A stretch of DNA of 64,000 nucleotides. Source: Pseudanabaena sp. Chao 1811. Lineage in GTDB: Bacteria > Cyanobacteriota > Cyanobacteriia > Pseudanabaenales > Pseudanabaenaceae. This document shows positions 1 through 64,000 of this stretch, in pieces. Each line of letters opens with the position of its first letter. Positions within the stretch are counted from its first letter, which is position 1. Under the pieces are notes generated by a model. That model saw only the letters and a list, made by a program, of their open reading frames with translations, did not search any database and was not told where the DNA came from. The stretch spans positions 2,210,001 to 2,274,000 of the forward strand of contig NZ_CP101416.1 in NCBI RefSeq assembly GCF_027942295.1, given 5' to 3'. A program made the translations under genes and the position numbers.

Positions 1-29
1 GAAATTGAATTACCCAGTGTTCGCTAAAT

Positions 30-56
30 AAAAAGCCTCGCTTTGCGAGGCTTTTT
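30..56. terminator. Perfect 12-bp hairpin with 3-base loop, bidirectional terminator
   Basis: AAAAAGCCTCGC pairs perfectly with GCGAGGCTTTTT around a TTT loop, with A and T tracts on the two sides. It lies just beyond the stop codon of the leftward dehydrogenase gene, so it can end that transcript and any transcript entering from the left. Confidence 0.8.
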
Positions 57-58
57 AT

Positions 59-1165
59 TTAGACGGTGGCGGTAATTGGACTGGTAGTAGAAACCATCGC
101 CGCCAGAACTTGGCTAGGGGAAACAGTGAAGGGTAAGCGATGAATATCGGAATTGGGCTGACAGGCGATCGCGGCAATATGTTCTAATTCGGCAAGAGTG
201 ACTTGACTTAAGCCGAGATCGGCAAGGGTGGTCGGTAAGCCAATCTCTTGATAAAACTTCAGCAATTGATGCCGCGACGAAGCAGCGAGTTGATTGCCTT
301 GAAATTCCTCTAGACGCAATTGCACCAAAATGCCATAGGCAACCTTTTCGCCATGCAATGTGCCGTGGGTTTGATGCAGATGCGTTAATGCATTGTGAAC
401 CGCATGGGCGGCGACAGTGCGACAATTTGCGCCACCGATCCCACCGATCGCACCCGCAAGACATACCGATGCATCGACAACTTCGCGCCATGCTTGACTA
501 TTGGGGTTAGCGATCGCTTCGGCAGACTTTTGAAACAAAATATCACGCAGGATTCTTGCTTCTTGTACGGCGGCGATGACCATCGTTTTCTCGCTACTGC
601 CACTACTGACGGAGGACTCGTACCATTTGGCGATCGCATCGCCAATGCCTGAGACGAGGGTGCGCTTGGGAGCCGTAGCGATTACGTCATAGTCCACAAA
701 CATCATGTCAGGACAGCGATCGAGGGTCACGTCATAATCAAAGGCTCCATGAGCATCATAGACATTGCTAAGGGCTGTCCATGCGGCACAGGTTGCACCA
801 GTGGTCGGTACGGTGACAATCGGTAACTGACATTGATGGGCGACTAATTTCGCAGTATCAAGGACTTTGCCACCACCAATACCGACAATCACATGGGGAT
901 TTTCCTGCTGGACGAGGCGACGCAGCATTGCTAAATTTGCATCACTGCAATCGGCGATCGCTGGTGCATGGATAATTTCGCGATCGGTATTTTGGAAATA
1001 GCTTGCAGTAACTTGACCTGCGGTTTCCCCAGCAATGACTAGAGCTTTATTCCCATAGCGTGACAAATATTTCGGGAGTTGCGCTAAAATCCCGTTTCCC
1101 CGTAAAAGTTGGGCTGGTGCGATCGCTAAAATCGGTAATGCTTCCACCGTAAGTGTGTCTGACAT
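59..1165 (-). CDS. Iron-containing alcohol dehydrogenase family protein, glycerol-dehydrogenase-like
   Basis: The 368-residue protein belongs to the iron-dependent alcohol dehydrogenase/GldA/glycerol-1-phosphate dehydrogenase superfamily. The nucleotide-binding loop GIGGGK lies at about residues 95-100. The metal-binding part is seen as GIGDAIAKWYES (Asp near 176) and the His-rich stretch HAVHNAL...HGEKVAYG near residue 255-280. These enzymes oxidise polyols or reduce small ketones with NAD(P)H in the cytosol. The VPTTGATCAAWTALS region resembles GldA, but substrate cannot be told from sequence. The start ATG at 1165 gives a normal family length. It stands alone between two hairpins and runs the same way as the tetrapyrrole genes upstream, separated from acsF by a 17-bp-stem hairpin. 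Confidence 0.8.
   Translation of the reverse strand: MSDTLTVEALPILAIAPAQLLRGNGILAQLPKYLSRYGNKALVIAGETAGQVTASYFQNTDREIIHAPAIADCSDANLAMLRRLVQQENPHVIVGIGGGKVLDTAKLVAHQCQLPIVTVPTTGATCAAWTALSNVYDAHGAFDYDVTLDRCPDMMFVDYDVIATAPKRTLVSGIGDAIAKWYESSVSSGSSEKTMVIAAVQEARILRDILFQKSAEAIANPNSQAWREVVDASVCLAGAIGGIGGANCRTVAAHAVHNALTHLHQTHGTLHGEKVAYGILVQLRLEEFQGNQLAASSRHQLLKFYQEIGLPTTLADLGLSQVTLAELEHIAAIACQPNSDIHRLPFTVSPSQVLAAMVSTTSPITATV
273..309. other. placeholder-free note: no separate signal inside the dehydrogenase gene here
   Basis: This stretch is ordinary coding sequence of the dehydrogenase and no independent element is seen in it. It is listed only to state that the similarly placed hairpin upstream, at 1273-1309, lies outside the gene. 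Confidence 0.1.
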
Positions 1166-1272
1166 CAGGTTAAGACATGGTAAACATAAGTTTTATTCTA
1201 TCTCTTCCACTTCTAAATCTGCCAATTTTATAGCGCTTTTCAAGCAAGAGAGGTACAGAGACAACCCTCTGT

Positions 1273-1309
1273 ACTAGAAATGATGACGCTTTGCGTCATC
1301 ATTTCTAGT
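1273..1309. terminator. Perfect 17-bp-stem hairpin downstream of acsF
   Basis: ACTAGAAATGATGACGC pairs with its exact complement around a TTT loop. It lies between the acsF stop codon (1331) and the next gene. There is no clear T tract, so it may end transcripts in a factor-assisted way or only protect the 3' end. It shares the GCGC-type apex with a TTT loop seen in several other hairpins in this window. Confidence 0.6.
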
Positions 1310-1330
1310 GAAATAAGTTCAGGCTAATTT

Positions 1331-2407
1331 TTAATGAACTTTGCCCCGTTGAGCTTCAGCATCAATGGGTTTGAGTAGATACACCAGTAGCAATTGCCAG
1401 AAAATTGCGAGGAATAGGGGCCATTTTTGTAAGGTCTTCACAAATTGGGGGCGATCGCTATCATTAATTGCCATCAGTTGGAAATTGTAGTCAGCACATT
1501 TCTCTAATCTAGGGAAAAATTCGGGATGACTGGTATCTAATACCGCAGGAAAGGCACTGATCGAGGTTTTGTTAGTATTGATCACCACGTCCTTATTGTA
1601 TTGGCGAGCATCTAAACCGATGGATTTATAGAAATCAGCCCGTTCAAATACAGTGATTGTGTGGGTGGCAAATACGGTCAACAGGAAGAAACGCGCCCAG
1701 AGTTTGGCTTGCCATGTTCCCCATAAATCGGGCTGCGATCGCAATAGCACCTTAAAGAAATCGCCATGACGATTTTCATCTTGACACCAACTTTCAAAGT
1801 ATTTGAAAAGAGGATAGAAGCGGTTTTCAGGATGATTCTGCATATGATAATGCACGAGAATATAGCGCCAATAACCAATTTTCTCAGAGAGGTAAACCGA
1901 GTAAATTACCCATTCTGGTTTGAAGAAGGTATAGCTGCGTTTTTTCGTCATATTGACCAAATCCAGCGATAGATGAAAATCTTTCATTGCTTTATTTAAG
2001 AAGCCTGCATGGCGTGCTTCATCTCTAGCCATCAGGTTAAAGGCTTCCGATAAGAGAGGATTACGATCTTTGAGTTGACGCGATAATTCCTTAAACAGCA
2101 GAAAGCCTGAAAATTCGGAAGTGCAAGAACGCTCTAGAAAGTCAATGAAGGCGGCGCGGGTTTCCTCATCAATATGTTCCCAAGACTGTTCAAACTCCTT
2201 ATCGCGCTTGAAGTGATTGCGATTGTAGTCAGTACGCAGTTCTTCGACCACAGCTTCAAGTTCCGCCTGTTGCGAAGAAGTATCCATCTGGGCAACCGCA
2301 TCATAGTCGGTGGTGTAGAACCTTGGTGTTAATAGAGTTTCTTTAACAGGAATTTTAATGCCATCACGGAGGAGTTCGGGTTCGGGTCTAGATTGGATAG
2401 AAACCAT
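1331..2407 (-). CDS. acsF: Magnesium-protoporphyrin IX monomethyl ester (oxidative) cyclase
   Basis: The 358-residue diiron enzyme makes the fifth (isocyclic) ring of chlorophyll from Mg-protoporphyrin IX monomethyl ester, using oxygen. Two ferritin-like ligand motifs are visible: E130-A-R-H133 and E211-N-R-H214. The length is normal for AcsF. It is the last gene of a leftward group ho, hemN, hemerythrin gene, acsF. In Synechocystis the low-oxygen isoform gene chlAII sits with ho2 and hemN and is induced under micro-oxic conditions, so by context this is probably the ChlAII-type isoform rather than the aerobic one. The isoform assignment is inferred from gene order. Confidence 0.92.
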   Translation of the reverse strand: MVSIQSRPEPELLRDGIKIPVKETLLTPRFYTTDYDAVAQMDTSSQQAELEAVVEELRTDYNRNHFKRDKEFEQSWEHIDEETRAAFIDFLERSCTSEFSGFLLFKELSRQLKDRNPLLSEAFNLMARDEARHAGFLNKAMKDFHLSLDLVNMTKKRSYTFFKPEWVIYSVYLSEKIGYWRYILVHYHMQNHPENRFYPLFKYFESWCQDENRHGDFFKVLLRSQPDLWGTWQAKLWARFFLLTVFATHTITVFERADFYKSIGLDARQYNKDVVINTNKTSISAFPAVLDTSHPEFFPRLEKCADYNFQLMAINDSDRPQFVKTLQKWPLFLAIFWQLLLVYLLKPIDAEAQRGKVH

Positions 2408-2443
2408 AGTAGTAATTAGTTATATAAAGTTTAAAAATATTGG

Positions 2444-2478
2444 ATTTTAATGAGAGCGCTTTGCGCTCTCATTAAAAT
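2444..2478. repeat. Perfect 16-bp-stem hairpin overlapping the hemerythrin stop codon
   Basis: ATTTTAATGAGAGCGC and its exact complement flank a TTT loop. The left part of the hairpin encodes the last residues (NESAKRSH) and stop of the hemerythrin gene, so the hairpin supplies the protein's C-terminus. It lies between the hemerythrin and acsF genes of the operon and could lower or separate acsF expression. Confidence 0.75.
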
Positions 2479-2890
2479 TGTCTTTTTGAAAGAAGCGAAT
2501 CATCTTCTGGTCTTCACCCTTGATGTGGTGAGACAGCCATTCAGTCAGGAATTGGGTGATATCGGTAGTAATGGCATCGCGATCGCGAAATTTCTTTAGT
2601 AGATGAGACACCTTATTGACGAGATGATCATGGGTCTGTTTATGTCGCTCATAGTCAGGATAATTGATGGACAACATTAAGGTTTCTTCGGTCTGAAAAT
2701 GCTCAACTGTGTGACTAGCTAAGCGATTTAAGATTTCATACATGGTGTCAAAGTCCTGCTTTGTGACCACGGCATCATGCAAAACATTCACGATTTCAAA
2801 GAGTTCTTGATGTTCTTGATCTACCTGTAAGTTGCCAGTTTCATAGTCTGTATGCCAATAAGCGATCGGTTTCGTCAAAGTCAATGTCAT
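2447..2890 (-). CDS. Bacteriohemerythrin-family oxygen-binding protein
   Basis: The protein of about 147 residues has the hemerythrin four-helix pattern that holds a non-heme diiron site. In order: YWHTDYETG, HQELFE, HTVEHFQTEE, HKQTHDH and HHIKGEDQKM, giving the expected H...HxxxE...HxxxH...HxxxxD ligands. Bacteriohemerythrins bind O2 and serve as carriers, buffers or sensors. The ATG at 2890 fits the usual N-terminus better than the upstream ATG at 2911, which adds MYLLLIS. It lies between hemN and acsF in the same direction, so it could manage O2 or iron for an oxygen-free radical-SAM step and an oxygen-using diiron step. That role is inference. The last codons lie inside a hairpin. Confidence 0.85.
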   Translation of the reverse strand: MTLTLTKPIAYWHTDYETGNLQVDQEHQELFEIVNVLHDAVVTKQDFDTMYEILNRLASHTVEHFQTEETLMLSINYPDYERHKQTHDHLVNKVSHLLKKFRDRDAITTDITQFLTEWLSHHIKGEDQKMIRFFQKDNFNESAKRSH

Positions 2891-2935
2891 AGAAATTAAT
2901 AATAGATACATCGGTTTAGCACTTTGCGCTAAATC

Positions 2936-3087
2936 ACTGGTGTTATGTGGAAGCTTACAAGACCCTCACCCCTAGCCCCTCTCCCCTTTTGGGAGAGGGG
3001 AACAAGAATTTAGTCTTACTCCTCCTCTCCCTTAATGGGAGAGGGGGCTGGGGGGTGAGGGCGATATCTATTTCACGTAACATCAGT
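2936..3087. mobile_element. MITE-like element, family I (ACTGATGTTACGT ends), copy 1
   Basis: The 152-bp element begins ACTGGTGTTATGT and ends ACGTAACATCAGT, which are imperfect terminal inverted repeats. Its centre holds two long arms of the GAGAGGGG/CCCCTCTC type. TAAAT occurs at 2930-2934 and 3088-3092, consistent with a 5-bp target duplication if one extra C belongs to the left end. It carries no gene. A second copy lies at 35314-35467. The right end abuts the hemN stop codon, so the element separates hemN from the hemerythrin gene and would fold into a large hairpin in the operon transcript. Confidence 0.75.
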
Positions 3088-4490
3088 TAAATAGATTTAG
3101 AAAATCTGCCTGTTTCGTTTTTGACGAGATAGCTATCAAAGACCGAGGCAATATTACGGATCAGCAACCTTCCCGCAGGCTTAACCTCAATGTGGTCTTG
3201 TCTCAATTCAATCAAGCCATCAGCCTCTAACTGGCGCAACTTTAAGCGTTCGTCGGCAAAGTATTTACCAAAATCGCGATCGCAGGTTAGATGATATTTA
3301 GATTCAATTTCCCTCTGTGAAAGTTCAAATTGACACATCAATTCCATAATGATGGAACGACGCAAAATGTCATCGGCATTCAGCTTGACACCACGTTCGA
3401 TGGGTAACTCACCTGCATCGATCGCCTTGTAAAAGTCTTGCAAGCCCTTATGATTTTGGGTATAGACATTTTGCAGCATACTGATCGAAGTCATCCCAAA
3501 TCCCAAGAGGTCAGACTCAGGCTTGGTGGTATATCCCTGAAAATTGCGGTGTAGTTTTCCTTGACGTTGCGCGATCGCTAATTCATCATTGGGCTTAGCG
3601 AAGTGATCCATACCAATGAACACATAGCCATGCTTGGTCAAAGTTTCAATTGTCATTTCCATGATTTGCAACTTCTCTTCAGGGGAAGGCAAAGTTGCGG
3701 GATCGATCTTCTTCTTTTGTAAAGGCTTTAGCCAAGGCACATAGGCAAAGTTAAATACGGCAACGCGATCAGGATTGAGAGCAATGGTTTTCGCGAGGGT
3801 TTCATGGAATGTCTCTAGGTTTTGATAGGGCAATCCATAGATTAAATCCACATTCACGCCTTCAAATCCCACTTCACGCATCCAGCGCATTCCATCAAAG
3901 AGCATGTCTTCAGGTTGAATCCGATTGACTGCTTCTTGAACTTGGGGATTAAAATCCTGAATGCCAAAGCTAATACGGTTAAAGCCGAGATCTCTTAAGC
4001 CCTGTAGATATTCTTTAGTTAGCGATCGCGGATTGACCTCAATGGAAATTTCGGCATCTTGCTCAAAGGTAAAATGCTTTTGGAAAGAATGCCACAGACG
4101 TTCCACTTGATCGAAAGAGAAATAATTGGGAGTGCCGCCGCCCCAGTGCATTTGTTGGACGAGGCGATCGCGATCTACCGTTGCGGCAACCTGCTCAATA
4201 TGGCGAATCAAATATCCTAGATAGGGTTCCGCAATTTCTTTGCGAGTGCTAATTACGGTGTTGCAGCCGCAAAAATAGCAGGGCGCATCACAAAAGGGAA
4301 TATGGGCATAGAGGGATAGTGGTGTCTTCTGCAAGTTTCCTGCAGCGATCGCTCCACGAAAATCGATTTGTTCAAAATTTTCGTGGAGTTCTGTTGCAGG
4401 AGGATAACTTGTATATCTTGGTACGGGCTGGTTGTACTTATGTAAGAGGTTAATGTCGAACTTAACTGTTTGCTCTAATGTATTCATCAA
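3087..4490 (-). CDS. hemN: Oxygen-independent coproporphyrinogen III dehydrogenase
   Basis: The 467-residue radical-SAM enzyme decarboxylates coproporphyrinogen III to protoporphyrinogen IX without O2. The 4Fe-4S cluster motif CxxxCxxC is C67, C71 and C74 (HIPFCDAPCYFCGC), and the family-typical GGGTPNYF follows. The N-terminal PVPRYTSYPPA and the C-terminal HemN domain are present, so this is a full-length HemN rather than the shorter HemW. It starts 39 bases after the ho stop codon, suggesting co-transcription. The combination with ho and acsF matches the low-oxygen tetrapyrrole set known from Synechocystis. The stop codon touches the right end of a MITE-like element. Confidence 0.93.
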   Translation of the reverse strand: MMNTLEQTVKFDINLLHKYNQPVPRYTSYPPATELHENFEQIDFRGAIAAGNLQKTPLSLYAHIPFCDAPCYFCGCNTVISTRKEIAEPYLGYLIRHIEQVAATVDRDRLVQQMHWGGGTPNYFSFDQVERLWHSFQKHFTFEQDAEISIEVNPRSLTKEYLQGLRDLGFNRISFGIQDFNPQVQEAVNRIQPEDMLFDGMRWMREVGFEGVNVDLIYGLPYQNLETFHETLAKTIALNPDRVAVFNFAYVPWLKPLQKKKIDPATLPSPEEKLQIMEMTIETLTKHGYVFIGMDHFAKPNDELAIAQRQGKLHRNFQGYTTKPESDLLGFGMTSISMLQNVYTQNHKGLQDFYKAIDAGELPIERGVKLNADDILRRSIIMELMCQFELSQREIESKYHLTCDRDFGKYFADERLKLRQLEADGLIELRQDHIEVKPAGRLLIRNIASVFDSYLVKNETGRFSKSI

Positions 4491-4529
4491 ATCTTATAAG
4501 CTTTATTAAAAATATTGAATGAAAACTCG

Positions 4530-5261
4530 CTATACCGTTACAGGATGTCCACGACGTTCGGTACTACCAACCCGATCCTGTTTGGTTAGTAGTTCAAATA
4601 CATGGGGATCAATGACCGCTCTCACATCTGCTTCTAACTCATCAACCACATTCCGATTGAGGGTAAAAGCATAATTTGCCTCTTCGACAATTCTTTCAAC
4701 CGTTGCCTCATCCACCTCAAGGGAATCCAAAGCTTGACGATATTTATCTTTAAAATCCTTCTTGGCTTCTACCGTTGGCAATTGGTCAAATTCGTAAAAA
4801 GTTGTACCATGCTCATCGGGTAAGTCGAGTGCCGATCGCACGATATGCTTCAAGGCTTGACCGCCAGATAAATCGCCCATATAACGGGTATAGGAATGGG
4901 CAATCAGCAACGCAGGATCAGTATTAGAAATTTCCTTGAGGCGATCGACGTAGGCTTGTCCTGCTTTTAAAGGCACAATTTCGGAACGCCAATTTTCACC
5001 ATAATAGAAGGCTAAATCCTGTTCTAAATTTTGTTGGCGATTGAGTTCTTGGAAATATAATTTGCCAACAATAGGATGTTGCTGATGCCGACGAAATTCC
5101 TCTTCGAGGGTGCTATACACAAGATAAAGATTTGCCAATAATTTCCTAAAAGGAACGGTCTCCACAATTCCCTTGAGAAAGCATTTCATAAATGCAGTGT
5201 TCTCTGCGGCAGTATGTGATTTCTGTGTACCTTCGCGCAGACGGTTAGCTAGGTGACTCAT
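4530..5261 (-). CDS. ho: Heme oxygenase (biliverdin-forming)
   Basis: The 243-residue protein opens heme to biliverdin IX-alpha, CO and iron, using ferredoxin and O2; biliverdin feeds phycobilin synthesis. The proximal heme ligand is His16 in the N-terminal GTQKSHTAAEN motif, and the distal helix GDLSGGQ lies at 129-135. It is the first gene of the leftward ho-hemN-hemerythrin-acsF group. By synteny it corresponds to the low-oxygen isoform HO2 of Synechocystis, but sequence alone does not prove the isoform. A perfect 10-bp inverted repeat lies 40-85 bases upstream of its start codon. Confidence 0.92.
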   Translation of the reverse strand: MSHLANRLREGTQKSHTAAENTAFMKCFLKGIVETVPFRKLLANLYLVYSTLEEEFRRHQQHPIVGKLYFQELNRQQNLEQDLAFYYGENWRSEIVPLKAGQAYVDRLKEISNTDPALLIAHSYTRYMGDLSGGQALKHIVRSALDLPDEHGTTFYEFDQLPTVEAKKDFKDKYRQALDSLEVDEATVERIVEEANYAFTLNRNVVDELEADVRAVIDPHVFELLTKQDRVGSTERRGHPVTV

Positions 5262-5300
5262 CGACAGTTACTCACGAATTTTAATGGCATCATCCTAGAC

Positions 5301-5345
5301 CTTATACTTATATATAATGTCAAGCAAAGTTATGTTAAGTATAAG
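5301..5345 (-). promoter_or_regulatory. Promoter/operator candidate upstream of ho
   Basis: CTTATACTTA at 5301-5310 and TAAGTATAAG at 5336-5345 form a perfect 10-bp inverted repeat with a 25-base spacer. On the minus strand the spacer contains TTGACA followed by AT-rich sequence. The low-oxygen operon of Synechocystis is controlled by the MarR-type regulator ChlR, and dyad sites are usual for MarR proteins. Binding by a ChlR homologue here is inferred. Confidence 0.4.
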
Positions 5346-5421
5346 CTCGTGACTTTTATACGCTCTTCAGCTTGTGAACGTTATTTATGTGCGATCGCTT
5401 AACAAGCGCCATAGAATTTGT

Positions 5422-8400
5422 TCAGATGATCGATATCAAAGGTTTTGTAGCATTGATGTAAAGGAAGCGATCGCTTGTTTGTTCTTTCACAACGGTAAAT
5501 CCTAAACTGTCGATTAAATCTAGCAATTCTTGTTTTTTATCTATCCATCGAGTGATGGTTTCAGCGATGAGGAGACTGCCGCCGCCCTTGAGGGTGCGAT
5601 GGGCTTCTTGAAGATAGTCAGCGTAGTTTAGACCCATAAGAGATAGGGAAAAGATGGCGACATCGAGGGTTGCATCTGGGAGAGGTGTATGGGAGATGTC
5701 ACAGGCTTGTACTTTTGCGTTGATGGCGATGTGGTCGAAGGAATGGACTTGGTGATTGGGAAGTAATTCGGCGAGTTTGGCTTCACCGCAACCGAAGTCA
5801 CCGATCTGGAGATTGGTATAGTTTTGAAGTTTTTCGGCAATTTTTTCGTAGGGAATTTCCTGCCATGTTTCACGGGCGGCGCGATAGAGGTGGTGGTATT
5901 GATACCATTCTTCGGGATTGGCTTTGAGCCGATCGCCTGTGGTGTGGCTGTAGGAATTATTGAAGCGGTTGTTCATCGCTGAGAAGTCCCCAAAGCGGCG
6001 TTGTAGGATTTTAGCGATCGCTTCGGGTAAGGTGACGCGTAACTCTTCACGGTTGATTTCGTAGATGTCGCCACTGTCAACGCGATTGATCCATGTTTGT
6101 AGGGCTTCTCCTGCTTTTTGGAGGACGACTTTTTCCGATGCGAGTTCGCCTTTGGGAATTACGCCATCGATCGCGGTGTCAGCGAGGGACTTTTTCCATT
6201 GGATGCGACTCCATCGGTATTGGCGATCCCATGACCAGATATCGCCTTGATGGTCGAGGATAACTTGGGGAATGATTACTTCGACTTTAGCAAAGGATGA
6301 TTTTTGGCGATAGATGCGCCCGACTAGTTGCTCGTATTCGGCATGAGTCCAAGGGAGGCTGGCAATAATCAGGCGATCGCAGACATATTGCAGTCCATCT
6401 ACGCCTGTGCCGATGGGAGCCGTGCCGATGAGAATGTCGATTTCTCTGGCGATGAATTTCTGTTTGGCGGAATCACGGTCTTTAGTATCTTCTACGCCTG
6501 TGAATAAGCCCACCTTGTAACCTGCGGCGGCGATCGCCTTGCGGAGTGGTTCGACCATACCATCGACATAGTGGGTATAGATGAGGGTTCCTGTTTTGAG
6601 ATGGGCGATAATGGTGTCGATTTTAGCTGAGAGGAGGACTTGCTCGACGGCGAGGGGGCTGGTTTTGATGGCGGCGATGAGTTGGGGGCGCAGGTGTTCG
6701 CCTGAGATTTCGGGAAAGCTTTCGGCGATCGCAATCTTGTAATTGGGACGATAGCGGATGCCATGAAGCATCAGTTTTTCATGCATGGCAAGGGCATTGG
6801 CGATTGTGCTGAAGGTTTTCAGCTCGTCAAATTTTTCGCCTCTAGTCATTTCTAGCAGTGCCTTGGCTTCGTAGAGGTTGTTGATTACGGGTGTGGCGCT
6901 CATGCCTAAGACGCAGAGTTCAGGATTTTGGCGGGATGCTTCGGAGAGTAGGTAGTTAAGGGTTTTGCGGCGTTTGCTTTCTTTGTTGGGACTGGGATCG
7001 CGTTGTTTGACGTTTTGGATTTCATCGATGACGACAAAATCGATCTGGTGATTGGCGAGGATGTTGCCGACAAGTTCGGCGGAGTAGGGTTGTTGGAATT
7101 TCTCGAAGTTGAGGATGAGATAGTTATGTTGTTTGCGATCTACGCTGATTTCACCGCGTTCTTTTTGGTAAATGATGCTGTCGGGATAGACTTGGGCGAT
7201 CGCTTTTGCCCATCCTTCGATGGTGCTGTTAAAGGCGATGATGATCGTGAATTTGGCGTTAATGACGCGACTGGCAAAGATAGCGGATATGGTTTTCCCT
7301 GCGCCAACTCCTGACCAGTTGCCGATCCTTCTTTCCGTGAGGATGCGATAGGCAGTGAGGCGTTGCATCAGGTTGGGTGGATATGGGAAGTTATAGCCGT
7401 TGGGTATGGTTAGGTTTGCTGCGCCATCGTGTTGACTGAGGAAGCGATCGCGGATCGTCTGAAAGTATGTGCCGCCTGTTTCGTTGCGAAGTCTGTCTAG
7501 GTCAAAGGTGGGGTCGTTGTTTAGGCAGGTTTGCCATAGGGCGCTAACGCGATTACAGATTAGAAATTCTATGGTTTCATAATCTGAGGTAATTCCTGCT
7601 TCTACAAGTAAATCAACTGCTTTTAGAGAGTCAAAGGATTTTAGTTGAGGTAGGTCATTAGATACAGTCTTAGAGTCATCAGGAACTACATCTTTTTCTA
7701 ATTCTTCGGTATCTACATCATCATCAAGATCACTTTCAGTATTTTCGGGTTTACTTTCTTCTTTGTTTGTTAATTCTTCTAACTGATTAACTATCTCATT
7801 AAATTTAGCTTCTTTATCTTGATCTTCATCAGAACCTAAATCTTTAATCTTTTTAAGTGTTTCAGCATTTTTCTGTTTGTTCCCAAGAGAGGCAATCATG
7901 CCATTTTGTCTCATGATTGCATAAAGTTCAGAAGACTCTAAGCTTAATAAGATAGGCTTTAGGCTATATAAAAAGCTCAGAATGGCATTTGGTCGCCATA
8001 AATTGATGATACCTAACCAGTCTCCATAACCTAACCAACTTTTATTCTTATATACATCATGAGGATTAGTAGGGATGTCTTCAGGCTTATTTCCTGATTT
8101 TGTCCACTCTATCCACTCTTGCCTACTTTTGATATTAAGTTGATGTACAAACTTACGAGCTTCCTCAAATGAGCGATATTTACGATTAAAGACTGCAACT
8201 GTACCAGTTCCTAACCAATCACCCCAACCTTTCCAACCTTGATTCTTGTAAACTTTAGTAGGATCAGCAGGAATATCATCAGGTTGCAAGTTAGTTTTTA
8301 CCCAATTATTCCATTCCTGCCTACTTTGTAATTGAAGTTTATGGACAAATAGTTTTGCAGACTCAAATGATCGGTAACTTTTATTTTGCGGAGCAACTAC

Positions 8401-8643
8401 ATTTGTACCTAGCCAATCACCTAGACTTTCCCAACCCGTATCTTTATAAACTTTTTCAGGAGCAGACGGTATGTTATCAGGTCTGGCTTCTGATTTTCTC
8501 CATGTTGTCCATTCTTGATTATTTTTTAACTGAAGTTTATGAACAAACTTTCGCGCTTCCTCAAAAGGTAAAAAGCTACGATCAACAACTGCAATTATCC
8601 CTGTCCCCAGCCAATCTCCCCATCCACTCCATCCTGAATTCAT
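5422..8643 (-). CDS. Integrase-type repeat array, SF2 helicase and Rrp8-like methyltransferase fusion (3' part of an IS-interrupted gene)
   Basis: The 1073-residue part has three sections. Residues 1-215 hold tandem units with GDWLGTG, SFEEARKFVHQL, SRQEW and KPEDIPTNPHDVYK, resembling the phage-integrase repeat unit. Residues 425-790 are a superfamily-2 helicase/translocase: P-loop GVGAGKT 445-451, DEIQ 540-543, SAT 582-584 and QLVGRIYR 772-779. Residues 890-1073 resemble Rrp8-type SAM methyltransferases (GDFGCGE 948-954, ACDISHTPLPD, FSLSLMG). The frame stays open beyond this ATG to 8870, where an IS is inserted; the original start is at 10249. The intact protein would have been about 1188 residues. 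Whether translation restarts at 8643 is unknown. The function may be in defence or mobile-element biology, but this is not shown. Confidence 0.75.
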   Translation of the reverse strand: MNSGWSGWGDWLGTGIIAVVDRSFLPFEEARKFVHKLQLKNNQEWTTWRKSEARPDNIPSAPEKVYKDTGWESLGDWLGTNVVAPQNKSYRSFESAKLFVHKLQLQSRQEWNNWVKTNLQPDDIPADPTKVYKNQGWKGWGDWLGTGTVAVFNRKYRSFEEARKFVHQLNIKSRQEWIEWTKSGNKPEDIPTNPHDVYKNKSWLGYGDWLGIINLWRPNAILSFLYSLKPILLSLESSELYAIMRQNGMIASLGNKQKNAETLKKIKDLGSDEDQDKEAKFNEIVNQLEELTNKEESKPENTESDLDDDVDTEELEKDVVPDDSKTVSNDLPQLKSFDSLKAVDLLVEAGITSDYETIEFLICNRVSALWQTCLNNDPTFDLDRLRNETGGTYFQTIRDRFLSQHDGAANLTIPNGYNFPYPPNLMQRLTAYRILTERRIGNWSGVGAGKTISAIFASRVINAKFTIIIAFNSTIEGWAKAIAQVYPDSIIYQKERGEISVDRKQHNYLILNFEKFQQPYSAELVGNILANHQIDFVVIDEIQNVKQRDPSPNKESKRRKTLNYLLSEASRQNPELCVLGMSATPVINNLYEAKALLEMTRGEKFDELKTFSTIANALAMHEKLMLHGIRYRPNYKIAIAESFPEISGEHLRPQLIAAIKTSPLAVEQVLLSAKIDTIIAHLKTGTLIYTHYVDGMVEPLRKAIAAAGYKVGLFTGVEDTKDRDSAKQKFIAREIDILIGTAPIGTGVDGLQYVCDRLIIASLPWTHAEYEQLVGRIYRQKSSFAKVEVIIPQVILDHQGDIWSWDRQYRWSRIQWKKSLADTAIDGVIPKGELASEKVVLQKAGEALQTWINRVDSGDIYEINREELRVTLPEAIAKILQRRFGDFSAMNNRFNNSYSHTTGDRLKANPEEWYQYHHLYRAARETWQEIPYEKIAEKLQNYTNLQIGDFGCGEAKLAELLPNHQVHSFDHIAINAKVQACDISHTPLPDATLDVAIFSLSLMGLNYADYLQEAHRTLKGGGSLLIAETITRWIDKKQELLDLIDSLGFTVVKEQTSDRFLYINATKPLISII

Positions 8644-8870
8644 ATAAACCCCAGCAGGATTATTAGGGATATCATTTGGCTTCTTCCCTGAGCTTATCCA
8701 AGCTATCCATTCTTGCCTACTTTGTAAGTTTAACTGATGTATAAACTGTCGAGCATCTATAAATGATCGATAATTTCGATTGAATACAGCAACTGTTCCT
8801 GTACCTAACCAGTCACCCCAACCAGTCCAGCCATTATCTTTATAAATCTGTCGAGGGTCAGCAGGTATAT

Positions 8871-10127
8871 CTGAGATCTTGCAGCATTCGTGAAAGAGTC
8901 AAGTGGGAATGGGTTTGAGAATAATTTCAAAGCCATGACGAGCAGCAATATCGGCACTAATTTGAAGATACCTGAGAAGTTTCAACCAAAGGACAGAAGG
9001 GAATAAAACAGAAAGGGTTAAATCACAGGTAGCTTTCCAGTCCAAGATGGGAGGAAACGACCATTGATCAATCCAATGAGCCAAAAGATAAGAAAGCAGA
9101 GAGAGGATAAGCCAACGATAAACGCCAAGTTTTGTAGATTGCCCAAAACAATGCAAACCAAAGCGATGTTTGATGGTTTTGAAGAATCCCTCAATCGCCC
9201 AACGCTTACGACCTAACATCACCAGATAAGCGCCAGAATAAGGATGAGAAGAGACCACAAAGCGTAACTCCCGTTTACTATCGGCTCTTTTGAGCCAGAA
9301 CCAAGAGATCGTCAAAGGCGTACTTAGCCCTTCCAGTAAAATTAGTTGTCCACGTTTGCCATGGGGATAAAGTTGTTTGACGGTACGTCCATCTTGAAGT
9401 TTACGATTGTTGCGGACACCGACAACGATGCGCCAAGACTTGGCGCGGACAGCATTGAAAAACTTCACCGTACTAAACTCAGTATCAGCAAGGACAATCA
9501 CAGTCTTGCCTTGGGTTAGTTGCTTGGGTACTGTCCCCAATAACTTACAAGCTAAGTCAGAGGGACTGGAGTATCCTTTGCCGCGCCATACTCTAAAACT
9601 CCATGGTACGCGCCACTCTCCATAGACCAGATACAGTACAACCAGATGTAGTCCTCGCTTTCCGTTGAGGATTCTCACCCATGGGTCTGGTTCGTTTGGG
9701 GTGGGATTGCTCAAATGTAAAAACTTGCCGCTTTTTTCTAAGGTGGTCAGGTCTATCAGTATCTTTAATGGCACTCTCTTCGATGGGCGATGCTTGGCGA
9801 TTTGCCCCAAAATTGACAGCCTTGTTGCTCGAATTAGTCCTCTTGTTGACCAGTTATAGTGATTGAGAAATCGGCTTAATGCACTCGCTGATTTTACCTG
9901 TGTATGTTCTGGATAGGGATGCCCTTGCGCTTCCAGAAATAGCCCTAATATTGCATTCAGACTTGCTTTTTGATACACACTTGGCATCAGACAAATTAGG
10001 CTATACACTAAACCTTGGGCGTGCTTAACGATGCTTTCCATAATCGTTATTTAATTTACTACTACGCCCTTTTTTTCACATCTTTACTCTCTTTGCAACC
10101 CCTTTCCAGAATGGTGCAAGTTCTCAG
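8871..10127 (-). mobile_element. IS4-superfamily insertion sequence, complete, 1257 bp
   Basis: The ends CTGAGATCTTGCAGCATTC and (complement of the right end) CTGAGAACTTGCACCATTC match at 17 of 19 positions. ATAT flanks both sides (8867-8870 and 10128-10131) as a 4-bp target duplication. It carries one transposase gene reading leftward. It splits the helicase-methyltransferase gene after codon 41, and removing the element plus one ATAT restores the reading frame exactly, so the insertion is recent. Confidence 0.92.
8899..10041 (-). CDS. DDE transposase, IS4 superfamily
   Basis: The 380-residue transposase shows the DDE catalytic pattern: ILIDLTTLEKSGK, then VIVLADTEFSTVKFF, then RWAIEGFFKTIKH, the last giving the R(3)E(6)K spacing typical of IS4-type enzymes. 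The gene is intact and fills the element. It cuts and joins DNA at the 19-bp terminal repeats. The exact ISfinder family (IS4 or IS701-like) is not resolved; the 4-bp duplication argues against classical IS4 members with longer ones. Confidence 0.9.
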   Translation of the reverse strand: MESIVKHAQGLVYSLICLMPSVYQKASLNAILGLFLEAQGHPYPEHTQVKSASALSRFLNHYNWSTRGLIRATRLSILGQIAKHRPSKRVPLKILIDLTTLEKSGKFLHLSNPTPNEPDPWVRILNGKRGLHLVVLYLVYGEWRVPWSFRVWRGKGYSSPSDLACKLLGTVPKQLTQGKTVIVLADTEFSTVKFFNAVRAKSWRIVVGVRNNRKLQDGRTVKQLYPHGKRGQLILLEGLSTPLTISWFWLKRADSKRELRFVVSSHPYSGAYLVMLGRKRWAIEGFFKTIKHRFGLHCFGQSTKLGVYRWLILSLLSYLLAHWIDQWSFPPILDWKATCDLTLSVLFPSVLWLKLLRYLQISADIAARHGFEIILKPIPT

Positions 10128-10249
10128 ATATCTTTCGGTTTGGATTCAGTTTTTGTCCAATCTGACCATTCTCTTCTGCTTTGTAAATTAAGCTGATGGA
10201 CAAAAGTACGAGCTTCTTCAAACGAGCGCCAGTTTGTTTTTTTTACCAT
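10128..10249 (-). pseudogene. 5' fragment of the helicase-methyltransferase gene
   Basis: The minus strand from the ATG at 10249 reads MVKKTNWRSFEEARTFVHQL, continues with SRREWSDWTKTESKPKDI, and then enters the IS. It is the first repeat unit of the helicase gene: KPKDI joins directly to PADPRQIYKDNGW across the insertion, like the KPEDIPTNPHDVYK of other units. An in-frame stop lies five codons upstream of the ATG and an AGG sits six bases before it, so this is the likely original start. As it stands it can make only a 41-residue peptide. Confidence 0.88.
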
Positions 10250-10318
10250 TCGATACCTATACTAATCCATACATCAGCAACTAAAATTACAGACTTTACA
10301 CCACAATACCTCATTATT

Positions 10319-10702
10319 CTATTGCAATCCCAAGTTTTGCTTAGCAAACAATACAGCAAGCTGAGCTATGGCTGCAAACGGTGCGTTACCGCCTTTATCT
10401 TTCACATAATTAAGTGTTTTTTGCCAGACAGAATTATTTTTAATGGAGTCGAAAAATTCGTAACCTTCCCAAGTTAAGTTAGTCAAGGTCTTGGCTACAG
10501 GAAGAACGTCTGCCATTTGATTGTATTTTGTAGATTTCTTGCCTTCTGCTAGTCCACTATCAATTAATAGGTAGGCATTGTAAGCAATTTCTTCTTCCGA
10601 GTATCCATCCACTTGTAAAGTTGATACATATAGTTCTGCTTTAGAATCTTCTAACCGTAAGACAAGTTCGCGAATTAGATTCATATCTCTTTTCATAGCC
10701 AT
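10319..10702 (-). CDS. DUF2513 family protein
   Basis: The protein of about 127 residues begins MAMKRDMNLIRELVLRLED and continues with GYSEEEIAYNAYLLIDSGLAEG and LTWEGYEFFDSIKNNSVWQKT, the usual DUF2513 pattern. This family is common in phage-related and accessory regions and its fold suggests a small winged-helix protein; its function is not known. The start is placed at 10702 (or 10696, MKRDMN), because the longer open frame runs into the repeat block and an AAAAAGG precedes the ATG. It is the first small gene of the repeat-punctuated island. Confidence 0.75.
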   Translation of the reverse strand: MAMKRDMNLIRELVLRLEDSKAELYVSTLQVDGYSEEEIAYNAYLLIDSGLAEGKKSTKYNQMADVLPVAKTLTNLTWEGYEFFDSIKNNSVWQKTLNYVKDKGGNAPFAAIAQLAVLFAKQNLGLQ

Positions 10703-10757
10703 TGCCTTTTTGATGGTAATACCTGATTTTATCAAATAATTTTTAGGCTTGGTGAGG

Positions 10758-10935
10758 GGCGATCGCTGTTTGATGTGGGGAATAGGCGATCGGGTTTTAT
10801 GGGTGATGAGGGTGCGATCGCTGGTTGATTTGCAGAGAATAGGCGATCGGGTGTTGGGTGTTGAGGGTGCGATCGTTGTTTGATGATGTGGGAAAAGGCG
10901 ATCGGGTTTTGTGGGTGATGAGGGGCGATCGTTCT
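10758..10935 (+). repeat. HIP1-core tandem repeat, block A (three units)
   Basis: The block alternates two half-units of 27-28 bp that both begin GGCGATCG: an alpha half with GCGATCGCTGTTTGAT and a G-rich tail, and a beta half with GGCGATCGGGTTTT and GTGGGTGATGAGG. GCGATCG starts at 10759, 10814 and 10869, giving a 55-bp period. It separates the DUF2513 gene from the AF2212-like/PIN pair. Confidence 0.9.
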
Positions 10936-10980
10936 GTAAATAAAGATATAATGTCAGCAAAGCAGCATAAGCAAAAAATT

Positions 10981-11217
10981 ATGATTCAAACCTTAGATGC
11001 TCTCTTTGATGGCGTAACCCTTGTTCCTGAAGTGCCTCTAAACATCAAATCAGGCACAAGAGTACGGATTATTGTTGAAAGTCTTTTGCCTGATGCAAAA
11101 CCACCCAAAAAATCATTCTTACAAACTGCTAAATCTTTAAACTTGCAAGGCAAACCCGATTGGTCAGAAAACATCGATCAATACCTTTATGGGGAAGATA
11201 TCTCAGAAAATGCGTGA
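10981..11217 (+). CDS. Antitoxin, AF2212-like family, partner of PIN toxin
   Basis: The 78-residue protein (IQTLDALFDGVTLVPEVPL...GTRVRIIVES) has the short beta-rich start of AF2212/DUF104-type antitoxins, followed by a basic and then acidic tail that would bind the toxin. Its stop codon overlaps the start of the PIN gene by eight bases (ATGCGTGA), a usual antitoxin-toxin arrangement. The pair is the only one in the island on the plus strand. Such antitoxins neutralise the nuclease and repress their own promoter. Confidence 0.7.
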   Translation: MIQTLDALFDGVTLVPEVPLNIKSGTRVRIIVESLLPDAKPPKKSFLQTAKSLNLQGKPDWSENIDQYLYGEDISENA

Positions 11218-11620
11218 ATTTTTTTTAGATACATCCTTTGCGATCGCACTATCCGCAATTACAGATCAAAACCATGCAAAAGCAGTAGAACTAGCTGAAC
11301 AGATTGAATCTCAAAATATATGCCTAGTAACCACTCAAGCAATTTTATTGGAAATTGGAAATGCACTTTCCAAACAAAAATATAGAGCCGCCGCAATCCA
11401 ACTTCTTGAATCACTAGAATCAGATCCAAACGTTAAAATAGTTCCTCTAACAAATGAACTATATGACGCTGCATTTCAATTATTCAGAAGCCGCCAAGAT
11501 AAAGAATGGGGATTAGTTGATTGTATTTCATTCGTAGTTATGCAAAGTCATTCAATTACCGAAGCCTTAACTGCTGATGACCATTTCAATCAAGCAGGAT
11601 TTCGAGCATTATTAAAATGA
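11210..11620 (+). CDS. PIN-domain ribonuclease toxin (VapC-like)
   Basis: The 136-residue PIN domain has the acidic metal-binding residues in the usual order: D7 (FFLDTSF), E48 (ILLEIGNAL), D104 (GLVDCISF) and D123/D124 (TADDHF). PIN toxins cut tRNA or rRNA when freed from the antitoxin. The start at 11210 overlaps the antitoxin stop and gives the canonical N-terminus; an upstream in-frame start would only add non-family residues. Repeat block B begins two bases after its stop codon. Confidence 0.85.
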   Translation: MREFFLDTSFAIALSAITDQNHAKAVELAEQIESQNICLVTTQAILLEIGNALSKQKYRAAAIQLLESLESDPNVKIVPLTNELYDAAFQLFRSRQDKEWGLVDCISFVVMQSHSITEALTADDHFNQAGFRALLK

Positions 11621-11621
11621 T

Positions 11622-11890
11622 TTTCGCTGTTTGATTTGAGGAATAGGCGATCGGGTTTTGTGGGTGATGAGGGGTGTGATCGCTGTTTGATTTTGAGGGA
11701 ATAGGCGATCGGGTTTTGTGGGTGTTGATGTGGCGATCGCTGTTTTGTGGTGAGATTTAGGCGATCGGGTTTGTATGTGGTGAGGGGGTGATTGCAGTTT
11801 GGTTTTGAGGTTTAGGCGATCGGGTTTTGTGGGTAGTGAATGGGCGATCGCTGTTTAGTGTTGAGGGAAATAGGCGATCGGGTTGAAGGG
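11622..11890 (+). repeat. HIP1-core tandem repeat, block B (about five units)
   Basis: This is the longest block: five alpha/beta pairs, several with changed HIP1 cores (GTGATCGC, GTGATTGC). The period is 55-57 bp and the orientation is the same as in block A. It separates the PIN gene from brnA/brnT. It contains open frames by chance, but these read only repeat-derived low-complexity peptides. Confidence 0.9.
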
Positions 11891-11913
11891 TTATTATGCT
11901 TTGATTTAGTAGT

Positions 11914-12171
11914 TTATTGTAAAACTTTCCCCGATTCTTCCTGTTCCTTTGCTTGGCGCAAAATTTCATTAATCAGACTTTGATAGCCAACTTCTCCCGC
12001 CTTCAATTTGAAATACTCAATAAGATTGGCATCTAAGGAAATAGTAATACTTTGCTTACGTGGCATAGGTTTAAGTGCAATACGAAACTTTGCCCGATCT
12101 AAATCTGATTGTGTTACTTCGGAATATTCATCACGATCATTAGAGGTTTCTGAAGAAGAGAAGTTGTTCAT
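11914..12171 (-). CDS. brnA: BrnA-type antitoxin
   Basis: The 85-residue protein has an acidic N-terminus (SSSETSNDRDEYSE) and a ribbon-helix-helix domain at the C-terminus (KQSITISLDANLIEYFKLKAGEVGYQSLINEILRQ), the layout of BrnA. It would bind BrnT and repress the operon. The ATG at 12171 is chosen because it gives the usual BrnA N-terminus; the open frame continues upstream inside brnT. It overlaps the 3' end of brnT by 32 bases. Confidence 0.85.
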   Translation of the reverse strand: MNNFSSSETSNDRDEYSEVTQSDLDRAKFRIALKPMPRKQSITISLDANLIEYFKLKAGEVGYQSLINEILRQAKEQEESGKVLQ

Positions 12172-12409
12172 TTTTGTTTGCCTCACGCATGGAAATAATA
12201 CGTATTTCGTCTTCGGTTTCAGTATGTACAATAACAACAACTTTCATGCCCAAGAGTCCAAGCGTTACCCAACGCTGTTCTCCATAGTTTTCACGGTTAT
12301 CTTCAAACGTGAATGTCGAGCCTGTAAAGACTTTTTCAGCATTCACAAAATCGATAGCGTGCTTTTTTAGGTTGCTTTGTCTTTTAACTTCATTCCAGAT
12401 GAATTTCAT
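12140..12409 (-). CDS. brnT: BrnT-type ribonuclease toxin
   Basis: The 89-residue protein has the BrnT pattern: FIWNEVKRQSNLKKHAIDF, the EDNRENYGEQRWVTLG stretch, and the C-terminal EIRIISMREANKNE. BrnT is a RelE-fold ribonuclease that stops translation and is held by BrnA. The toxin gene comes first and the antitoxin second, as is usual for this family. The pair is bounded by repeat blocks B and C. Confidence 0.88.
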   Translation of the reverse strand: MKFIWNEVKRQSNLKKHAIDFVNAEKVFTGSTFTFEDNRENYGEQRWVTLGLLGMKVVVIVHTETEDEIRIISMREANKNEQLLFFRNL

Positions 12410-12477
12410 ATATGATTTTCATTATACATACTTTAAATAACTCGTCTCTTGAGATTAAAGTTTAGCATTTAGAATAT

Positions 12478-12604
12478 GGCGATCGCTGTTTGATATTGGG
12501 AAATAGGCGATCGGGTTTTGTGGGTGATGAGGGTGCGATCGCTATTTGATGTGAGGGAATAGGCGATCGAGTTTATGGATGATGAGAGGCGATCGCTGTT
12601 TAAT
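12478..12604 (+). repeat. HIP1-core tandem repeat, block C
   Basis: Two and a half alpha/beta units in the plus orientation. The last alpha half runs up to the stop codon of the DUF5615 toxin gene. It separates the brnT/brnA pair from the DUF5615/DUF433 pair. Confidence 0.88.
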
Positions 12605-12605
12605 G

Positions 12606-12956
12606 TTATATAAACTCACACGAGTCATTGATTGATATAACAACTCCTGCGGGTAAAGAAGTAATCACTTCACTTATTCGCTCCATCAACGGAAGTAAAT
12701 AATCAGGTCTAGTACTACGAGCATCCGAAACGACAATTCTCAAATTCTTCCCCACTAAATTTTGCTGATAACGCAAGTTCTTATCCGCAGTAATAAAAGC
12801 ATCAAAGGGATGATTCTCAGCTAAGCGAAGAATTTCACTATCCTTAAACCCACGCCATCCCATATCATCAACATTGTAAACTTCATGACCTCTAGATAGA
12901 AAAGACTGCTTGAGTTTTCTACTCAGAAGATTTTCATCCAATAATATAATCATCAA
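12606..12956 (-). CDS. DUF5615 PIN-like toxin
   Basis: The 116-residue protein has the PIN-like acidic start IILLDENL, the family phrase DMGWRGFKDSEILRLAENHPFD, and FITADKNLRYQQNL, all typical of DUF5615. These proteins are predicted nucleases and nearly always follow a DUF433 gene. Here the start overlaps the DUF433 stop by four bases (12953-12956). It is treated as the toxin of a type II pair; activity is inferred from family. Confidence 0.82.
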   Translation of the reverse strand: MMIILLDENLLSRKLKQSFLSRGHEVYNVDDMGWRGFKDSEILRLAENHPFDAFITADKNLRYQQNLVGKNLRIVVSDARSTRPDYLLPLMERISEVITSLPAGVVISINDSCEFI

Positions 12957-13189
12957 GCAGAACGTTCCTGAGCAATTAATAATTTGGCAGCACTTTCCAA
13001 AACCCTCATGACTTGTGATTTTAGATAAGGAAAATCATCAATAAATTCGGCTAAACCTCCCTCACCTTCAAGATAGTCAAAAAAAGTCTGCAAAGGAACT
13101 CTCGTTCCCTTAAAAACTGGAACTCCACTCATAATATCGGGATCGCGATGAATAATCCCTTTCATTTCCAATAAGTTATTTAGTGTCAT
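12953..13189 (-). CDS. DUF433 antitoxin
   Basis: The 78-residue protein shows the DUF433 signature IIHRDPDIMSGVPVFKGTRVPLQTFFDYLEG...FIDDFPYL, a small homeodomain-like DNA-binding fold. In many bacteria it is paired with DUF5615, as here. It likely binds its own promoter just upstream, next to repeat block D. Confidence 0.85.
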   Translation of the reverse strand: MTLNNLLEMKGIIHRDPDIMSGVPVFKGTRVPLQTFFDYLEGEGGLAEFIDDFPYLKSQVMRVLESAAKLLIAQERSA

Positions 13190-13236
13190 TACATAGCACG
13201 ATATAACTTATTTCATTATAAAACAAAAGCATAGAA

Positions 13237-13354
13237 AGGCGATCGGGTTTGCGGGTGATGAGGGGGCGATCGCTGTTTGATTTGAGGGAAAAGGCGATCG
13301 GGTTTGCGGGTGATGAAGGGGCGATTGCTGTTTGATGATGAGGAAATAGGAGAT
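13237..13354 (+). repeat. HIP1-core tandem repeat, block D
   Basis: Two beta/alpha units in the plus orientation; the last alpha half carries GCGATTGC instead of HIP1. It separates the DUF433/DUF5615 pair from the interrupted RelE-type toxin gene. Confidence 0.88.
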
Positions 13355-14075
13355 CATTCATCTAATCATAAATTTCCCTGCGATGTCCGATTTGATGAAT
13401 AATGAGACTTTTTTGTGATTGGGCGATCGCATAAATAACCCGATAATCTCCAACACGCAGCTTAAAAAAACTTGATAAATTGCCAGAAAGAGATAGAGGT
13501 GTAATTTATTCAAAATTCGAGAGTGTAAAGTGAAGTGTGTAAAGTCTGGGATATATACAGAGAGATGATCTAGACACACAATTACCAACACTAAAACTGA
13601 TGAATATACGCAAAGAATTGCTCGACGAATTGCTGCAAGAATGTAAAACACCACCTGACCTATTCGGAGAAGGAGGCATTCTGAAACAACTGACAACCGC
13701 GTTGGTGGAGAGAGCATTGGAAGCAGAACTATCAACCCATCTGGGATACGGTAAGCACGAACCAAGACCAGAAGGACAAACTAACAGTCGCAACGGTTAT
13801 AGCCAGAAAAAAGTGCAAGGTGACTTTGGCGTAGCCGAAATCGCAGTCCCCCGAGATCGGCAAGGGGAGTTTGAACCGCAGATGGTGAAGAAAGGACAAA
13901 GTCGCTTGTCAGGACTAGATGAAAAGATCATTGCTCTCTACGCACGAGGTATGAGTGTCAGGGATATTCAAGCCCAGTTGCAAGAAATGTATGGTGTTGA
14001 AGTATCACCAACACTTATTTCCAATGTTACAGATGCAGTAATTGACGAGGTGAAGCAATGGCAAAACCGTCCCCT

Positions 14076-15402
14076 GAGACTGTCAAGTAAAATGTGTAAA
14101 GTCTAGAAGCTAGACGTGGAGACGATCCTCGAAGAGGATGGCAAAGCGATTAAGAGCAGGTTTCCAATCACGAATCGGCATCGTCCACTTCTTCGAGATA
14201 TTCCGCATTGCTAAATAAACGAGCTTGAAAGCAGCATCATCAGAGGGAAAAATCTGTTGGGATTTAATCACCTTCCGCAAACTACTGTTCATCGACTCAA
14301 TCGCATTGGTGGTATAAATCGCCCTGCGAATCTCGGTCGGGAAAGCAAAGAAGGGGATAATGTTTGCCCAATGACTGCGCCAAGACTTGGAGATTGATGG
14401 ATATTGCTTGTCCCACTTTTCAGCAAAGAGTTCGAGATTAAACTCAGCCTCCGATTCCGTCGCCGCGCTATAAATAGCCTTGAGGTCAGCACAAACTTGC
14501 TTGCGTTGTTGCCAAGGTACAAAAGCGACCGAGTTTCTGACCATGTGGACAATGCATAACTGCACCTGAGTTTTAGGAAATACCGTCTCAATCGCATTAG
14601 GGAAACCAGTCAAGCCATCGACACATGCAATCAAAATATCTTTGACCCCACGGTTGTGAATTTCGGTGAGTACTGACAACCAGAATTTCGCACCTTCATT
14701 CGGAGAAATCCACATACCCAGTAATTCCTTGTACCCGTCCATATTCACGCCCAAGGCAAAGTACAAGGATTTGTTAATCACTCTGCCATTGTCTCGGACT
14801 TTGATGACTAGACAGTCCAGAAAGACGATTGGATAGACTGCTTCAAGGGGACGGTTTTGCCATTGCTTCACCTCGTCAATTACTGCATCTGTAACATTGG
14901 AAATAAGTGTTGGTGATACTTCAACACCATACATTTCTTGCAACTGGGCTTGAATATCCCTGACACTCATACCTCGTGCGTAGAGAGCAATGATCTTTTC
15001 ATCTAGTCCTGACAAGCGACTTTGTCCTTTCTTCACCATCTGCGGTTCAAACTCCCCTTGCCGATCTCGGGGGACTGCGATTTCGGCTACGCCAAAGTCA
15101 CCTTGCACTTTTTTCTGGCTATAACCGTTGCGACTGTTAGTTTGTCCTTCTGGTCTTGGTTCGTGCTTACCGTATCCCAGATGGGTTGATAGTTCTGCTT
15201 CCAATGCTCTCTCCACCAACGCGGTTGTCAGTTGTTTCAGAATGCCTCCTTCTCCGAATAGGTCAGGTGGTGTTTTACATTCTTGCAGCAATTCGTCGAG
15301 CAATTCTTTGCGTATATTCATCAGTTTTAGTGTTGGTAATTGTGTGTCTAGATCATCTCTCTGTATATATCCCAGACTTTACACACTTCACTTTACACTC
15401 TC
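14076..15402 (-). mobile_element. IS256-family element (inner copy), complete, 1327 bp, inserted in opposite orientation
   Basis: This copy has the same ends as the outer one and is flanked by the 8-bp duplication CGTCCCCT (14068-14075 and 15403-15410). It lies inside the transposase gene of the outer copy. The only difference seen near the left end is a 2-bp AG indel between the two leader regions (GAGAGATG here, GAGATG in the outer copy). The near identity shows very recent movement. Confidence 0.93.
14110..15321 (-). CDS. IS256-family (mutator-type) transposase
   Basis: The 403-residue enzyme is intact. The N-terminal part has the [20 protein letters not shown] region and a helix-turn-helix segment ([28 protein letters not shown]). 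The DDE catalytic core is visible as [29 protein letters not shown] and [13 protein letters not shown]. It would act on both IS copies here because their ends match. Confidence 0.93.
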
Positions 15403-16281
15403 CGTCCCCTTGAAGCAGTCTATCCAATCGTCTTTCTGGACTGTCTAGTCATCAAAGTCCGAGACAATGGCAGAGTGATTAACAAATCCTTGTACTTTGC
15501 CTTGGGCGTGAATATGGACGGGTACAAGGAATTACTGGGTATGTGGATTTCTCCGAATGAAGGTGCGAAATTCTGGTTGTCAGTACTCACCGAAATTCAC
15601 AACCGTGGGGTCAAAGATATTTTGATTGCCTGTGTCGATGGCTTGACTGGTTTCCCTAATGCGATTGAGACGGTATTTCCTAAAACTCAGGTGCAGTTAT
15701 GCATTGTCCACATGGTCAGAAACTCGGTCGCTTTTGTACCTTGGCAACAACGCAAGCAAGTTTGTGCTGACCTCAAGGCTATTTATAGCGCGGCGACGGA
15801 ATCGGAGGCTGAGTTTAATCTCGAACTCTTTGCTGAAAAGTGGGACAAGCAATATCCATCAATCTCCAAGTCTTGGCGCAGTCATTGGGCAAACATTATC
15901 CCCTTCTTTGCTTTCCCGACCGAGATTCGCAGGGCGATTTATACCACCAATGCGATTGAGTCGATGAACAGTAGTTTGCGGAAGGTGATTAAATCCCAAC
16001 AGATTTTTCCCTCTGATGATGCTGCTTTCAAGCTCGTTTATTTAGCAATGCGGAATATCTCGAAGAAGTGGACGATGCCGATTCGTGATTGGAAACCTGC
16101 TCTTAATCGCTTTGCCATCCTCTTCGAGGATCGTCTCCACGTCTAGCTTCTAGACTTTACACATTTTACTTGACAGTCTCCAAAATTCTCGCTTAACCAC
16201 TTGATTTTACGAGCTATCCGTATTTGATTAGTGCGATCGATTTTCGCAAGATCTGCGATCGCCTCAGAAGTAAAATCAATG

Positions 16282-16491
16282 CTATAGCTCATCCCAATTA
16301 AGCCCCAATGATTGCATAGCTTGAACCGCAGGAATAACATTTGGTTGCTGTTGTTGTCGTAATAAACGCTCCACAACTGCTGTTTTTAACTTCTTACCTT
16401 CATCTAGATCGATATATTCTTCTAATACTTCAATCACAACTTCACGAACTAGTAAACGAAACTGTTCGGTAGTGAGTTCTTTTATTTGCAT
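16282..16491 (-). CDS. Antitoxin of the interrupted RelE-type pair
   Basis: The 69-residue protein (MQIKELTTEQFRLLVREVVI, then EYIDLDEGKKL and a C-terminal AMQSLGLNWDEL) matches the small cyanobacterial antitoxins that precede RelE-type toxins. Its stop overlaps the start of the broken toxin gene by 11 bases. The toxin partner is destroyed, so the antitoxin is now an orphan and free to decay or to act on related toxins. Confidence 0.7.
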   Translation of the reverse strand: MQIKELTTEQFRLLVREVVIEVLEEYIDLDEGKKLKTAVVERLLRQQQQPNVIPAVQAMQSLGLNWDEL

Positions 16492-16556
16492 AACATTACG
16501 GCTCTACTACTTGTTTTGCATTAATTCTAACGTAATCGTCAATATAAATTAGCAAT

Positions 16557-16783
16557 GCGATCGCTGTTTGATGTTGAGATTTAGGCGATCGGGTTTTGTG
16601 GGTGATGAAGGGTGCGATCGCTATTTGATATTGGGAAATAGGCGATCGGGTTTTGGGTGGTTAGGGGCGATCGCTGTTTGATTTGAGGAAAAAGGCGATC
16701 ATGTTTTGCGGGTGGTGAGGGGCGATCTCTGTTTTATGTTGTGGGAATAGGTGATCGGGTTTTGAGTTTGAGGGGCGATCTCT
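16557..16783 (+). repeat. HIP1-core tandem repeat, block E (about four and a half units)
   Basis: Plus-oriented alpha/beta units with some eroded cores (GCGATCTC, AGGTGATC). It separates the RelE-type antitoxin from the PD-(D/E)XK-like gene. Confidence 0.88.
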
Positions 16784-16792
16784 ATGCAACTC

Positions 16793-17428
16793 CTATGATT
16801 TACAAATAGCTTTAAGAACTTTAAGAATCTGTATAGAAGGCTCAGATTCGATCAACGATAGAGAAGGAAATAGCTGATAGCTTGGTGATTCTCCTGCACA
16901 GATACGGATAAACTGAAAATGCAAACCATTTGTTGCTAAACCCCAAACTGAAGACTGAGACTGCAAAGACTCATGAGCATAAGTTAATAATTGTGGAATT
17001 CCTGTAAAAGGTTCAATCCCCGCTCTCTTTGCTTCAACTATAAGCACCCAAAGCTTGGTTAAATTTGGAACTCCAGATTTTTTAACCGCCAAAATATCAT
17101 ATCTACCCGTAATGCTGGTATCCGATTCAAGAATGTCGATACGCTGAATGTTTTCTTCTAAAAGTAACTCGATCTCTTGATTATAGTAACCTGTCAAATT
17201 CATTAGAGGTGCAAGCGCAAGAAACTTAATTTGTCCTTCGGAAACTCTACCTGATAGAAGGTATCGACGAAAATTAGTACAAATCTCAGTTAGTTCTGTT
17301 TGCTCAAAATCAGAAATAGATTCCAGATCAAGATAATCAGAAAAAATACCCATCTCTCCAGACTCGTGAAAGCCTAATAGATGCTGTACATCTTCAAAAT
17401 TTAAATTTTTCGCGGCAAGTGTAACCAT
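16793..17428 (-). CDS. Predicted PD-(D/E)XK-type nuclease-like protein
   Basis: The 211-residue protein contains GRYDILAVKKSG followed by LWVLIVEAKRAG: D111 and E132-x-K134 have the spacing of the PD-(D/E)XK nuclease core, as in the N-terminal domain of type I restriction HsdR subunits. There is no helicase part. It could be a stand-alone nuclease or a remnant. The ATG at 17428 is preferred because AAAGAGG stands eight bases before it; the longer frame runs into repeat block F. It lies alone between blocks E and F. Confidence 0.65.
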   Translation of the reverse strand: MVTLAAKNLNFEDVQHLLGFHESGEMGIFSDYLDLESISDFEQTELTEICTNFRRYLLSGRVSEGQIKFLALAPLMNLTGYYNQEIELLLEENIQRIDILESDTSITGRYDILAVKKSGVPNLTKLWVLIVEAKRAGIEPFTGIPQLLTYAHESLQSQSSVWGLATNGLHFQFIRICAGESPSYQLFPSLSLIESEPSIQILKVLKAICKS

Positions 17429-17498
17429 CTTGACCTCTTTAAAACTAGCAATATTTTCTATCTTAACATCTGAACAATTGCATTGAATCTTAGTAAAT

Positions 17499-17668
17499 GG
17501 CGATCGCTGTTTCATTTGAGGGAATAGGCGATCGGGTTTGTGTGTGTGAGGTGCGATCGCTGTTTGAAGTGGAAATAGGCGATCAGATTTTGTGGATGTT
17601 GATGGGGCGATCGCTGTTTGATTTGAGGGAATAGGTGATCGGGTTTTGTGGGTAGTGAGGTGCGATCA
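17499..17668 (+). repeat. HIP1-core tandem repeat, block F (about three and a half units)
   Basis: Plus-oriented alpha/beta units. The last alpha half ends (GTGCGATCAGTACG) about ten bases before the stop codon of the DUF4926 gene. Confidence 0.88.
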
Positions 17669-17678
17669 GTACGAAATT

Positions 17679-17939
17679 CTAAGCCGCAGCAAGCTCATAT
17701 TGCAAAGTAAGAAATTCATTAGCCTTCAAATAGGCGATCGCAAACTCACATCCATCAGAATCTGCAAACTCCACCAGATAGTCAACCCCTTGATTATCCT
17801 GATGAATATCCACAATCGTACCCACCAACCCCACTGGCAAAGCCGAATTAAAATCATATTCCGCTTCCATTAGTGAAAGCCTATCGACAGAAATTGGTTT
17901 TAGAATAGCGATCGTATCAAGTAACTGTGGAGTTTTCAT
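17679..17939 (-). CDS. DUF4926 family protein
   Basis: The 86-residue protein contains LPVGLVGTIVDIHQDNQGVDYLVEF and EFAIAYLKANEFL, typical of DUF4926, a small SH3-like beta barrel. Function is unknown. Its start overlaps the stop of the DUF6883 gene by four bases. DUF4926 and DUF6883 genes are often seen together in cyanobacteria, which suggests that they act as a pair, possibly toxin-antitoxin or immunity-like. Confidence 0.75.
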   Translation of the reverse strand: MKTPQLLDTIAILKPISVDRLSLMEAEYDFNSALPVGLVGTIVDIHQDNQGVDYLVEFADSDGCEFAIAYLKANEFLTLQYELAAA

Positions 17940-18280
17940 TGTTTCTCTCTCTTTAAAAAAGCACTAATCAAACGTGGATAACCAGACACTAAACTAACTT
18001 CCCAAATAGTCCGTAACTCAGCACCTCCTGTATCAGGGATTTCCCAATCAACTTTATATTCTTTACCGAATTTCGTATTACTCTCCTGCACAACTTCACC
18101 TTCAACTGCTGCAATTTGAATTAATTCAACCAAGCGATCAGCATTTTTTGTAATACCCAGCTTAGATTGAAATACTCTCGCTTTATCTTTACCCTTGTCA
18201 TGGTTGAGATTTAAGCAATACCCTAAAATCTTTTGCATAGAAATTTCAGGGCGATCGCTATTTGGTAATTTCATAGGCAA
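17936..18280 (-). CDS. DUF6883 family protein
   Basis: The 114-residue protein reads LPNSDRPEISMQKILGYCLN, then KARVFQSKLGITKNADRL, and ends TIWEVSLVSGYPRLISAF, the pattern of DUF6883. This domain is found in proteins linked to polymorphic toxin and toxin-antitoxin settings; its activity is not known. The start may be 18280 (MPM) or 18274 (MKLPN). The first codons lie in an alpha-like repeat (AATAGCGATCGCC), so the repeat has been built into the reading frame. Confidence 0.72.
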   Translation of the reverse strand: MPMKLPNSDRPEISMQKILGYCLNLNHDKGKDKARVFQSKLGITKNADRLVELIQIAAVEGEVVQESNTKFGKEYKVDWEIPDTGGAELRTIWEVSLVSGYPRLISAFLKREKQ

Positions 18281-18319
18281 AGGTAATACTAAGTTAATTT
18301 TAGTATATCTAAACTCTGA

Positions 18320-18465
18320 GGCGATCGCTGTTTGATGTGGGGAATAGGTGATCGGGGTTAGGGTTGGTGAGGGGAGATCGCTGTTTGATATTGAGGAAAT
18401 AGGCGATCAGGTTTTATTGTTTTTGATTGGCGATCTCTGTTTGATGTGAGGAATAGGCGATTTGT
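18320..18465 (+). repeat. HIP1-core tandem repeat, block G (three units)
   Basis: Three plus-oriented alpha/beta units, with mutated cores toward the right. A further alpha-like half at 18248-18270 is inside the start of the DUF6883 gene. Confidence 0.85.
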
Positions 18466-18486
18466 CATTTGAGCTTTCCTATCTTT

Positions 18487-18885
18487 CTATCGAGCAAAAC
18501 CTTTAGTTTTTGTCCATCTACGCTTAGATTTATCAACCACAGTAATTCCAGTTACGGAGAAAAAGCCACTGTCAATATCATTAGCCATCGCAGGAAGTAA
18601 AAGCCTCACATTGTTTTCATAGTTGAACTTCCAAATAGTAGATAATTTCTCCCTGCCATCTTCATTCACATAGACGGTCTTATCTTTAGAAATTAATACC
18701 ATTGCTACCGATCCCGAATTTTCCGTCACCACTAACACAAAATTATTGCGATCAGCCTTCAAACCTGCATACCATTCCTGAAGATGTTCCTCTAACTCAA
18801 ATTTGTACAAATCATAATCCATCTGTTCTTTCTCAAGCAGAGCTTTGCTCAATAAATCCGATATTTCTTTGGTTCTACTCGACAT
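18487..18885 (-). CDS. Hypothetical protein of the accessory island
   Basis: I do not recognise this 132-residue protein. It has a charged helical N-terminus (residues 1-45) and a beta-rich part with VLVVTENSGSVAMVLISKDK and TVYVNEDGREKLSTIW, ending in a basic KSKRRWTKTKGF tail. No signal peptide or membrane segment is seen. It stands alone between repeat blocks G and H on the minus strand. Confidence 0.65.
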   Translation of the reverse strand: MSSRTKEISDLLSKALLEKEQMDYDLYKFELEEHLQEWYAGLKADRNNFVLVVTENSGSVAMVLISKDKTVYVNEDGREKLSTIWKFNYENNVRLLLPAMANDIDSGFFSVTGITVVDKSKRRWTKTKGFAR

Positions 18886-18938
18886 AATGCTATTGTCACA
18901 CTCTAAGTTGTGTTCTATTTTATCGCACGGTTACAGAT

Positions 18939-19032
18939 GGGCGATCGCTAGTTGATTTGAGGGCATAGGCGATCATTTTTTTTGTGCTGAGGGACGATCG
19001 CAGTTTGATTTTTAGAAAATAGGCGATTGGGT
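18939..19032 (+). repeat. HIP1-core tandem repeat, block H (two units)
   Basis: The last and most eroded block, in the plus orientation. It marks the right edge of the repeat-punctuated island; no such block is seen anywhere to the right. Confidence 0.82.
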
Positions 19033-19253
19033 AAAAACGTCTTCTGTTGTTGAATCTCTTACTAAATTATAGATGATTCCAGATTGCTTTTCCATCTTGG
19101 TAGTAATCCTGACTGTTTTGAAGGTTTTTGAATATAGCAGATTGAACATGTCATAGATTGCTCTATGACTCTGCTTATTCCATAGAAATTTTGATTGTAG
19201 AAGTCTGTCTCAGATAAAGCTTAGGGGCATGCAGGAAAATAAGGAACTCTTAG

Positions 19254-20498
19254 CTAGATTAAGTCAGATATATTGTCAACAGAGGGAGCATCTTTGATTG
19301 CTGTATCAGAAGCAAGAAGATACTTCTTAATTTGTTCACCAATTTTTTCATTGCCCGATGCCTTCGATATAAAGGCAGTTGCACCAACAAAACGAGACCT
19401 AATGCGGTCAATCAATGTGTCATTACTGGTCAAAATTAAAATTGGCGTATCCTTAAACTCTGGAATACGACGGATTTGCGAACAAAGTTCATATCCCCCA
19501 ACAATTGGCATAACTAAATCTAAAATAATCATCTCTGGCTTATGTTCAACCAGTAGTGGTAATACTTTAATAGATTCTTTAATTGCTAAGAATCCAAAAC
19601 CGAACTTTGAGACAATCTGGTCAATAGTTGCACATACCTGATTGCTATCATCTACGCAAGCAATAAGAGGACGAGGTAAAATTTGCAACTTGTTTTGACT
19701 CTGGTTACTTTCTAATGCTTGGGTAGAGTCCTGTTCTGCTTCTCTACTTGATACAATAGCGGGAAGAGGAGCTTGGATGTCAGGAACTTCTGCTAGTCCA
19801 ATCAACCCACGATGATAATAGGCAATTAGAGATTGAACAAGAGGAAGTAAATCTTTTTTCATCCATGTAGATAGTTCCCGTAGCGATCGCCTACCATCAA
19901 GGATCGTAATTAAAGTTTTATAGGTAAGTTCTGAGGCTTCTTCCCTAAGTTGTTCAGGACGCTTAATCCAAGGAGCAAGATTTGGCGAAAAGTCAGCTAT
20001 TCCTAATTTACGCCATGTAATCCAATCTTCGTGAGCGCGCTCAATAGCATGTTCTGCATGGATCAGAGAAATTACAGGGGTGATTTCATCTTCAAAATCA
20101 CAGTAATAGGTGATTCGCTCATTAGCTGCACATTGAATAATGTCAAATAATACTTCATGAACAAAGCTTTCAATGATTGGTGAGATTTGGTCACGAGATA
20201 AGACCATACGTTTCATGAGGATGACCAGCACATGGTAGTCCCATAGTCTAATTTCTTCGGGGGTACGGAGAGAGATTTTATTAAAATCGATCTGTAATTT
20301 GTACTGCCCCATTAATCTGCGCCAACGTCGATGGTTATGTACTCCCCCCGAAGCCCATACCAACCTACCGTGGCAATAGTAAATAATCCATTTATATTCT
20401 TTGACGCTATGAAGTTCCAGTTTTCCAGTAAACTGCTTGCGACCATAGCCGCGTAATTGTTCTACAAGGCTATAAACGGCTAGATTATCTGTATCCAT
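19254..20498 (-). CDS. PatA-like response regulator
   Basis: The 414-residue protein has an N-terminal PatA-type domain (VYSLVEQLRGYGRKQFTGKL, a GRLVWASGG turn) and a long middle region. A REC domain at about residues 275-400 has acidic ACVDDSN, phosphoacceptor Asp in MIILDLVMP, and Thr/Lys in LILTSND...FISKASG. PatA-family proteins (PixG, PilG, TaxP1) usually start chemotaxis-like clusters with CheY, CheW, MCP and CheA genes and control phototaxis or pili. Here no such genes follow, so it is an orphan. A 17-bp direct repeat, GCAGGAAAATAAGGAAC, flanks the gene at 19231-19247 and 20920-20936. Confidence 0.85.
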   Translation of the reverse strand: MDTDNLAVYSLVEQLRGYGRKQFTGKLELHSVKEYKWIIYYCHGRLVWASGGVHNHRRWRRLMGQYKLQIDFNKISLRTPEEIRLWDYHVLVILMKRMVLSRDQISPIIESFVHEVLFDIIQCAANERITYYCDFEDEITPVISLIHAEHAIERAHEDWITWRKLGIADFSPNLAPWIKRPEQLREEASELTYKTLITILDGRRSLRELSTWMKKDLLPLVQSLIAYYHRGLIGLAEVPDIQAPLPAIVSSREAEQDSTQALESNQSQNKLQILPRPLIACVDDSNQVCATIDQIVSKFGFGFLAIKESIKVLPLLVEHKPEMIILDLVMPIVGGYELCSQIRRIPEFKDTPILILTSNDTLIDRIRSRFVGATAFISKASGNEKIGEQIKKYLLASDTAIKDAPSVDNISDLI

Positions 20499-21127
20499 TT
20501 GTTATCCATGCGTCTTAGAAATTGATTTTTCTAGTTAGAAGGATCCGAAAAATTGACTTTTAGAAGTTGAAAGTAATTTCAGAATGCGTAATTATTTGGA
20601 AAATTCGTTTCGTGAAATATAACGCATCAAAAACTATCAAGGATTGGTTTACCCTATTGCTAAATAATCCTACGGTTAATTCCATCGACATACTCAGACG
20701 GTTACTAAAAATTTAGTTAAATTTAGATTTTTTGCAAAAGCTTACTCAATATAATCAATATAAGGAATATATACTAGTTCTAAATGATTTGTATGAAGCG
20801 TACCCGCATAAGTACGCTTCATACAAATCATCGCAATCTTAGTAAATGATTTACGATTGCTATATAGAAATTACTATAATACTGCCAGCATACCGATAGC
20901 GCTTTAAACTAAGGGATGAGCAGGAAAATAAGGAACCGATTTTTTGGGTGAGGCGAAGCAGCACCAAAAAATCTGTTTTTTATTAAATTGCAGAAACCTA
21001 AGGGGCAATACCAAGCTTTCAAAAAAGTTTTGGGTAATCGTCTGTAACCAAATCTGTAGTATCTTGATTGAGATTTGGCGCTATCAATATTTTGATGTCT
21101 TGCAACTTTTAGGTTTATCCCACATCC
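20499..21127. other. 629-bp intergenic region with MITE-like element
   Basis: No gene is seen. It holds the putative promoter of the leftward PatA-like gene, a family II MITE-like element with a 20-bp perfect hairpin (20784-20803 with 20812-20831), the right copy of the 17-bp GCAGGAAAATAAGGAAC repeat, and a weaker hairpin at about 20938-20978 (GATTTTTTGG / CCAAAAAATC). The rest up to the DUF3352 gene is AT-rich and without recognised signals. Confidence 0.6.
20770..20866. mobile_element. MITE-like element, family II, copy 1
   Basis: The left end TATACTAGTTCTAAATGATTT and the complement of the right end TATAGCAATCGTAAATCATTT match at 15 of 21 positions. Between them lies a 20-bp perfect hairpin. 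A second copy with better matching ends is at 36113-36203. No coding capacity. Confidence 0.55.
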
Positions 21128-22843
21128 ATGTCAAAGTCATCCAGAACTAACAAATCTAAACAAACCAAACAATCGACTCTGTTGATGTACATAGGCATTG
21201 GCGCTGCTGTGGTTGCCACAGGCGCAGGGGGAGCCTATTTCTATTTTTCTCAGCGATCGCAAGCAACTAAAGGAATTTTGGGTGCAGCCGCAGCGATCCC
21301 CCAAGAAGCACAAATTGTAATGGCATTTAATACCAAATCTGAGCCTTGGAATAAATTGGCGCAATTTGGGACACCTGCATCACAAAAGCTAATTAGTGAT
21401 GGGATTACTAAATCTCCGCTTAATTCTTTGCTAGTCCAAAGCAAAACAGAATATGGACGTGATGTGCAGCCTTGGTTAGATGGTTATGTGATGACAGCAC
21501 TTGTTCCAAATGCAGCCCAGCCACAGGCTCCTGCGGCAACTTTAGTTATTGCCCCAACCCGCGATCGCGGCAAGTCTGATGCCTTTCTGTCCAAATATCG
21601 TGAAGCTCTAACGCAGCAAGGGGCAAGATTTACTCCTAAGCAGTATAAGGATGTTACCTACTATGAGTCACCCACCCGTGACCCCAATAATAGTGTTGTG
21701 ACCGCAGATTTTGGCGGGCAGTATGTGGCGCTCTCTACCAGTCCTGCCTTGATGCAGCAGGCGATCGATACTTACAAAGGTACCAGTTCTTCCCTTGCCA
21801 AAAAGCCGATCTTTGCCAAGATTTATGGTTCTGCTAATCAAACTAAAATCGCTGATCCATTGTTGCAAGTTTATCTGGATGGGGAAGTAGCGCTAGAGTT
21901 TATCGGCTCTCAAGCAAAGCTGAATTTGAATGAATCTGCAATTACCCAGTCCCGTCGTGAACTGGATGCGATGACGCTTACTGGTGGAACCCAAAAGGAA
22001 GGATTACGCTTTGAGATTAATACCTATCTCAAGAATGAGAACTCTAATCCACTGATAAATAACGAAGCAAAGGTACTCAATCTTTTGCCACAGGAAACCT
22101 TTTTATTAGTGTCAGGGGTGAATCTATATCAGTCTTGGCAGTCCTTAGTTGCTCAGTCTAAGGGAAATGCTAGTTCGGCTCAACTGATCGAGCAGATTCG
22201 CAAAGGGGTAAAAGATACGACTAAGCTTGATCTAGATCAAGATATTCTCAAATGGATGAATGGAGAATTTGCGATCGCTGCCATTCCTAATAACCAAGGG
22301 ATTTTGGCAAGCCCCGGATTTGGCTTTGTGGCGATCGCCCAAGCTAGTGATCAAAATGTGGCTCGAGCAGCACTCGATAAAATTGATAAAGCTGCCCAGT
22401 CCTCCAGTGGATTATTGCCCAAAGGGGTTGAGCTAAAGCCAAAGCAAATTGGGGACAAGTCCGTAGTAACTTGGGCGATCGCTAATACCACCATCGCAAC
22501 CCGTGGCAGCTTAGATAACAATTTTGTCTTTTGGTCAATGGGCGATCTTGCCGATACCTTTATCCCTAAACCTGCTCGTAACTTACCTGAAAGTAGTCCC
22601 TTCCAAATCTTGACTACAGGACTTCCCAAATCTAATGGTGGGTATTTCTATCTGAATATGACTACAGCCCTGACTCTTGCCGATCGCCTATTACCTCCCG
22701 AAGTTAAATCTAATCCCAGCTTTACCGAAATTCGGGCTGTTTTAGATGCAATCAATGGGATCTCAGTTACTTCCACCAATGTTGATGCCAAAACCACCCG
22801 CTTAGATTTTTTGTTTACACTTAAGCCCACACCCGGAAATTAA
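21128..22843 (+). CDS. DUF3352 domain-containing membrane-anchored protein
   Basis: The 571-residue protein has a basic N-terminus and one membrane segment at about residues 18-41 (LLMYIGIGAAVVATGAGGAYFYF), then a large domain, likely periplasmic or lumenal. The DUF3352 pattern is seen in IPQEAQIVMAFNTKSEPWNKL and repeated beta-rich halves (FVAIAQASDQNVARAALDKI). DUF3352 is conserved in cyanobacteria and its function is not known. It is followed after about 100 bases by the DUF3386 gene in the same direction. Confidence 0.8.
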   Translation: MSKSSRTNKSKQTKQSTLLMYIGIGAAVVATGAGGAYFYFSQRSQATKGILGAAAAIPQEAQIVMAFNTKSEPWNKLAQFGTPASQKLISDGITKSPLNSLLVQSKTEYGRDVQPWLDGYVMTALVPNAAQPQAPAATLVIAPTRDRGKSDAFLSKYREALTQQGARFTPKQYKDVTYYESPTRDPNNSVVTADFGGQYVALSTSPALMQQAIDTYKGTSSSLAKKPIFAKIYGSANQTKIADPLLQVYLDGEVALEFIGSQAKLNLNESAITQSRRELDAMTLTGGTQKEGLRFEINTYLKNENSNPLINNEAKVLNLLPQETFLLVSGVNLYQSWQSLVAQSKGNASSAQLIEQIRKGVKDTTKLDLDQDILKWMNGEFAIAAIPNNQGILASPGFGFVAIAQASDQNVARAALDKIDKAAQSSSGLLPKGVELKPKQIGDKSVVTWAIANTTIATRGSLDNNFVFWSMGDLADTFIPKPARNLPESSPFQILTTGLPKSNGGYFYLNMTTALTLADRLLPPEVKSNPSFTEIRAVLDAINGISVTSTNVDAKTTRLDFLFTLKPTPGN

Positions 22844-22941
22844 ATCTCTAATGATGCGCGTGGCATGACATACCATGAACATCACTAGGCTCATAGGGTT
22901 TCGGGATAAAATAGAAAAATACTCAACACGTTTAACAAAAA

Positions 22942-23658
22942 ATGGTTACAGCAGCCCCAGACACTAAATTTGATACTAACGCCCGTGATTTATTTCAGGC
23001 AGCTTACGAAAATCGCTATACATGGGATAGCAACTTCCCTGGGCTAACCGCCAATGTATCGGTAGCGATCAATGGTGTGGCTCGCACAGGAAAAGCCCGC
23101 ATCAATGGGGATCTGACTGTGGAAGTGAGCATGGATGAACCTCAGTTAGTTGAGCGCACCAGTCGCACTCCTAGTGGTGAAGAAAAGACGGTATCCGTTG
23201 ATGAAGGTCAGGAATGGCTGTACAATCAACTGCGCGATGTCGTTACCCACCGCAAACGCAAGACCTTTGAAGAAGCTCATGGGAAATCGAGCTTTAATCT
23301 TGGCGAAACCGATGAGTCAGGAGCTGTCGAGATTTTGGTAACGGGTGACTCGATGGGATCAAACTACAAAGTACGTGGCAAAGAGATATCGATGGTTAGC
23401 CGTGTCATGGGTAGAATTGGCTTTGTGATTAATCACCTCGATCATTTGGATACAGGCGAAGGTTACATTTCCTCTCTCTACACTGCGGTTTTTCGTAATC
23501 CGATGAATGATGAGATTGTCCGTCAATCTCGGTTTGAGGATATCTACGAAAAGATTGGCAATTACTATGTAATGACTAAGCAAGTTGTGCAATCCAACGA
23601 GCAAGGGCAAACCAAAAACTACGAAATTATCTTTAGTGATATTCAGCTACTAGGCTAA
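22942..23658 (+). CDS. DUF3386 family protein
   Basis: The 238-residue soluble protein has the DUF3386 pattern: ARDLFQAAYENRYTWD, FPGLTANVSV, and a C-terminal DIYEKIGNYYVMTKQVV. It is conserved in cyanobacteria and plastid-bearing eukaryotes, without assigned function. No signal peptide or membrane segment is evident. A 12-bp hairpin (23665-23695) follows the stop codon. Confidence 0.8.
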   Translation: MVTAAPDTKFDTNARDLFQAAYENRYTWDSNFPGLTANVSVAINGVARTGKARINGDLTVEVSMDEPQLVERTSRTPSGEEKTVSVDEGQEWLYNQLRDVVTHRKRKTFEEAHGKSSFNLGETDESGAVEILVTGDSMGSNYKVRGKEISMVSRVMGRIGFVINHLDHLDTGEGYISSLYTAVFRNPMNDEIVRQSRFEDIYEKIGNYYVMTKQVVQSNEQGQTKNYEIIFSDIQLLG

Positions 23659-23664
23659 AACTTT

Positions 23665-23728
23665 ATTAAAAATCTTGCGAAGTAAGATTTTTAATCCTAA
23701 AGAACAAGGGGCTTAAGCCCCTTGTTCT
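23665..23728. terminator. Two consecutive hairpins between the DUF3386 gene and the next gene
   Basis: ATTAAAAATCTT/AAGATTTTTAAT (23665-23695) is followed by AGAACAAGGGGC/GCCCCTTGTTCT (23701-23728) with a TTAA loop. The second hairpin touches the ATG at 23729, so either initiation is downstream or the hairpin masks the start. Confidence 0.6.
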
Positions 23729-24571
23729 ATGATGATGACAACGATAGTAGCCAAAATTATGAGAGCCGATCTGGAACGGTTATTAATTTCTGAAGCAGAA
23801 CTTTTGGAATTGACTGGTTTTGATCGCCAGAAGTTGTTGCAATCAAATCATTTAACACCGCGACAGATAATGATTCAGCGTGCGATCGCTTTAGGCGTTG
23901 GGGCAGTCTCCTTTGCTATATTTGCAGGTATGTTTTTACCAGCATTACGATTTACAGGAATTATCCTGTTAGTTAGCTTACTATTGGGGGCATTGAGTAT
24001 TGCTATTGAAATTGCTGAAGTTACGGTCGTCTGTTTTTGTATCGCTTTGGCAGCATCAATTTACTCAATTTATGTTTTGATGGGTGCTACTTTAGGGACG
24101 ATTTGTCTATGTTTGATTTTAGCGATCGCCAGTGGTATTTTGGCTTGGTTTTTGACTAAATGGATCGATCAAAATTGGAAAAAGTCCAAACAGCCTGTAC
24201 TAGAAATTCCCAAAATTGTGATACGCCTATTTACGGAAGTTGATAAGTGCAATAAGGTTGTACGAGATATCGATGTGTTTGATCAACTAAAAGAAGCAGG
24301 TAATACGATCAAATTAGAATCTCGAGAAGCCGCGATCGCGGCTTTGCGGATGACTCGCAATGATATCGTTAGGGCTTTAAAAACGGAACGGATTTTACGC
24401 GAACATCCTGACTTTCATCCTGATCGCTTTGATATTGATTTAAATGCCTTTGAGTCTATGCAGGTAGGGGAGCAAGCAAAGGAATATGGACGCATTTTTG
24501 ATACCACCTTGCAGATTGCGATCGATGTGCAGAAAACGATGTCGGAATTGCAGAAGACAAGCCCAGATTAA
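23729..24571 (+). CDS. Hypothetical membrane protein
   Basis: I do not recognise this 280-residue protein. After a soluble N-terminus (EAELLELTGFDRQKLLQSN) it has about four membrane segments between residues 50 and 145, then a soluble C-terminal part rich in charged helices (REAAIAALRMTRNDIVRAL, EHPDFHPDRFDIDLNAF). The first ATG abuts a hairpin; an ATG at 23759 (MRADLERLL) is a possible alternative start. No motif points to a reaction. Confidence 0.65.
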   Translation: MMMTTIVAKIMRADLERLLISEAELLELTGFDRQKLLQSNHLTPRQIMIQRAIALGVGAVSFAIFAGMFLPALRFTGIILLVSLLLGALSIAIEIAEVTVVCFCIALAASIYSIYVLMGATLGTICLCLILAIASGILAWFLTKWIDQNWKKSKQPVLEIPKIVIRLFTEVDKCNKVVRDIDVFDQLKEAGNTIKLESREAAIAALRMTRNDIVRALKTERILREHPDFHPDRFDIDLNAFESMQVGEQAKEYGRIFDTTLQIAIDVQKTMSELQKTSPD

Positions 24572-24586
24572 CTTAAAAATAGAACT

Positions 24587-24625
24587 AAGCCCTGTGTTGT
24601 ATGCTGCGCGTACAACACAGGGCTT
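24587..24625. terminator. 15-bp hairpin after the membrane protein gene
   Basis: AAGCCCTGTGTTGTA pairs perfectly with TACAACACAGGGCTT around a 9-base GC-rich loop. It is followed at 24629-24658 by one end of a family III element (complement TAAGTAGCTGGGCGAAATTA). Confidence 0.6.
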
Positions 24626-24628
24626 GTT

Positions 24629-24658
24629 GTTTTATATTTAATTTCGCCCAGCTACTTA
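24629..24658. repeat. Solitary right end of MITE-like family III
   Basis: On the minus strand it reads TAAGTAGCTGGGCGAAATTA followed by AATATAAAA, nearly the same as the left end of the complete element at 62616-62719. The matching left end is not found, so this copy is truncated. Confidence 0.5.
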
Positions 24659-24692
24659 TATATTAAACTGGAGTGAGAGTAGGAAAATATTT

Positions 24693-24977
24693 ATGACCGA
24701 ACAAAATGCCCCATTAAATGAAAGTGAATTGCTTCGTTTGGGAGGGCAGAAAACATCTAACTTTGTAATTTTGCCTGCTCAAATTCGATATCACCATATT
24801 AAACTGGATGATTTAGATAAACCCATAGCTGCAATTACTTATAACGGTTTTACCTATAGTCTATTTCGGACTAGTTCTAACTGGACGGAAGTGGAAAAAT
24901 TAACTAGTCGCCTTTCTGTAGCTTATGTAATTACAGTAATTGCTAAAGGGTGGGCAATTTGGGTATTTGAATATTAA
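24693..24977 (+). CDS. Conserved hypothetical small protein
   Basis: The 94-residue protein (LNESELLRLGGQKTSNFVILP, YNGFTYSLFRTSSNWTEVEKL, KGWAIWVFEY) is soluble and lacks known motifs. GGAGTGAGAGTAGG upstream supplies a plausible ribosome-binding site. Its stop codon lies in the hairpin shared with the convergent AAA ATPase gene. Confidence 0.65.
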   Translation: MTEQNAPLNESELLRLGGQKTSNFVILPAQIRYHHIKLDDLDKPIAAITYNGFTYSLFRTSSNWTEVEKLTSRLSVAYVITVIAKGWAIWVFEY

Positions 24978-25007
24978 TTGAAGGGCGCTATGCGCTCTCA
25001 AATTAAT
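24973..25007. terminator. Shared terminator between convergent genes
   Basis: ATTAATT and AATTAAT arms close a GGGCGC-tat-GCGCTC hairpin with a few mismatches. The arms contain the stop codons of both flanking genes, so it is well placed to end both transcripts. Confidence 0.6.
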
Positions 25008-26910
25008 TTCTTTGTGATTGGATTTCGGCAAAGGCTTGTTCAAAATCTTCATTCGTAATTCGCAAATTTTCTAGTTGATTTTCTAATTGATTAGAGTAAT
25101 CACGTTGATGACGACGAATCGCAAAGATCGCCGCACGGTTACTTAAGAAAGCAAGATCAGCTCCATTCCAATTTTCCGTCCGTTCTGCCCAGATTTCTAA
25201 ATTGAGATGACGATCAAGGGGGCGATCGCGATTATGTACTTCCAAAATCGCACGACGACTATCGGTATCAGGTAAATCCACCATCATATGCAGTTCAATT
25301 CTGCCCGATCGCAATAATGCAGGATCGATAAAATCGCGACGATTAGTTGCGCCAATTACGAGTAATCCTTCCGCCGATTGCAACCCATCGAGTTCTGTGA
25401 GTAGTTGACCAATTACGCGATCGCTGACACCACTATCGCCTTGATAGCTACCTCGTGCAGGAGCAAGGGTATCAATCTCATCAATAAAAATCACACAGGG
25501 GGAAGCCTGTCTTGCTTGGGCAAATAACTGACGGATGGATTGTTCAGAAGCTCCTACCCATTTTGTCAGTAACTCTGAACCTGCAACGGAAATAAAATTG
25601 GCTTGAGCTTGAGTGGCGATCGCCTTTGCCAGTAAAGTCTTTCCTGTTCCAGGTGGACCATAGAGTAGCACACCACGCGCCGCCTTAGCACGAGTATGGG
25701 CATAGAGTGCGGGATCGACTAATGCTCCTGCCACAGCTTCTTGGAGCGTTTGCTTGACTGTAGCGAGTCCGCCAATTTCTGCCCATTGGACTTTGGGAAC
25801 TTGAATTTGGAGCGATCGCAATACAGCAGGTTGGACTTGCTTCAGCGCAAATTCAAAGTCTTCACGATTTACATTCAGATTCTCAGGAATATCAACTACA
25901 CTGGCAACCTGACGACGCAGAGCATTAGTTGCCGCCACTTGGCATAGTCCTTTAATATCTGCTCCCACATAACCATAGGCACGATCGGCAATATCTTCCA
26001 AATCCACATCACTGGTTAATGGCATTGATCGCGTATGGATTTCGAGAATCTCTCGACGTGCTTTGCGATCAGGTATGGGAAAAATAATCTCGCGATCAAA
26101 TCTCCCCGGACGACGGAGAGCAGGATCGATCGCATCAGGACGATTAGTTGCTGCTAGGACAATCACACCCTTGGTTTCCGCAAATCCATCCATTAAACCT
26201 AGCAACTGTGCTACTAGGCGCTTTTCTACTTCTCCTTCCACATTTGCCCGATTGGGAACGAGCGCATCAATTTCATCGATAAAAATTAGACAGGGGGAGG
26301 ATTTGGCGGCTTTCTCAAATACTTGTCTTAACCGAGTTTCCGCTTCGCCATAATATTTGCTAATAATTTCAGGCCCCACGATCGCAATGTAATTTACGCC
26401 TAATACATTGGCTAGCGATCGTGCCGTCAAGGTTTTGCCTGTTCCCGGAGGTCCCACTAATAACACACCCTTAGGTGGTTCTAAGCCCAACTTGGCTAGT
26501 ACATCTGGGCGTTTGAGAGGAATCTCTACTAAATCCCGCAATTGCGCTAGGGTATCGCCTAAGCCACCTACTAATTCGGCGATCGCTTGGGGCTTGTCCT
26601 TGGAAAATTGCTCTGAGGTTGGTTCAGGTTTGACCACATCAGGCGATGTTACTTCGCTATTTCCACCTGTTGCCGTAGCAGCACGGGGCGATCGGGGAAT
26701 ATTACTCCGTCGAGGAATGCTGGACAAAGGACGTGATGTGACATTTACCTCTGTGTGAATCTCGCCAGATTTTTGTTTCTCTTCGAGTTTTTGCGCCAGA
26801 TCGATGAGCTGATCGAGATTTAGCAACTGCTTGACATCATCTACTAGAGATTCTAGACCTTCCACTTTAAAGGCAAATTTGTCCTTAAAACTATCTTTGT
26901 CATTACTCAT
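25003..26910 (-). CDS. Double-AAA ATPase, CDC48/VAT-like
   Basis: The 635-residue protein has two AAA modules. D1: Walker A GPPGTGKT at 153-160, Walker B IDEID at 211-215 and arginine-finger region RRPGRFD at 266-272. D2: GPPGTGKT at 418-425, IDEID at 476-480 and RSGRIEL near 560. D1 and D2 look like CDC48/p97 and VAT, hexameric unfoldases. The first 110 residues are not the CDC48 N-domain but a short helical part and a disordered Ser/Pro-rich linker, so adaptor binding must differ. It is divergent from the gamma-glutamylcyclotransferase-like gene. Substrates are unknown. Confidence 0.88.
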   Translation of the reverse strand: MSNDKDSFKDKFAFKVEGLESLVDDVKQLLNLDQLIDLAQKLEEKQKSGEIHTEVNVTSRPLSSIPRRSNIPRSPRAATATGGNSEVTSPDVVKPEPTSEQFSKDKPQAIAELVGGLGDTLAQLRDLVEIPLKRPDVLAKLGLEPPKGVLLVGPPGTGKTLTARSLANVLGVNYIAIVGPEIISKYYGEAETRLRQVFEKAAKSSPCLIFIDEIDALVPNRANVEGEVEKRLVAQLLGLMDGFAETKGVIVLAATNRPDAIDPALRRPGRFDREIIFPIPDRKARREILEIHTRSMPLTSDVDLEDIADRAYGYVGADIKGLCQVAATNALRRQVASVVDIPENLNVNREDFEFALKQVQPAVLRSLQIQVPKVQWAEIGGLATVKQTLQEAVAGALVDPALYAHTRAKAARGVLLYGPPGTGKTLLAKAIATQAQANFISVAGSELLTKWVGASEQSIRQLFAQARQASPCVIFIDEIDTLAPARGSYQGDSGVSDRVIGQLLTELDGLQSAEGLLVIGATNRRDFIDPALLRSGRIELHMMVDLPDTDSRRAILEVHNRDRPLDRHLNLEIWAERTENWNGADLAFLSNRAAIFAIRRHQRDYSNQLENQLENLRITNEDFEQAFAEIQSQRN

Positions 26911-27054
26911 CGATGCTGGTTTCCTATTGATAATCTTCTGGACGGCGACTACATTCTATGTTAGCTCTGATATAGGGGCGATCGCATCAGCATAAAGTAG
27001 AAGCGAGTTTAGACTTCGCTCAACCCATGAATATAAAAATATCATGACAAAATC

Positions 27055-27498
27055 ATGACAGAAAATCACCCAAGTCCTGACCAATGCCATGTCTTTGTCT
27101 ATGGCACGCTCAAGCCTAACGAATCTAACTATGACCAATATTGTGCTGGTAAAGTAATCGCTCAGCAACAGGCGATCGCCTATGGTGAATTATTTGCTCT
27201 GCCGATGGGTTATCCCGCGATGACCATTGGTAATATGCAGATATATGGATATGTGCTTACATTTCCCGATGACATTATCTTAGAAGCTATGGATGGGTTA
27301 GAAGACTATCAAAGCGATCGGGCTACTTCTGAAAATTTATATAATCGTCAAAAGATAGAAACTTTTGATCTCGCAGGAAGTTTTCTAGGCTTGGCATGGG
27401 CTTACTTAATGACCAAAGAACAGGTAATCAAATTTGCAGGCAGCGCTCAGACTGATGGATGGTGGAGTAGTTTTTCAGGCGATCGCCCCAAATTTTGA
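27055..27498 (+). CDS. Gamma-glutamylcyclotransferase-like (AIG2 family) protein
   Basis: The 147-residue protein has the N-terminal VFVYGTLKPNESNYDQY motif of the AIG2/GGCT fold, and YGELFALPMGYPAM. The family cyclises gamma-glutamyl amines or glutathione products to 5-oxoproline. The segment FPDDIILEAMDGLEDY holds acidic residues where the catalytic Glu usually lies. It precedes tsf by 131 bases, where rpsB is usually found. Confidence 0.78.
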   Translation: MTENHPSPDQCHVFVYGTLKPNESNYDQYCAGKVIAQQQAIAYGELFALPMGYPAMTIGNMQIYGYVLTFPDDIILEAMDGLEDYQSDRATSENLYNRQKIETFDLAGSFLGLAWAYLMTKEQVIKFAGSAQTDGWWSSFSGDRPKF

Positions 27499-27629
27499 AA
27501 ACCTTGTGTACACGGAATTGTGATAACTTAGAGTACTGCAAACAACATTTTAGAGATATTTTCGGCAACGAGCAAAACTCCAAGCTCCTCGAAATGTTGC
27601 CCTAGAGATCCCAAAACAAGCTTATTAAT
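27499..27629 (+). promoter_or_regulatory. Leader region of tsf
   Basis: The 131-base spacer contains GGCAAC and GTTGCC arms around a GAG/CTC inner pair (about 27564-27601), a possible leader stem before the tsf ATG. The usual upstream rpsB is absent, so tsf must be transcribed from here or from the gene before. Confidence 0.4.
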
Positions 27630-28349
27630 ATGGCAGACATTACAACCCAACAAATTCAAGAACTACGCGCCAGAACTGGTGCAGGTATCAAAGACTGTAA
27701 AGCAGCTCTAGTTGATTCTGAAGGCGATTTCACCAAAGCTACCGAATACCTCAGACAAAAAGGGCTAGCTTCTGCGGTCAAAAAAGCAAGCCGTGCTGCC
27801 ACAGAAGGCATCGTTCATAGTTATATTCACTTTGGTAGCCGTATTGGTGTGCTAGTCGAAGTTAACTGCGAAACCGACTTCGTAGCCCGTCGTGAAGAAC
27901 TTAAAGACCTAGCTGACAGCGTAGCTAAGCAAATTGCTGCTAGCCCTAACGTAGAATACGTCAGCGTAGCTGATATTCCTGCCGAATTTGTCGAAAAAGA
28001 AAAGCAAATCGAAGCAGGTAAAGACGACCTTGCTAGCAAACCCGCAGCCATCCGCGACAAAATTGTACTTGGTCGTATCGAAAAGCGCCTCAAAGAATTG
28101 TGCCTACTCGATCAGCCATATATCAAAGATCAAAGCATTACCGTTGACGAGTTGGTTAAGCAAACTGGTGCTAAACTCAGCGAAAACGTTAAGGTGCGTC
28201 GCTTTGTCCGTTTTGTAGTTGGCGAAGAAATTGCTTCTGAAACTCCTGAAGCCCCTGCTCCTGTAGTAGAAGCCCCTGCTCCTGTAGCAGAAGCTCCTGC
28301 TGAAGAGCCTAAAAAAGACAAAAAAGAAGATAAGAAGAAAAAGAAATAA
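27630..28349 (+). CDS. tsf: Elongation factor Ts
   Basis: The 239-residue protein exchanges GDP for GTP on EF-Tu. The N-terminal UBA-like helix ([21 protein letters not shown]) and core NCETDFVAR are canonical, and the shorter length is typical of cyanobacterial and mitochondrial EF-Ts. The last 35 residues are a Pro/Ala/Glu tail ([20 protein letters not shown]) ending in a lysine run ([12 protein letters not shown]), not part of the core fold. rpsB, its usual partner, is not next to it. A 32-bp perfect palindrome follows. Confidence 0.95.
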
Positions 28350-28398
28350 AGTTCAAGAGGTTGGGTGTTATGTAATATCCAGCCTCTTAGCTATATAA

Positions 28399-28430
28399 GT
28401 TTTCAAATGAGCATATGCTCATTTGAAAAC
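28399..28430. terminator. Perfect 32-bp palindrome after tsf
   Basis: GTTTTCAAATGAGCAT is followed directly by its complement with no loop bases. It lies 50 bases after the tsf stop codon. As RNA it would fold with a small forced loop. Confidence 0.6.
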
Positions 28431-28524
28431 AAAAAATCAATCTCAGTAAGGTTTTTAAGTTGTTATGTTGCCTCAGACAAAATAACAATCGCTGTAAATA
28501 CTGTGCATTTTTGAGCTGTGAATT

Positions 28525-29133
28525 ATGACGACGCTGGTGCGTATTGATAAAGATATTCAAAATATCCAACAGTCGATCGCTGATGTGATCAGTCGTATCG
28601 ATGTCATTCATCTAGAGTACTCACAGGCGATCGCCAAAGCTGTGCAGCAACAAATTTTGCTCACCGTCTTTAGTTTTTGTACTCAAAAATGTCCTGACGC
28701 ATTTCTGGCACTATCCCTATCAGAGCGGCAGAAACTGCAAGCATCTCTACGCAAAACAATTCAGTCTCTCTGCGATCAGATGCAAAAGACCCTCGAAGAA
28801 TGCGATCGCGACAGTCGCACCAATCAAGAAAATCTCGATAACCTCCTCAGTAAACTCCTCAACAAAAGCATCGAGACCCTAAACCAGCTTTTAGTTGAGC
28901 ATAAAGTTTTAAACGCCCCAGACCCCAAGGCTCAAGACGATAAAACGCCTCAGATGACCATTCGTCTTGCCGAAATTGAGTTTACCGATCGCAATGTGAT
29001 GTCCTGTCGTGGCGAAATGCGCGTTTTATCAGCGAGACTAGCGCATTTGCAAAATGAGTTAGCCAAAAAACATCAACAAAAGATGATTGCTGAAGCTGAA
29101 TTAGCATGGCGATCGGCATGGACAGAATCATAG
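28525..29133 (+). CDS. Conserved hypothetical coiled-coil protein
   Basis: The 202-residue protein is mostly helical: a heptad-rich start (IDKDIQNIQQSIADVISRID), a middle with LQASLRKTIQSLCDQMQKTL, and a C-terminal coiled coil (RVLSARLAHLQNELAKKHQQK). There is no signal peptide or membrane segment. No function can be assigned. It is followed at 48 bases by the SUI1-type gene. Confidence 0.7.
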   Translation: MTTLVRIDKDIQNIQQSIADVISRIDVIHLEYSQAIAKAVQQQILLTVFSFCTQKCPDAFLALSLSERQKLQASLRKTIQSLCDQMQKTLEECDRDSRTNQENLDNLLSKLLNKSIETLNQLLVEHKVLNAPDPKAQDDKTPQMTIRLAEIEFTDRNVMSCRGEMRVLSARLAHLQNELAKKHQQKMIAEAELAWRSAWTES

Positions 29134-29164
29134 TAAAGAAATGGCTTAAGCCTTTTTTTACTAT
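29131..29164. repeat. Hairpin between the coiled-coil gene and the SUI1-type gene
   Basis: TAGTAAA and TTTACTA arms enclose GGCTTAAGCC and a T run. It starts at the stop codon of the upstream gene, 18 bases before the SUI1-type ATG. Confidence 0.5.
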
Positions 29165-29181
29165 GATTTATAAAAAAAGCT

Positions 29182-29511
29182 ATGACTAAAAATCGTGTAG
29201 TTTATCGAGAATTCGGCACACCAGAAGAAGACGATGCCGATAATAATGGGGTTGATTTGCCACCACAACAGCAAAATATTCGCATTCAAGCTACTCGCCG
29301 AGGTCGTGGTGGTAAAACTGTGACTGAAGTGACAGGCTTTCAAACTACACCCGAAAATCTCGCTAAGCTCACCAAACAGCTAAAAAATCAATGCGGCGCA
29401 GGTGGTACAGCAAAGGATCAAGCGATCGAGATTCAAGGTGATTGCGCTCAGAAAATATTACAAATCTTGCTAGGTTTAGGCTACAAAGCCAAAGTAAGCG
29501 GTGGTAAATAA
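29182..29511 (+). CDS. SUI1/eIF1-type translation factor (YciH-like)
   Basis: The 109-residue protein has the SUI1 fold: RIQATRRGRGGKTVTEVTGF, then LTKQLKNQCGAGGTAKD and IEIQGDCAQKILQILLGLGYKAK. In bacteria YciH-type proteins resemble eukaryotic eIF1 and affect start-site fidelity on the small ribosomal subunit. The acidic N-terminus (PEEDDADNNG) is usual in cyanobacterial members. Confidence 0.88.
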   Translation: MTKNRVVYREFGTPEEDDADNNGVDLPPQQQNIRIQATRRGRGGKTVTEVTGFQTTPENLAKLTKQLKNQCGAGGTAKDQAIEIQGDCAQKILQILLGLGYKAKVSGGK

Positions 29512-29545
29512 TAAGGAGAAGTCGCGCCGCGCCCCCTCCTCCTTG

Positions 29546-30085
29546 TTAGCGTTTTAGCCAACCAAAAATTTGATTGGGCGTAAGTTGTAAAGCCATCTCA
29601 TCTAAAACCGTTAAAGCCATATCTCCTCTAGCCAGTAGTAAAGGCTGATCGGGTACAAAGACCATAATTACCTCTTCTTGGCTATCAATTAACCAACCAA
29701 GTTGCGTACCTTCGGCTAAACAATCCTGAATTTTGGCGATTAATTTAGTAACGCTTTGGTCTACCGATAGAATTTCGATGATCCAGTCTGGCGCACCTTG
29801 GATTGGCTGATTTGCAACAGGTATACGTCTTTGATGGACAATTGTTATATCTGGAACTACTGAGTTTTTGCTCAAAATACAACGCAGTTCTGGAAAAGCT
29901 TCATAGATACTGTTGGTATTGTCGATCGCCCTAACTAAGTGTTTTTGTAAAAGACTGTGATAGAAGGTAGGCATTGGCTTCTGCAAGACTTGTCCATGGA
30001 GTAGTTCCCAAGCTGGAGATTCTTCGATGTTGTGAAGTTGCATAAACTCAGTCAAGGTGACTGGTTGTAGGGCAGTGGAAACCAT
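29546..30085 (-). CDS. Uma2 family endonuclease (DUF820)
   Basis: The 179-residue protein has the Uma2 pattern, a PD-(D/E)XK relative very common in cyanobacteria: WELLHGQVLQKPMPTFYHSLL, SVVPDITIVHQRRIP, and PDWIIEILSVDQS followed by KIQDCLAEGTQLGWLID. The acidic pair D (VPDI) and E (IEIL) is present. The ATG at 30085 (MVSTALQ) is the usual N-terminus; a TTG at 30112 would add nine residues. The natural target of Uma2 proteins is unknown. Confidence 0.82.
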   Translation of the reverse strand: MVSTALQPVTLTEFMQLHNIEESPAWELLHGQVLQKPMPTFYHSLLQKHLVRAIDNTNSIYEAFPELRCILSKNSVVPDITIVHQRRIPVANQPIQGAPDWIIEILSVDQSVTKLIAKIQDCLAEGTQLGWLIDSQEEVIMVFVPDQPLLLARGDMALTVLDEMALQLTPNQIFGWLKR

Positions 30086-30112
30086 AAGCCAAGAACCCAC
30101 AAATAGGATCAA

Positions 30113-30421
30113 TTTCTAAACCCTATCATAATCAGTACTTATGAAACTTAACCGATCACTCCCATACTTGACTTAACACGTCGATTAGAGGCAAAGTCAA
30201 AAAACACTCCTAACCAAGACCTAGTAAAGATTTAGAGGTTTTAGCGCATAGTTAATTGCATGGTAGAGCGCTGATCAAAAACTACTAAAAAATATGATCC
30301 AAGCCCTCTCTTATAGTAACCATAGAAAAATACTGATGAAGTTAGGTATTTTCATTTAGAGATATCTTTGCAATAATCATAGAAATTTAATTATGGTTTT
30401 TTGTAAATAAATAGAGTTTAT
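30113..30421 (+). promoter_or_regulatory. Upstream region of the ndhF3-cup operon
   Basis: These 309 bases carry no gene and must hold the promoter of the inducible CO2-uptake operon. In other cyanobacteria the LysR-type NdhR/CcmR controls this operon. I see AT-rich repeats such as CCATAGAAAAAT and CATAGAAATTTAATTATGG but no site I would assign to NdhR with confidence. Confidence 0.45.
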
Positions 30422-32257
30422 ATGATAAACAACTGGCTGGACACGATCTGGCTGATTCCCTGCTATTCCCTGATAGGAGCGATGCTATCGATCATCTGGT
30501 TTCCCGCGATTACCCGCAAAACGGGACCAAGACCAGCAGGCTACGTCAATATCCTGATGACATTTTTATCCTTTGTTCATGCGATCGCCGCCTTGACCGT
30601 AGCTTGGGGACAGCCAGCATACTCACTATCCTTTCCTTGGCTAGCAGTGGGAGGGCTAAACTTTACCATTGACCTCCAAATTTCTGATCTGAACATTGGT
30701 GCGATCGTTTTGATTGCGGGCATCAATCTCCTCGCTCAGATCTATGCAGTGGGTTACATGGAAATGGATTGGGGCTGGGGCAGATTCTTTGCTTTACTCG
30801 CACTCTTTGAAGCAGGGATGTGCTCTCTCGTTCTTTGCAATTCCCTCTTTTTTAGCTACGTCATTCTGGAAATCCTCACCTTAGGAACCTACTTGCTGGT
30901 TGGTATTTGGTATAACCAATCCCTCGTGGTAACTGGTGCAAGGGATGCCTTTTTAACTAAGCGCGTTGGCGACTTATTTCTATTAGTTGGTGTAGTTGGT
31001 TTGCTACCCCTCACTGGCACTTGGAACTTTACCGAACTAGCAGAATGGGCAAGGACTACCGATATTAATCCGACGACTATTTCTCTCGTGACCCTAGCGT
31101 TAATTGTTGGACCTATGGGTAAATGCGCCCAATTCCCATTGCATCTTTGGCTCGACGAAGCAATGGAAGGTCCTTTACCTAGCACCATCCTGCGTAATTC
31201 CGTAGTTGTGGCAACAGGCGCTTGGATATTAGTAAAACTTCAGCCTCTCATTTCCATATCCCCTTTGACACAGCAGGTAGTGATTGCCATTGGTGCAGCG
31301 ACTGCCCTTGGAACCGTCTTAATCTCCATTGCTCAAATTGATATCAAGCGATCGCTATCCTATTTGACCAGTGCATTTATGGGACTAATTTTTATATCCG
31401 TTGGTGTTGATGATATTCACAGTGCCTATACTTTGATTTTGTCCCATGCCTTAGCGATCGCCCTACTATTGATGTCCATTGGTAGCATCATTTCTAACGC
31501 AGTTACCCAAGACCTCTCTTTGATTGGTGGTCTCTGGAAACGCCGCCCCGTTTCTGGTTTATGTTTCTTAGTAGGCATCCTTGCCTTGATTGCATTCCCT
31601 CCCTTTGGTGGTTTCTGGGCAATGCTGGATTTGATTTCCGAACTTTGGCAAAAGAACATCGCCTTAGCCGAACTTTTGCTATTGATTAACGGACTGATTG
31701 CCTTCAGCTTAATGCGTGTATTCGGACTGATTTGGGGTGGTAAACCCAAGCAAATGACCGAAAGATCCGTAGAACCGCTATGGCTCATTGTTCTACCGAT
31801 GACTATTTTGGCAGGTATTGTTTTACACACTCCTCAAATGCTGACAGCTTGGGGCATTATCCCCGCTTGGGCAGTCATACTCAAGCCTGAATCTTTACTG
31901 CTCTTAGGTTCAAGCAGCATGGGACTAGCCGCAGGTGGATATCTCTATCTCAATGAGCAAGTCAGTAAGCCAATTCAACTTCCTTGGCGAGATCTCCAAA
32001 ATTTCTTTGCCTACGACTTCTATACGCCCAAACTCTATAAAGTCACAATTGTAGGACTGGTAGATAGCGTCTCACATGCGATGTACTGGTTTGATCGCTT
32101 CTTTGTTGATGGAGTCGGCAATCTTTTTGGTCTAGCCACCCTGTTTAGTGGGCAAAACTTACGTTACAGCACCTTTGGACAGTTACAACTCTATACGCTA
32201 ACGATCATGGTTGGCATTGGCGTTCTCCTGTTATTGCTATTCAATCGGACTCTCTAA
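30422..32257 (+). CDS. ndhF3: NDH-1 subunit NdhF3 (CO2-uptake type)
   Basis: The 611-residue integral membrane protein belongs to the NuoL/NdhF proton-pumping family, with many hydrophobic helices and the conserved KRVGDLFLLVG, PLHLWLDEAMEGPLPSTIL and SRNSV-like regions. NDH-1 complexes with the variant subunits NdhF3, NdhD3 and CupA use ferredoxin electrons to drive CO2 hydration in the thylakoid region. The neighbours ndhD3, cupA and cupS identify this as the F3 type (NDH-1MS), the low-CO2-inducible high-affinity form, rather than the F4 constitutive form. Confidence 0.9.
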   Translation: MINNWLDTIWLIPCYSLIGAMLSIIWFPAITRKTGPRPAGYVNILMTFLSFVHAIAALTVAWGQPAYSLSFPWLAVGGLNFTIDLQISDLNIGAIVLIAGINLLAQIYAVGYMEMDWGWGRFFALLALFEAGMCSLVLCNSLFFSYVILEILTLGTYLLVGIWYNQSLVVTGARDAFLTKRVGDLFLLVGVVGLLPLTGTWNFTELAEWARTTDINPTTISLVTLALIVGPMGKCAQFPLHLWLDEAMEGPLPSTILRNSVVVATGAWILVKLQPLISISPLTQQVVIAIGAATALGTVLISIAQIDIKRSLSYLTSAFMGLIFISVGVDDIHSAYTLILSHALAIALLLMSIGSIISNAVTQDLSLIGGLWKRRPVSGLCFLVGILALIAFPPFGGFWAMLDLISELWQKNIALAELLLLINGLIAFSLMRVFGLIWGGKPKQMTERSVEPLWLIVLPMTILAGIVLHTPQMLTAWGIIPAWAVILKPESLLLLGSSSMGLAAGGYLYLNEQVSKPIQLPWRDLQNFFAYDFYTPKLYKVTIVGLVDSVSHAMYWFDRFFVDGVGNLFGLATLFSGQNLRYSTFGQLQLYTLTIMVGIGVLLLLLFNRTL

Positions 32258-32287
32258 ATCTGGATCTTTTAAGTTGGACATAAAATT

Positions 32288-33805
32288 ATGCTCAGTGCGT
32301 TAATTTGGCTACCAGTAATTGGTGCTTTAGCGATCGCCTTGCTACCCCAAAATCAATCCAAAAAAGGCGCAATCATTGTTGCCAGTGCCATCCTTATCCT
32401 CGATGTGCTACTTCTGAAGCAATTTGATACTAATCTTGCCGCTTTTCAGCTATCCGAGAACCTACCTTGGCTCGAAAATCTTGGCTTAAACTATAGCCTT
32501 GGTGTCGATGGACTCTCCCTACCTTTAGTCGTCCTCAATGGCTTACTTACTTGGCTGATTATTTGTTTTTGTGAGCGCCAAATCAAGGAACGCTTCAAGC
32601 TCTTCCAAGTATTAATGCTATTAATTCATGCAGGGGTAAGTGGAGCTATGCTCTCAACTAATACCCTCTTGTTTGTCCTGTTTTACGAATTAGTATTAAT
32701 TCCCCTATATCTCATCATCGCAGTTTGGGGAGGTTTACAGCGTAGCTATGCTGCAATGAAGTTTCTCATCTTCACCGCAGTCTCAGGCATACTCGTATTA
32801 GTTGGCTTCTTAGCTTTAGGTTGGCTTACCGCTAACCCCACACCGATCTTTGACTATGCCACTCTCCAAACTCTTTCCTTACCTTTAGAAGTTCAACTTA
32901 CTTTGCTAATAGTTCTACTATTAGGATTTAGCATCAAAGCGCCCTTTGTCCCATTCCACACTTGGCTACCTGACACCTACGTGGAGTCTGCAACCCCCAC
33001 AGTAATGATGCTCGGTGGTATCGTTGCAAAATTAGGAACCTACGGTCTATTTCGTTTTTGTGTTGGTCTATTCCCCGATGCTTGGACGCTCTTATCTCCC
33101 TATATCGCAATTTGGGCAGGTTTAGGGGTTTTGTATGGAGCAATGGTAGCGATCGCCCAAAAGGATATCAAACGGATGGTAGCCTATAGCTCGATCGGTC
33201 ACATGAGTTATATTCTCTTGGCTGCTGCTGCTGCAACTCCTCTGAGCCTCATCGGTGGTATTGGTCAGATGGTTAGTCATGGCTTAGTTCTAGCCTTATT
33301 GTTCTATCTAGTTGGCGTAATCGAAGAGAAAGTTGGAACCAGAGATTTAGATTTGCTCAATGGCTTGCTCAATCCCTTACGTGGTCTGCCAACTACAAGC
33401 GCTCTGTTGATCTTAGGTGGGATGGCGAGTGCGGGTATCCCCGGACTAGTTGGATTTATTGCGGAGTTTCTAGTCTTCCAAGGTACTTTCACAAAATTCC
33501 CCATTCCAACGATTTTCTCCATCCTTGGCACAGGTTTAACTGCCGTTTATTTCGTGATTTTGCTCAATCGCACCTGTTTTGGCAAATTGGATAATGCGAC
33601 GGCATACTATCCCAAAGTGAGTGGTCTTGAACAATTACCTGCCCTAATTTTGACTGGATTGATTATCTTCCTAGGAGTTCAACCAGTATGGCTAGTCAAA
33701 TGGAGTGAAAAGGCAACAGTCAAGATTGCTGAGCAAGTAGAAGGTAATATCCTTGTTTCACAAAATCTAACTGAATCTCTGTCATCTCCTCTCATTAAAG
33801 ACTAA
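32288..33805 (+). CDS. ndhD3: NDH-1 subunit NdhD3 (CO2-uptake type)
   Basis: The 505-residue NuoM/NdhD-type antiporter-like subunit has GVDGLSLPLVVLNGLLTWL, FYELVLIPLYLIIAVWG and KAPFVPFHTWLPDTYVESAT, the last with the conserved Lys. It starts 30 bases after ndhF3 and forms the distal membrane arm with it. Type D3 is assigned from the operon context. Confidence 0.92.
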   Translation: MLSALIWLPVIGALAIALLPQNQSKKGAIIVASAILILDVLLLKQFDTNLAAFQLSENLPWLENLGLNYSLGVDGLSLPLVVLNGLLTWLIICFCERQIKERFKLFQVLMLLIHAGVSGAMLSTNTLLFVLFYELVLIPLYLIIAVWGGLQRSYAAMKFLIFTAVSGILVLVGFLALGWLTANPTPIFDYATLQTLSLPLEVQLTLLIVLLLGFSIKAPFVPFHTWLPDTYVESATPTVMMLGGIVAKLGTYGLFRFCVGLFPDAWTLLSPYIAIWAGLGVLYGAMVAIAQKDIKRMVAYSSIGHMSYILLAAAAATPLSLIGGIGQMVSHGLVLALLFYLVGVIEEKVGTRDLDLLNGLLNPLRGLPTTSALLILGGMASAGIPGLVGFIAEFLVFQGTFTKFPIPTIFSILGTGLTAVYFVILLNRTCFGKLDNATAYYPKVSGLEQLPALILTGLIIFLGVQPVWLVKWSEKATVKIAEQVEGNILVSQNLTESLSSPLIKD

Positions 33806-33896
33806 TGGACTAATTACCGTAATTAGCTTCTGGGTCGCCATTGAATGCAAGTTGCTCTATTAATACAGGAAAGATCAATACAGGAAAGATAAAACT

Positions 33897-35213
33897 ATGA
33901 CAGCTACTTTAGTGCCACCAACCACACAACTGCCTCCATCCACACATCCCTATGCCGAAGTAATCCATAGGTTAGAAGCAGGCGGCTCCATGCTACCTGA
34001 CACGCCCGAAAACTTAATGCAAATAATCGGACTCTATAAGGCTTATGCAGTGCCGATGGATTTCTATTGGCGGGATTTGCTTTACATAGCGGAACAGGTA
34101 TTTCTAGAGCCACTTCCTGCATTTAAGTACTTTTTGCCTCAGGAATACCTCGATTTACGCAATCACTATGCAGGTGATGATGCTGATTGGCGTTTTTGGC
34201 GTGGTGAGGCAACAGCTCATCCTGAGTTGTTAGAGTTTATGTCTAAGGGAGAACTGAACGCGAAAATCCCCAAACTCTTCCATCATCTCTATCACGATCG
34301 CATCAATATGGAGTTTGCCGAAGAATGTATGCGGGCAATGTTCTGGCATCGGAATATGGGCGGCGAACTAGAGCCTTATATGGATTCGGAGGAATATCGC
34401 CAAAATGCCGATCGCGCTATTCGGGCTTATTTTAAAAACAATCCCGTCATGTTGGGACTGTATAAACTCTTTCCTGAGTTATTTTTAGAGCAATGTCGTC
34501 AAGCAACCATGACCTCAGTTTTAGGACTGTTCTGGGAAATCATGGCTCCCGTATTTTTCGAGATGTCTGATATTTACGACGAAGGCGGCTTTAAAGGTGT
34601 CCCCGATGCGATGAATTTCTTGGTAAATGGCATCTTTGCGATCGCAGGTCGTCCTATTTATCATCGTGTCAATATTGGTGGTGAATGGCTGGATATTGTC
34701 CCCAAATCGAAGGGATTCACTTGGCTCTATGAAGCAGCATTCCCCTATGTTGAGGCAGTGTTTTATCGTACTTCTCCCTTCCGTGGCACTAAGTCCTACA
34801 ATGCTCAGGCAAATGAAATCCCTAAGGATCAGAATGATTTCCACTATGGGATTTTATATGCAGATAAATTCCCCGTAGGTTCAGCAGGGATTCCCCCAAC
34901 TTTGTTACATCAGGATATGTACCACTTCTTACCTCAGTACTTAGTGGACTATTACAAGCAATTCTGTCGGGGTGAAGATGACACCTTGATTCAGTTGGCA
35001 GTGAGTTTTCAGCGATCAATGTACAACGTTACTTCAGCCGTAATTCAAGCAGGTAGAGCTGCATTTCTCTATCCTCTTGATGATCCTAATCCCAAACATC
35101 TGTTAGCCAATCGCCATTATTTTGAGGGACAACTCAATCGCTTCTGCAACCCTAAATACGGCATGGATAAGGCTGCCAGAATTGCCATGATTCAAGATCA
35201 AAACTATCGTTAA
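33897..35213 (+). CDS. cupA: CO2 hydration protein CupA (ChpY)
   Basis: The 438-residue protein is the CO2-hydrating subunit bound to the NdhF3/D3 arm of NDH-1MS. Sequences such as PMDFYWRDLLYIAEQVFLEP, LFHHLYHDRINMEFAEECMRAMFWHRNMGG and HQDMYHFLPQYLVDYY, rich in His and Asp/Glu, match the CupA/CupB family; a zinc site has been described in this family. The place after ndhD3 and before a fasciclin gene makes it CupA rather than CupB. Confidence 0.92.
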   Translation: MTATLVPPTTQLPPSTHPYAEVIHRLEAGGSMLPDTPENLMQIIGLYKAYAVPMDFYWRDLLYIAEQVFLEPLPAFKYFLPQEYLDLRNHYAGDDADWRFWRGEATAHPELLEFMSKGELNAKIPKLFHHLYHDRINMEFAEECMRAMFWHRNMGGELEPYMDSEEYRQNADRAIRAYFKNNPVMLGLYKLFPELFLEQCRQATMTSVLGLFWEIMAPVFFEMSDIYDEGGFKGVPDAMNFLVNGIFAIAGRPIYHRVNIGGEWLDIVPKSKGFTWLYEAAFPYVEAVFYRTSPFRGTKSYNAQANEIPKDQNDFHYGILYADKFPVGSAGIPPTLLHQDMYHFLPQYLVDYYKQFCRGEDDTLIQLAVSFQRSMYNVTSAVIQAGRAAFLYPLDDPNPKHLLANRHYFEGQLNRFCNPKYGMDKAARIAMIQDQNYR

Positions 35214-35232
35214 TTACACTCAAACTAACCAC

Positions 35233-35281
35233 AAGGAATTTTTTAAAAGTCTTGCGGAGTAACACTTTTAAAAAATTCCTT
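35233..35281. repeat. 18-bp perfect hairpin after cupA
   Basis: AAGGAATTTTTTAAAAGT pairs with ACTTTTAAAAAATTCCTT around a 13-base loop. It lies between cupA and cupS, just before a MITE-like element, and could act as attenuator or 3' stabiliser for the ndhF3-ndhD3-cupA part. Confidence 0.65.
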
Positions 35282-35313
35282 AGTTCAGGGTTGAGTGAAA
35301 AGCGCTGTAAGTA

Positions 35314-35467
35314 ACTGATGTTACGTAGAAATAGGCTCGCCCCTCATCCCCTAGCCCCTTCTCCCGCAGGAGAAGGGGAGCAAAACCTAAATTATTTTCT
35401 TGTTCCCCTCTCCTGCGGGAGAGGGGCTAGGGGTGAGGGCTTTAGAAGACTTCCAAGTAACATCAGT
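35314..35467. mobile_element. MITE-like element, family I, copy 2
   Basis: The 154-bp element begins ACTGATGTTACGT and ends AGTAACATCAGT, with AAGTA on both sides (35309-35313 and 35468-35472) as a 5-bp target duplication. Inside are long GGAGAAGGGG/CCCCTCTCC-type arms forming a near-perfect hairpin. It lies between cupA and cupS, 26 bases before the cupS ATG. Copy 1 is at 2936-3087. Confidence 0.82.
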
Positions 35468-35493
35468 AAGTAATTAAATCTCAGGAACTAACT

Positions 35494-35943
35494 ATGACTA
35501 CAATCGTTGATATCGCTGTTAATAATGAAGGCTTTTCTACCCTTGTCACCGCAGTATCGGCAGCAAGTTTAGTAGAAGCATTACAAAGTCCAGGACCTTT
35601 TACAGTATTTGCTCCCAATGATGCGGCTTTTGCAAAACTCCCTGCTGGCACAATTACCACCCTAGTTCAAAATATCCCTCAATTAGCACGTATTCTGACC
35701 TACCACGTAGTTGCAGGCAAATATAAAAGAGAAGACTTAATCGGCATTAAATCCCTCACTTCCCTTGAAGGTTCTCAAATTGATCTTAATATTTCAGAGG
35801 AAGGTTTTGAAGCAAATAACGCGACGGTGATTGCTGCGGATATTGAGGCAGATAATGGTGTTATTCATGTAATTGATACAGTTATGTTGATGCGCCCCCA
35901 TTGGTTTTATCCAATTATGGAGTCGGGTAAGGTCGGCGTATAG
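35494..35943 (+). CDS. cupS: Fasciclin-domain protein CupS
   Basis: The 149-residue single fasciclin (FAS1) domain has [20 protein letters not shown], then [34 protein letters not shown] and [14 protein letters not shown]. No signal peptide is seen, as in Synechocystis CupS, a small subunit that joins NDH-1MS through CupA. Its position at the end of the ndhF3-ndhD3-cupA group supports this. The MITE before it may lower its expression relative to cupA. Confidence 0.85.
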
Positions 35944-35995
35944 TAGTTTGTTTTACTTATAGTAAAATCCAACTTAAAAACTTTAGAACTTACGC

Positions 35996-36036
35996 GAGTG
36001 GATGTGAAGTGGGCGAAGCCCGCACCACATCCACTC
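35996..36036. repeat. Interrupted hairpin after cupS
   Basis: GAGTGGATGTG and CACATCCACTC close a GGGC-gaa-GCCC inner stem with an internal loop. It is the first of two hairpins after cupS. Confidence 0.55.
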
Positions 36037-36046
36037 AAAACCAGAG

Positions 36047-36087
36047 AAAAAGCTGGGGCGCACGCTGCGCGTGCGCCCCAGCTTTTT
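36047..36087 (+). terminator. Strong 19-bp perfect terminator of the cup operon
   Basis: AAAAAGCTGGGGCGCACGC pairs with its exact complement around a TGC loop and ends in six T residues. It is a convincing rho-independent terminator for the ndhF3-ndhD3-cupA-cupS transcript. Confidence 0.85.
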
Positions 36088-36112
36088 TATATTCTAAGCA
36101 AACTTGCATTGC

Positions 36113-36203
36113 TATAGCAGTTCTAAATCATTTTTAAATTTTGGGGTTTGTGGAAGTGCATCCCTTCGGGGTAAGCTTCCACAAACAATTTAGGATTGCT
36201 ATA
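36113..36203. mobile_element. MITE-like element, family II, copy 2
   Basis: The 91-bp element has ends TATAGCAGTTCTAAATCATTT and, in complement at the right, TATAGCAATCCTAAATTGTTT (17 of 21 match). An inner GTTTGTGGAAG/CTTCCACAAAC stem is present. Ends starting TATA fit a TA target, as used by IS630/Tc1-type enzymes, which is an inference. Confidence 0.65.
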
Positions 36204-36313
36204 ATTTGTTGAAATTAAATACATGATGGGTAAGCGATCGCATAATCCATCATGAGATGTCATTAATTTAAATAGTTGGTTTAGAGGAGTTTCTGAAATT
36301 AAGAGCAATTGTT

Positions 36314-36811
36314 ATGACTATAGAAAGCCTTCTAACACTTTATAAGTTGCCCGTTCTTCTGTTAATGATTTTGACTCCTTGGATCGCTTATTACATTTGT
36401 GTACTCATTCCAGGTACTAAAGAAGAACCTTTTGTATTAAGCGTAAATTTAAGTCTTGCCGCCTTTGCTGCTATGGTTTTTGCTGGTTACATCGCCTATG
36501 CCAGTAACACAGGAGGATGGGGAAGAATAGGCAAAGAAGCTGATATCCTCCTATTATTATCTGCCCCATATCATGTAATTTGCTCAATTATTCTTGCGAA
36601 GAAGCGCTTACCCCTCAACAGGATTCCTGCCTTTAAGTTTATTCAGGGGTTGATGTTGATGTCATTAGTTTTTATATTCTTTTCGTGGATTTCCAATCGA
36701 ATTCATTTCTATTTCTTCTCATATATTCCCTTCAATGTATTCTTGATGGTCTTAGGGGGTGTTCTGTTGATAGGATATATCGGATATACCAAGGTCTTTG
36801 GAGAAGATTAA
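36314..36811 (+). CDS. Hypothetical membrane protein
   Basis: I do not recognise this 165-residue protein. It has about five membrane segments (residues 10-32, 40-62, 75-92, 110-130 and 138-158) and short loops. No catalytic motif is visible. It is followed by another membrane protein gene in the same direction after 66 bases. Confidence 0.65.
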   Translation: MTIESLLTLYKLPVLLLMILTPWIAYYICVLIPGTKEEPFVLSVNLSLAAFAAMVFAGYIAYASNTGGWGRIGKEADILLLLSAPYHVICSIILAKKRLPLNRIPAFKFIQGLMLMSLVFIFFSWISNRIHFYFFSYIPFNVFLMVLGGVLLIGYIGYTKVFGED

Positions 36812-36877
36812 GACAATTTTTATAGCATTGCTTATTGATGTTGGACTTGGGCATAAATTAAAAACTGGTGGCATTTT

Positions 36878-37486
36878 ATGGCACTCAAAATTGGTAGGGT
36901 TGAAGTTGGGCTGCGTTTATTGGTCTCTTTCACGACCATCGCGATCGCCTATGGATATTTAGGTAGTTACATCAGCACATTAATCACTGATCATAATTAC
37001 CCGATCGCAAGTTTGTTATTGGGTTTAGCCGTTGCGGGGATATTTGCCATACCGCAAAGTCTGGGTGGACTACTTGCCGCGATCACATCGGTGATAATTG
37101 TCTATTGGCAAGCTGGTCTGATTCCCAGCCTGATCACCTTGGGTGTCTGTCTAGTCCTGTACTGGTTAGGTTTTGCGGATGTTGGTTATAGTGCTGAGCC
37201 TGACAAAAAACTTTCAATCATTGAAATTCTCTCGACAATAGTTACCTTTGCGCTGTCGATTGCCTTTACCATTTCCCTATTTCAAATTCCATCAAGTTGG
37301 ATTGCTAGTTTGGCGATCGGGTTACTTGCCGCGACGATCACCCTAATTGGTAAGCAAATCCAGTACCTCGAATTAAGCACGATTAAAAATTTCATCATTC
37401 TGGGCATCCTTACAAGTAGCAGTCTCGCGATTGGCTTTGCGATCAGAGCAATTTTTTACACCCCTAAACCAACAGATTTTTTGTAA
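36878..37486 (+). CDS. Hypothetical membrane protein
   Basis: The 202-residue protein has about six membrane segments with one short soluble loop (SAEPDKKLSIIEI). It is unrelated at a glance to the preceding membrane protein. A 18-bp perfect hairpin follows at 37519-37557. Function is unknown. Confidence 0.65.
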   Translation: MALKIGRVEVGLRLLVSFTTIAIAYGYLGSYISTLITDHNYPIASLLLGLAVAGIFAIPQSLGGLLAAITSVIIVYWQAGLIPSLITLGVCLVLYWLGFADVGYSAEPDKKLSIIEILSTIVTFALSIAFTISLFQIPSSWIASLAIGLLAATITLIGKQIQYLELSTIKNFIILGILTSSSLAIGFAIRAIFYTPKPTDFL

Positions 37487-37518
37487 CTGTAAAGCCCTTT
37501 TCACCCTGAAAAGCAAGG

Positions 37519-37557
37519 AAAAATGGTAAAAATCGCAAAGCGATTTTTACCATTTTT
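37519..37557. terminator. 18-bp perfect hairpin
   Basis: AAAAATGGTAAAAATCGC pairs with GCGATTTTTACCATTTTT around an AAA loop. It ends in T residues and lies after the membrane protein gene, so it is a likely terminator in either direction. Confidence 0.7.
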
Positions 37558-37666
37558 CTCTTTGTTGAACTGACGTTATGTAAACTTGCATTTCAATCTT
37601 TTGGAGCTTTTGGGCAAAATTGGGGGTGTACTTTACACTGCATTCATACCTGCCTAACTTGTAAAT

Positions 37667-38860
37667 ATGACTATGACTATCTCTGCGGTAAAACAAGATC
37701 TAAAACAGGTTTTGCTATGGATTGTTTTATGGATTCTTGTACCCTTTGGCATTTATTTCTGTTCTCATCTTGTGCACCCAGATTGGTATAAGCACTTTGT
37801 CTATCAAGCCTCAGGATTTTTGCAAGGGCGGCTTGATCTGTTTAATTTGCCAGAATATTATGTGGATTTAATTTACTGGAAGGACAAAATCTATCTGCCT
37901 AATCCACCCTTGCCATCAATTTTACTGATGCCTTTTGTGGCGATTTGGGGCATTGCCACAGAACAAATTCGAGTATGTATGTTGTTTGGGGCTGTCGATG
38001 TATTTTTAGTATGGACATTGTTGGGGCGGATGAACTTGCAAGGTGCTATGCGCGTTGGCTTAACCATTCTCTATGGCTTTGGGACTGTGCATTACAGCGC
38101 AAGCATCATTGGCACAATTTGGTTTTATGCCCATGTTGTCGCTGAGTGGGGAATGTTATTAGCTTTGGTGGAGTTTTTTGGGAAGCGAAGATTTGCGCTG
38201 ATAGGATTCTTTATGGGGCTTGCCTTTCTCTCGCGTCAGGCTACAGTTTTGGGATCGCTATTTTTCTTAGGTTGGCTACTATGGGAACGTCCCGAAAAAT
38301 GGATTCAAAAAGGCATCAGCTTTGGAGCAGGTTTTACACCACTTTTTTTATTCCAATCTTGGTTTAACTGGGCAAGATTTGGCGATCCTATGGAGTCGGG
38401 CTATATGCTGCAAAACTATTATTCATCAGTCCAAGCACCTGCGATTGAGAAGTATGGTTTGTTCAATAAAGCCTATATTCCTAAGCACATCAAGCTGATC
38501 TTTACAGAAATGCCTGAATTCTTACCACAATTTCCCTTTGTGCGCCCAAAACCAGAAGGGATGAATATCTGGCTAACGACACCTGCATTTTTCGCTCTGT
38601 TTACGGCTAACTGGTTTGATGTATTTGTAATTTTGGCGGGATTATCAGCATTTTTAATCTCGCTGCCTGCGATGATCTATACAGCAACGGGTTGGGTGCA
38701 GTTTGGCTATCGCTATGCCCTCGATTATTTGCCATTTTTATTTGTAGCGATCGCTAGTGGTCTACAAAGAATGCCTCAAGCCTTGGCATGGATATTAATT
38801 ACTTTATCTGTGATCGTCAATGTATGGGGCGTTTATTGGGTAGTCAAACTAGGATGGTAA
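37667..38860 (+). CDS. Polytopic membrane protein, glycosyltransferase-39-like
   Basis: The 397-residue protein has about ten membrane segments. An early loop reads YQASGFLQGRLDLFNLPEYYVDLIYWKDKIYLPNPPLPSI, which is placed like the first lumenal loop of PMT/GT39-type glycosyltransferases that use lipid-linked sugars. The C-terminal GWVQFGYRYALDYLPFLF is shared with the protein encoded at 40544-41782, so the two are paralogues. The substrate is unknown. Its 3' end overlaps the convergent methyltransferase gene by 12 bases. Confidence 0.7.
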   Translation: MTMTISAVKQDLKQVLLWIVLWILVPFGIYFCSHLVHPDWYKHFVYQASGFLQGRLDLFNLPEYYVDLIYWKDKIYLPNPPLPSILLMPFVAIWGIATEQIRVCMLFGAVDVFLVWTLLGRMNLQGAMRVGLTILYGFGTVHYSASIIGTIWFYAHVVAEWGMLLALVEFFGKRRFALIGFFMGLAFLSRQATVLGSLFFLGWLLWERPEKWIQKGISFGAGFTPLFLFQSWFNWARFGDPMESGYMLQNYYSSVQAPAIEKYGLFNKAYIPKHIKLIFTEMPEFLPQFPFVRPKPEGMNIWLTTPAFFALFTANWFDVFVILAGLSAFLISLPAMIYTATGWVQFGYRYALDYLPFLFVAIASGLQRMPQALAWILITLSVIVNVWGVYWVVKLGW

Positions 38861-40195
38861 TTCAATAAGAACAAGGTGATCTAAGACGAGTTCATTTAAT
38901 AAAAACTTGAGTTCATCTTGGGCTTGGCGATCGCTGAGTTTGCCAACGGGTGCAACTGAGCCACCGATAATGGTCGAAACTTGGCGATAGGCTTCTAATC
39001 TGGGTTTGTGGCTACACCAATAGGTGACAATCTCTGCAAATTTACAGGGACGCTGCCAGAGAAATCGCAAGCAAAGAGTTACGGTGAGGGCATCAAGATG
39101 AGGTCGATGTAATTTTTGCAGATTGGGATTGGGGCGCATTTGGGCGATCGCTTGATCGAGGGTTTGAAAAAACTGAGATGTTCGCAAAACAGGATGCAAA
39201 TGCATCATTGCTGAATTCCACATCCCTTCTGACCATTGACTGATCTCTACATATTCAGGCGATCGTCCTGAGTGACCGCACCAAATATCCAATAGACGGT
39301 TAACGGGTTGAAGCAGTTCAAAGGCATGGAGATTTTGCTCAGCCGTAGCCTTAGCCAAAAATTGAGTGAATTGCTCTGGCATTCCATTGGGAAATATATT
39401 TTGCCAACGCCAGTCCGCAGGATTGATCATGCTCACAAATTCTAAATTTGCCGATCGCAGCATTTGAAAAACATCTGGAATCGTAAAACCCTTATCTTCC
39501 TGCATCACATAATTCATCAAAACAAAGCCAAAGGATTTATCAGAGGGAGTCCAAGTACTTGCTTTGAGCATGGTTCCATCGCCTAAGGCTTCCATAATTG
39601 TGTAAATTTGTCTGTACTCTGTTTCCGTGGGATTACCGTCCAGAAATCCTAACAATTTGGCAAAGGTTTGGGCGCGAAAAAAATCGGCGCGTTGATATAG
39701 GCTATGAACATTAGTTCGTAATAAACCTTCAGATTTGAGAACCGATCGCATCGCTTGCAATCCTTCTGCTGGTGAGGGCAAAAAATAGAGCGTGTCTTCG
39801 CAGTTAATATAGTCAAATTCGATCCCCTGTTCTTCTTTGAAGCGTGGAAGCTCAGCGATAGGCAAATTATAAAATTCGGCATTAGGGAAACCATGATAAG
39901 TGAGGCGATCGCTTGCCAATTTTAAAGAAGCCTCCGATAGATCTATTCCCACAATCCGCGCCTTAGGATTTGCCATCGCTAATGCCAAGGTAGTTACACC
40001 CGATCCACATCCAATATCAAGGATCGTCAAATCTTGGCGATCGCAAACCCGTTGAGTTTTGGCATACCAAGCCGTGACAAAAGAATGCAAAATCAAACCA
40101 CGATCGCCATCTCCTCCCATTTGCGATGCAGGTAGATTGGGATAGGGCATTAAGTCAAATTGCTGACGAATTTTTTCATTGGGGTTTGTATTCAT
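38849..40195 (-). CDS. Class I SAM-dependent methyltransferase
   Basis: The 448-residue protein has the SAM-binding motif ILDIGCGSG at 58-66, followed by IVGIDLSEASLKLA and FDYINCEDTLYFLP. The second half (residues 240-448) is a separate helical region without a motif I recognise. The N-terminal QQFDLMPYPNLPAS phrase is often found in cyanobacterial methyltransferases of this kind. It lies among glycan-related genes, which suggests a sugar or glycolipid substrate, but this is open. Confidence 0.8.
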   Translation of the reverse strand: MNTNPNEKIRQQFDLMPYPNLPASQMGGDGDRGLILHSFVTAWYAKTQRVCDRQDLTILDIGCGSGVTTLALAMANPKARIVGIDLSEASLKLASDRLTYHGFPNAEFYNLPIAELPRFKEEQGIEFDYINCEDTLYFLPSPAEGLQAMRSVLKSEGLLRTNVHSLYQRADFFRAQTFAKLLGFLDGNPTETEYRQIYTIMEALGDGTMLKASTWTPSDKSFGFVLMNYVMQEDKGFTIPDVFQMLRSANLEFVSMINPADWRWQNIFPNGMPEQFTQFLAKATAEQNLHAFELLQPVNRLLDIWCGHSGRSPEYVEISQWSEGMWNSAMMHLHPVLRTSQFFQTLDQAIAQMRPNPNLQKLHRPHLDALTVTLCLRFLWQRPCKFAEIVTYWCSHKPRLEAYRQVSTIIGGSVAPVGKLSDRQAQDELKFLLNELVLDHLVLIELPS

Positions 40196-40364
40196 TCTAT
40201 TTAGAAATAGCAGGTTGGGCTTTGAGCTATATCTTTACCATAAACATAGAAAATACTGAATGAAAAATTATAAATTTTAGTGATTTACTCTAGCCTCGAA
40301 AAAATATGTCACTAGAAAAAAGATTTGTTAAACTAAGCTGTCACTTATCTAAAACAAAACATCA

Positions 40365-40470
40365 ATGCAATGTCCTTTATGTGATAGTACACAGTTTAAT
40401 AAACATGGCAAAACTATCAACGGGAGAAAAAATATAGTTGTAAAATTTGCAACAATATTTGGATAGATAG
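40365..40470 (+). pseudogene. IS1-family transposase remnant (InsA zinc finger)
   Basis: The frame from ATG 40365 reads MQCPLCDSTQFNKHGKTING, then RKN. A one-base shift then gives YSCKICNNIWID. Together they restore the C-x2-C...C-x2-C zinc finger at the start of IS1-type InsA proteins. No further transposase or ends were found, so it is a short decayed scrap in the 349-bp spacer. Confidence 0.65.
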
Positions 40471-40543
40471 AAATGACTAAAATCTCTACTTCCCTGAAAT
40501 TAATTTTCAAAGATTTAAAAATAAAAATTTAGGTCGAAAAGCA

Positions 40544-41782
40544 TTGATTAAATTTTACGAAATAAACTATATTCTCAGATCTCTGATGCTCAAGTACAAG
40601 CTTGGCTATGCGGCTATTATAATTGTCTTTTGTACTATAGTCACATTTATTATTTCTTATTCTATAAGTGGTCATTTAGATGGCAGAAGTGGAGAAATGT
40701 TCTATGTACAAGCTGAAGCATTTTTGCAAGGTAGAGTTAATCTTGATGTCAATTGGGATCTTGATTTGATTCCATTTAATGGTAAATTGTTTCTCGCAAT
40801 TCCACCATTAAATAGTTTCCTAATCCTACCATTTGTCTATTTTTTTAAAGGCAAAATTACAGAAACCATATTTTCTTTAATTCTCTATTTTATTCTTATT
40901 ATCATTCAATTTATATATGTGGAGAAATTCGCCGCAAATCAAAAAATTGGTCAACGTAGTCTATTATTTATCTTTTTAGCACTGGGGACGATGCTGCTAC
41001 CCTGTACAGTCATTGCCTCGTCTTGGTTTAATGCTGTCCTCGGTAGCTGCTTGTTCCTATCGTTAGCTTGGTTAACTTTTTATCATTCTAATAGTTTAAA
41101 ACAAGATATTATTGCCATTACTTTACTAGCGATCGCCTCAATTGGTCGATTTCATTTAGCAGTAATTTTCCCAGCCTTTATTCTTAAAGCTTGGTTTCGT
41201 CGTTATTCAGGAAATCTTAAAGCACTGGCTGCTTTATGTATTCCAGCAGTTATGTTTATCATGTTTGTCGCTTGGTGGAACTGGGTGCGTTTTGGTAGTC
41301 CATTTTCGATTAAGTATGAAGAGCTTCTCTATGCAGACTTTTTTCAAGAAAATATTCAAAAATATGGGTTTCGGAATTTAATCTATATTTTCCCAAATAT
41401 TTATCACGGCATTATTGCTATCCCAAAACTTGTTACTCAATTTCCCTTTTTCAAGATTGATGATATGGGTAATGGTATTTTGGCAATTAGTCCTTTATTT
41501 ATATATGTTCTGAGAGATAACAACAGAGGCGATTCTTGGAAGAATTTTGCTTGGTTATGTATGGCGATCATTGCTATACCTGTATTTACACATTGTTCAA
41601 CTGGTTGGCAACAATTTGGCTATCGCTACTTTTTAGATTTCTTTCCATTTGCTTCTTTTCTATTACTGAAATCTAAAGTTGACCCTACTCGTGCGCTTCC
41701 ACTCACCTGTATCTTAATTTCTATTTGGTTTAATATGTTTGGTGCAGTTCTATTTCTAAACCCTAAACTATTTGGCGCTTAA
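40544..41782 (+). CDS. Polytopic membrane protein, paralogue of the 37667 gene
   Basis: The 412-residue protein has about ten membrane segments, an early loop with AEAFLQGRVNLDVNWDLDLI and PPLNSFLILPFVYFF, and the C-terminal GWQQFGYRYFLDFFPFASF. These match the placement of the same elements in the gene at 37667-38860. It is probably a glycosyltransferase using a lipid-linked sugar. The first codon in this frame is a TTG; the first ATG (MLKYKLGYAAI, near 40587) is an alternative start. It begins a rightward run of glycan genes. Confidence 0.65.
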   Translation: MIKFYEINYILRSLMLKYKLGYAAIIIVFCTIVTFIISYSISGHLDGRSGEMFYVQAEAFLQGRVNLDVNWDLDLIPFNGKLFLAIPPLNSFLILPFVYFFKGKITETIFSLILYFILIIIQFIYVEKFAANQKIGQRSLLFIFLALGTMLLPCTVIASSWFNAVLGSCLFLSLAWLTFYHSNSLKQDIIAITLLAIASIGRFHLAVIFPAFILKAWFRRYSGNLKALAALCIPAVMFIMFVAWWNWVRFGSPFSIKYEELLYADFFQENIQKYGFRNLIYIFPNIYHGIIAIPKLVTQFPFFKIDDMGNGILAISPLFIYVLRDNNRGDSWKNFAWLCMAIIAIPVFTHCSTGWQQFGYRYFLDFFPFASFLLLKSKVDPTRALPLTCILISIWFNMFGAVLFLNPKLFGA

Positions 41783-41813
41783 TCTTAAAGTTTGAAGTGC
41801 TATCAAATTTCTT

Positions 41814-42704
41814 ATGTCTAAACTTGATATTTCTAAGTTTAAACTCCATAAATATCCATGTCCTATATGTGGTGGAGCAAGCCATCAAAAATTATACTCA
41901 ATACATGGGTTTGATATTGTGAGATGCTCTACATGTAGTATGTCATTTGTTAATCCTAGAATTAGTAATAATTGTCTCTTTGATGTTTATCGCCATGAAT
42001 ATTTCCATCGCAATCAAGATGGATATAATGACTATGAAAGCATCGCCAATTTAAGAATTAAAACCTTTGAGAAATGGTATAGAGATCTTGCTCCATACTG
42101 TATCAACAAAGGAATTGCGCTAGATATCGGTTGTGCCGCGGGATATTTTCTTGATGTTTTACAAGAAAATCAGTGGCAGGTTGAGGGGATAGAACTGGAG
42201 CATCGTATGTATGATTTGCTTATTCAGAAAGGATATACGATCAGTAATGAGCCTCTAGAATATTTCACTGCCGCACATCAATATGATCTGATCACAATGT
42301 TTGATGTAATTGAACATTTACCTGAGCTACAAAAAAATTTTGCGAAAATTAGTAGTTTACTTTCTGAGCAGGGTATTATTGCGCTGTCCACACCTAATAT
42401 TGATAGTCTCCAATATCGAATTTTTAGAAGACGATGGTTTCAGTTTAAACCTGTGGAACACTTATATTACTTTTCTCCTTCAACATTAAAACGATTGGCT
42501 CAAGCTCATGGATTGCGAATAGAAGTGATGAAAAAATCTGGTCAATACTCGGATATTCCCTTTATTGTCGATAGACTAGAGCATTATGGATTTTATAATC
42601 TGGCAAGATTATTTAGCCTGATTGTTAAATTGTTTGGTTTGGGTAATCTGAATTGGTATGCTGATACTGGAAGTATATTTGTTATTCTTCGTAAAGTTGA
42701 GTGA
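41814..42704 (+). CDS. Zinc-ribbon class I SAM methyltransferase
   Basis: The 296-residue protein begins with a zinc ribbon, C16-x2-C19 and C38-x2-C41 (YPCPICGG, VRCSTCSMSFVNPR), followed by a methyltransferase fold with ALDIGCAAGYFLDVL, WQVEGIELE and TMFDVIEHLPE. Proteins of this design are common in O-antigen and surface-glycan clusters, where they methylate sugars. It lies 31 bases after the membrane protein gene and before an acyltransferase gene. Confidence 0.82.
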   Translation: MSKLDISKFKLHKYPCPICGGASHQKLYSIHGFDIVRCSTCSMSFVNPRISNNCLFDVYRHEYFHRNQDGYNDYESIANLRIKTFEKWYRDLAPYCINKGIALDIGCAAGYFLDVLQENQWQVEGIELEHRMYDLLIQKGYTISNEPLEYFTAAHQYDLITMFDVIEHLPELQKNFAKISSLLSEQGIIALSTPNIDSLQYRIFRRRWFQFKPVEHLYYFSPSTLKRLAQAHGLRIEVMKKSGQYSDIPFIVDRLEHYGFYNLARLFSLIVKLFGLGNLNWYADTGSIFVILRKVE

Positions 42705-42743
42705 ACTGAAAATGTAATTAGAAATGTAATAAGAATGTAAATA

Positions 42744-43964
42744 ATGATCACATTACAAAGGTTTCTATTTCTCTCAAAAAATATATTTAACAGGGGATCT
42801 GGGGGAGATGAGCATATTGAGAAATCTCATGTTGCGGTAATGGATGGTTTACGGGGAATTGCCATTCTACTAGTATTTATTTTTCATGTCTGGCAATTAT
42901 CTTGGCTGGATTTTACAACGGTATTTAATAGTCCCGTATATATAAACTTTATCGCCCGATTTGGATTTCTTGGGGTTGAAACTTTCTTTTTTATCAGTGG
43001 ATTTTGTCTTTTTTATCCCCATGCTCGCCATTGCTTTGAGCAGTATCCACTAGCTTTATGGCGAGATTATTTGCGTAAACGCGCCTTAAAAATATTGCCT
43101 TCCTATTTGTTGGCAATCCTATTAATTCTGGTTTTATTTGAGTGGGAATTTCCTAAAGAGCAATTGTCTTGGCATTTAATTACCCATTTTCTCTTTATCC
43201 ATAACTTTTTCCCTGAAACCCATTACTCGATTAATGGAGTATTTTGGTCTTTGGCTGTAGAAGTGCAGTTTTATCTAATCTTTCCTATACTGGCGAAGTT
43301 TTTCCGTACCCGACCACTACTGATTACGTTCTTGATGACAGGATGGGCGATCGCCTATCGCCAGTACATTATGGCAACACAGCAAAGTAGTGGAATGTTG
43401 ACCCCGTATCTAAGCCAGATGCCTGCATTTTTAGATTTATTTGCGGCGGGAATGTTGACTGCCTATATTTTGGTCTGGCTCCGCAATCTGCAAAATATAG
43501 ACCGTTACATGCCAATTTTTTCGATGATTATGCTTTTAGGTTTAGCTAGCTTTATAGCTCTCATCAAAGATGTTGGGACTGTGGCAAGTTTGCCTAATGG
43601 CATGATCCTGTGGCAAGCCCGTAATCGATTATTTATAGGGATAGCGTTGATGTTTGCCGCGATCGGTGGACATTTTGCTAATCCTTGGATACAAAAGATT
43701 TTGAATAATCGCTTTTTAGCATTTTTCTCCTTGATTTCTTATAACCTATATATCTGGCATCAGTTTATCGCTGCCAAATTATTTCATGCACGTTTTCCTG
43801 AGCCACTAACCCCAGATCCCCATGATGATCCACAATGGCAAATAGTTTTTACAGTCTTTGCTATGGGTTTAGCCATTGTGATTGCAACATTGATTACTCT
43901 GTTCTGGGAACGTCCTTTTTTGCGTCAGAAATTTAACTTTTTGCAGGCGAACCAACGTGAATAA
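42744..43964 (+). CDS. Acyltransferase family 3 (OafA/YrhL-like)
   Basis: The 406-residue membrane protein has the family start VMDGLRGIAILLVFIFHVWQL with the conserved His48, then FLGVETFFFISGFCLFYP and SINGVFWSLAVEVQFYL. Such enzymes move acetyl or other acyl groups to surface sugars. About ten membrane segments are seen. It overlaps the next gene by eight bases, so the two are probably translated together. Confidence 0.88.
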   Translation: MITLQRFLFLSKNIFNRGSGGDEHIEKSHVAVMDGLRGIAILLVFIFHVWQLSWLDFTTVFNSPVYINFIARFGFLGVETFFFISGFCLFYPHARHCFEQYPLALWRDYLRKRALKILPSYLLAILLILVLFEWEFPKEQLSWHLITHFLFIHNFFPETHYSINGVFWSLAVEVQFYLIFPILAKFFRTRPLLITFLMTGWAIAYRQYIMATQQSSGMLTPYLSQMPAFLDLFAAGMLTAYILVWLRNLQNIDRYMPIFSMIMLLGLASFIALIKDVGTVASLPNGMILWQARNRLFIGIALMFAAIGGHFANPWIQKILNNRFLAFFSLISYNLYIWHQFIAAKLFHARFPEPLTPDPHDDPQWQIVFTVFAMGLAIVIATLITLFWERPFLRQKFNFLQANQRE

Positions 43965-44592
43965 AAAATTGCTGATCGGTATCTTTGCTCTGACTGTAGT
44001 TAGTGGCTGGATTACCTTTACTCACATTGATGGGTTTAACCAGATTCAGGATATTGTCCAAGATGTGGGACTGTGGGGCGATGCGATTTTTGTAATTGCC
44101 TATGCGATCGCCACTTTACTGATTTTGCCTGTGACTGCCTTTAATATTGCAGGTGGGGCGCTTTATGGTGGTGTAGAAGGTTTATTGCTAACCTCCTTAG
44201 GAGCTTTACTTTCAGCATTGCTAGGTTTTATTCTGGCGCGATCGCTTAGTCCAGAATTCACAGAAAAATTCGCATCAACCAATGAGCGATGGTCAACGGT
44301 GAGTGCAAATCTTGTGTCAGGAGGGATCGCCTATTCCTTTGCCGCAAGATTACTGCCCCTAATTCCCTATGGTGTAGTTAGTTTTGCCGCAGGTTTGAGT
44401 CCCATTAAGCGTCGCGATTATTTACTGGGAACTCTGCTAGGTACACCTTTAGGGATTGCGCCCTTTGTGTTTTTAGGTAGTACAGGAGTAGAAATGAGTA
44501 CGAATCATGATGTGCTACCTTTGCTGGCGAGTAGTATGGGGCTAGCAATATTGATTGTGGTAGGGACATGGTACAGATCCCAGAAAAGCTAA
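43957..44592 (+). CDS. TVP38/TMEM64 (DedA-like, SNARE-associated) membrane protein
   Basis: The 211-residue protein has the core GGALYGGVEGLLLTSLGALLSALLGFILARSL, then AARLLPLIPYGVVSFAAGLSPI and GTLLGTPLGIAPFVFLGS, typical of TMEM64/DedA proteins, which are linked to lipid scrambling or transport. It begins with a GTG codon overlapping the acyltransferase gene. Its last codons (QKS, stop) are in the left arm of a 25-bp perfect hairpin. Confidence 0.85.
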   Translation: MNKKLLIGIFALTVVSGWITFTHIDGFNQIQDIVQDVGLWGDAIFVIAYAIATLLILPVTAFNIAGGALYGGVEGLLLTSLGALLSALLGFILARSLSPEFTEKFASTNERWSTVSANLVSGGIAYSFAARLLPLIPYGVVSFAAGLSPIKRRDYLLGTLLGTPLGIAPFVFLGSTGVEMSTNHDVLPLLASSMGLAILIVVGTWYRSQKS

Positions 44593-44633
44593 ACAAAGTC
44601 AATGCGTAGCATTGACTTTGTTTAGCTTTTCTG
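44581..44633. repeat. 25-bp perfect hairpin overlapping the TMEM64-like stop codon
   Basis: CAGAAAAGCTAAACAAAGTC followed by AATGC pairs exactly with the right arm around a GTA loop. This is the longest perfect stem in the window. It encodes the last three codons and stop of the preceding gene and ends 25 bases before the next ATG. Confidence 0.8.
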
Positions 44634-44658
44634 AGCGATGAGTTAGTACAGGACAAAT

Positions 44659-46083
44659 ATGCAGAACATAGAAAACAAACTCGATAAGAATGTTGATAGC
44701 CTTGAGCAAAGCCGATCTCAAGGATGGGATTGGTATTTGGTGTTAGGAAGCTTAGGAATATTTGCGATCGCCTTATTTCTCCATTTTTGGCAACTAGGCA
44801 AAATTCCCTATCCTGTCTTTGATGAATCCCTTTTTGGGCAATATGCCAAAGAATATCTAGAAGGAAACCCCACTTGGGAAGGTCATCCGCCCTTGGGGAA
44901 ATATTTCATCATGTTGGGGTTGCTGCTTTTTGGGCAGAATGAAATCGGCTTTCGGATTCTCAGTGCAATTTTTGGTTCGGTTCTGCCCCTATTGGTGATT
45001 GGACTGATTTATCGTCTTACGGCAAAACGGAACTTTGCTCTGTTGTCAGGTTTATTTTTATTCAGCGATGGTTTGTTTTTGGTTGAGTCGCGTTTAGCCC
45101 TACTCAATGTATTTTTAGTTGCCTTTGGATTAGTCTCACAGATGTTTGTGTTAGGCGGATTAGCGGTACAGGGCAAACTACGCACATTTCTGCTATGTTG
45201 TGCGGGACTGATGCTAGGAGCAACTGCTGCGGTGAAATGGAACGGATTAGGATTTAGCCTGTTGCTATTTTTAGTTATTCTGCTCGTATGGGCGATCGCC
45301 AAATTCTTTCCCAAAAATCTTGCCAAGCTGGGGATACTTGCCGAACTTACCAAACTGCATTGGTGGCAATATCTCCTATGCTTTATCTTCATGCCGATCG
45401 CCTTTTATCTGGTGCAGTGGATTCCCCTGTTTTTACTAAATTCAGGTGGGAATGTTGCCGAAAATGCTTGGCAGGCGCTCAATGCTTTTCCAAAATTCCT
45501 AGTTGCAGTTCACAAACATATTCTCTGGTGGCATTCCACTGATATTGTCACCAGCATCGATCCTGACCATCCTGCCCATCCTTACTGCTCCTCAGCTATT
45601 TCTTGGGCAGTTTTAGCCAGACCTGTCGGTTACTATTTTCAAAGTCAAAATGAATTCTTTGCCGTGATCCAAGGACTGGGCAATCCACTTTTGTGGTGGT
45701 TCTCGACCTTGGCGATCGTCATCATCACCTTTGGTTCGATTTTGCCACAATTTCGGAAGTCCACGAATATTGGTAGTACTAACTATTTACTACTGGGATA
45801 TTTCGCCAACTATGTGCCTTGGCTAATTGTAAAGCGCTGCTTATTTCTCTATCACTATATGTCTGCTGCGGTGTTTAGCTTTGTAGCTCTCGCATGGCTA
45901 GTCTGTCAAATGCTAGAGCAGAAGGGCATAATTCGTTATTTAGGCTATGGAATTATTGCCACCGTGATTGTCAGCCAGATTTTCTTTATGCCGATTTGGT
46001 TAGGGCTCCCTATCTTACCTAGTGAGTTCTATCAGCGCATGTGGTTTATGCCCGATAGAATTGCAGGATTTAACTGGATTTAA
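44659..46083 (+). CDS. Phospholipid-carrier-dependent glycosyltransferase (PMT/GT39 type)
   Basis: The 474-residue membrane protein has an early acidic loop YPVFDESLFGQYAKEYLEG, followed by GHPPLGKYFIMLG, and a C-terminal YLLLGYFANYVPWLIVKRCLFLYHYM. These are the hallmarks of the PMT-type mannosyltransferases, which move mannose from a polyprenyl phosphate to proteins outside the cytosol. The GT2 gene downstream on the other strand resembles the enzyme that makes such a carrier. Confidence 0.85.
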   Translation: MQNIENKLDKNVDSLEQSRSQGWDWYLVLGSLGIFAIALFLHFWQLGKIPYPVFDESLFGQYAKEYLEGNPTWEGHPPLGKYFIMLGLLLFGQNEIGFRILSAIFGSVLPLLVIGLIYRLTAKRNFALLSGLFLFSDGLFLVESRLALLNVFLVAFGLVSQMFVLGGLAVQGKLRTFLLCCAGLMLGATAAVKWNGLGFSLLLFLVILLVWAIAKFFPKNLAKLGILAELTKLHWWQYLLCFIFMPIAFYLVQWIPLFLLNSGGNVAENAWQALNAFPKFLVAVHKHILWWHSTDIVTSIDPDHPAHPYCSSAISWAVLARPVGYYFQSQNEFFAVIQGLGNPLLWWFSTLAIVIITFGSILPQFRKSTNIGSTNYLLLGYFANYVPWLIVKRCLFLYHYMSAAVFSFVALAWLVCQMLEQKGIIRYLGYGIIATVIVSQIFFMPIWLGLPILPSEFYQRMWFMPDRIAGFNWI

Positions 46084-46099
46084 AGATGCAAAATTAAGT

Positions 46100-46140
46100 C
46101 CTAGAAAAAGAACACCGCTTTGCGGTCTTCTTTTTCTAGG
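46100..46140. terminator. Convergent terminator between the GT39 and GT2 genes
   Basis: CCTAGAAAAAGAACACCGC pairs with the right arm around a TTT loop with one mismatch. Both strands show T-rich sides, and both flanking genes end here. Confidence 0.7.
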
Positions 46141-46900
46141 TTTTAACGACATCGGCGATCGCGATATGATCGCGGCATTCCTGTTTGAGTTGCCAGCATT
46201 CCCAAAACATTTTCAGGATGACTTTGATATTTGCCCCCGTCGCTACGCCAAATTTGCGAGGAAAATGCCGTACAGGTAGTTCAATGATTGGCTCAAGCAT
46301 AGGCAATTGCTGCAATTTTAAGAGAAATTCAGCGCTAAATAAGGCTCCATCGGACTTGATCGGTCTAATCGCTTGATAAATGCTACGGGGAAATAGTTTA
46401 AAGGCACAGTCAATATCTCTGACTTTGATGCCTAGTACCCACTGAATAAAAATGTGATAGAGCCAAGCATTTAGCGATCGCACAAATACATCGGCACGTT
46501 TTGCCCGATAGCCAATTACGACTTGCGAATGATGCTGTGAATTTTGAATATAAGGCAGAAAACTATCGAGGTCGCTAATGGCAAATTGCCCATCACCATC
46601 GGTCAGGAAAATATATTCATGGAGAGCCTGATCAAATCCACTGCGTAGGGCTGAGCCATATCCTAAATTGTGGGGATGATTAATTAGGCGAATCCTTGAG
46701 TTTTGGGAGGCTAACTTCATGACGATCGCCTTAGTTGCATCGATAGACCCATCATTTACCACAATAATTTCATATTGCATCGGGCGATCGCTCAAGTAAT
46801 CAACGGCATTGGCAATCACCCGACCAATATTTTCCGCCTCGTTATAGGCAGGAATTACTACAGACAGAGATAGTGAATGGTTCATAGGTGAATAGCTCAT
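46136..46900 (-). CDS. Glycosyltransferase family 2 (polyprenyl-phosphate sugar synthase-like)
   Basis: The 254-residue GT-A protein has SVVIPAYNEAENIGRVIANA, VVNDGSIDATKAIV and the metal-binding TDGDGQF, then DIDCAFKLFPR, which resemble dolichol-phosphate-mannose synthases. There is no C-terminal membrane anchor. The ATG at 46900 overlaps the stop of the upstream gene (ATGA), which fixes the start; 46885 is also possible. Function with the neighbouring membrane mannosyltransferases is inferred. Confidence 0.85.
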   Translation of the reverse strand: MSYSPMNHSLSLSVVIPAYNEAENIGRVIANAVDYLSDRPMQYEIIVVNDGSIDATKAIVMKLASQNSRIRLINHPHNLGYGSALRSGFDQALHEYIFLTDGDGQFAISDLDSFLPYIQNSQHHSQVVIGYRAKRADVFVRSLNAWLYHIFIQWVLGIKVRDIDCAFKLFPRSIYQAIRPIKSDGALFSAEFLLKLQQLPMLEPIIELPVRHFPRKFGVATGANIKVILKMFWECWQLKQECRDHIAIADVVKT

Positions 46901-48156
46901 AGTGCTGAAAGTTTGTTTGGCAATGGTTGCGATCGGAAGGTGTGGGAAAGAAGGACTACAAATAAGATGACGTTTAAGGCGCTTACTGTGTAGATTACGC
47001 TCTGAAACCACATTGTGGGAATCGTATTAAATAAAGCTTCATGGTTATAGCGCAGATAAACGTAGCCCACATTTATCGCCCCCGTAACCGTAAAGCCCCC
47101 ATAGATCCATTTAATTGTGGGAATCACCGCAATCGCGATCGCCAAAAAAGCTAGTCCATACAACATATAACGTTCGTGCATTCGGGTCGGCAACATAAAA
47201 AATCCGATCAGTAATGTGGAGATCGCGAGAGCTTGAGCACCAAAATGACGCTGCTGATAGAGAAATATCCCCAACCACAGCATAAGGATTCCCAAAAAGG
47301 CTAAACCAATTACCTTGTAGTTAATTCCCAGAAATTTTGTATAGTCCCGTTCCCAATTTGCCCAACCCCAAATATTAAAAGCATTCACCGAGGCAAAGTC
47401 ATAATAATCGGCAGTACTTTGCAAACGTTGGTAGAGCGCTAAAAATGGTGTAGCAAGACCATCTTTTAGCCCATAAAATGGCTCTACGATTAGCCAGATC
47501 AGGGCAAGTCCCCCAATTGCGATCGCCACCCATTTCCACCAAGCTTGTCGAAACCATTGCGAAAGTACCAAAAATGGCGCAAGAAAAAGTCCCTGCGGTT
47601 TAAAGATCACCATCACCGCAATTAAGAGTCCCGATCTAACCAAATAATTTTGTTGAATTAAATAAAAAGCTCCTAACATCAACAAAATCATTACCCCGTC
47701 AACCTGTCCCCACAGTGCTGATACAAACAACATCAATGGATTAAAGGCGTAGAAGAGAGCGAGTTTATGGGCATTGTGCAGTGAAGTATGCGGTTTGAGG
47801 ATTTGGGCAATCAACCATGCCGCGCTGATATCCGCCAATATCGGTGGTAACTTAATCATTGCCATGAATAATAATCCATCCCGATGACTCAGAGTTGGAT
47901 CAACAAGCTGATAAATCTTGCCAATCAGCCACAGTATATAGAGATAGGCAGGGGGATAGTCGCAGTTGGAGTAGCCATAGAAATGGGATATACCTTGCTG
48001 CACTAAATCTAGTGACCAAGCCTTAAAGAGATTCATATCAATCCAAAAGGCTATGGGAAAACTGATCAATATCAGGCGAAAAACTAGGGCGATCGCCAAT
48101 CCTAGATGAAACCGACGGGAATCTAGTTCTAATGGGGCTTTTGCAATATTGGTCAT
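46897..48156 (-). CDS. Polytopic membrane glycosyltransferase (GT87-like)
   Basis: The 419-residue protein has about ten membrane segments. The first outer loop reads FWIDMNLFKAWSLDLVQQGI and YSNCDYPPAYLYILWLIGKI, with Asp residues positioned as in GT87/GT-C mannosyltransferases. FVSALWGQVDGVMILLMLGAFYL and KPQGLFLAPFLVLSQW also fit. The ATG at 48156 is preferred over the TTG at 48192. It overlaps the GT2 gene by four bases, so the pair is one operon. Confidence 0.8.
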   Translation of the reverse strand: MTNIAKAPLELDSRRFHLGLAIALVFRLILISFPIAFWIDMNLFKAWSLDLVQQGISHFYGYSNCDYPPAYLYILWLIGKIYQLVDPTLSHRDGLLFMAMIKLPPILADISAAWLIAQILKPHTSLHNAHKLALFYAFNPLMLFVSALWGQVDGVMILLMLGAFYLIQQNYLVRSGLLIAVMVIFKPQGLFLAPFLVLSQWFRQAWWKWVAIAIGGLALIWLIVEPFYGLKDGLATPFLALYQRLQSTADYYDFASVNAFNIWGWANWERDYTKFLGINYKVIGLAFLGILMLWLGIFLYQQRHFGAQALAISTLLIGFFMLPTRMHERYMLYGLAFLAIAIAVIPTIKWIYGGFTVTGAINVGYVYLRYNHEALFNTIPTMWFQSVIYTVSALNVILFVVLLSHTFRSQPLPNKLSAL

Positions 48157-48244
48157 TTTTTCGGATCTGTCACCAGACAAGTAATATAGCAATCGCTAGT
48201 CCAGAAAATCGGAACAATTGATTAATTGTCTCTATATGATCAGC

Positions 48245-48283
48245 AAAGATGAGTGGCGGCGCTTTGCGCCGCCACTCATCTTT
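48245..48283. repeat. 18-bp perfect hairpin between divergent genes
   Basis: AAAGATGAGTGGCGGCGC pairs with its complement around a TTT loop. The right side continues CTAAGCAAAACTTTCGTTGC then TATAGCAG, closely like CTAAGCAAACTTGCATTGCT at 36094, so the hairpin may be part of a further repeated element. Confidence 0.65.
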
Positions 48284-48438
48284 ACCCTAAGCAAAACTTT
48301 CGTTGCTATAGCAGCATAGGTAATGTGGCGCATCATCCCATCTTGAGGACTATGCCTGTTTTTTGATCAGATCAAAATATTTGCAACTTTTACAACTTGC
48401 TTGGGTAATATATTTCAGTCAGGTTGGTAGAAACTTTT

Positions 48439-51400
48439 ATGTCCGACTCCAAGCAAAGCCGCAAACTCAATCGTTTTTTTGCCGAATTTCTTGCCAAGAT
48501 TAGAAAATGGCTAAACAAAATCGGCAGCCCAATTCGGATTAGTCGCCGCTTTATCCGTCTATTGCTCAATGGCAGTAGTGGAAAAAAACGCAAGGCGGGC
48601 GGTTTCATCTTGCCAACTGTGACTTTGGTGACTTTAGTTGTCAGCTTGCTGGTAGTCTCCACAGTTGCCCGCTCAACTGACCGTGCTAGAGAAGCTTCTA
48701 ATGCTCGAGTTGAACAAGTATATCGCAGCGCTAACTCGGCGATTCTCGATCGCGCTAGGGCAAAGATTAGCGCCCTAATCGAAGATCCCACTCTACCTGG
48801 GGGAACTCCACCTGAATCTTCCCTCTACCAAGCTATTACTAGCGACAATGGTAACTACACCTTTGCCGATGAAGTTCGCCTCCAAATCGTCGATCCCGCA
48901 GTAAAATCTCCATCTAACGTCATTAACTGGGGAGCAGTTGCGATCTCTGATAATGATGCTGTTGGTACGACTTGGAAGTTCCCTGTTGATACTGACAGCA
49001 ATGGTAAGTTTGACTCCTTTGCAATTTACACTATTCTGTTCCGTACAACGCCACGGGATACGGTTACTAACCTCAATACCCGTGCGGTTAGCCCAATCGA
49101 AGTCCGCACACCACCGATGGACAATGGGGTGCTAAGTGGTGCTTGTGTAAATGCGGCTTCCTCTGGTGCTAGTACGACGGAAGGTTGGGTAACGACATCG
49201 GATAACGCTCTCAAAAAGAGTTTCTTTGTCTATGCACTAACGGTTCCAATTACTACGCCACTCAATGATCCATCTAGCCCTCTTACCGCAGCAGAGCAAG
49301 CGGGTGGAGCCTTTGAAACTTATGCTGGTAATCCATCTTTCAGTGCGCTCGAACTCCAACAAGACCGTGCGCGATCGCCTCAAAATAATAATGCGGTTTG
49401 GTTTGAAGGGGACTTAGAAATATCACGGGCAGCAGCCTTTGACTTGAACGGAAGAATCTATACAGCTGGGAATCTGATGTTGGGGGTTGAAAGTTCTCCG
49501 ATCAGGCTTTTCCAAGTTAGTAGTCCTTCTTCTTGCTATTACAAAGAAGAAAATAGCAAAATTTCTGTAGCAGGGAATGTTGTTGAAGGGGATGCTCTCG
49601 TTAGTGACAACTCATTGAGTGTAAATTCAACGGTTGGGGTGCATTTGTTCCGAGGAGGTGGGGTAGATCCTACGGGTGGGAATCCTAATACTTTGGTTGG
49701 AACTAATGCTGGAGCTGCTGCAGGACAAATCAAGATTATTGATAACTCAACCCAAAGCGTAGAAGACAATGATTCAAATCGGGGACGTGATGTTGCTTTT
49801 AATGACTTTGCCTATAACTTTCGGGTAGATGCACTGGTTAACTTAGCTGATGCCACATTTTCAGGGGCGAATGTCATTACTTCAGGATTACCTTCCTACG
49901 CATCGATTACAGATAAGGATGTTCTGACCAGTGATCCACTGCCTGTCAAGTTAGATATTGTGAAGCGAGTAATTGATGAAGGTCTTACTACAGAAGCTGA
50001 CTTTAGAGTTGCTCGCAGAAAGGCTTTAGATGCCTATTTTAGATTGCGGACACGCAAAGTTCCCTATCGTGAAGTTCCCTATGGTGCTTCCGATAGCGTA
50101 ATTTACGGTGGAGTTACACCCGCAATTACTACAGTTACCACAGCTAGCGGGTCAGAATGGCAGCCTCCAATCGAGTGGATGTTTCCTGCCTATTCCAATG
50201 CAGCTCCAATGACAGGAGATGTCTCTGTAGCCGCCGATCTCGTGAATATTAAGGCTGGTAAATCTTTAATAAGAGGAAGTGCTGGCACAAATCCAACTAC
50301 GGTTCCGCCTACAGTGGCAAAAATTGGTGACTTGACCCTAGGAAAAACCAGTACGATTTCATCAGCATCGATCGCTGCTTTGCCTGCCACCAAGCCCGAA
50401 GATGAGAAGGTTACTTACGAGCAATTTTTGGGCGATCGCGTATTAGTTGGTAATAACTTACCTGCACTATGGCTCAAAAATGATGGTGGCATCAATCGCT
50501 ATGTAGGTTTGACGGAGGCAAATTACCTCACCAGTAACGATTCAATTCGCTGGAACAATACGGAGACTTCGGCGATCGCTGCCTCCACTGCTAACAGTCG
50601 CTATCGCTTTACCCAATCAAATTCGCTCAAGTCTTTGGGTGTGTCAGATCGAGGCGGTTTCTGGGAACTCAATGCGGCTGACAACCCCGGATTTGACGCT
50701 ACTGGTAAGTCAACTCCCACCACCACACCAGTTAGTGGTGGTCTCAGAGTTGTTACTAGTGCAGGGGTGTATAGTCGTAAAGCAACCCAAACATTTCTAC
50801 CCGCGCCACCTGCTTTAGTTGATAACCCGATTACCTCTAATGACACTTCCACTTCATCACCAGAATCTGATTTTCGTTACAGATTAAATGAAGCGAATTT
50901 CCCAGTTGTCTGGAGTGATGCGATGCCAATGACTGGCTCGGTCAAACTAGATACTTCCGTAACTCCTAATGTCTATCGTCCTTGGAATTGGACTGCTGGG
51001 CGTTGGGCAAATTCTACGGATGCTGCAACTGTTACTATCGATGCTCTGGGCAATACTGCACCCAATCCTGACAATCGGAAGGGTGATTTGCAGATGCGAG
51101 CCACTGCGGTCTATCACTACAAAACATCGGCATATGACCCAGCCGCTCCTGCTACATACCAAGCTCCGATCGCCTGTGTCAGTAGCTACTACGATCCCAC
51201 TAATTCCGTTACTGCTCAAGATGTTTCTGTAGCAGGTGGGCGCTCAAATAATGGATATTCCTATGCTGTTGGTCAAACTGCTGCTAACATCACATCTGGC
51301 ATCACCTTTACCAATTCAACAGGGCTATTTACAGTCACTTCTGGAGCTGACGATCCTGCGGACGCAGGTGTTGCTCTATCATCTCGTCTGGCATATCAAG

Positions 51401-54400
51401 CAAACTTAATGTTCCCTAATGGTAGATTTGCCAATGAACCATTACGGAATGCACTCATCAAAGTTTCAGGAAGCCAGACTCTGACTTTGCCTGACCAGTC
51501 AGCCATAGACTCGACACTCTGTTCACTACAAATTCTCGATGGAACGATCGCTAAGAGTACGACTCTTTTCCCTAACTTTGCAGTGAAGGAAGCCGCATTC
51601 TTAGATGGTCGTGAAGTGAAGGCTCTTAATCAAGATGAGTCATTAACCACACCAATTGCGAATAGTACCAATCGTTCCGATCTCTATAATCTCGAAATAG
51701 AACAGCGTGAGCCGCTAGAGATTCGGGTGACGGATCTCGATATGGAAATATTGCGATCGACAACTATCTCAGGGACTAACAACACTACTAATGGCGTAAA
51801 TCCAGACTACTTACTACCCTACAGTGGCGTTGTCTATGCGACTCGTGATGATTCACTACCTGACCTCAGTTATTTTGATACTGACACAAGCGGAAATCCT
51901 GTCACTACTTTGATGAGCAAGCGGCGATCGCTAAGTTCAACCGATTTTCGTCTTGATCCCTCCCGTCGCCCCAATGGCATTCGTCTACGGAATGGAACTC
52001 GTCTCTGGCGTGGTACTGGTACTACGCAGCCAAATTATAGTACAGCCACCCAAGGCGAAAAGGGATTGATTTTAGTTTCTAACGATCCTGTATATGTCAA
52101 GGCTGACGGTGGTGGATTTAACCTGCATACGGCTGAGGAGTTTACAACTGCACTGGCTAGTGATTGGAGTAATTTCTACACTCGAACCACTCTAAATCCT
52201 AACTTTGCCTATCGTCCAGGACAGGCTCAAGCCTCATCAGGAGGATCTGGTGGTGATCAATGGCGACCAGCGACGGTAATTTCTGATGGTATTACGGTGC
52301 AGTCGGGTAGCTTCGCAGAAGGTTTCCGCGATCAAGGTGACTATGACCTTCGCAATAACCGTAACTCCTCGACCAATACGAACTGGGAAGATCGCAGTCA
52401 AACTACTAAATTACTCAGTCAAACGGTTGGGTTAGGCAGTGCTTCTCTCTCAGAGCGCCAAGATTTACCATCGATCAAGCGCCTGAGTATGGGCTTCTTG
52501 AACAATAACTTTGTCACTAGTTACAACTGGCTGCCTGATGCAACTGTTGCCGATACAATCTCAGGAAATTCGGGAACCTACCCCGCCTTTACCGCTCTTG
52601 GTGCTGCAACTGCTACCTCTGATGTTGACTCCAATCTCTGGCCTGGACTGGGTAGCACGAACACTAATAGTTATCTCTCTAATGGTGTCACTCCTGTCCA
52701 GCGTCGGGTGATCTTTGGTGAATATGGCATGGAGATTTGCCGTAAGGTTCCTGCCTCGGAATGTACTTTTAGTGATTGGGTCAAAGATGGTGCAGGGACA
52801 ACAGCACTACCAAATGCTACTGGTACGACTGCACCAACACCAGCGGCTGCACCTCGATATATTGCGTCTGCGGATGAGCGGTTCCCCCGTCGTTTGTCAT
52901 TCTTGCGCTATGACGATATCTATAATGATGGGAACCAAGCACTTATCATGGCAGCAGGTTCTTGTCCTGACCTCAACAACTGGTGGCCGATGCCCATTGG
53001 TGTTGTTAATGGGAATACTGATGCAACGGCGGCTTCTAATGCTGGCTATACCTATCCACAGGTACTAGGCGATCGCACTACACCCTTTAGTCTGTCTAAC
53101 AGCACCGCCTATGGCAATGTTGGCTGTCCTTCAATACATCCTGTAGTCAGATTTGATAACAATAATGACATTGGTGACGTTGAGGGTAGAAGTATCTATA
53201 CCTTGCCCCAAAGTCCTCCTGATGCGGGTGACCCCTTGCTTTCAGGCGCAATCACATCTTCTAACCCTCAGAACCCACCTCTACGCCAAGGTGATCTCCC
53301 CACAAGTTATCCTGCCCCAACTACTGCTAATACAACAGCATCCGACTATGTAAAGACCAATGACTATGCCCCGATTGTGGCTAGTGGCAATCTGCCCGAA
53401 CCAAACTTTATTGTTCCTAATACCAATAACTCTACCGACAACCCCGTCACATGGCCCGGACATACCAAACGAAATGTTGTTCGTCAGTATCCTCCAGCCA
53501 CTGGCACAAGTACAACTCTAGCTACTAATGATGGATCAGGCAATACCGCTTCCAATCCTCCGACAAACCTAAGATTGAACAATAACGCTATTTATCGCCC
53601 CTATACATTTAGGGTAATTGTTGATAATCCCAACACTGCGAATAACAGCGATCCAGCTACTGGAACTCCTGCAACTCCGATCACCGTGGAGATTTCTACG
53701 GAAGATCCTAATCCCACCTCATTAACGGGATTGGATAGTAACGCATCACATATTGCTAAGCGCGGACTGTACTTAGGCACAGGGGCAACAGGGCTGCAAC
53801 CTCAGGTGAAAAACACTTCCTATGGAGGTAGTGCTACTCAAACTACGCCTGCTAATCAGATTGGGCTTGAAGAAGCGATCACCGCTCGTGGATCTGGTAC
53901 TGGTACTGACTATCTCTCGACTATTTATCGATGGAATGGTACAACTTGGGTTCCTGCCGACTATGTGGGTACTCCTGCGGCGGGCGGTAAACAAGTTCTC
54001 AAATTCCCCGACACCACTAATCCTCAATGTTCAGCAATCACTTCTGGCACTACTACCTGTTTCCAATGGGTAACAGTCTTGGTTGTCCGCGATAGTGCGG
54101 TTGAGGAAAGAGAAAGATTCCGTGTGCGGATTGATAATCCGAATGAGAAGGATACAGGTGCTGTATTAAGAACCGTTACTGCTCCTAGCACCACAAGCAA
54201 TGCCAATGCTTGGGATTATCGTTGGGTCAGGATTGACAATGACGATGCGCCATCAACTGGTGGAACACCAACACCAACACCAACGCCAACACCAACGCCA
54301 ACGCCAATCCCAACGCCAACACCAATCCCAACGCCAACACCAGTACCAACACCAATCCCAACGCCAACACCGAAACCAACACCAACACCAGTACCAACAC

Positions 54401-56877
54401 CAACACCAACACCGAAGCCTGTCACTCCAACACCAGTACCAACACCAACACCAGTAGCAACACCAACACCGAAACCAACACCAACACCAACACCGAAACC
54501 AACACCAACACCAACACCAACACCTATTCCTATTGGTCCTGGAACGATCTTCCCTCAAAGAGCCTTTAGTCATACACGCTTGCCATTCTCGGCAATCATG
54601 CCTCGTATTCCTGAATCTAGCCCCTTAGCTGCTGCCTATCCCGCAGCTCCTACTGGCACAACTAACTATCCTTTCCCCAGCTATGCAGGATCATCTGGCT
54701 ATTCATTTGTTCCTAACACTAAAGGCAATAGTGCTTGGGGCGTACCTGTAGCCAACCAATTCCCCGACATTGCCCCTGATCAAGCACCTTATGTCTCTGG
54801 TGGTACTGCGGCAACTGAAAATGCTCAGACTCCGATGTTGCCTGGAATGTCTAAGCTTGTTCCTCAGAGGGTAGCGCGATCGCTATGGTATAGAACTACC
54901 TCTGCCAACAGCGATCCGACTGGTGATAGTGCTGACACCCAATATGAAAACACGCGCAACCTATTTATCTACAACACCAGCTATGACTCAACCGCAGCTA
55001 ATCCCGCATCCAATGGCACATTTAACACCAATCAACCTGCGCCATTAATCTTGCCTGAAACAGTTTGTATCAATCCCACAACGGGCTTGGTAGATAAAAC
55101 CTGTACTGATGCAGGAGCGACCCTCAATCTCAATTTACCTGCTAACACTACATTCCCCAATGGTAGTGCGACCAACCAACCTGCATCGTCATTTACAGTT
55201 TGTGGTGCAACGGGTGCTTCACGTCGATATCAAGCAACTCAGCAGCTTGGTACGACATTCCTCAATGACATTACAGGTAATAGTTGTCCGACTACATTGG
55301 GCAATCCAAGAAGTGCGATCGTGAGTTTTGCCTCAGGTTTGACTACTACTAACTTCACCACTGGTCAAGCAGTATCGCTGAGTGGGTCTGGTACTACTTG
55401 GTCGGTGAATGCCCTTAGCAGCACTAAACCTAATGTCTTAGATTTAACGGCTGCTAATTTCACCTCACTGCTTAATTCGACCCTTACCTTAAATGCCAAT
55501 GGCAATACCGATCCGACATTCATACTACGCGCACCTGATTCTGCGGATATCACCATTGATGGTTTGTATGTCAAGTTGCAAGGTGTCGATCCTAACAAGG
55601 TATTTTGGCTATTCCCTAGATTGGGACCAAAAGCTCTAACGATTCAGGGTACTACTGTTAGCAAACCCACTGTACTGGTCGGTAACTTTATTGGAACGAT
55701 GCCCGCCACTGGTGGAGCCAGAGATACTGTAACAGGGTTAAATATTGGACCCACTTACAGTGGTCAGGGTGTTGCGATTAGAAGTGCGAGATTCTTAGGA
55801 TTTAGAGCAGTTAATGTCAAACAAGCTGCGACCGAATCAGCAGTTACACCTGTGGTCTCACCAGCAGCGATCGGAGTTGACTCCACAGCGATGATTACTG
55901 CCATGACTACCGTCAATCAGCCCGTCGTTGTTCCCGTGATCCAACTTCACTCACCGATCTCCAAAACAGTCGCAGCTTCTACCCCCGCTGCTACTGCCGC
56001 AGCAATGCCACAGCCCACTGGTTATAACCAGAAGTATCTGAATGGTATTAATGGTAATCCTGCCGCCGCCGCAACCCCAGGTGATGGCACAGGTCAATGG
56101 ACACAGCGAGCAAGTGCCGCTACAGTCAATATTTACTTCGTAGCAGGTAACACCCCATCGCGTTCCTATGTGCCATATACCACATCGGCAACAGCTGTTA
56201 CACCTAACACAACAATTTATACAGGTGAGACAGGCGGTGGCTTGCACAACTTTGTCCGCTTTATGGAGAACTGGACAGGTCAAACCCTACAGATCTCAGG
56301 TGGATTTATTCAAAATACCCGTAGTGTCTTTGCCACTGCACCATTCTCGGCAACTGCACCTTACAGCAGCCTTTCCGTCACTGGATGTACTACGACTTTG
56401 TCCTATGCGACCCGTGACACCTGTATTGAGACCAGTAGCGATATGCAGACTTGGTTTACCAATCCTTCTGCCGTTACTGATCCCCTCAGCAACTTTGCCA
56501 AGTATTACCAGTCCGTCACAGTGCAGTCAGTGCCTTTCTACTCACCACCTCGCAGAAAATGGGGATTTGACGTTGGTTTGCTAGTCCAACAGCCCGACTT
56601 GTTCGCGCAAAGGTTCTCGCAAGCGTTGCCTAACCCCAACGAGTTCTTTAGAGAGGCAACCAAAGATGATCCTTGGATCAAAACTATGCTCTGTGCCTTA
56701 CAGCCTGATCCCACTAAACTTGAGACAGACAATACCGCAGCCGATATCATCAATGTTGGCTATAAGCAAAAACTAGGTACTAAACCCTCAAATTACACAA
56801 GCTATGCACTTGGTAGCAAAGAGCGTCCATCCGATTGCGATACGCTAACTGCAAACAAGGTCTATAATCCTGCTTAG
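48439..56877 (+). CDS. hpsA: Hormogonium polysaccharide secretion pseudopilin HpsA, giant form
   Basis: The protein of about 2812 residues has a basic N-terminus and a pseudopilin-like segment, [20 protein letters not shown] at about 54-73. The residue at +5 after the G/F site is Thr rather than the usual Glu. HpsA proteins are needed, with HpsB-D, for polysaccharide secretion and gliding in filamentous cyanobacteria. The long surface part contains a Calx-beta-like region at about 1720-1937 ([28 protein letters not shown]). A Pro-Thr linker follows at about 1942-2032. The ATG at 48439 is preferred to the TTG at 48424. The C-terminal 780 residues are Thr/Asn/Ser-rich, as in surface proteins. 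Confidence 0.85.
54266..54535 (+). repeat. Pro-Thr codon repeat (ACACCAACACCA) in hpsA
   Basis: About 90 codons of alternating Thr-Pro, with Lys, Ile or Val substitutions, are encoded by 6-bp units such as ACACCA and ACGCCA. The tract should be an extended spacer between the Calx-beta-like part and the C-terminal part. Its regular DNA units make length changes by slippage likely. Confidence 0.85.
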
Positions 56878-56889
56878 ATCCTCTAAAGA

Positions 56890-56936
56890 AAAAGTGTTTT
56901 TTTCATACGTCCTGAGTCTATGAAAAAAACACTTTT
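56890..56936. terminator. 18-bp perfect hairpin after hpsA
   Basis: AAAAGTGTTTTTTTCATA pairs with TATGAAAAAAACACTTTT around an 11-base loop, 12 bases after the hpsA stop codon. Together with a following T run it may end or attenuate the transcript before hpsB. Confidence 0.65.
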
Positions 56937-57044
56937 AGATCTTTTTTAAATAAGTTCTTGGCAGTAAAATCTAGAGCTTAGAATTTACGGAAAATAACTA
57001 AACAGACTAGTTGTATCAATCGCTCCTCATTAAGGTGATCCGCT

Positions 57045-57734
57045 ATGCGAAAAATAAATACTCGTTTATTCCTCATCAAGTATTTGCTATCTACGCAAGC
57101 AGGATTTTCGCTGCTAGAGGCTCTTATGGCAGTGGTCGTAGTGAGCATTCTCATGACTGCGATTTTGCCTATGATCGTATTGACTACTGCTACAAGAGTC
57201 CAGTCGCGGCGAGTTGACCTAGCTACACAGGCAGCCCGTGGCTATGTCGATGGTGTCCGCTCAGGTGTAATTGACATCACATCGACAGGGGCATCCTTTC
57301 CATTTTTGAATACCGACACTGCCCGAAATCAATATTTCCAAAGTACACCAGCACCAAACAATACTAATATCAGTAGTCTGAATGCGATCCAAGGGGTCAA
57401 GATAGATACTAATTCCAATGGCTTTAGTATTAATGATCCGCAGGATTTAGTGATTCAGCCGATGCGTACTACTGGTACAGATTTATCAACGCAGGGCTTT
57501 TATATGCAGGTGCGGGTATACCGAGCTGATGCTTTTCAACAGGATGCTTCAGGAAATCTCACAGCACTGCAATCAGGACTGACATTGCAGACAGGAAATG
57601 ATGAGTCAGCCTGTCCAAATGGTCGTCAAACCATCACTAATACTGGCGGAGCCAAAAATTGTCCTTTGGTAATTATGAAGGTTGATATTAATCCTCCAAC
57701 AAGTACGCTTAGTCAGATTAAAAGTCGTTTATAG
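57045..57734 (+). CDS. hpsB: Hormogonium polysaccharide secretion pseudopilin HpsB
   Basis: The 229-residue protein has a class III signal: G20 before F21SLLE25ALMAVVVVSILMTA, with Glu at +5 of the mature protein. It would be cut and methylated by the prepilin peptidase and packed in a pilus-like structure. The mature part (VQSRRVDLATQAARGYVDGV) resembles HpsB. AAGGTG precedes the ATG at a good distance. It is followed by hpsC. Confidence 0.82.
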   Translation: MRKINTRLFLIKYLLSTQAGFSLLEALMAVVVVSILMTAILPMIVLTTATRVQSRRVDLATQAARGYVDGVRSGVIDITSTGASFPFLNTDTARNQYFQSTPAPNNTNISSLNAIQGVKIDTNSNGFSINDPQDLVIQPMRTTGTDLSTQGFYMQVRVYRADAFQQDASGNLTALQSGLTLQTGNDESACPNGRQTITNTGGAKNCPLVIMKVDINPPTSTLSQIKSRL

Positions 57735-57820
57735 AGATGACTTGGATATTTGAAATTTTATAGATTTTTATTGAATATTCATTCTTAATAGCAACTTCTA
57801 TCCCAACTTTTTGGACTGCC

Positions 57821-59167
57821 ATGATTTTCTCAATACGTAAATTATTCAGGGTTAATCGTTCTTATCAAAGGCTGCATGGCGATCGCCATTTGCGGCTGTG
57901 GTTTGAGCTAAAGATATTTTTTAAACGGTTGCTCTCAAGAATATTCACTACAGGCGATCGCTGGACTGCGCGAGTTAAAGGTTTCACTTTAATTGAACTA
58001 TTGATTGCGATTTTGATGGCTACTGTGATCATTAGTACATTGCTTGCCTTTACCGTCAATATTATGGATACGGATCGCAAGGAACAAGCAAAGGTGGAAT
58101 CTCAAGGAGAAGTGCAAGCTGCTCTCAACTACATATCTGACGATTTACAAGAGTCTGTCTATATCTATAACGCTGATAGTTTAAATAACAACAGTCCCAA
58201 CGGGATCAAAGATCAGCTTCCCAGTTTTACTAATAGCACTCCAGTTTTAGTCTTTTGGAAGCGTAAATACTTTGCGCCTACAGATATCGTCAATGTAGGC
58301 GGCGCAAACACCAAAGCTGTAGGCTGCTTGGAATATGGAACATCAACGACGAATGGAACTTGTAGTCCAACTACGCCAACTGGATCTGGTCGATATACCT
58401 ATTCTCTGGTGGCTTACTATCTGATCTATGACAATGCTAATGGCGCAAATACAGACTGGTCTAATGCCGCAAGATTAGGACGTTGGGAAATCAGTGATGG
58501 TCTGCGTGCATCTTGCCAAGCGGATTACAATGCTACACCTACAGCTTGTAATGAGCCGAAGCCAATTGACAGGGTGGATGTGACTCCATCGACATCTACT
58601 CCATCTTCAGGAGTTAATTTTATTAATTATTGGACTTTACCTGATCGAGGTTTTAGACCATTTGATATTCAAGGTGGAACTTTAGAATTCCTCATGAATA
58701 AATGGACAAAAACTAGTGCAGCCTACACTGGTAGTTTGACAACCTTGATAGATTTTATTGATGACACGCCTTACAACACCTTGCAAGACAATACTACCCT
58801 TGGTGATACCCCCATTGATATTGTGATTGGTCCAAATACAACAGTTTCAGGTAAGACAGTTAATTCTGACTGTTTGGATCAGGGCAAAGGAGTTGGTGGC
58901 ACATTAACAGCAGCAAATACAACTACTCAAAGAATTCCTGGTGCATTTTCTACTACTTCCTCTAATGCGGCGGAAAAGCTGAGTAGCTTTTATGTATGTG
59001 TGAACTCTAGTCAAAATGTTGCAAGGATCTATTTGAGAGGTAATGCTATAGCAAGGTTGAGACCAAATCAAATCGAAAGTCAAAGAAGTATCTCTACAGA
59101 CAACACTGCATTTTTAACAACAGGTAATGTCAGAGCTTTTGGACGAGGTAAGGTTTTTACTCAATAG
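57821..59167 (+). CDS. hpsC: Hormogonium polysaccharide secretion pseudopilin HpsC
   Basis: The 448-residue protein has a long basic leader of 54 residues and a type IV-like signal, G54 before F55TLIE59LLIAILMATVIIS. After it comes a helical stretch, VESQGEVQAALNYISDDLQE, typical of GspJ/PulJ-like pseudopilins and HpsC, then a large beta-rich domain. It lies between hpsB and the GspH-type genes. Confidence 0.82.
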   Translation: MIFSIRKLFRVNRSYQRLHGDRHLRLWFELKIFFKRLLSRIFTTGDRWTARVKGFTLIELLIAILMATVIISTLLAFTVNIMDTDRKEQAKVESQGEVQAALNYISDDLQESVYIYNADSLNNNSPNGIKDQLPSFTNSTPVLVFWKRKYFAPTDIVNVGGANTKAVGCLEYGTSTTNGTCSPTTPTGSGRYTYSLVAYYLIYDNANGANTDWSNAARLGRWEISDGLRASCQADYNATPTACNEPKPIDRVDVTPSTSTPSSGVNFINYWTLPDRGFRPFDIQGGTLEFLMNKWTKTSAAYTGSLTTLIDFIDDTPYNTLQDNTTLGDTPIDIVIGPNTTVSGKTVNSDCLDQGKGVGGTLTAANTTTQRIPGAFSTTSSNAAEKLSSFYVCVNSSQNVARIYLRGNAIARLRPNQIESQRSISTDNTAFLTTGNVRAFGRGKVFTQ

Positions 59168-59238
59168 TTTTTTATTTTTCTATTGGGGGACTGCCCCAAG
59201 CAAGACCTCAATTCGCAAATCCTTTAGGAGAGATTCCA

Positions 59239-59787
59239 ATGCTGTGGTTATCTAAACATAATAGAAAGTTATTGTTGCTATTAGTACGAAATCGCGATCG
59301 CGGCTTTACCTTGATTGAGGTTTTAGCAGTATTGGTGATCGTTGGGGTTTTATCAGCGATCGCGGCTCCCGGCTGGCTAGGATTTTTGAATAATAATCGT
59401 CTCAGCGCTTCTCAAAGTCGAGTTTTTAGTACGATCAAAGATGCTCAATCTACGGCTAAGAGAACTAATACACCTACAACTTTTACAATCGCTAACTCAT
59501 CGAATGGAGCTTATGTTGTCACTAGCCGATCACAAGCTCAATATTTAGAACAAGGTGTACAGGTTCTATCGGTTAATAAACAGACTGCACCAACATCGGT
59601 TACATTACCATTAACAATTTCGTTTAACGCACAAGGACTGCCTACTACGGTTAATAATGCTGCCTTTACTGATTTTCCCCTGCGGATCACTTTAAATACT
59701 CCCGATACTCCCAACCGCAAACGCTGTACCACGATCACGACAATTTTGGGTTCAGTCAAATCAGGATCTGATACAGACTGCCCTTAA
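59239..59787 (+). CDS. GspH-type pseudopilin, first copy
   Basis: The 182-residue protein has G22 before F23TLIE27VLAVLVIVGVLSA and a short C-terminal domain with Cys-bounded end (RKRCTTITTILGSVKSGSDT). AGGAGAG stands seven bases before the ATG. Its position fits the fourth pseudopilin (hpsD-like) of the cluster. It shares APGWLGFLNNNRLSASQSRV with the second copy (SPSWLGFVNNQRLNATQSRT), so a duplication is likely. Confidence 0.82.
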   Translation: MLWLSKHNRKLLLLLVRNRDRGFTLIEVLAVLVIVGVLSAIAAPGWLGFLNNNRLSASQSRVFSTIKDAQSTAKRTNTPTTFTIANSSNGAYVVTSRSQAQYLEQGVQVLSVNKQTAPTSVTLPLTISFNAQGLPTTVNNAAFTDFPLRITLNTPDTPNRKRCTTITTILGSVKSGSDTDCP

Positions 59788-59789
59788 AA

Positions 59790-59906
59790 TTAACGTCATT
59801 TCGACGAGGGCAGAAAATGGAAAAAATCGCTAAGCGATTTTTTCCATTTTCTGCCATTTGTGCGGCGCGAAGCGCCGCACAAATGGCGTTATCGAACTTA
59901 CATTAA
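59790..59906. mobile_element. MITE-like element, family IV, copy 1
   Basis: Ends TTAACGTCATTTCGA and, in complement, TTAATGTAAGTTCGA. Inside are two perfect hairpins: 20 bp (59811-59830 with 59834-59853, loop TAA) and 16 bp (59853-59868 with 59872-59887, loop GAA). TTAAAATTA occurs at its left edge, right edge and again after the next element, suggesting target duplication. Confidence 0.65.
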
Positions 59907-59908
59907 AA

Positions 59909-60060
59909 TTAACCTCAGTTCGGGTTAAGCTGGCAAATTTTAAAAGCCCAAAAGAAAAAGCTTTGCTACGCAAAGCTTTTTCTTTTGGGCTTTGAGAGAG
60001 GGTTTGCGTAGCAAACCCTCTCTCAAAGCCCGTTTCAAAATTATCCCGAACTCGCGTTAA
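59909..60060. mobile_element. MITE-like element, family IV, copy 2
   Basis: Ends TTAACCTCAGTTCGGG and, in complement, TTAACGCGAGTTCGGG. The centre has a 24-bp perfect hairpin (59943-59966 with 59970-59993, loop TAC) and a 21-bp perfect hairpin (59987-60007 with 60011-60031, loop GTA) that share the GGGCTTT segment at 59987-59993, so only one of them can fully form at a time. Confidence 0.7.
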
Positions 60061-60147
60061 AATTATCTGTAAATAGAGTGTAAATATAGGAATAATTTGC
60101 TAAACTGACAATTACCCGATAATTACACTTAAAAGTCATAAGATACT

Positions 60148-60741
60148 ATGTTACGGACTGTGAGGGGATATCGCCAAAGAAGCCGCGATCGCCATCGTAA
60201 AGTTAGGGGCTTTACACTACTGGAAATCTTAGTTGTCATCGCAATCATCGGCATTTTAGCGGCGATCGCGTCTCCCTCTTGGCTAGGCTTTGTCAACAAC
60301 CAAAGGTTAAACGCTACCCAAAGCCGTACTGTTAGCATTTTGCGCTTAGCTCAGAGTAATGCCAAACGGAGCAACACAATGTGGCAGGCTTCTTTTAGAA
60401 ATACGCCCAATGTTTCTCAATATGCAGTGCATCCTGCGCCTACTGCCAATACCAATCAAGCATATTGGGATAATCTACCTTGGCAAAACTTTGACGAAGG
60501 AGTGCGGATTGTCGAGAATACAGAAACTCCACCCAAGACAACATTGACGCAATTGACGGCAGTTCCTGAGCCAGATGTATATCGTGTACAGTTTACAGAA
60601 CAGGGGAATCCTAATGGAATTGGAGAATTGGGACGGATTACGTTTGTCGCTAGAGTGGGCGATCGCAAAAAATGTGTGATTATTTCAACTTTACTAGGCT
60701 CAATGCGCCAAGCTGAAAGTTCGGGATGCAATCAAACTTAG
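60148..60741 (+). CDS. GspH-type pseudopilin, second copy
   Basis: The 197-residue protein has G21 before F22TLLE26ILVVIAIIGILAA, then a variable globular part and a Cys-bounded end (DRKKCVIISTLLGSMRQAES). It resembles the first copy in the N-terminal helix and C-terminus but differs in the middle. It would join the Hps-associated pilus-like machinery. It converges on the gene at 60752. Confidence 0.82.
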   Translation: MLRTVRGYRQRSRDRHRKVRGFTLLEILVVIAIIGILAAIASPSWLGFVNNQRLNATQSRTVSILRLAQSNAKRSNTMWQASFRNTPNVSQYAVHPAPTANTNQAYWDNLPWQNFDEGVRIVENTETPPKTTLTQLTAVPEPDVYRVQFTEQGNPNGIGELGRITFVARVGDRKKCVIISTLLGSMRQAESSGCNQT

Positions 60742-60751
60742 CAAAATATCT

Positions 60752-61462
60752 TTATCTCTTTCGAGGTTTAGGAATAATTGTCTCAATGGGTAAATCTTCG
60801 CTCAATAGATAGGTAACGGCTTTATCACTAAGGAGCATGGCTTTGGAGAGAAGCGATCGCGCAGTGCTATGGTCAGGTAAATATAGCTTGAGGATTTTGC
60901 GCTTGATTAATGGAGCTGTTGTGGAAAGTTTACTTCTAGCATTGCGCCACTCGGCATCAGAGCGACAAAATAGGCGCAGAGCAAGATCAACTGTTGGCTG
61001 TCGGCAGTTGGTATCGTCATTATTCAAAAACGTAAAGAGTCTTTCATAACGACGGCTAATTTCGGGGGCAAGGCAGAGAATGAGTAGATCGCGCTCGAAA
61101 TGACCTAGCTCTAAGCGATCGCACAGGGTCGGAATTGCTAAGCGAATATTATGGTGTTGGCTTGCTTCAAGGCGATCTCCATAGCGTCCGAGGGGATGGT
61201 GAATTTGGGGCGGGTGATTAGGAACTAAACTGCCACCTTTAGAAGGATCGATCGCGATAAAGCCTTTCCACCAATGACTGGTCGAGCGATCAATAGTTGA
61301 CTTTGCCACACGATCAACCTCTTGATTAGTTTGACGTTGTTTTGATAGCGATCTCATCAACACACGATCAAGCCATGCCAGTTCCGCCTTGAGATACGAC
61401 CAGTTATCCGCAAAGGGCTGCACATCAGGGAAAGTAGGAACTTCACCTGTCTCTGCGATCAT
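60752..61462 (-). CDS. Stand-alone N-terminal domain of AAA-type ATPase-like proteins
   Basis: The 236-residue protein has the pattern that precedes the AAA module in a class of bacterial ATPases: FADNWSYLKAELAWLDRVL, LELGHFERDLLILCLAPEIS, TVDLALRLF and TTAPLIKRKILKLY. It ends before any Walker motif. This may be a real single-domain protein or the product of a lost ATPase half. The ATG at 61462 overlaps the permease stop (ATGA), so the two are co-translated. Confidence 0.65.
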   Translation of the reverse strand: MIAETGEVPTFPDVQPFADNWSYLKAELAWLDRVLMRSLSKQRQTNQEVDRVAKSTIDRSTSHWWKGFIAIDPSKGGSLVPNHPPQIHHPLGRYGDRLEASQHHNIRLAIPTLCDRLELGHFERDLLILCLAPEISRRYERLFTFLNNDDTNCRQPTVDLALRLFCRSDAEWRNARSKLSTTAPLIKRKILKLYLPDHSTARSLLSKAMLLSDKAVTYLLSEDLPIETIIPKPRKR

Positions 61463-62394
61463 GCTACGCCTCGGCGCAAAGTTCCACGAATTAATACCCC
61501 TACGCATAAACCAAAGCTCAATAGGGCGATCGCCGCATTAGCGATCGTCATATTTCCCCAAGGGGCTGTAAAGACAACGCTATTCCATGCCCATGTACTG
61601 TGGCTATAGACATAGCGAATTGGCTCAATTGCCCAAGATAAAGGATTGAGACTAGCGATCCATTGCAACCAAGTGGGCATAAATGCAAGGGGAGCAAGGG
61701 CTGTGCTTGAAAACATCAAGGGCAAATTAACTAAGAAAATAAAGGCAAGCATCTCTTGATGACCCGGCATCGCAAAAGCGAGACCTAGACTCAACATCGT
61801 AAAGTCAATAATTAGCAAAATCAAAATCAAGGACATAACGCCTAAACCGCTTAGACTGGGCAGCCCCGCCCCCATCAAACCACTCACTGAGACGATCGCT
61901 AGGGTTTGCACCATACTCAAAGCGATAATAAAAATTGCTGAGGCGACAATAATCGAAAATCGCGATACGAGTGGTGCAACTAAGATGCGATTTAAAAAGC
62001 CAAATTCGCGATCGAATAACATTGGCAATCCCGAATTCAGAGCGCTACTAAAGGCTGTAAAAACAATTATTCCCGCCGCTAAAAACTGTACATAGGTCTG
62101 ACCATCACCCACTAAACCTTTAGGCAAACCACTAAACAATGCTCCAAACAGCAGCAACCACATTAAAGGTTGTAATACCCCTGCAATTAGTGTTGTCGGA
62201 CGACGACGCAATTGGATAAATAGACGCTTGGTTAAGGCTGATACTTCTTGCCGAAAATCTGCCGACCATACAGTGGGTTGAGGGCTTTCGGGCGTAGCGA
62301 ATTGCTGGATTTGTGTTTCTTGGGTTGATAAAGGTGGAAGGGAGGTTTGAGTCATATCGTTAATCTGCACAAATTTAGCCACATCATCCATCAT
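61459..62394 (-). CDS. ABC-2 type transporter permease
   Basis: The 311-residue protein has a soluble N-terminus and six membrane segments in the ABC-2/DrrB pattern: IAGVLQPLMWLLLFGALFSG, GIIVFTAFSSALNSGLPMLFDREFGFLNRILVAP and a C-terminal LNPLSWAIEPIRYVYSH. It would need an ATPase subunit, which is not in view; it may lie upstream beyond this run or elsewhere. The cargo is unknown (drug, glycan or lipid). Confidence 0.88.
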   Translation of the reverse strand: MMDDVAKFVQINDMTQTSLPPLSTQETQIQQFATPESPQPTVWSADFRQEVSALTKRLFIQLRRRPTTLIAGVLQPLMWLLLFGALFSGLPKGLVGDGQTYVQFLAAGIIVFTAFSSALNSGLPMLFDREFGFLNRILVAPLVSRFSIIVASAIFIIALSMVQTLAIVSVSGLMGAGLPSLSGLGVMSLILILLIIDFTMLSLGLAFAMPGHQEMLAFIFLVNLPLMFSSTALAPLAFMPTWLQWIASLNPLSWAIEPIRYVYSHSTWAWNSVVFTAPWGNMTIANAAIALLSFGLCVGVLIRGTLRRGVA

Positions 62395-62822
62395 AACGTT
62401 TTGTCAGGGAATCACTTCGCGATCTCAGCTAACTCACAATTACAGCGCTTTGCGCTGACTTGAAGCCTAGAGGAATTTTTGAAAGCGCAGCTTTGCCACG
62501 TTTTCAAAAATTTCTTTGTGCTAACTAATTTAAGCCTCAACAGGCTGTAACTAAGGATTCTCCGCTTGAGATTTTTTGTGGTGCGGCAAAGCTACACTAC
62601 AAAAAATTGGTTCTTTAAGTAGGTGGACGCAATTAAATATAAAATCCCAAAACCTGTGGTGCACGCTGCGCGTGCGCCACAGGTTTTAGCTCTGATTTTT
62701 AATTATGCCTAGCTACTTACATCCAGACAAAGAAATATTAGGTAAAAGTACTTGGTTGCGCTAATCTAGGTTTAGTTTTGTAAAGTCACTAATCCGTCAC
62801 TTTTTCCTAAGCACATTTTCTG
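62395..62822. other. 428-bp intergenic region with several hairpins
   Basis: No gene is seen. The region has AGCGCTTTGCGCT, imperfect stems near 62472-62516 (GAATTTTTGAAA/TTTTCAAAAATTTC) and 62568-62608 (ATTTTTTGT/ACAAAAAAT), a family III element at 62616-62719, and the likely promoter of the GDSL hydrolase gene. Confidence 0.6.
62616..62719. mobile_element. MITE-like element, family III, complete copy
   Basis: The left end TAAGTAGGTGGACGCAATTA and the complement of the right end TAAGTAGCTAGGCATAATTA match at most positions. An 18-bp stem with one wobble (AAAACCTGTGGTGCACGC, loop TGC, 62649-62687) fills the centre. A truncated copy is at 24629-24658. Confidence 0.6.
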
Positions 62823-63527
62823 ATGACAGCCTTAAACCTTTTGCAAGCTCCGAATACTCCTTCTCGCGCTCAGCAACCTCTGAGGATTACAGCTTTTGGC
62901 GATAGCATTATCTATGGCTATGGCGATCCTGTTAATGGTGGCTGGGTAGAGCAACTGCGGCGGCAATGGATGGGGACAGCCGCAGGTCATGTTCTCTACA
63001 ACTTAGGAGTCAGAGGTGATACGGCTGCCCATGTCAATCAACGCTTAGAGCGCGAATTTTTACTGCGGGGTGAACTTCGCAATAAGCTTCCTGATTTGAT
63101 GATTTTGTCTGTTGGGGTGAATGATTCCGCAAGAGTTGCCAAGCGCGAAGGCAGAAGCATTACCGATTACGATCGCTTTACTTTAGAGATGGTTAACTTG
63201 CTCGACAAAGCACAGAGTCTCTGTCCCGTGATCTTTGTGGGCATGGTTCCCGTTGACGAATCAAAAATGCCTTTTCTCGATTGCTTACATTTCAATCACG
63301 AAGATCAATTCCGCTATAAGGAATTCACAAAATCCGCTTGTCAAATGCGAGATATTCCCTACTTAGATATCTTCGATCTATGGCAAGAACGGGGACAAAC
63401 TTGGATGGGCGATCGCATCTGTCAGGATGGTTTACACCCAAATACTAATGGTTATCTGGCGTTGTTGGAGGATATTCGTAACTGGCAGCCATTAATGCAG
63501 TTGGAACAACTGGGATCTGTAGCCTAA
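62823..63527 (+). CDS. SGNH/GDSL-family hydrolase
   Basis: The 234-residue esterase-like protein has all four SGNH blocks: AFGDSIIYGYG (Ser28), NLGVRGDTAAH, LSVGVNDSARV and DGLHPNTNGY (Asp/His). No signal peptide is seen, so it is likely cytoplasmic. Family members cleave acyl or acetyl esters on lipids or sugars; the substrate is unknown. Confidence 0.88.
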   Translation: MTALNLLQAPNTPSRAQQPLRITAFGDSIIYGYGDPVNGGWVEQLRRQWMGTAAGHVLYNLGVRGDTAAHVNQRLEREFLLRGELRNKLPDLMILSVGVNDSARVAKREGRSITDYDRFTLEMVNLLDKAQSLCPVIFVGMVPVDESKMPFLDCLHFNHEDQFRYKEFTKSACQMRDIPYLDIFDLWQERGQTWMGDRICQDGLHPNTNGYLALLEDIRNWQPLMQLEQLGSVA

Positions 63528-63657
63528 GTTGATGTCGAGATACTTACTCAAGCATCAGGCGATCTCCTACTTCCCAATCAATGCTGGGTCTAGGACAGAA
63601 TTTATTTTGTTATACTTACAACAATAATTGTGAATAAATAGGGAGGCAGGGATTAAC

Positions 63658-63966
63658 ATGCTAGATTTCCAGCTATCTGTACAACCACAAACAGAACGAA
63701 GACTAAAAAAAATCCTTAGCCAAGTTCAAAATACAGAAGCATTTGCTCTAAATATTATTGCTTACCAAGTTTCTGAACTCCAAAAGGGAATTCTAAATCT
63801 GCGTCTGGAATTAGATGATTTTGAGAGAAAATATAATATGACATCTGCCGAGTTTCATCAAAGCTTTTCGGATGGGCGTTTAGAAGATGAAGCGGATTTT
63901 ATGATATGGGCGGGACTGTATGAAATGCTTTGTCAAAATCAGGTACAGCTTAGCGAACTACGATGA
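63658..63966 (+). CDS. Probable TumA-type antitoxin
   Basis: The 102-residue mainly helical protein (LDFQLSVQPQTERRLKKILS, IIAYQVSELQKGILNLRLEL, DFMIWAGLYEMLCQNQ) matches the small cyanobacterial proteins that precede TumE-like (DUF6516) genes. The next gene starts inside its stop codon (ATGA), a usual antitoxin-toxin layout. GGGAGGCAGGG gives a strong ribosome-binding site. The pairing is recalled from similar operons and is not proven here. Confidence 0.6.
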   Translation: MLDFQLSVQPQTERRLKKILSQVQNTEAFALNIIAYQVSELQKGILNLRLELDDFERKYNMTSAEFHQSFSDGRLEDEADFMIWAGLYEMLCQNQVQLSELR

Positions 63967-64000
63967 TTGAAGATTATTTTGTGCAGCTTGAAGAGATTAT
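63963..64000 (+). CDS. Start of a TumE/DUF6516-like toxin gene (cut by window end)
   Basis: The ATG at 63963 overlaps the previous stop codon and opens MIEDYFVQLEEII. TumE-like toxins of cyanobacteria start in the same way (M-x-D/E-DYF). Only 12 full codons are visible, so the call rests mainly on the overlap and the partner gene. Confidence 0.5.
   Translation, partial: MIEDYFVQLEEI

Follow-up and report, generated by a model that had tools for sequence, protein, structure and literature searches.

A bacteriohemerythrin gene beside chlAII in the low-oxygen tetrapyrrole cluster of Pseudanabaena sp. Chao 1811

The ho2-hemN-hhe-chlAII locus and its hemerythrin

We analysed a stretch of 64,000 nucleotides (hereafter the window) from the genome of Pseudanabaena sp. 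Chao 1811, which consists of one contig of 4.73 Mb. Genes were assigned by profile searches whose scores lie over the curated cut-offs wherever a cut-off exists. The following features were located:

5289-5346, minus strand: promoter-like block upstream of ho2, conserved in the genus, with the core CTTTGCTTGACATTATATATAGGTATAAGGTCTAGGATG in most relatives
5261-4530, minus strand: ho2, heme oxygenase (HO) isoform 2 (PF01126, 1.9e-80), first gene of the cluster
4487-3087, minus strand: hemN, O2-independent coproporphyrinogen III oxidase of the radical-SAM type (TIGR00538, 697 bits; cut-off 325)
2965-3067, minus strand: dispersed hairpin repeat (CCCTCACCCCCCAGCCCCCTCTCCC...) between hemN and hhe, with 62 matches in its own genome
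2890-2447, minus strand: hhe, single-domain bacteriohemerythrin of 147 aa (NF033749, 119.6 bits; cut-off 84)
2443-2479, unstranded: perfect 16-17 bp palindrome over the hhe 3' end, between hhe and acsF
2407-1331, minus strand: acsF/chlAII (TIGR02029, 495 bits; cut-off 193)
1165-59, minus strand: iron-containing alcohol dehydrogenase gene, next after acsF

A sequence-only reading of this DNA had described ho, hemN, the hemerythrin gene and acsF as co-directional, and this was borne out, since all four lie on the minus strand and each was matched to its family profile; acsF falls just beyond the interval 2447-5345 which that reading had given for the set. The genome encodes a second HO that is 54% identical to HO2 and a second AcsF that is 51% identical to ChlAII, both of them elsewhere, and HemN is its only true HemN, the other match being 30% identical and HemW-like. 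Clustered second isoforms of AcsF and HO are thus found together with a unique HemN, and the genes therefore constitute the low-oxygen set chlAII-ho2-hemN, reordered and with a hemerythrin added.

The hemerythrin was also matched by TIGR02481 (113.8 bits; cut-off 51.75) and carries no signalling domain. A RIC/YtfE-type HHE protein was not favoured, as the family match is to bacteriohemerythrin. An alternative ATG at 2911 would give 154 aa, but the product is probably the 147-aa form because alignments of the relatives start from the ATG at 2890. The seven diiron ligands H27, H64, E68, H83, H87, H122 and D127, in the motif H-HxxxE-HxxxH-HxxxxD (PMC9388753), were intact in the window and in all 21 cluster-linked copies. 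An AF2 model (mean pLDDT of 86.8) had the four-helix hemerythrin fold, and its best PDB matches were all hemerythrins, with TM values of 0.74-0.78 by query length for DcrH-Hr and Methylococcus Bhr and a highest TM of 0.78 by query and 0.86 by target length. The best profile match among solved structures was Methylococcus Bhr (4XPX, 1.1e-25), and a Leu occupies, in all linked copies, the residue aligned with Methylococcus L114, which is the site of solved mutants. Judged from these features, the protein would be a hemerythrin of the O2-binding type with an intact seven-ligand diiron site.

Values of dN/dS for hhe against close relatives were 0.08-0.14 and those of the neighbouring genes 0.01-0.07, which indicates that hhe is under purifying selection and less constrained than its neighbours; the protein diverges fast relative to theirs. 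A chance ORF or an artefact of the window was ruled out by the homologs and by purifying selection.

Elsewhere in the window, a gene at 5422-8643 encodes a protein of 1073 aa with INT_rpt repeats, a helicase domain of the SNF2 type and a methyltransferase domain at the C-terminus. Repeats similar to these resume (~10127-10234) past an IS701/IS4-like transposase gene (8899-10041), which suggests an insertion into the repeat region. An ORF of 2817 aa at 48424-56877, rich in Thr, Ala, Ser and Pro and with a prepilin-like N-terminus, had no Pfam match and presumably resembles the giant HpsA-type hormogonium proteins.

Promoter and intergenic elements

Of the 16 other genomes of the genus that were lined up, 15 have the block at 5289-5346 before ho2 (with several changes in G012); the divergent G010 lacks it. 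The conservation of this block is consistent with one regulated promoter. Among the MarR_2 matches examined in the Pseudanabaena sp. Chao 1811 genome, there was no clear candidate for a 4-Cys ChlR. Another box, CTATATAGCGATTTAA, lies upstream of both ho and acsF in G048 (L053:7882 and 8459) and G110 (L084:8541 and 9358), and G053 has it between these two genes (L101:8702); it is a candidate low-oxygen regulator site, and as a common element of hhe-linked loci it was rejected, being absent from Pseudanabaena.

The gap between ho and hemN is about 40 bp. That between hemN and hhe is only about 1-20 bp in close relatives, so that co-transcription of hhe with the cluster is strongly suggested there; in Pseudanabaena sp. 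Chao 1811 it is long and contains the repeat at 2965-3067, with a predicted fold of -77.7 kcal/mol (z of -9.2). G020 and FACHB-1998 do not have this repeat, their hemN and hhe being almost adjacent, and the site is thus polymorphic among relatives. The palindrome at 2443-2479, of which only three imperfect copies occur elsewhere in the genome, changes the C-terminus of the hemerythrin, which in relatives ends in FFQNK or FFQNQ, and might act as an attenuator or a terminator ahead of acsF. With a hairpin element on either side, hhe could be uncoupled from the rest of the operon in Pseudanabaena sp. Chao 1811. The gap between hhe and acsF varies across the genus, and about 40 bp directly before acsF are kept, so acsF might have a second transcription start.

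Occurrence in the genus and in other families

We surveyed 26 genomes of the genus, of which 17 had an intact hhe ortholog, seven had none and two a decayed one. Each of the 17 intact copies directly precedes acsF in a cluster ordered ho-hemN-(nrdG-like)-hhe-acsF and follows either hemN or an inserted nrdG-like gene, and no hhe ortholog was found among the 26 genomes without chlAII sequence beside it. The entire cluster is absent from G005, G006, G009 and G024, and G001 has ho2 and hemN and lacks both chlAII and hhe. In the congener G012, hhe has been cleanly deleted from an otherwise intact ho-hemN-acsF, and the hemN-acsF gap retains sequence that in relatives follows hhe; the layout in G010 is ho-hemN-desF-acsF, without hhe. 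What remains in the sister genomes G023 and G025 is a decayed operon (L051:6615-8661, L052/L123), in which internal deletions have joined ho (1-181) with hemN (192-) and hhe (1-78) with acsF (213-) out of frame. As for other genera, G027 has a remnant of a hemN/hhe deletion and G032 the order nrdG-like-hhe-acsF.

A gene for an nrdG-like radical-SAM activase, scoring under the NrdG cut-off, occurs in the low-oxygen cluster of several cyanobacteria (between hemN and hhe in L107, L109 and L112; also L043:1028-1663 and L084:12693-14233), and a further, MoaA-like radical-SAM gene is present in those of G032 and G110.

When 390 genomes of the class were searched with a profile, a minority contained this type of hemerythrin. 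The survey of gene order in other cyanobacteria, which the sequence-only reading had called for, placed hhe less than 300 bp from chlAII in three other families (G048, G110 and G197). In G048, the sole genome of its order in the survey, hhe is followed by acsF at 35 bp on one strand, divergent from ho-hemN-desF; the Thermosynechococcaceae MS004 genome (G110) has the same type of layout, with a radical-SAM gene and the nrdG-like gene after desF. In G197, which is the only genome of 36 in family f24 with this type of hhe, acsF and hhe stand tail to tail. Overall, hhe directly precedes acsF in three families and is tail to tail with it in the fourth, and in none of the linked cases surveyed was there a gene between hhe and acsF, or an hhe immediately downstream of ho. 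By simple arithmetic, about 0.01 such cases were expected by chance (gap <300 bp, 33 non-family genomes with a match of at least 100 bits) and three were observed. That the hemerythrin is an addition to the chlAII-ho2-hemN set, as had been claimed, thus held in 17 of 17 intact copies of the genus and in the three further families.

In the ChlAII tree, the hhe-linked proteins fall into two clades with well-supported branches between them, the label requiring five changes, and so the pairing of hhe with chlAII survived or arose at least twice. Transfer of a single hhe-chlAII cassette is not supported by these two clades. In the hemerythrin tree, all the linked copies belong to one cyanobacterial clade together with seven unlinked ones; the placement of G048 on its long branch is unsure, and judging from this tree, hhe itself need not have originated more than once. 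Since hhe is missing beside chlAII in the majority of clusters outside the genus and has been cleanly lost from the congener G012, it is, by its distribution, an optional accessory of the cluster.

A possible role in O2 supply

HO2 and ChlAII consume O2, and HemN does not tolerate it. Two functions had been put forward for a hemerythrin made with these enzymes, supply of O2 to the cyclase and protection of HemN; the protein proved to be a conserved and selected cluster member of the O2-binding type, and gene order favours ChlAII, which leaves protection of HemN as the less likely of the two. ChlAII would be the beneficiary because hhe adjoins acsF, never directly follows ho and is independent of hemN in G048 and G110, and it is preferred to HemN as a partner because in several species the nrdG-like gene comes between hemN and hhe and because G001 keeps ho2-hemN in the absence of chlAII and hhe. 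In vitro, membranes enriched in pMMO received O2 from the Bhr of Methylococcus capsulatus Bath (PMC12607906), and Pseudomonas aeruginosa Mhr binds O2 tightly, Anr regulating both Mhr and hemN (PMC12403760). Adjacency to acsF together with these two precedents therefore favours an O2 store or carrier for ChlAII.

In the mechanism that we propose, the hemerythrin would be made with HO2, HemN and ChlAII at low oxygen, would take up and release O2 at its diiron site and would hold a small cytoplasmic pool of O2, which could be handed to the low-oxygen O2-consuming enzymes, chiefly the diiron cyclase ChlAII and perhaps HO2, and synthesis of ring E of chlorophyll, and of bilins, might thereby continue when O2 is scarce. 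We tentatively give such an accessory role in the low-oxygen tetrapyrrole cluster a little less than an even chance. A narrower proposal is rather unlikely, namely that ChlAII, as the low-oxygen cyclase of Mg-protoporphyrin monomethyl ester, has in the hemerythrin a dedicated O2 donor or a physical partner subunit. Supply of O2 is supported by the recurrent adjacency to chlAII, purifying selection, the hemerythrin fold, the intact ligands and the second-isoform status of the neighbours; clusters without hhe elsewhere, the deletion in G012 and the hairpins on both sides of hhe count against it. So do the bhr knockouts of two methanotrophs, which had no phenotype in liquid (PMC12607906), and the autoxidation of some bacterial hemerythrins, which form no stable oxy adduct (PMC9388753).

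Nearly as likely as supply to ChlAII is a general micro-oxic role with mere co-regulation, in which an O2 buffer or carrier would share the low-O2 promoter of the cluster and serve respiration or O2 homeostasis of the whole cell. In P. aeruginosa, Mhr works together with cbb3 oxidases (PMC12403760), the same hhe clade occupies unlinked sites in seven sampled genomes, and the clusters gather other low-O2 genes (nrdG-like, radical SAM, desF), which fits shared regulation and not shared biochemistry; against this, hhe stands beside acsF in all linked cases, even where acsF is divergent from ho-hemN, and G001, with ho2-hemN and no chlAII, has no hhe. That last genome, along with the lack of hhe in most hemN clusters, also speaks against a scavenger of O2 that would shield the oxygen-labile radical-SAM enzymes HemN and NrdG-like. 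Such a shield would suit the close abutment of hhe and hemN in near relatives and the co-clustering of radical-SAM genes, but we regard it as improbable: a stoichiometric binder could not remove O2 for long, and the hhe of G048 and G110 lies beside acsF on the strand opposite hemN.

Iron handling and redox/NO signalling are carried out by related HHE proteins that belong to other types. The hemerythrin might accordingly supply iron to the ChlAII diiron site, repair that site, or sense O2 or NO, and ChlAII and DesF do require iron sites; membership of the bacteriohemerythrin family, the full set of O2-binding ligands and the lack of a signalling domain make this a shade less probable still than shielding of HemN. 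We give the least credence to a passenger gene, inserted into an ancestral cluster and functionally unconnected to its neighbours, for purifying selection, the order retained 17 times out of 17 in the genus and the repeated occurrence of hhe next to chlAII, in three further families and in two clades of ChlAII, all speak against it, even if the clean loss in G012, the decay along with the operon in G023, G025 and G027 and the fast divergence of the protein would fit.

It is poorly understood in cyanobacterial physiology how an O2-dependent cyclase and a heme oxygenase go on functioning with almost no O2, and a conserved protein of the O2-binding type beside the low-O2 cyclase is a direct candidate. 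If supply of O2 to ChlAII were true, one diiron protein would feed O2 to another within chlorophyll biosynthesis, and hemerythrin-assisted oxygenases would extend beyond methane oxidation. We know of no hemerythrin, and of no cyclase, with such an O2-donor role.

Relation to known systems

The chlAII-ho2-hemN cluster is known, and the variant with a hemerythrin beside chlAII is new. In the literature searched, outside which subscription journals largely lie, there was no paper on hemerythrin and Pseudanabaena together and no report linking hemerythrin to acsF or to low-oxygen chlorophyll synthesis; the main review of the chlAII-ho2-hemN cluster mentions neither hemerythrin nor Pseudanabaena, and its text does not include the nrdG-like gene.

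Synechocystis 6803 has a ChlR-controlled chlAII-ho2-hemN and Synechococcus 7002 a chlAII-ho2-hemN-desF, both described without hemerythrin (PMC4500134). As these two clusters and most others do without hhe, it is not required for ChlAII. The Pseudanabaena cluster shares with both the same three enzymes, with HO and AcsF as second isoforms together with HemN, and desF, known from Synechococcus 7002, is also present in the related loci of G010, G048 and G110. Unlike in the Synechocystis cluster, ho2 is first and chlAII last (ho2-hemN-hhe-chlAII), with the hemerythrin next to chlAII, and several species differ from both described clusters in having an nrdG-like gene as well.

Among hemerythrins, P. 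aeruginosa Mhr, an O2-binding protein of a low-O2 regulon that includes hemN, is likewise a single-domain protein, and the present one is clustered with hemN; Mhr is tied to cbb3 oxidase function, whereas here the neighbours belong to chlorophyll synthesis. Methylococcus Bhr (4XPX) has in common with the Pseudanabaena protein its single domain, the fold, the ligands and the Leu at the residue aligned with L114, and differs from it in sequence (34% identity over the structural match), in the cyanobacterial C-terminal motif HHI[KR]GED and in its partner enzyme.
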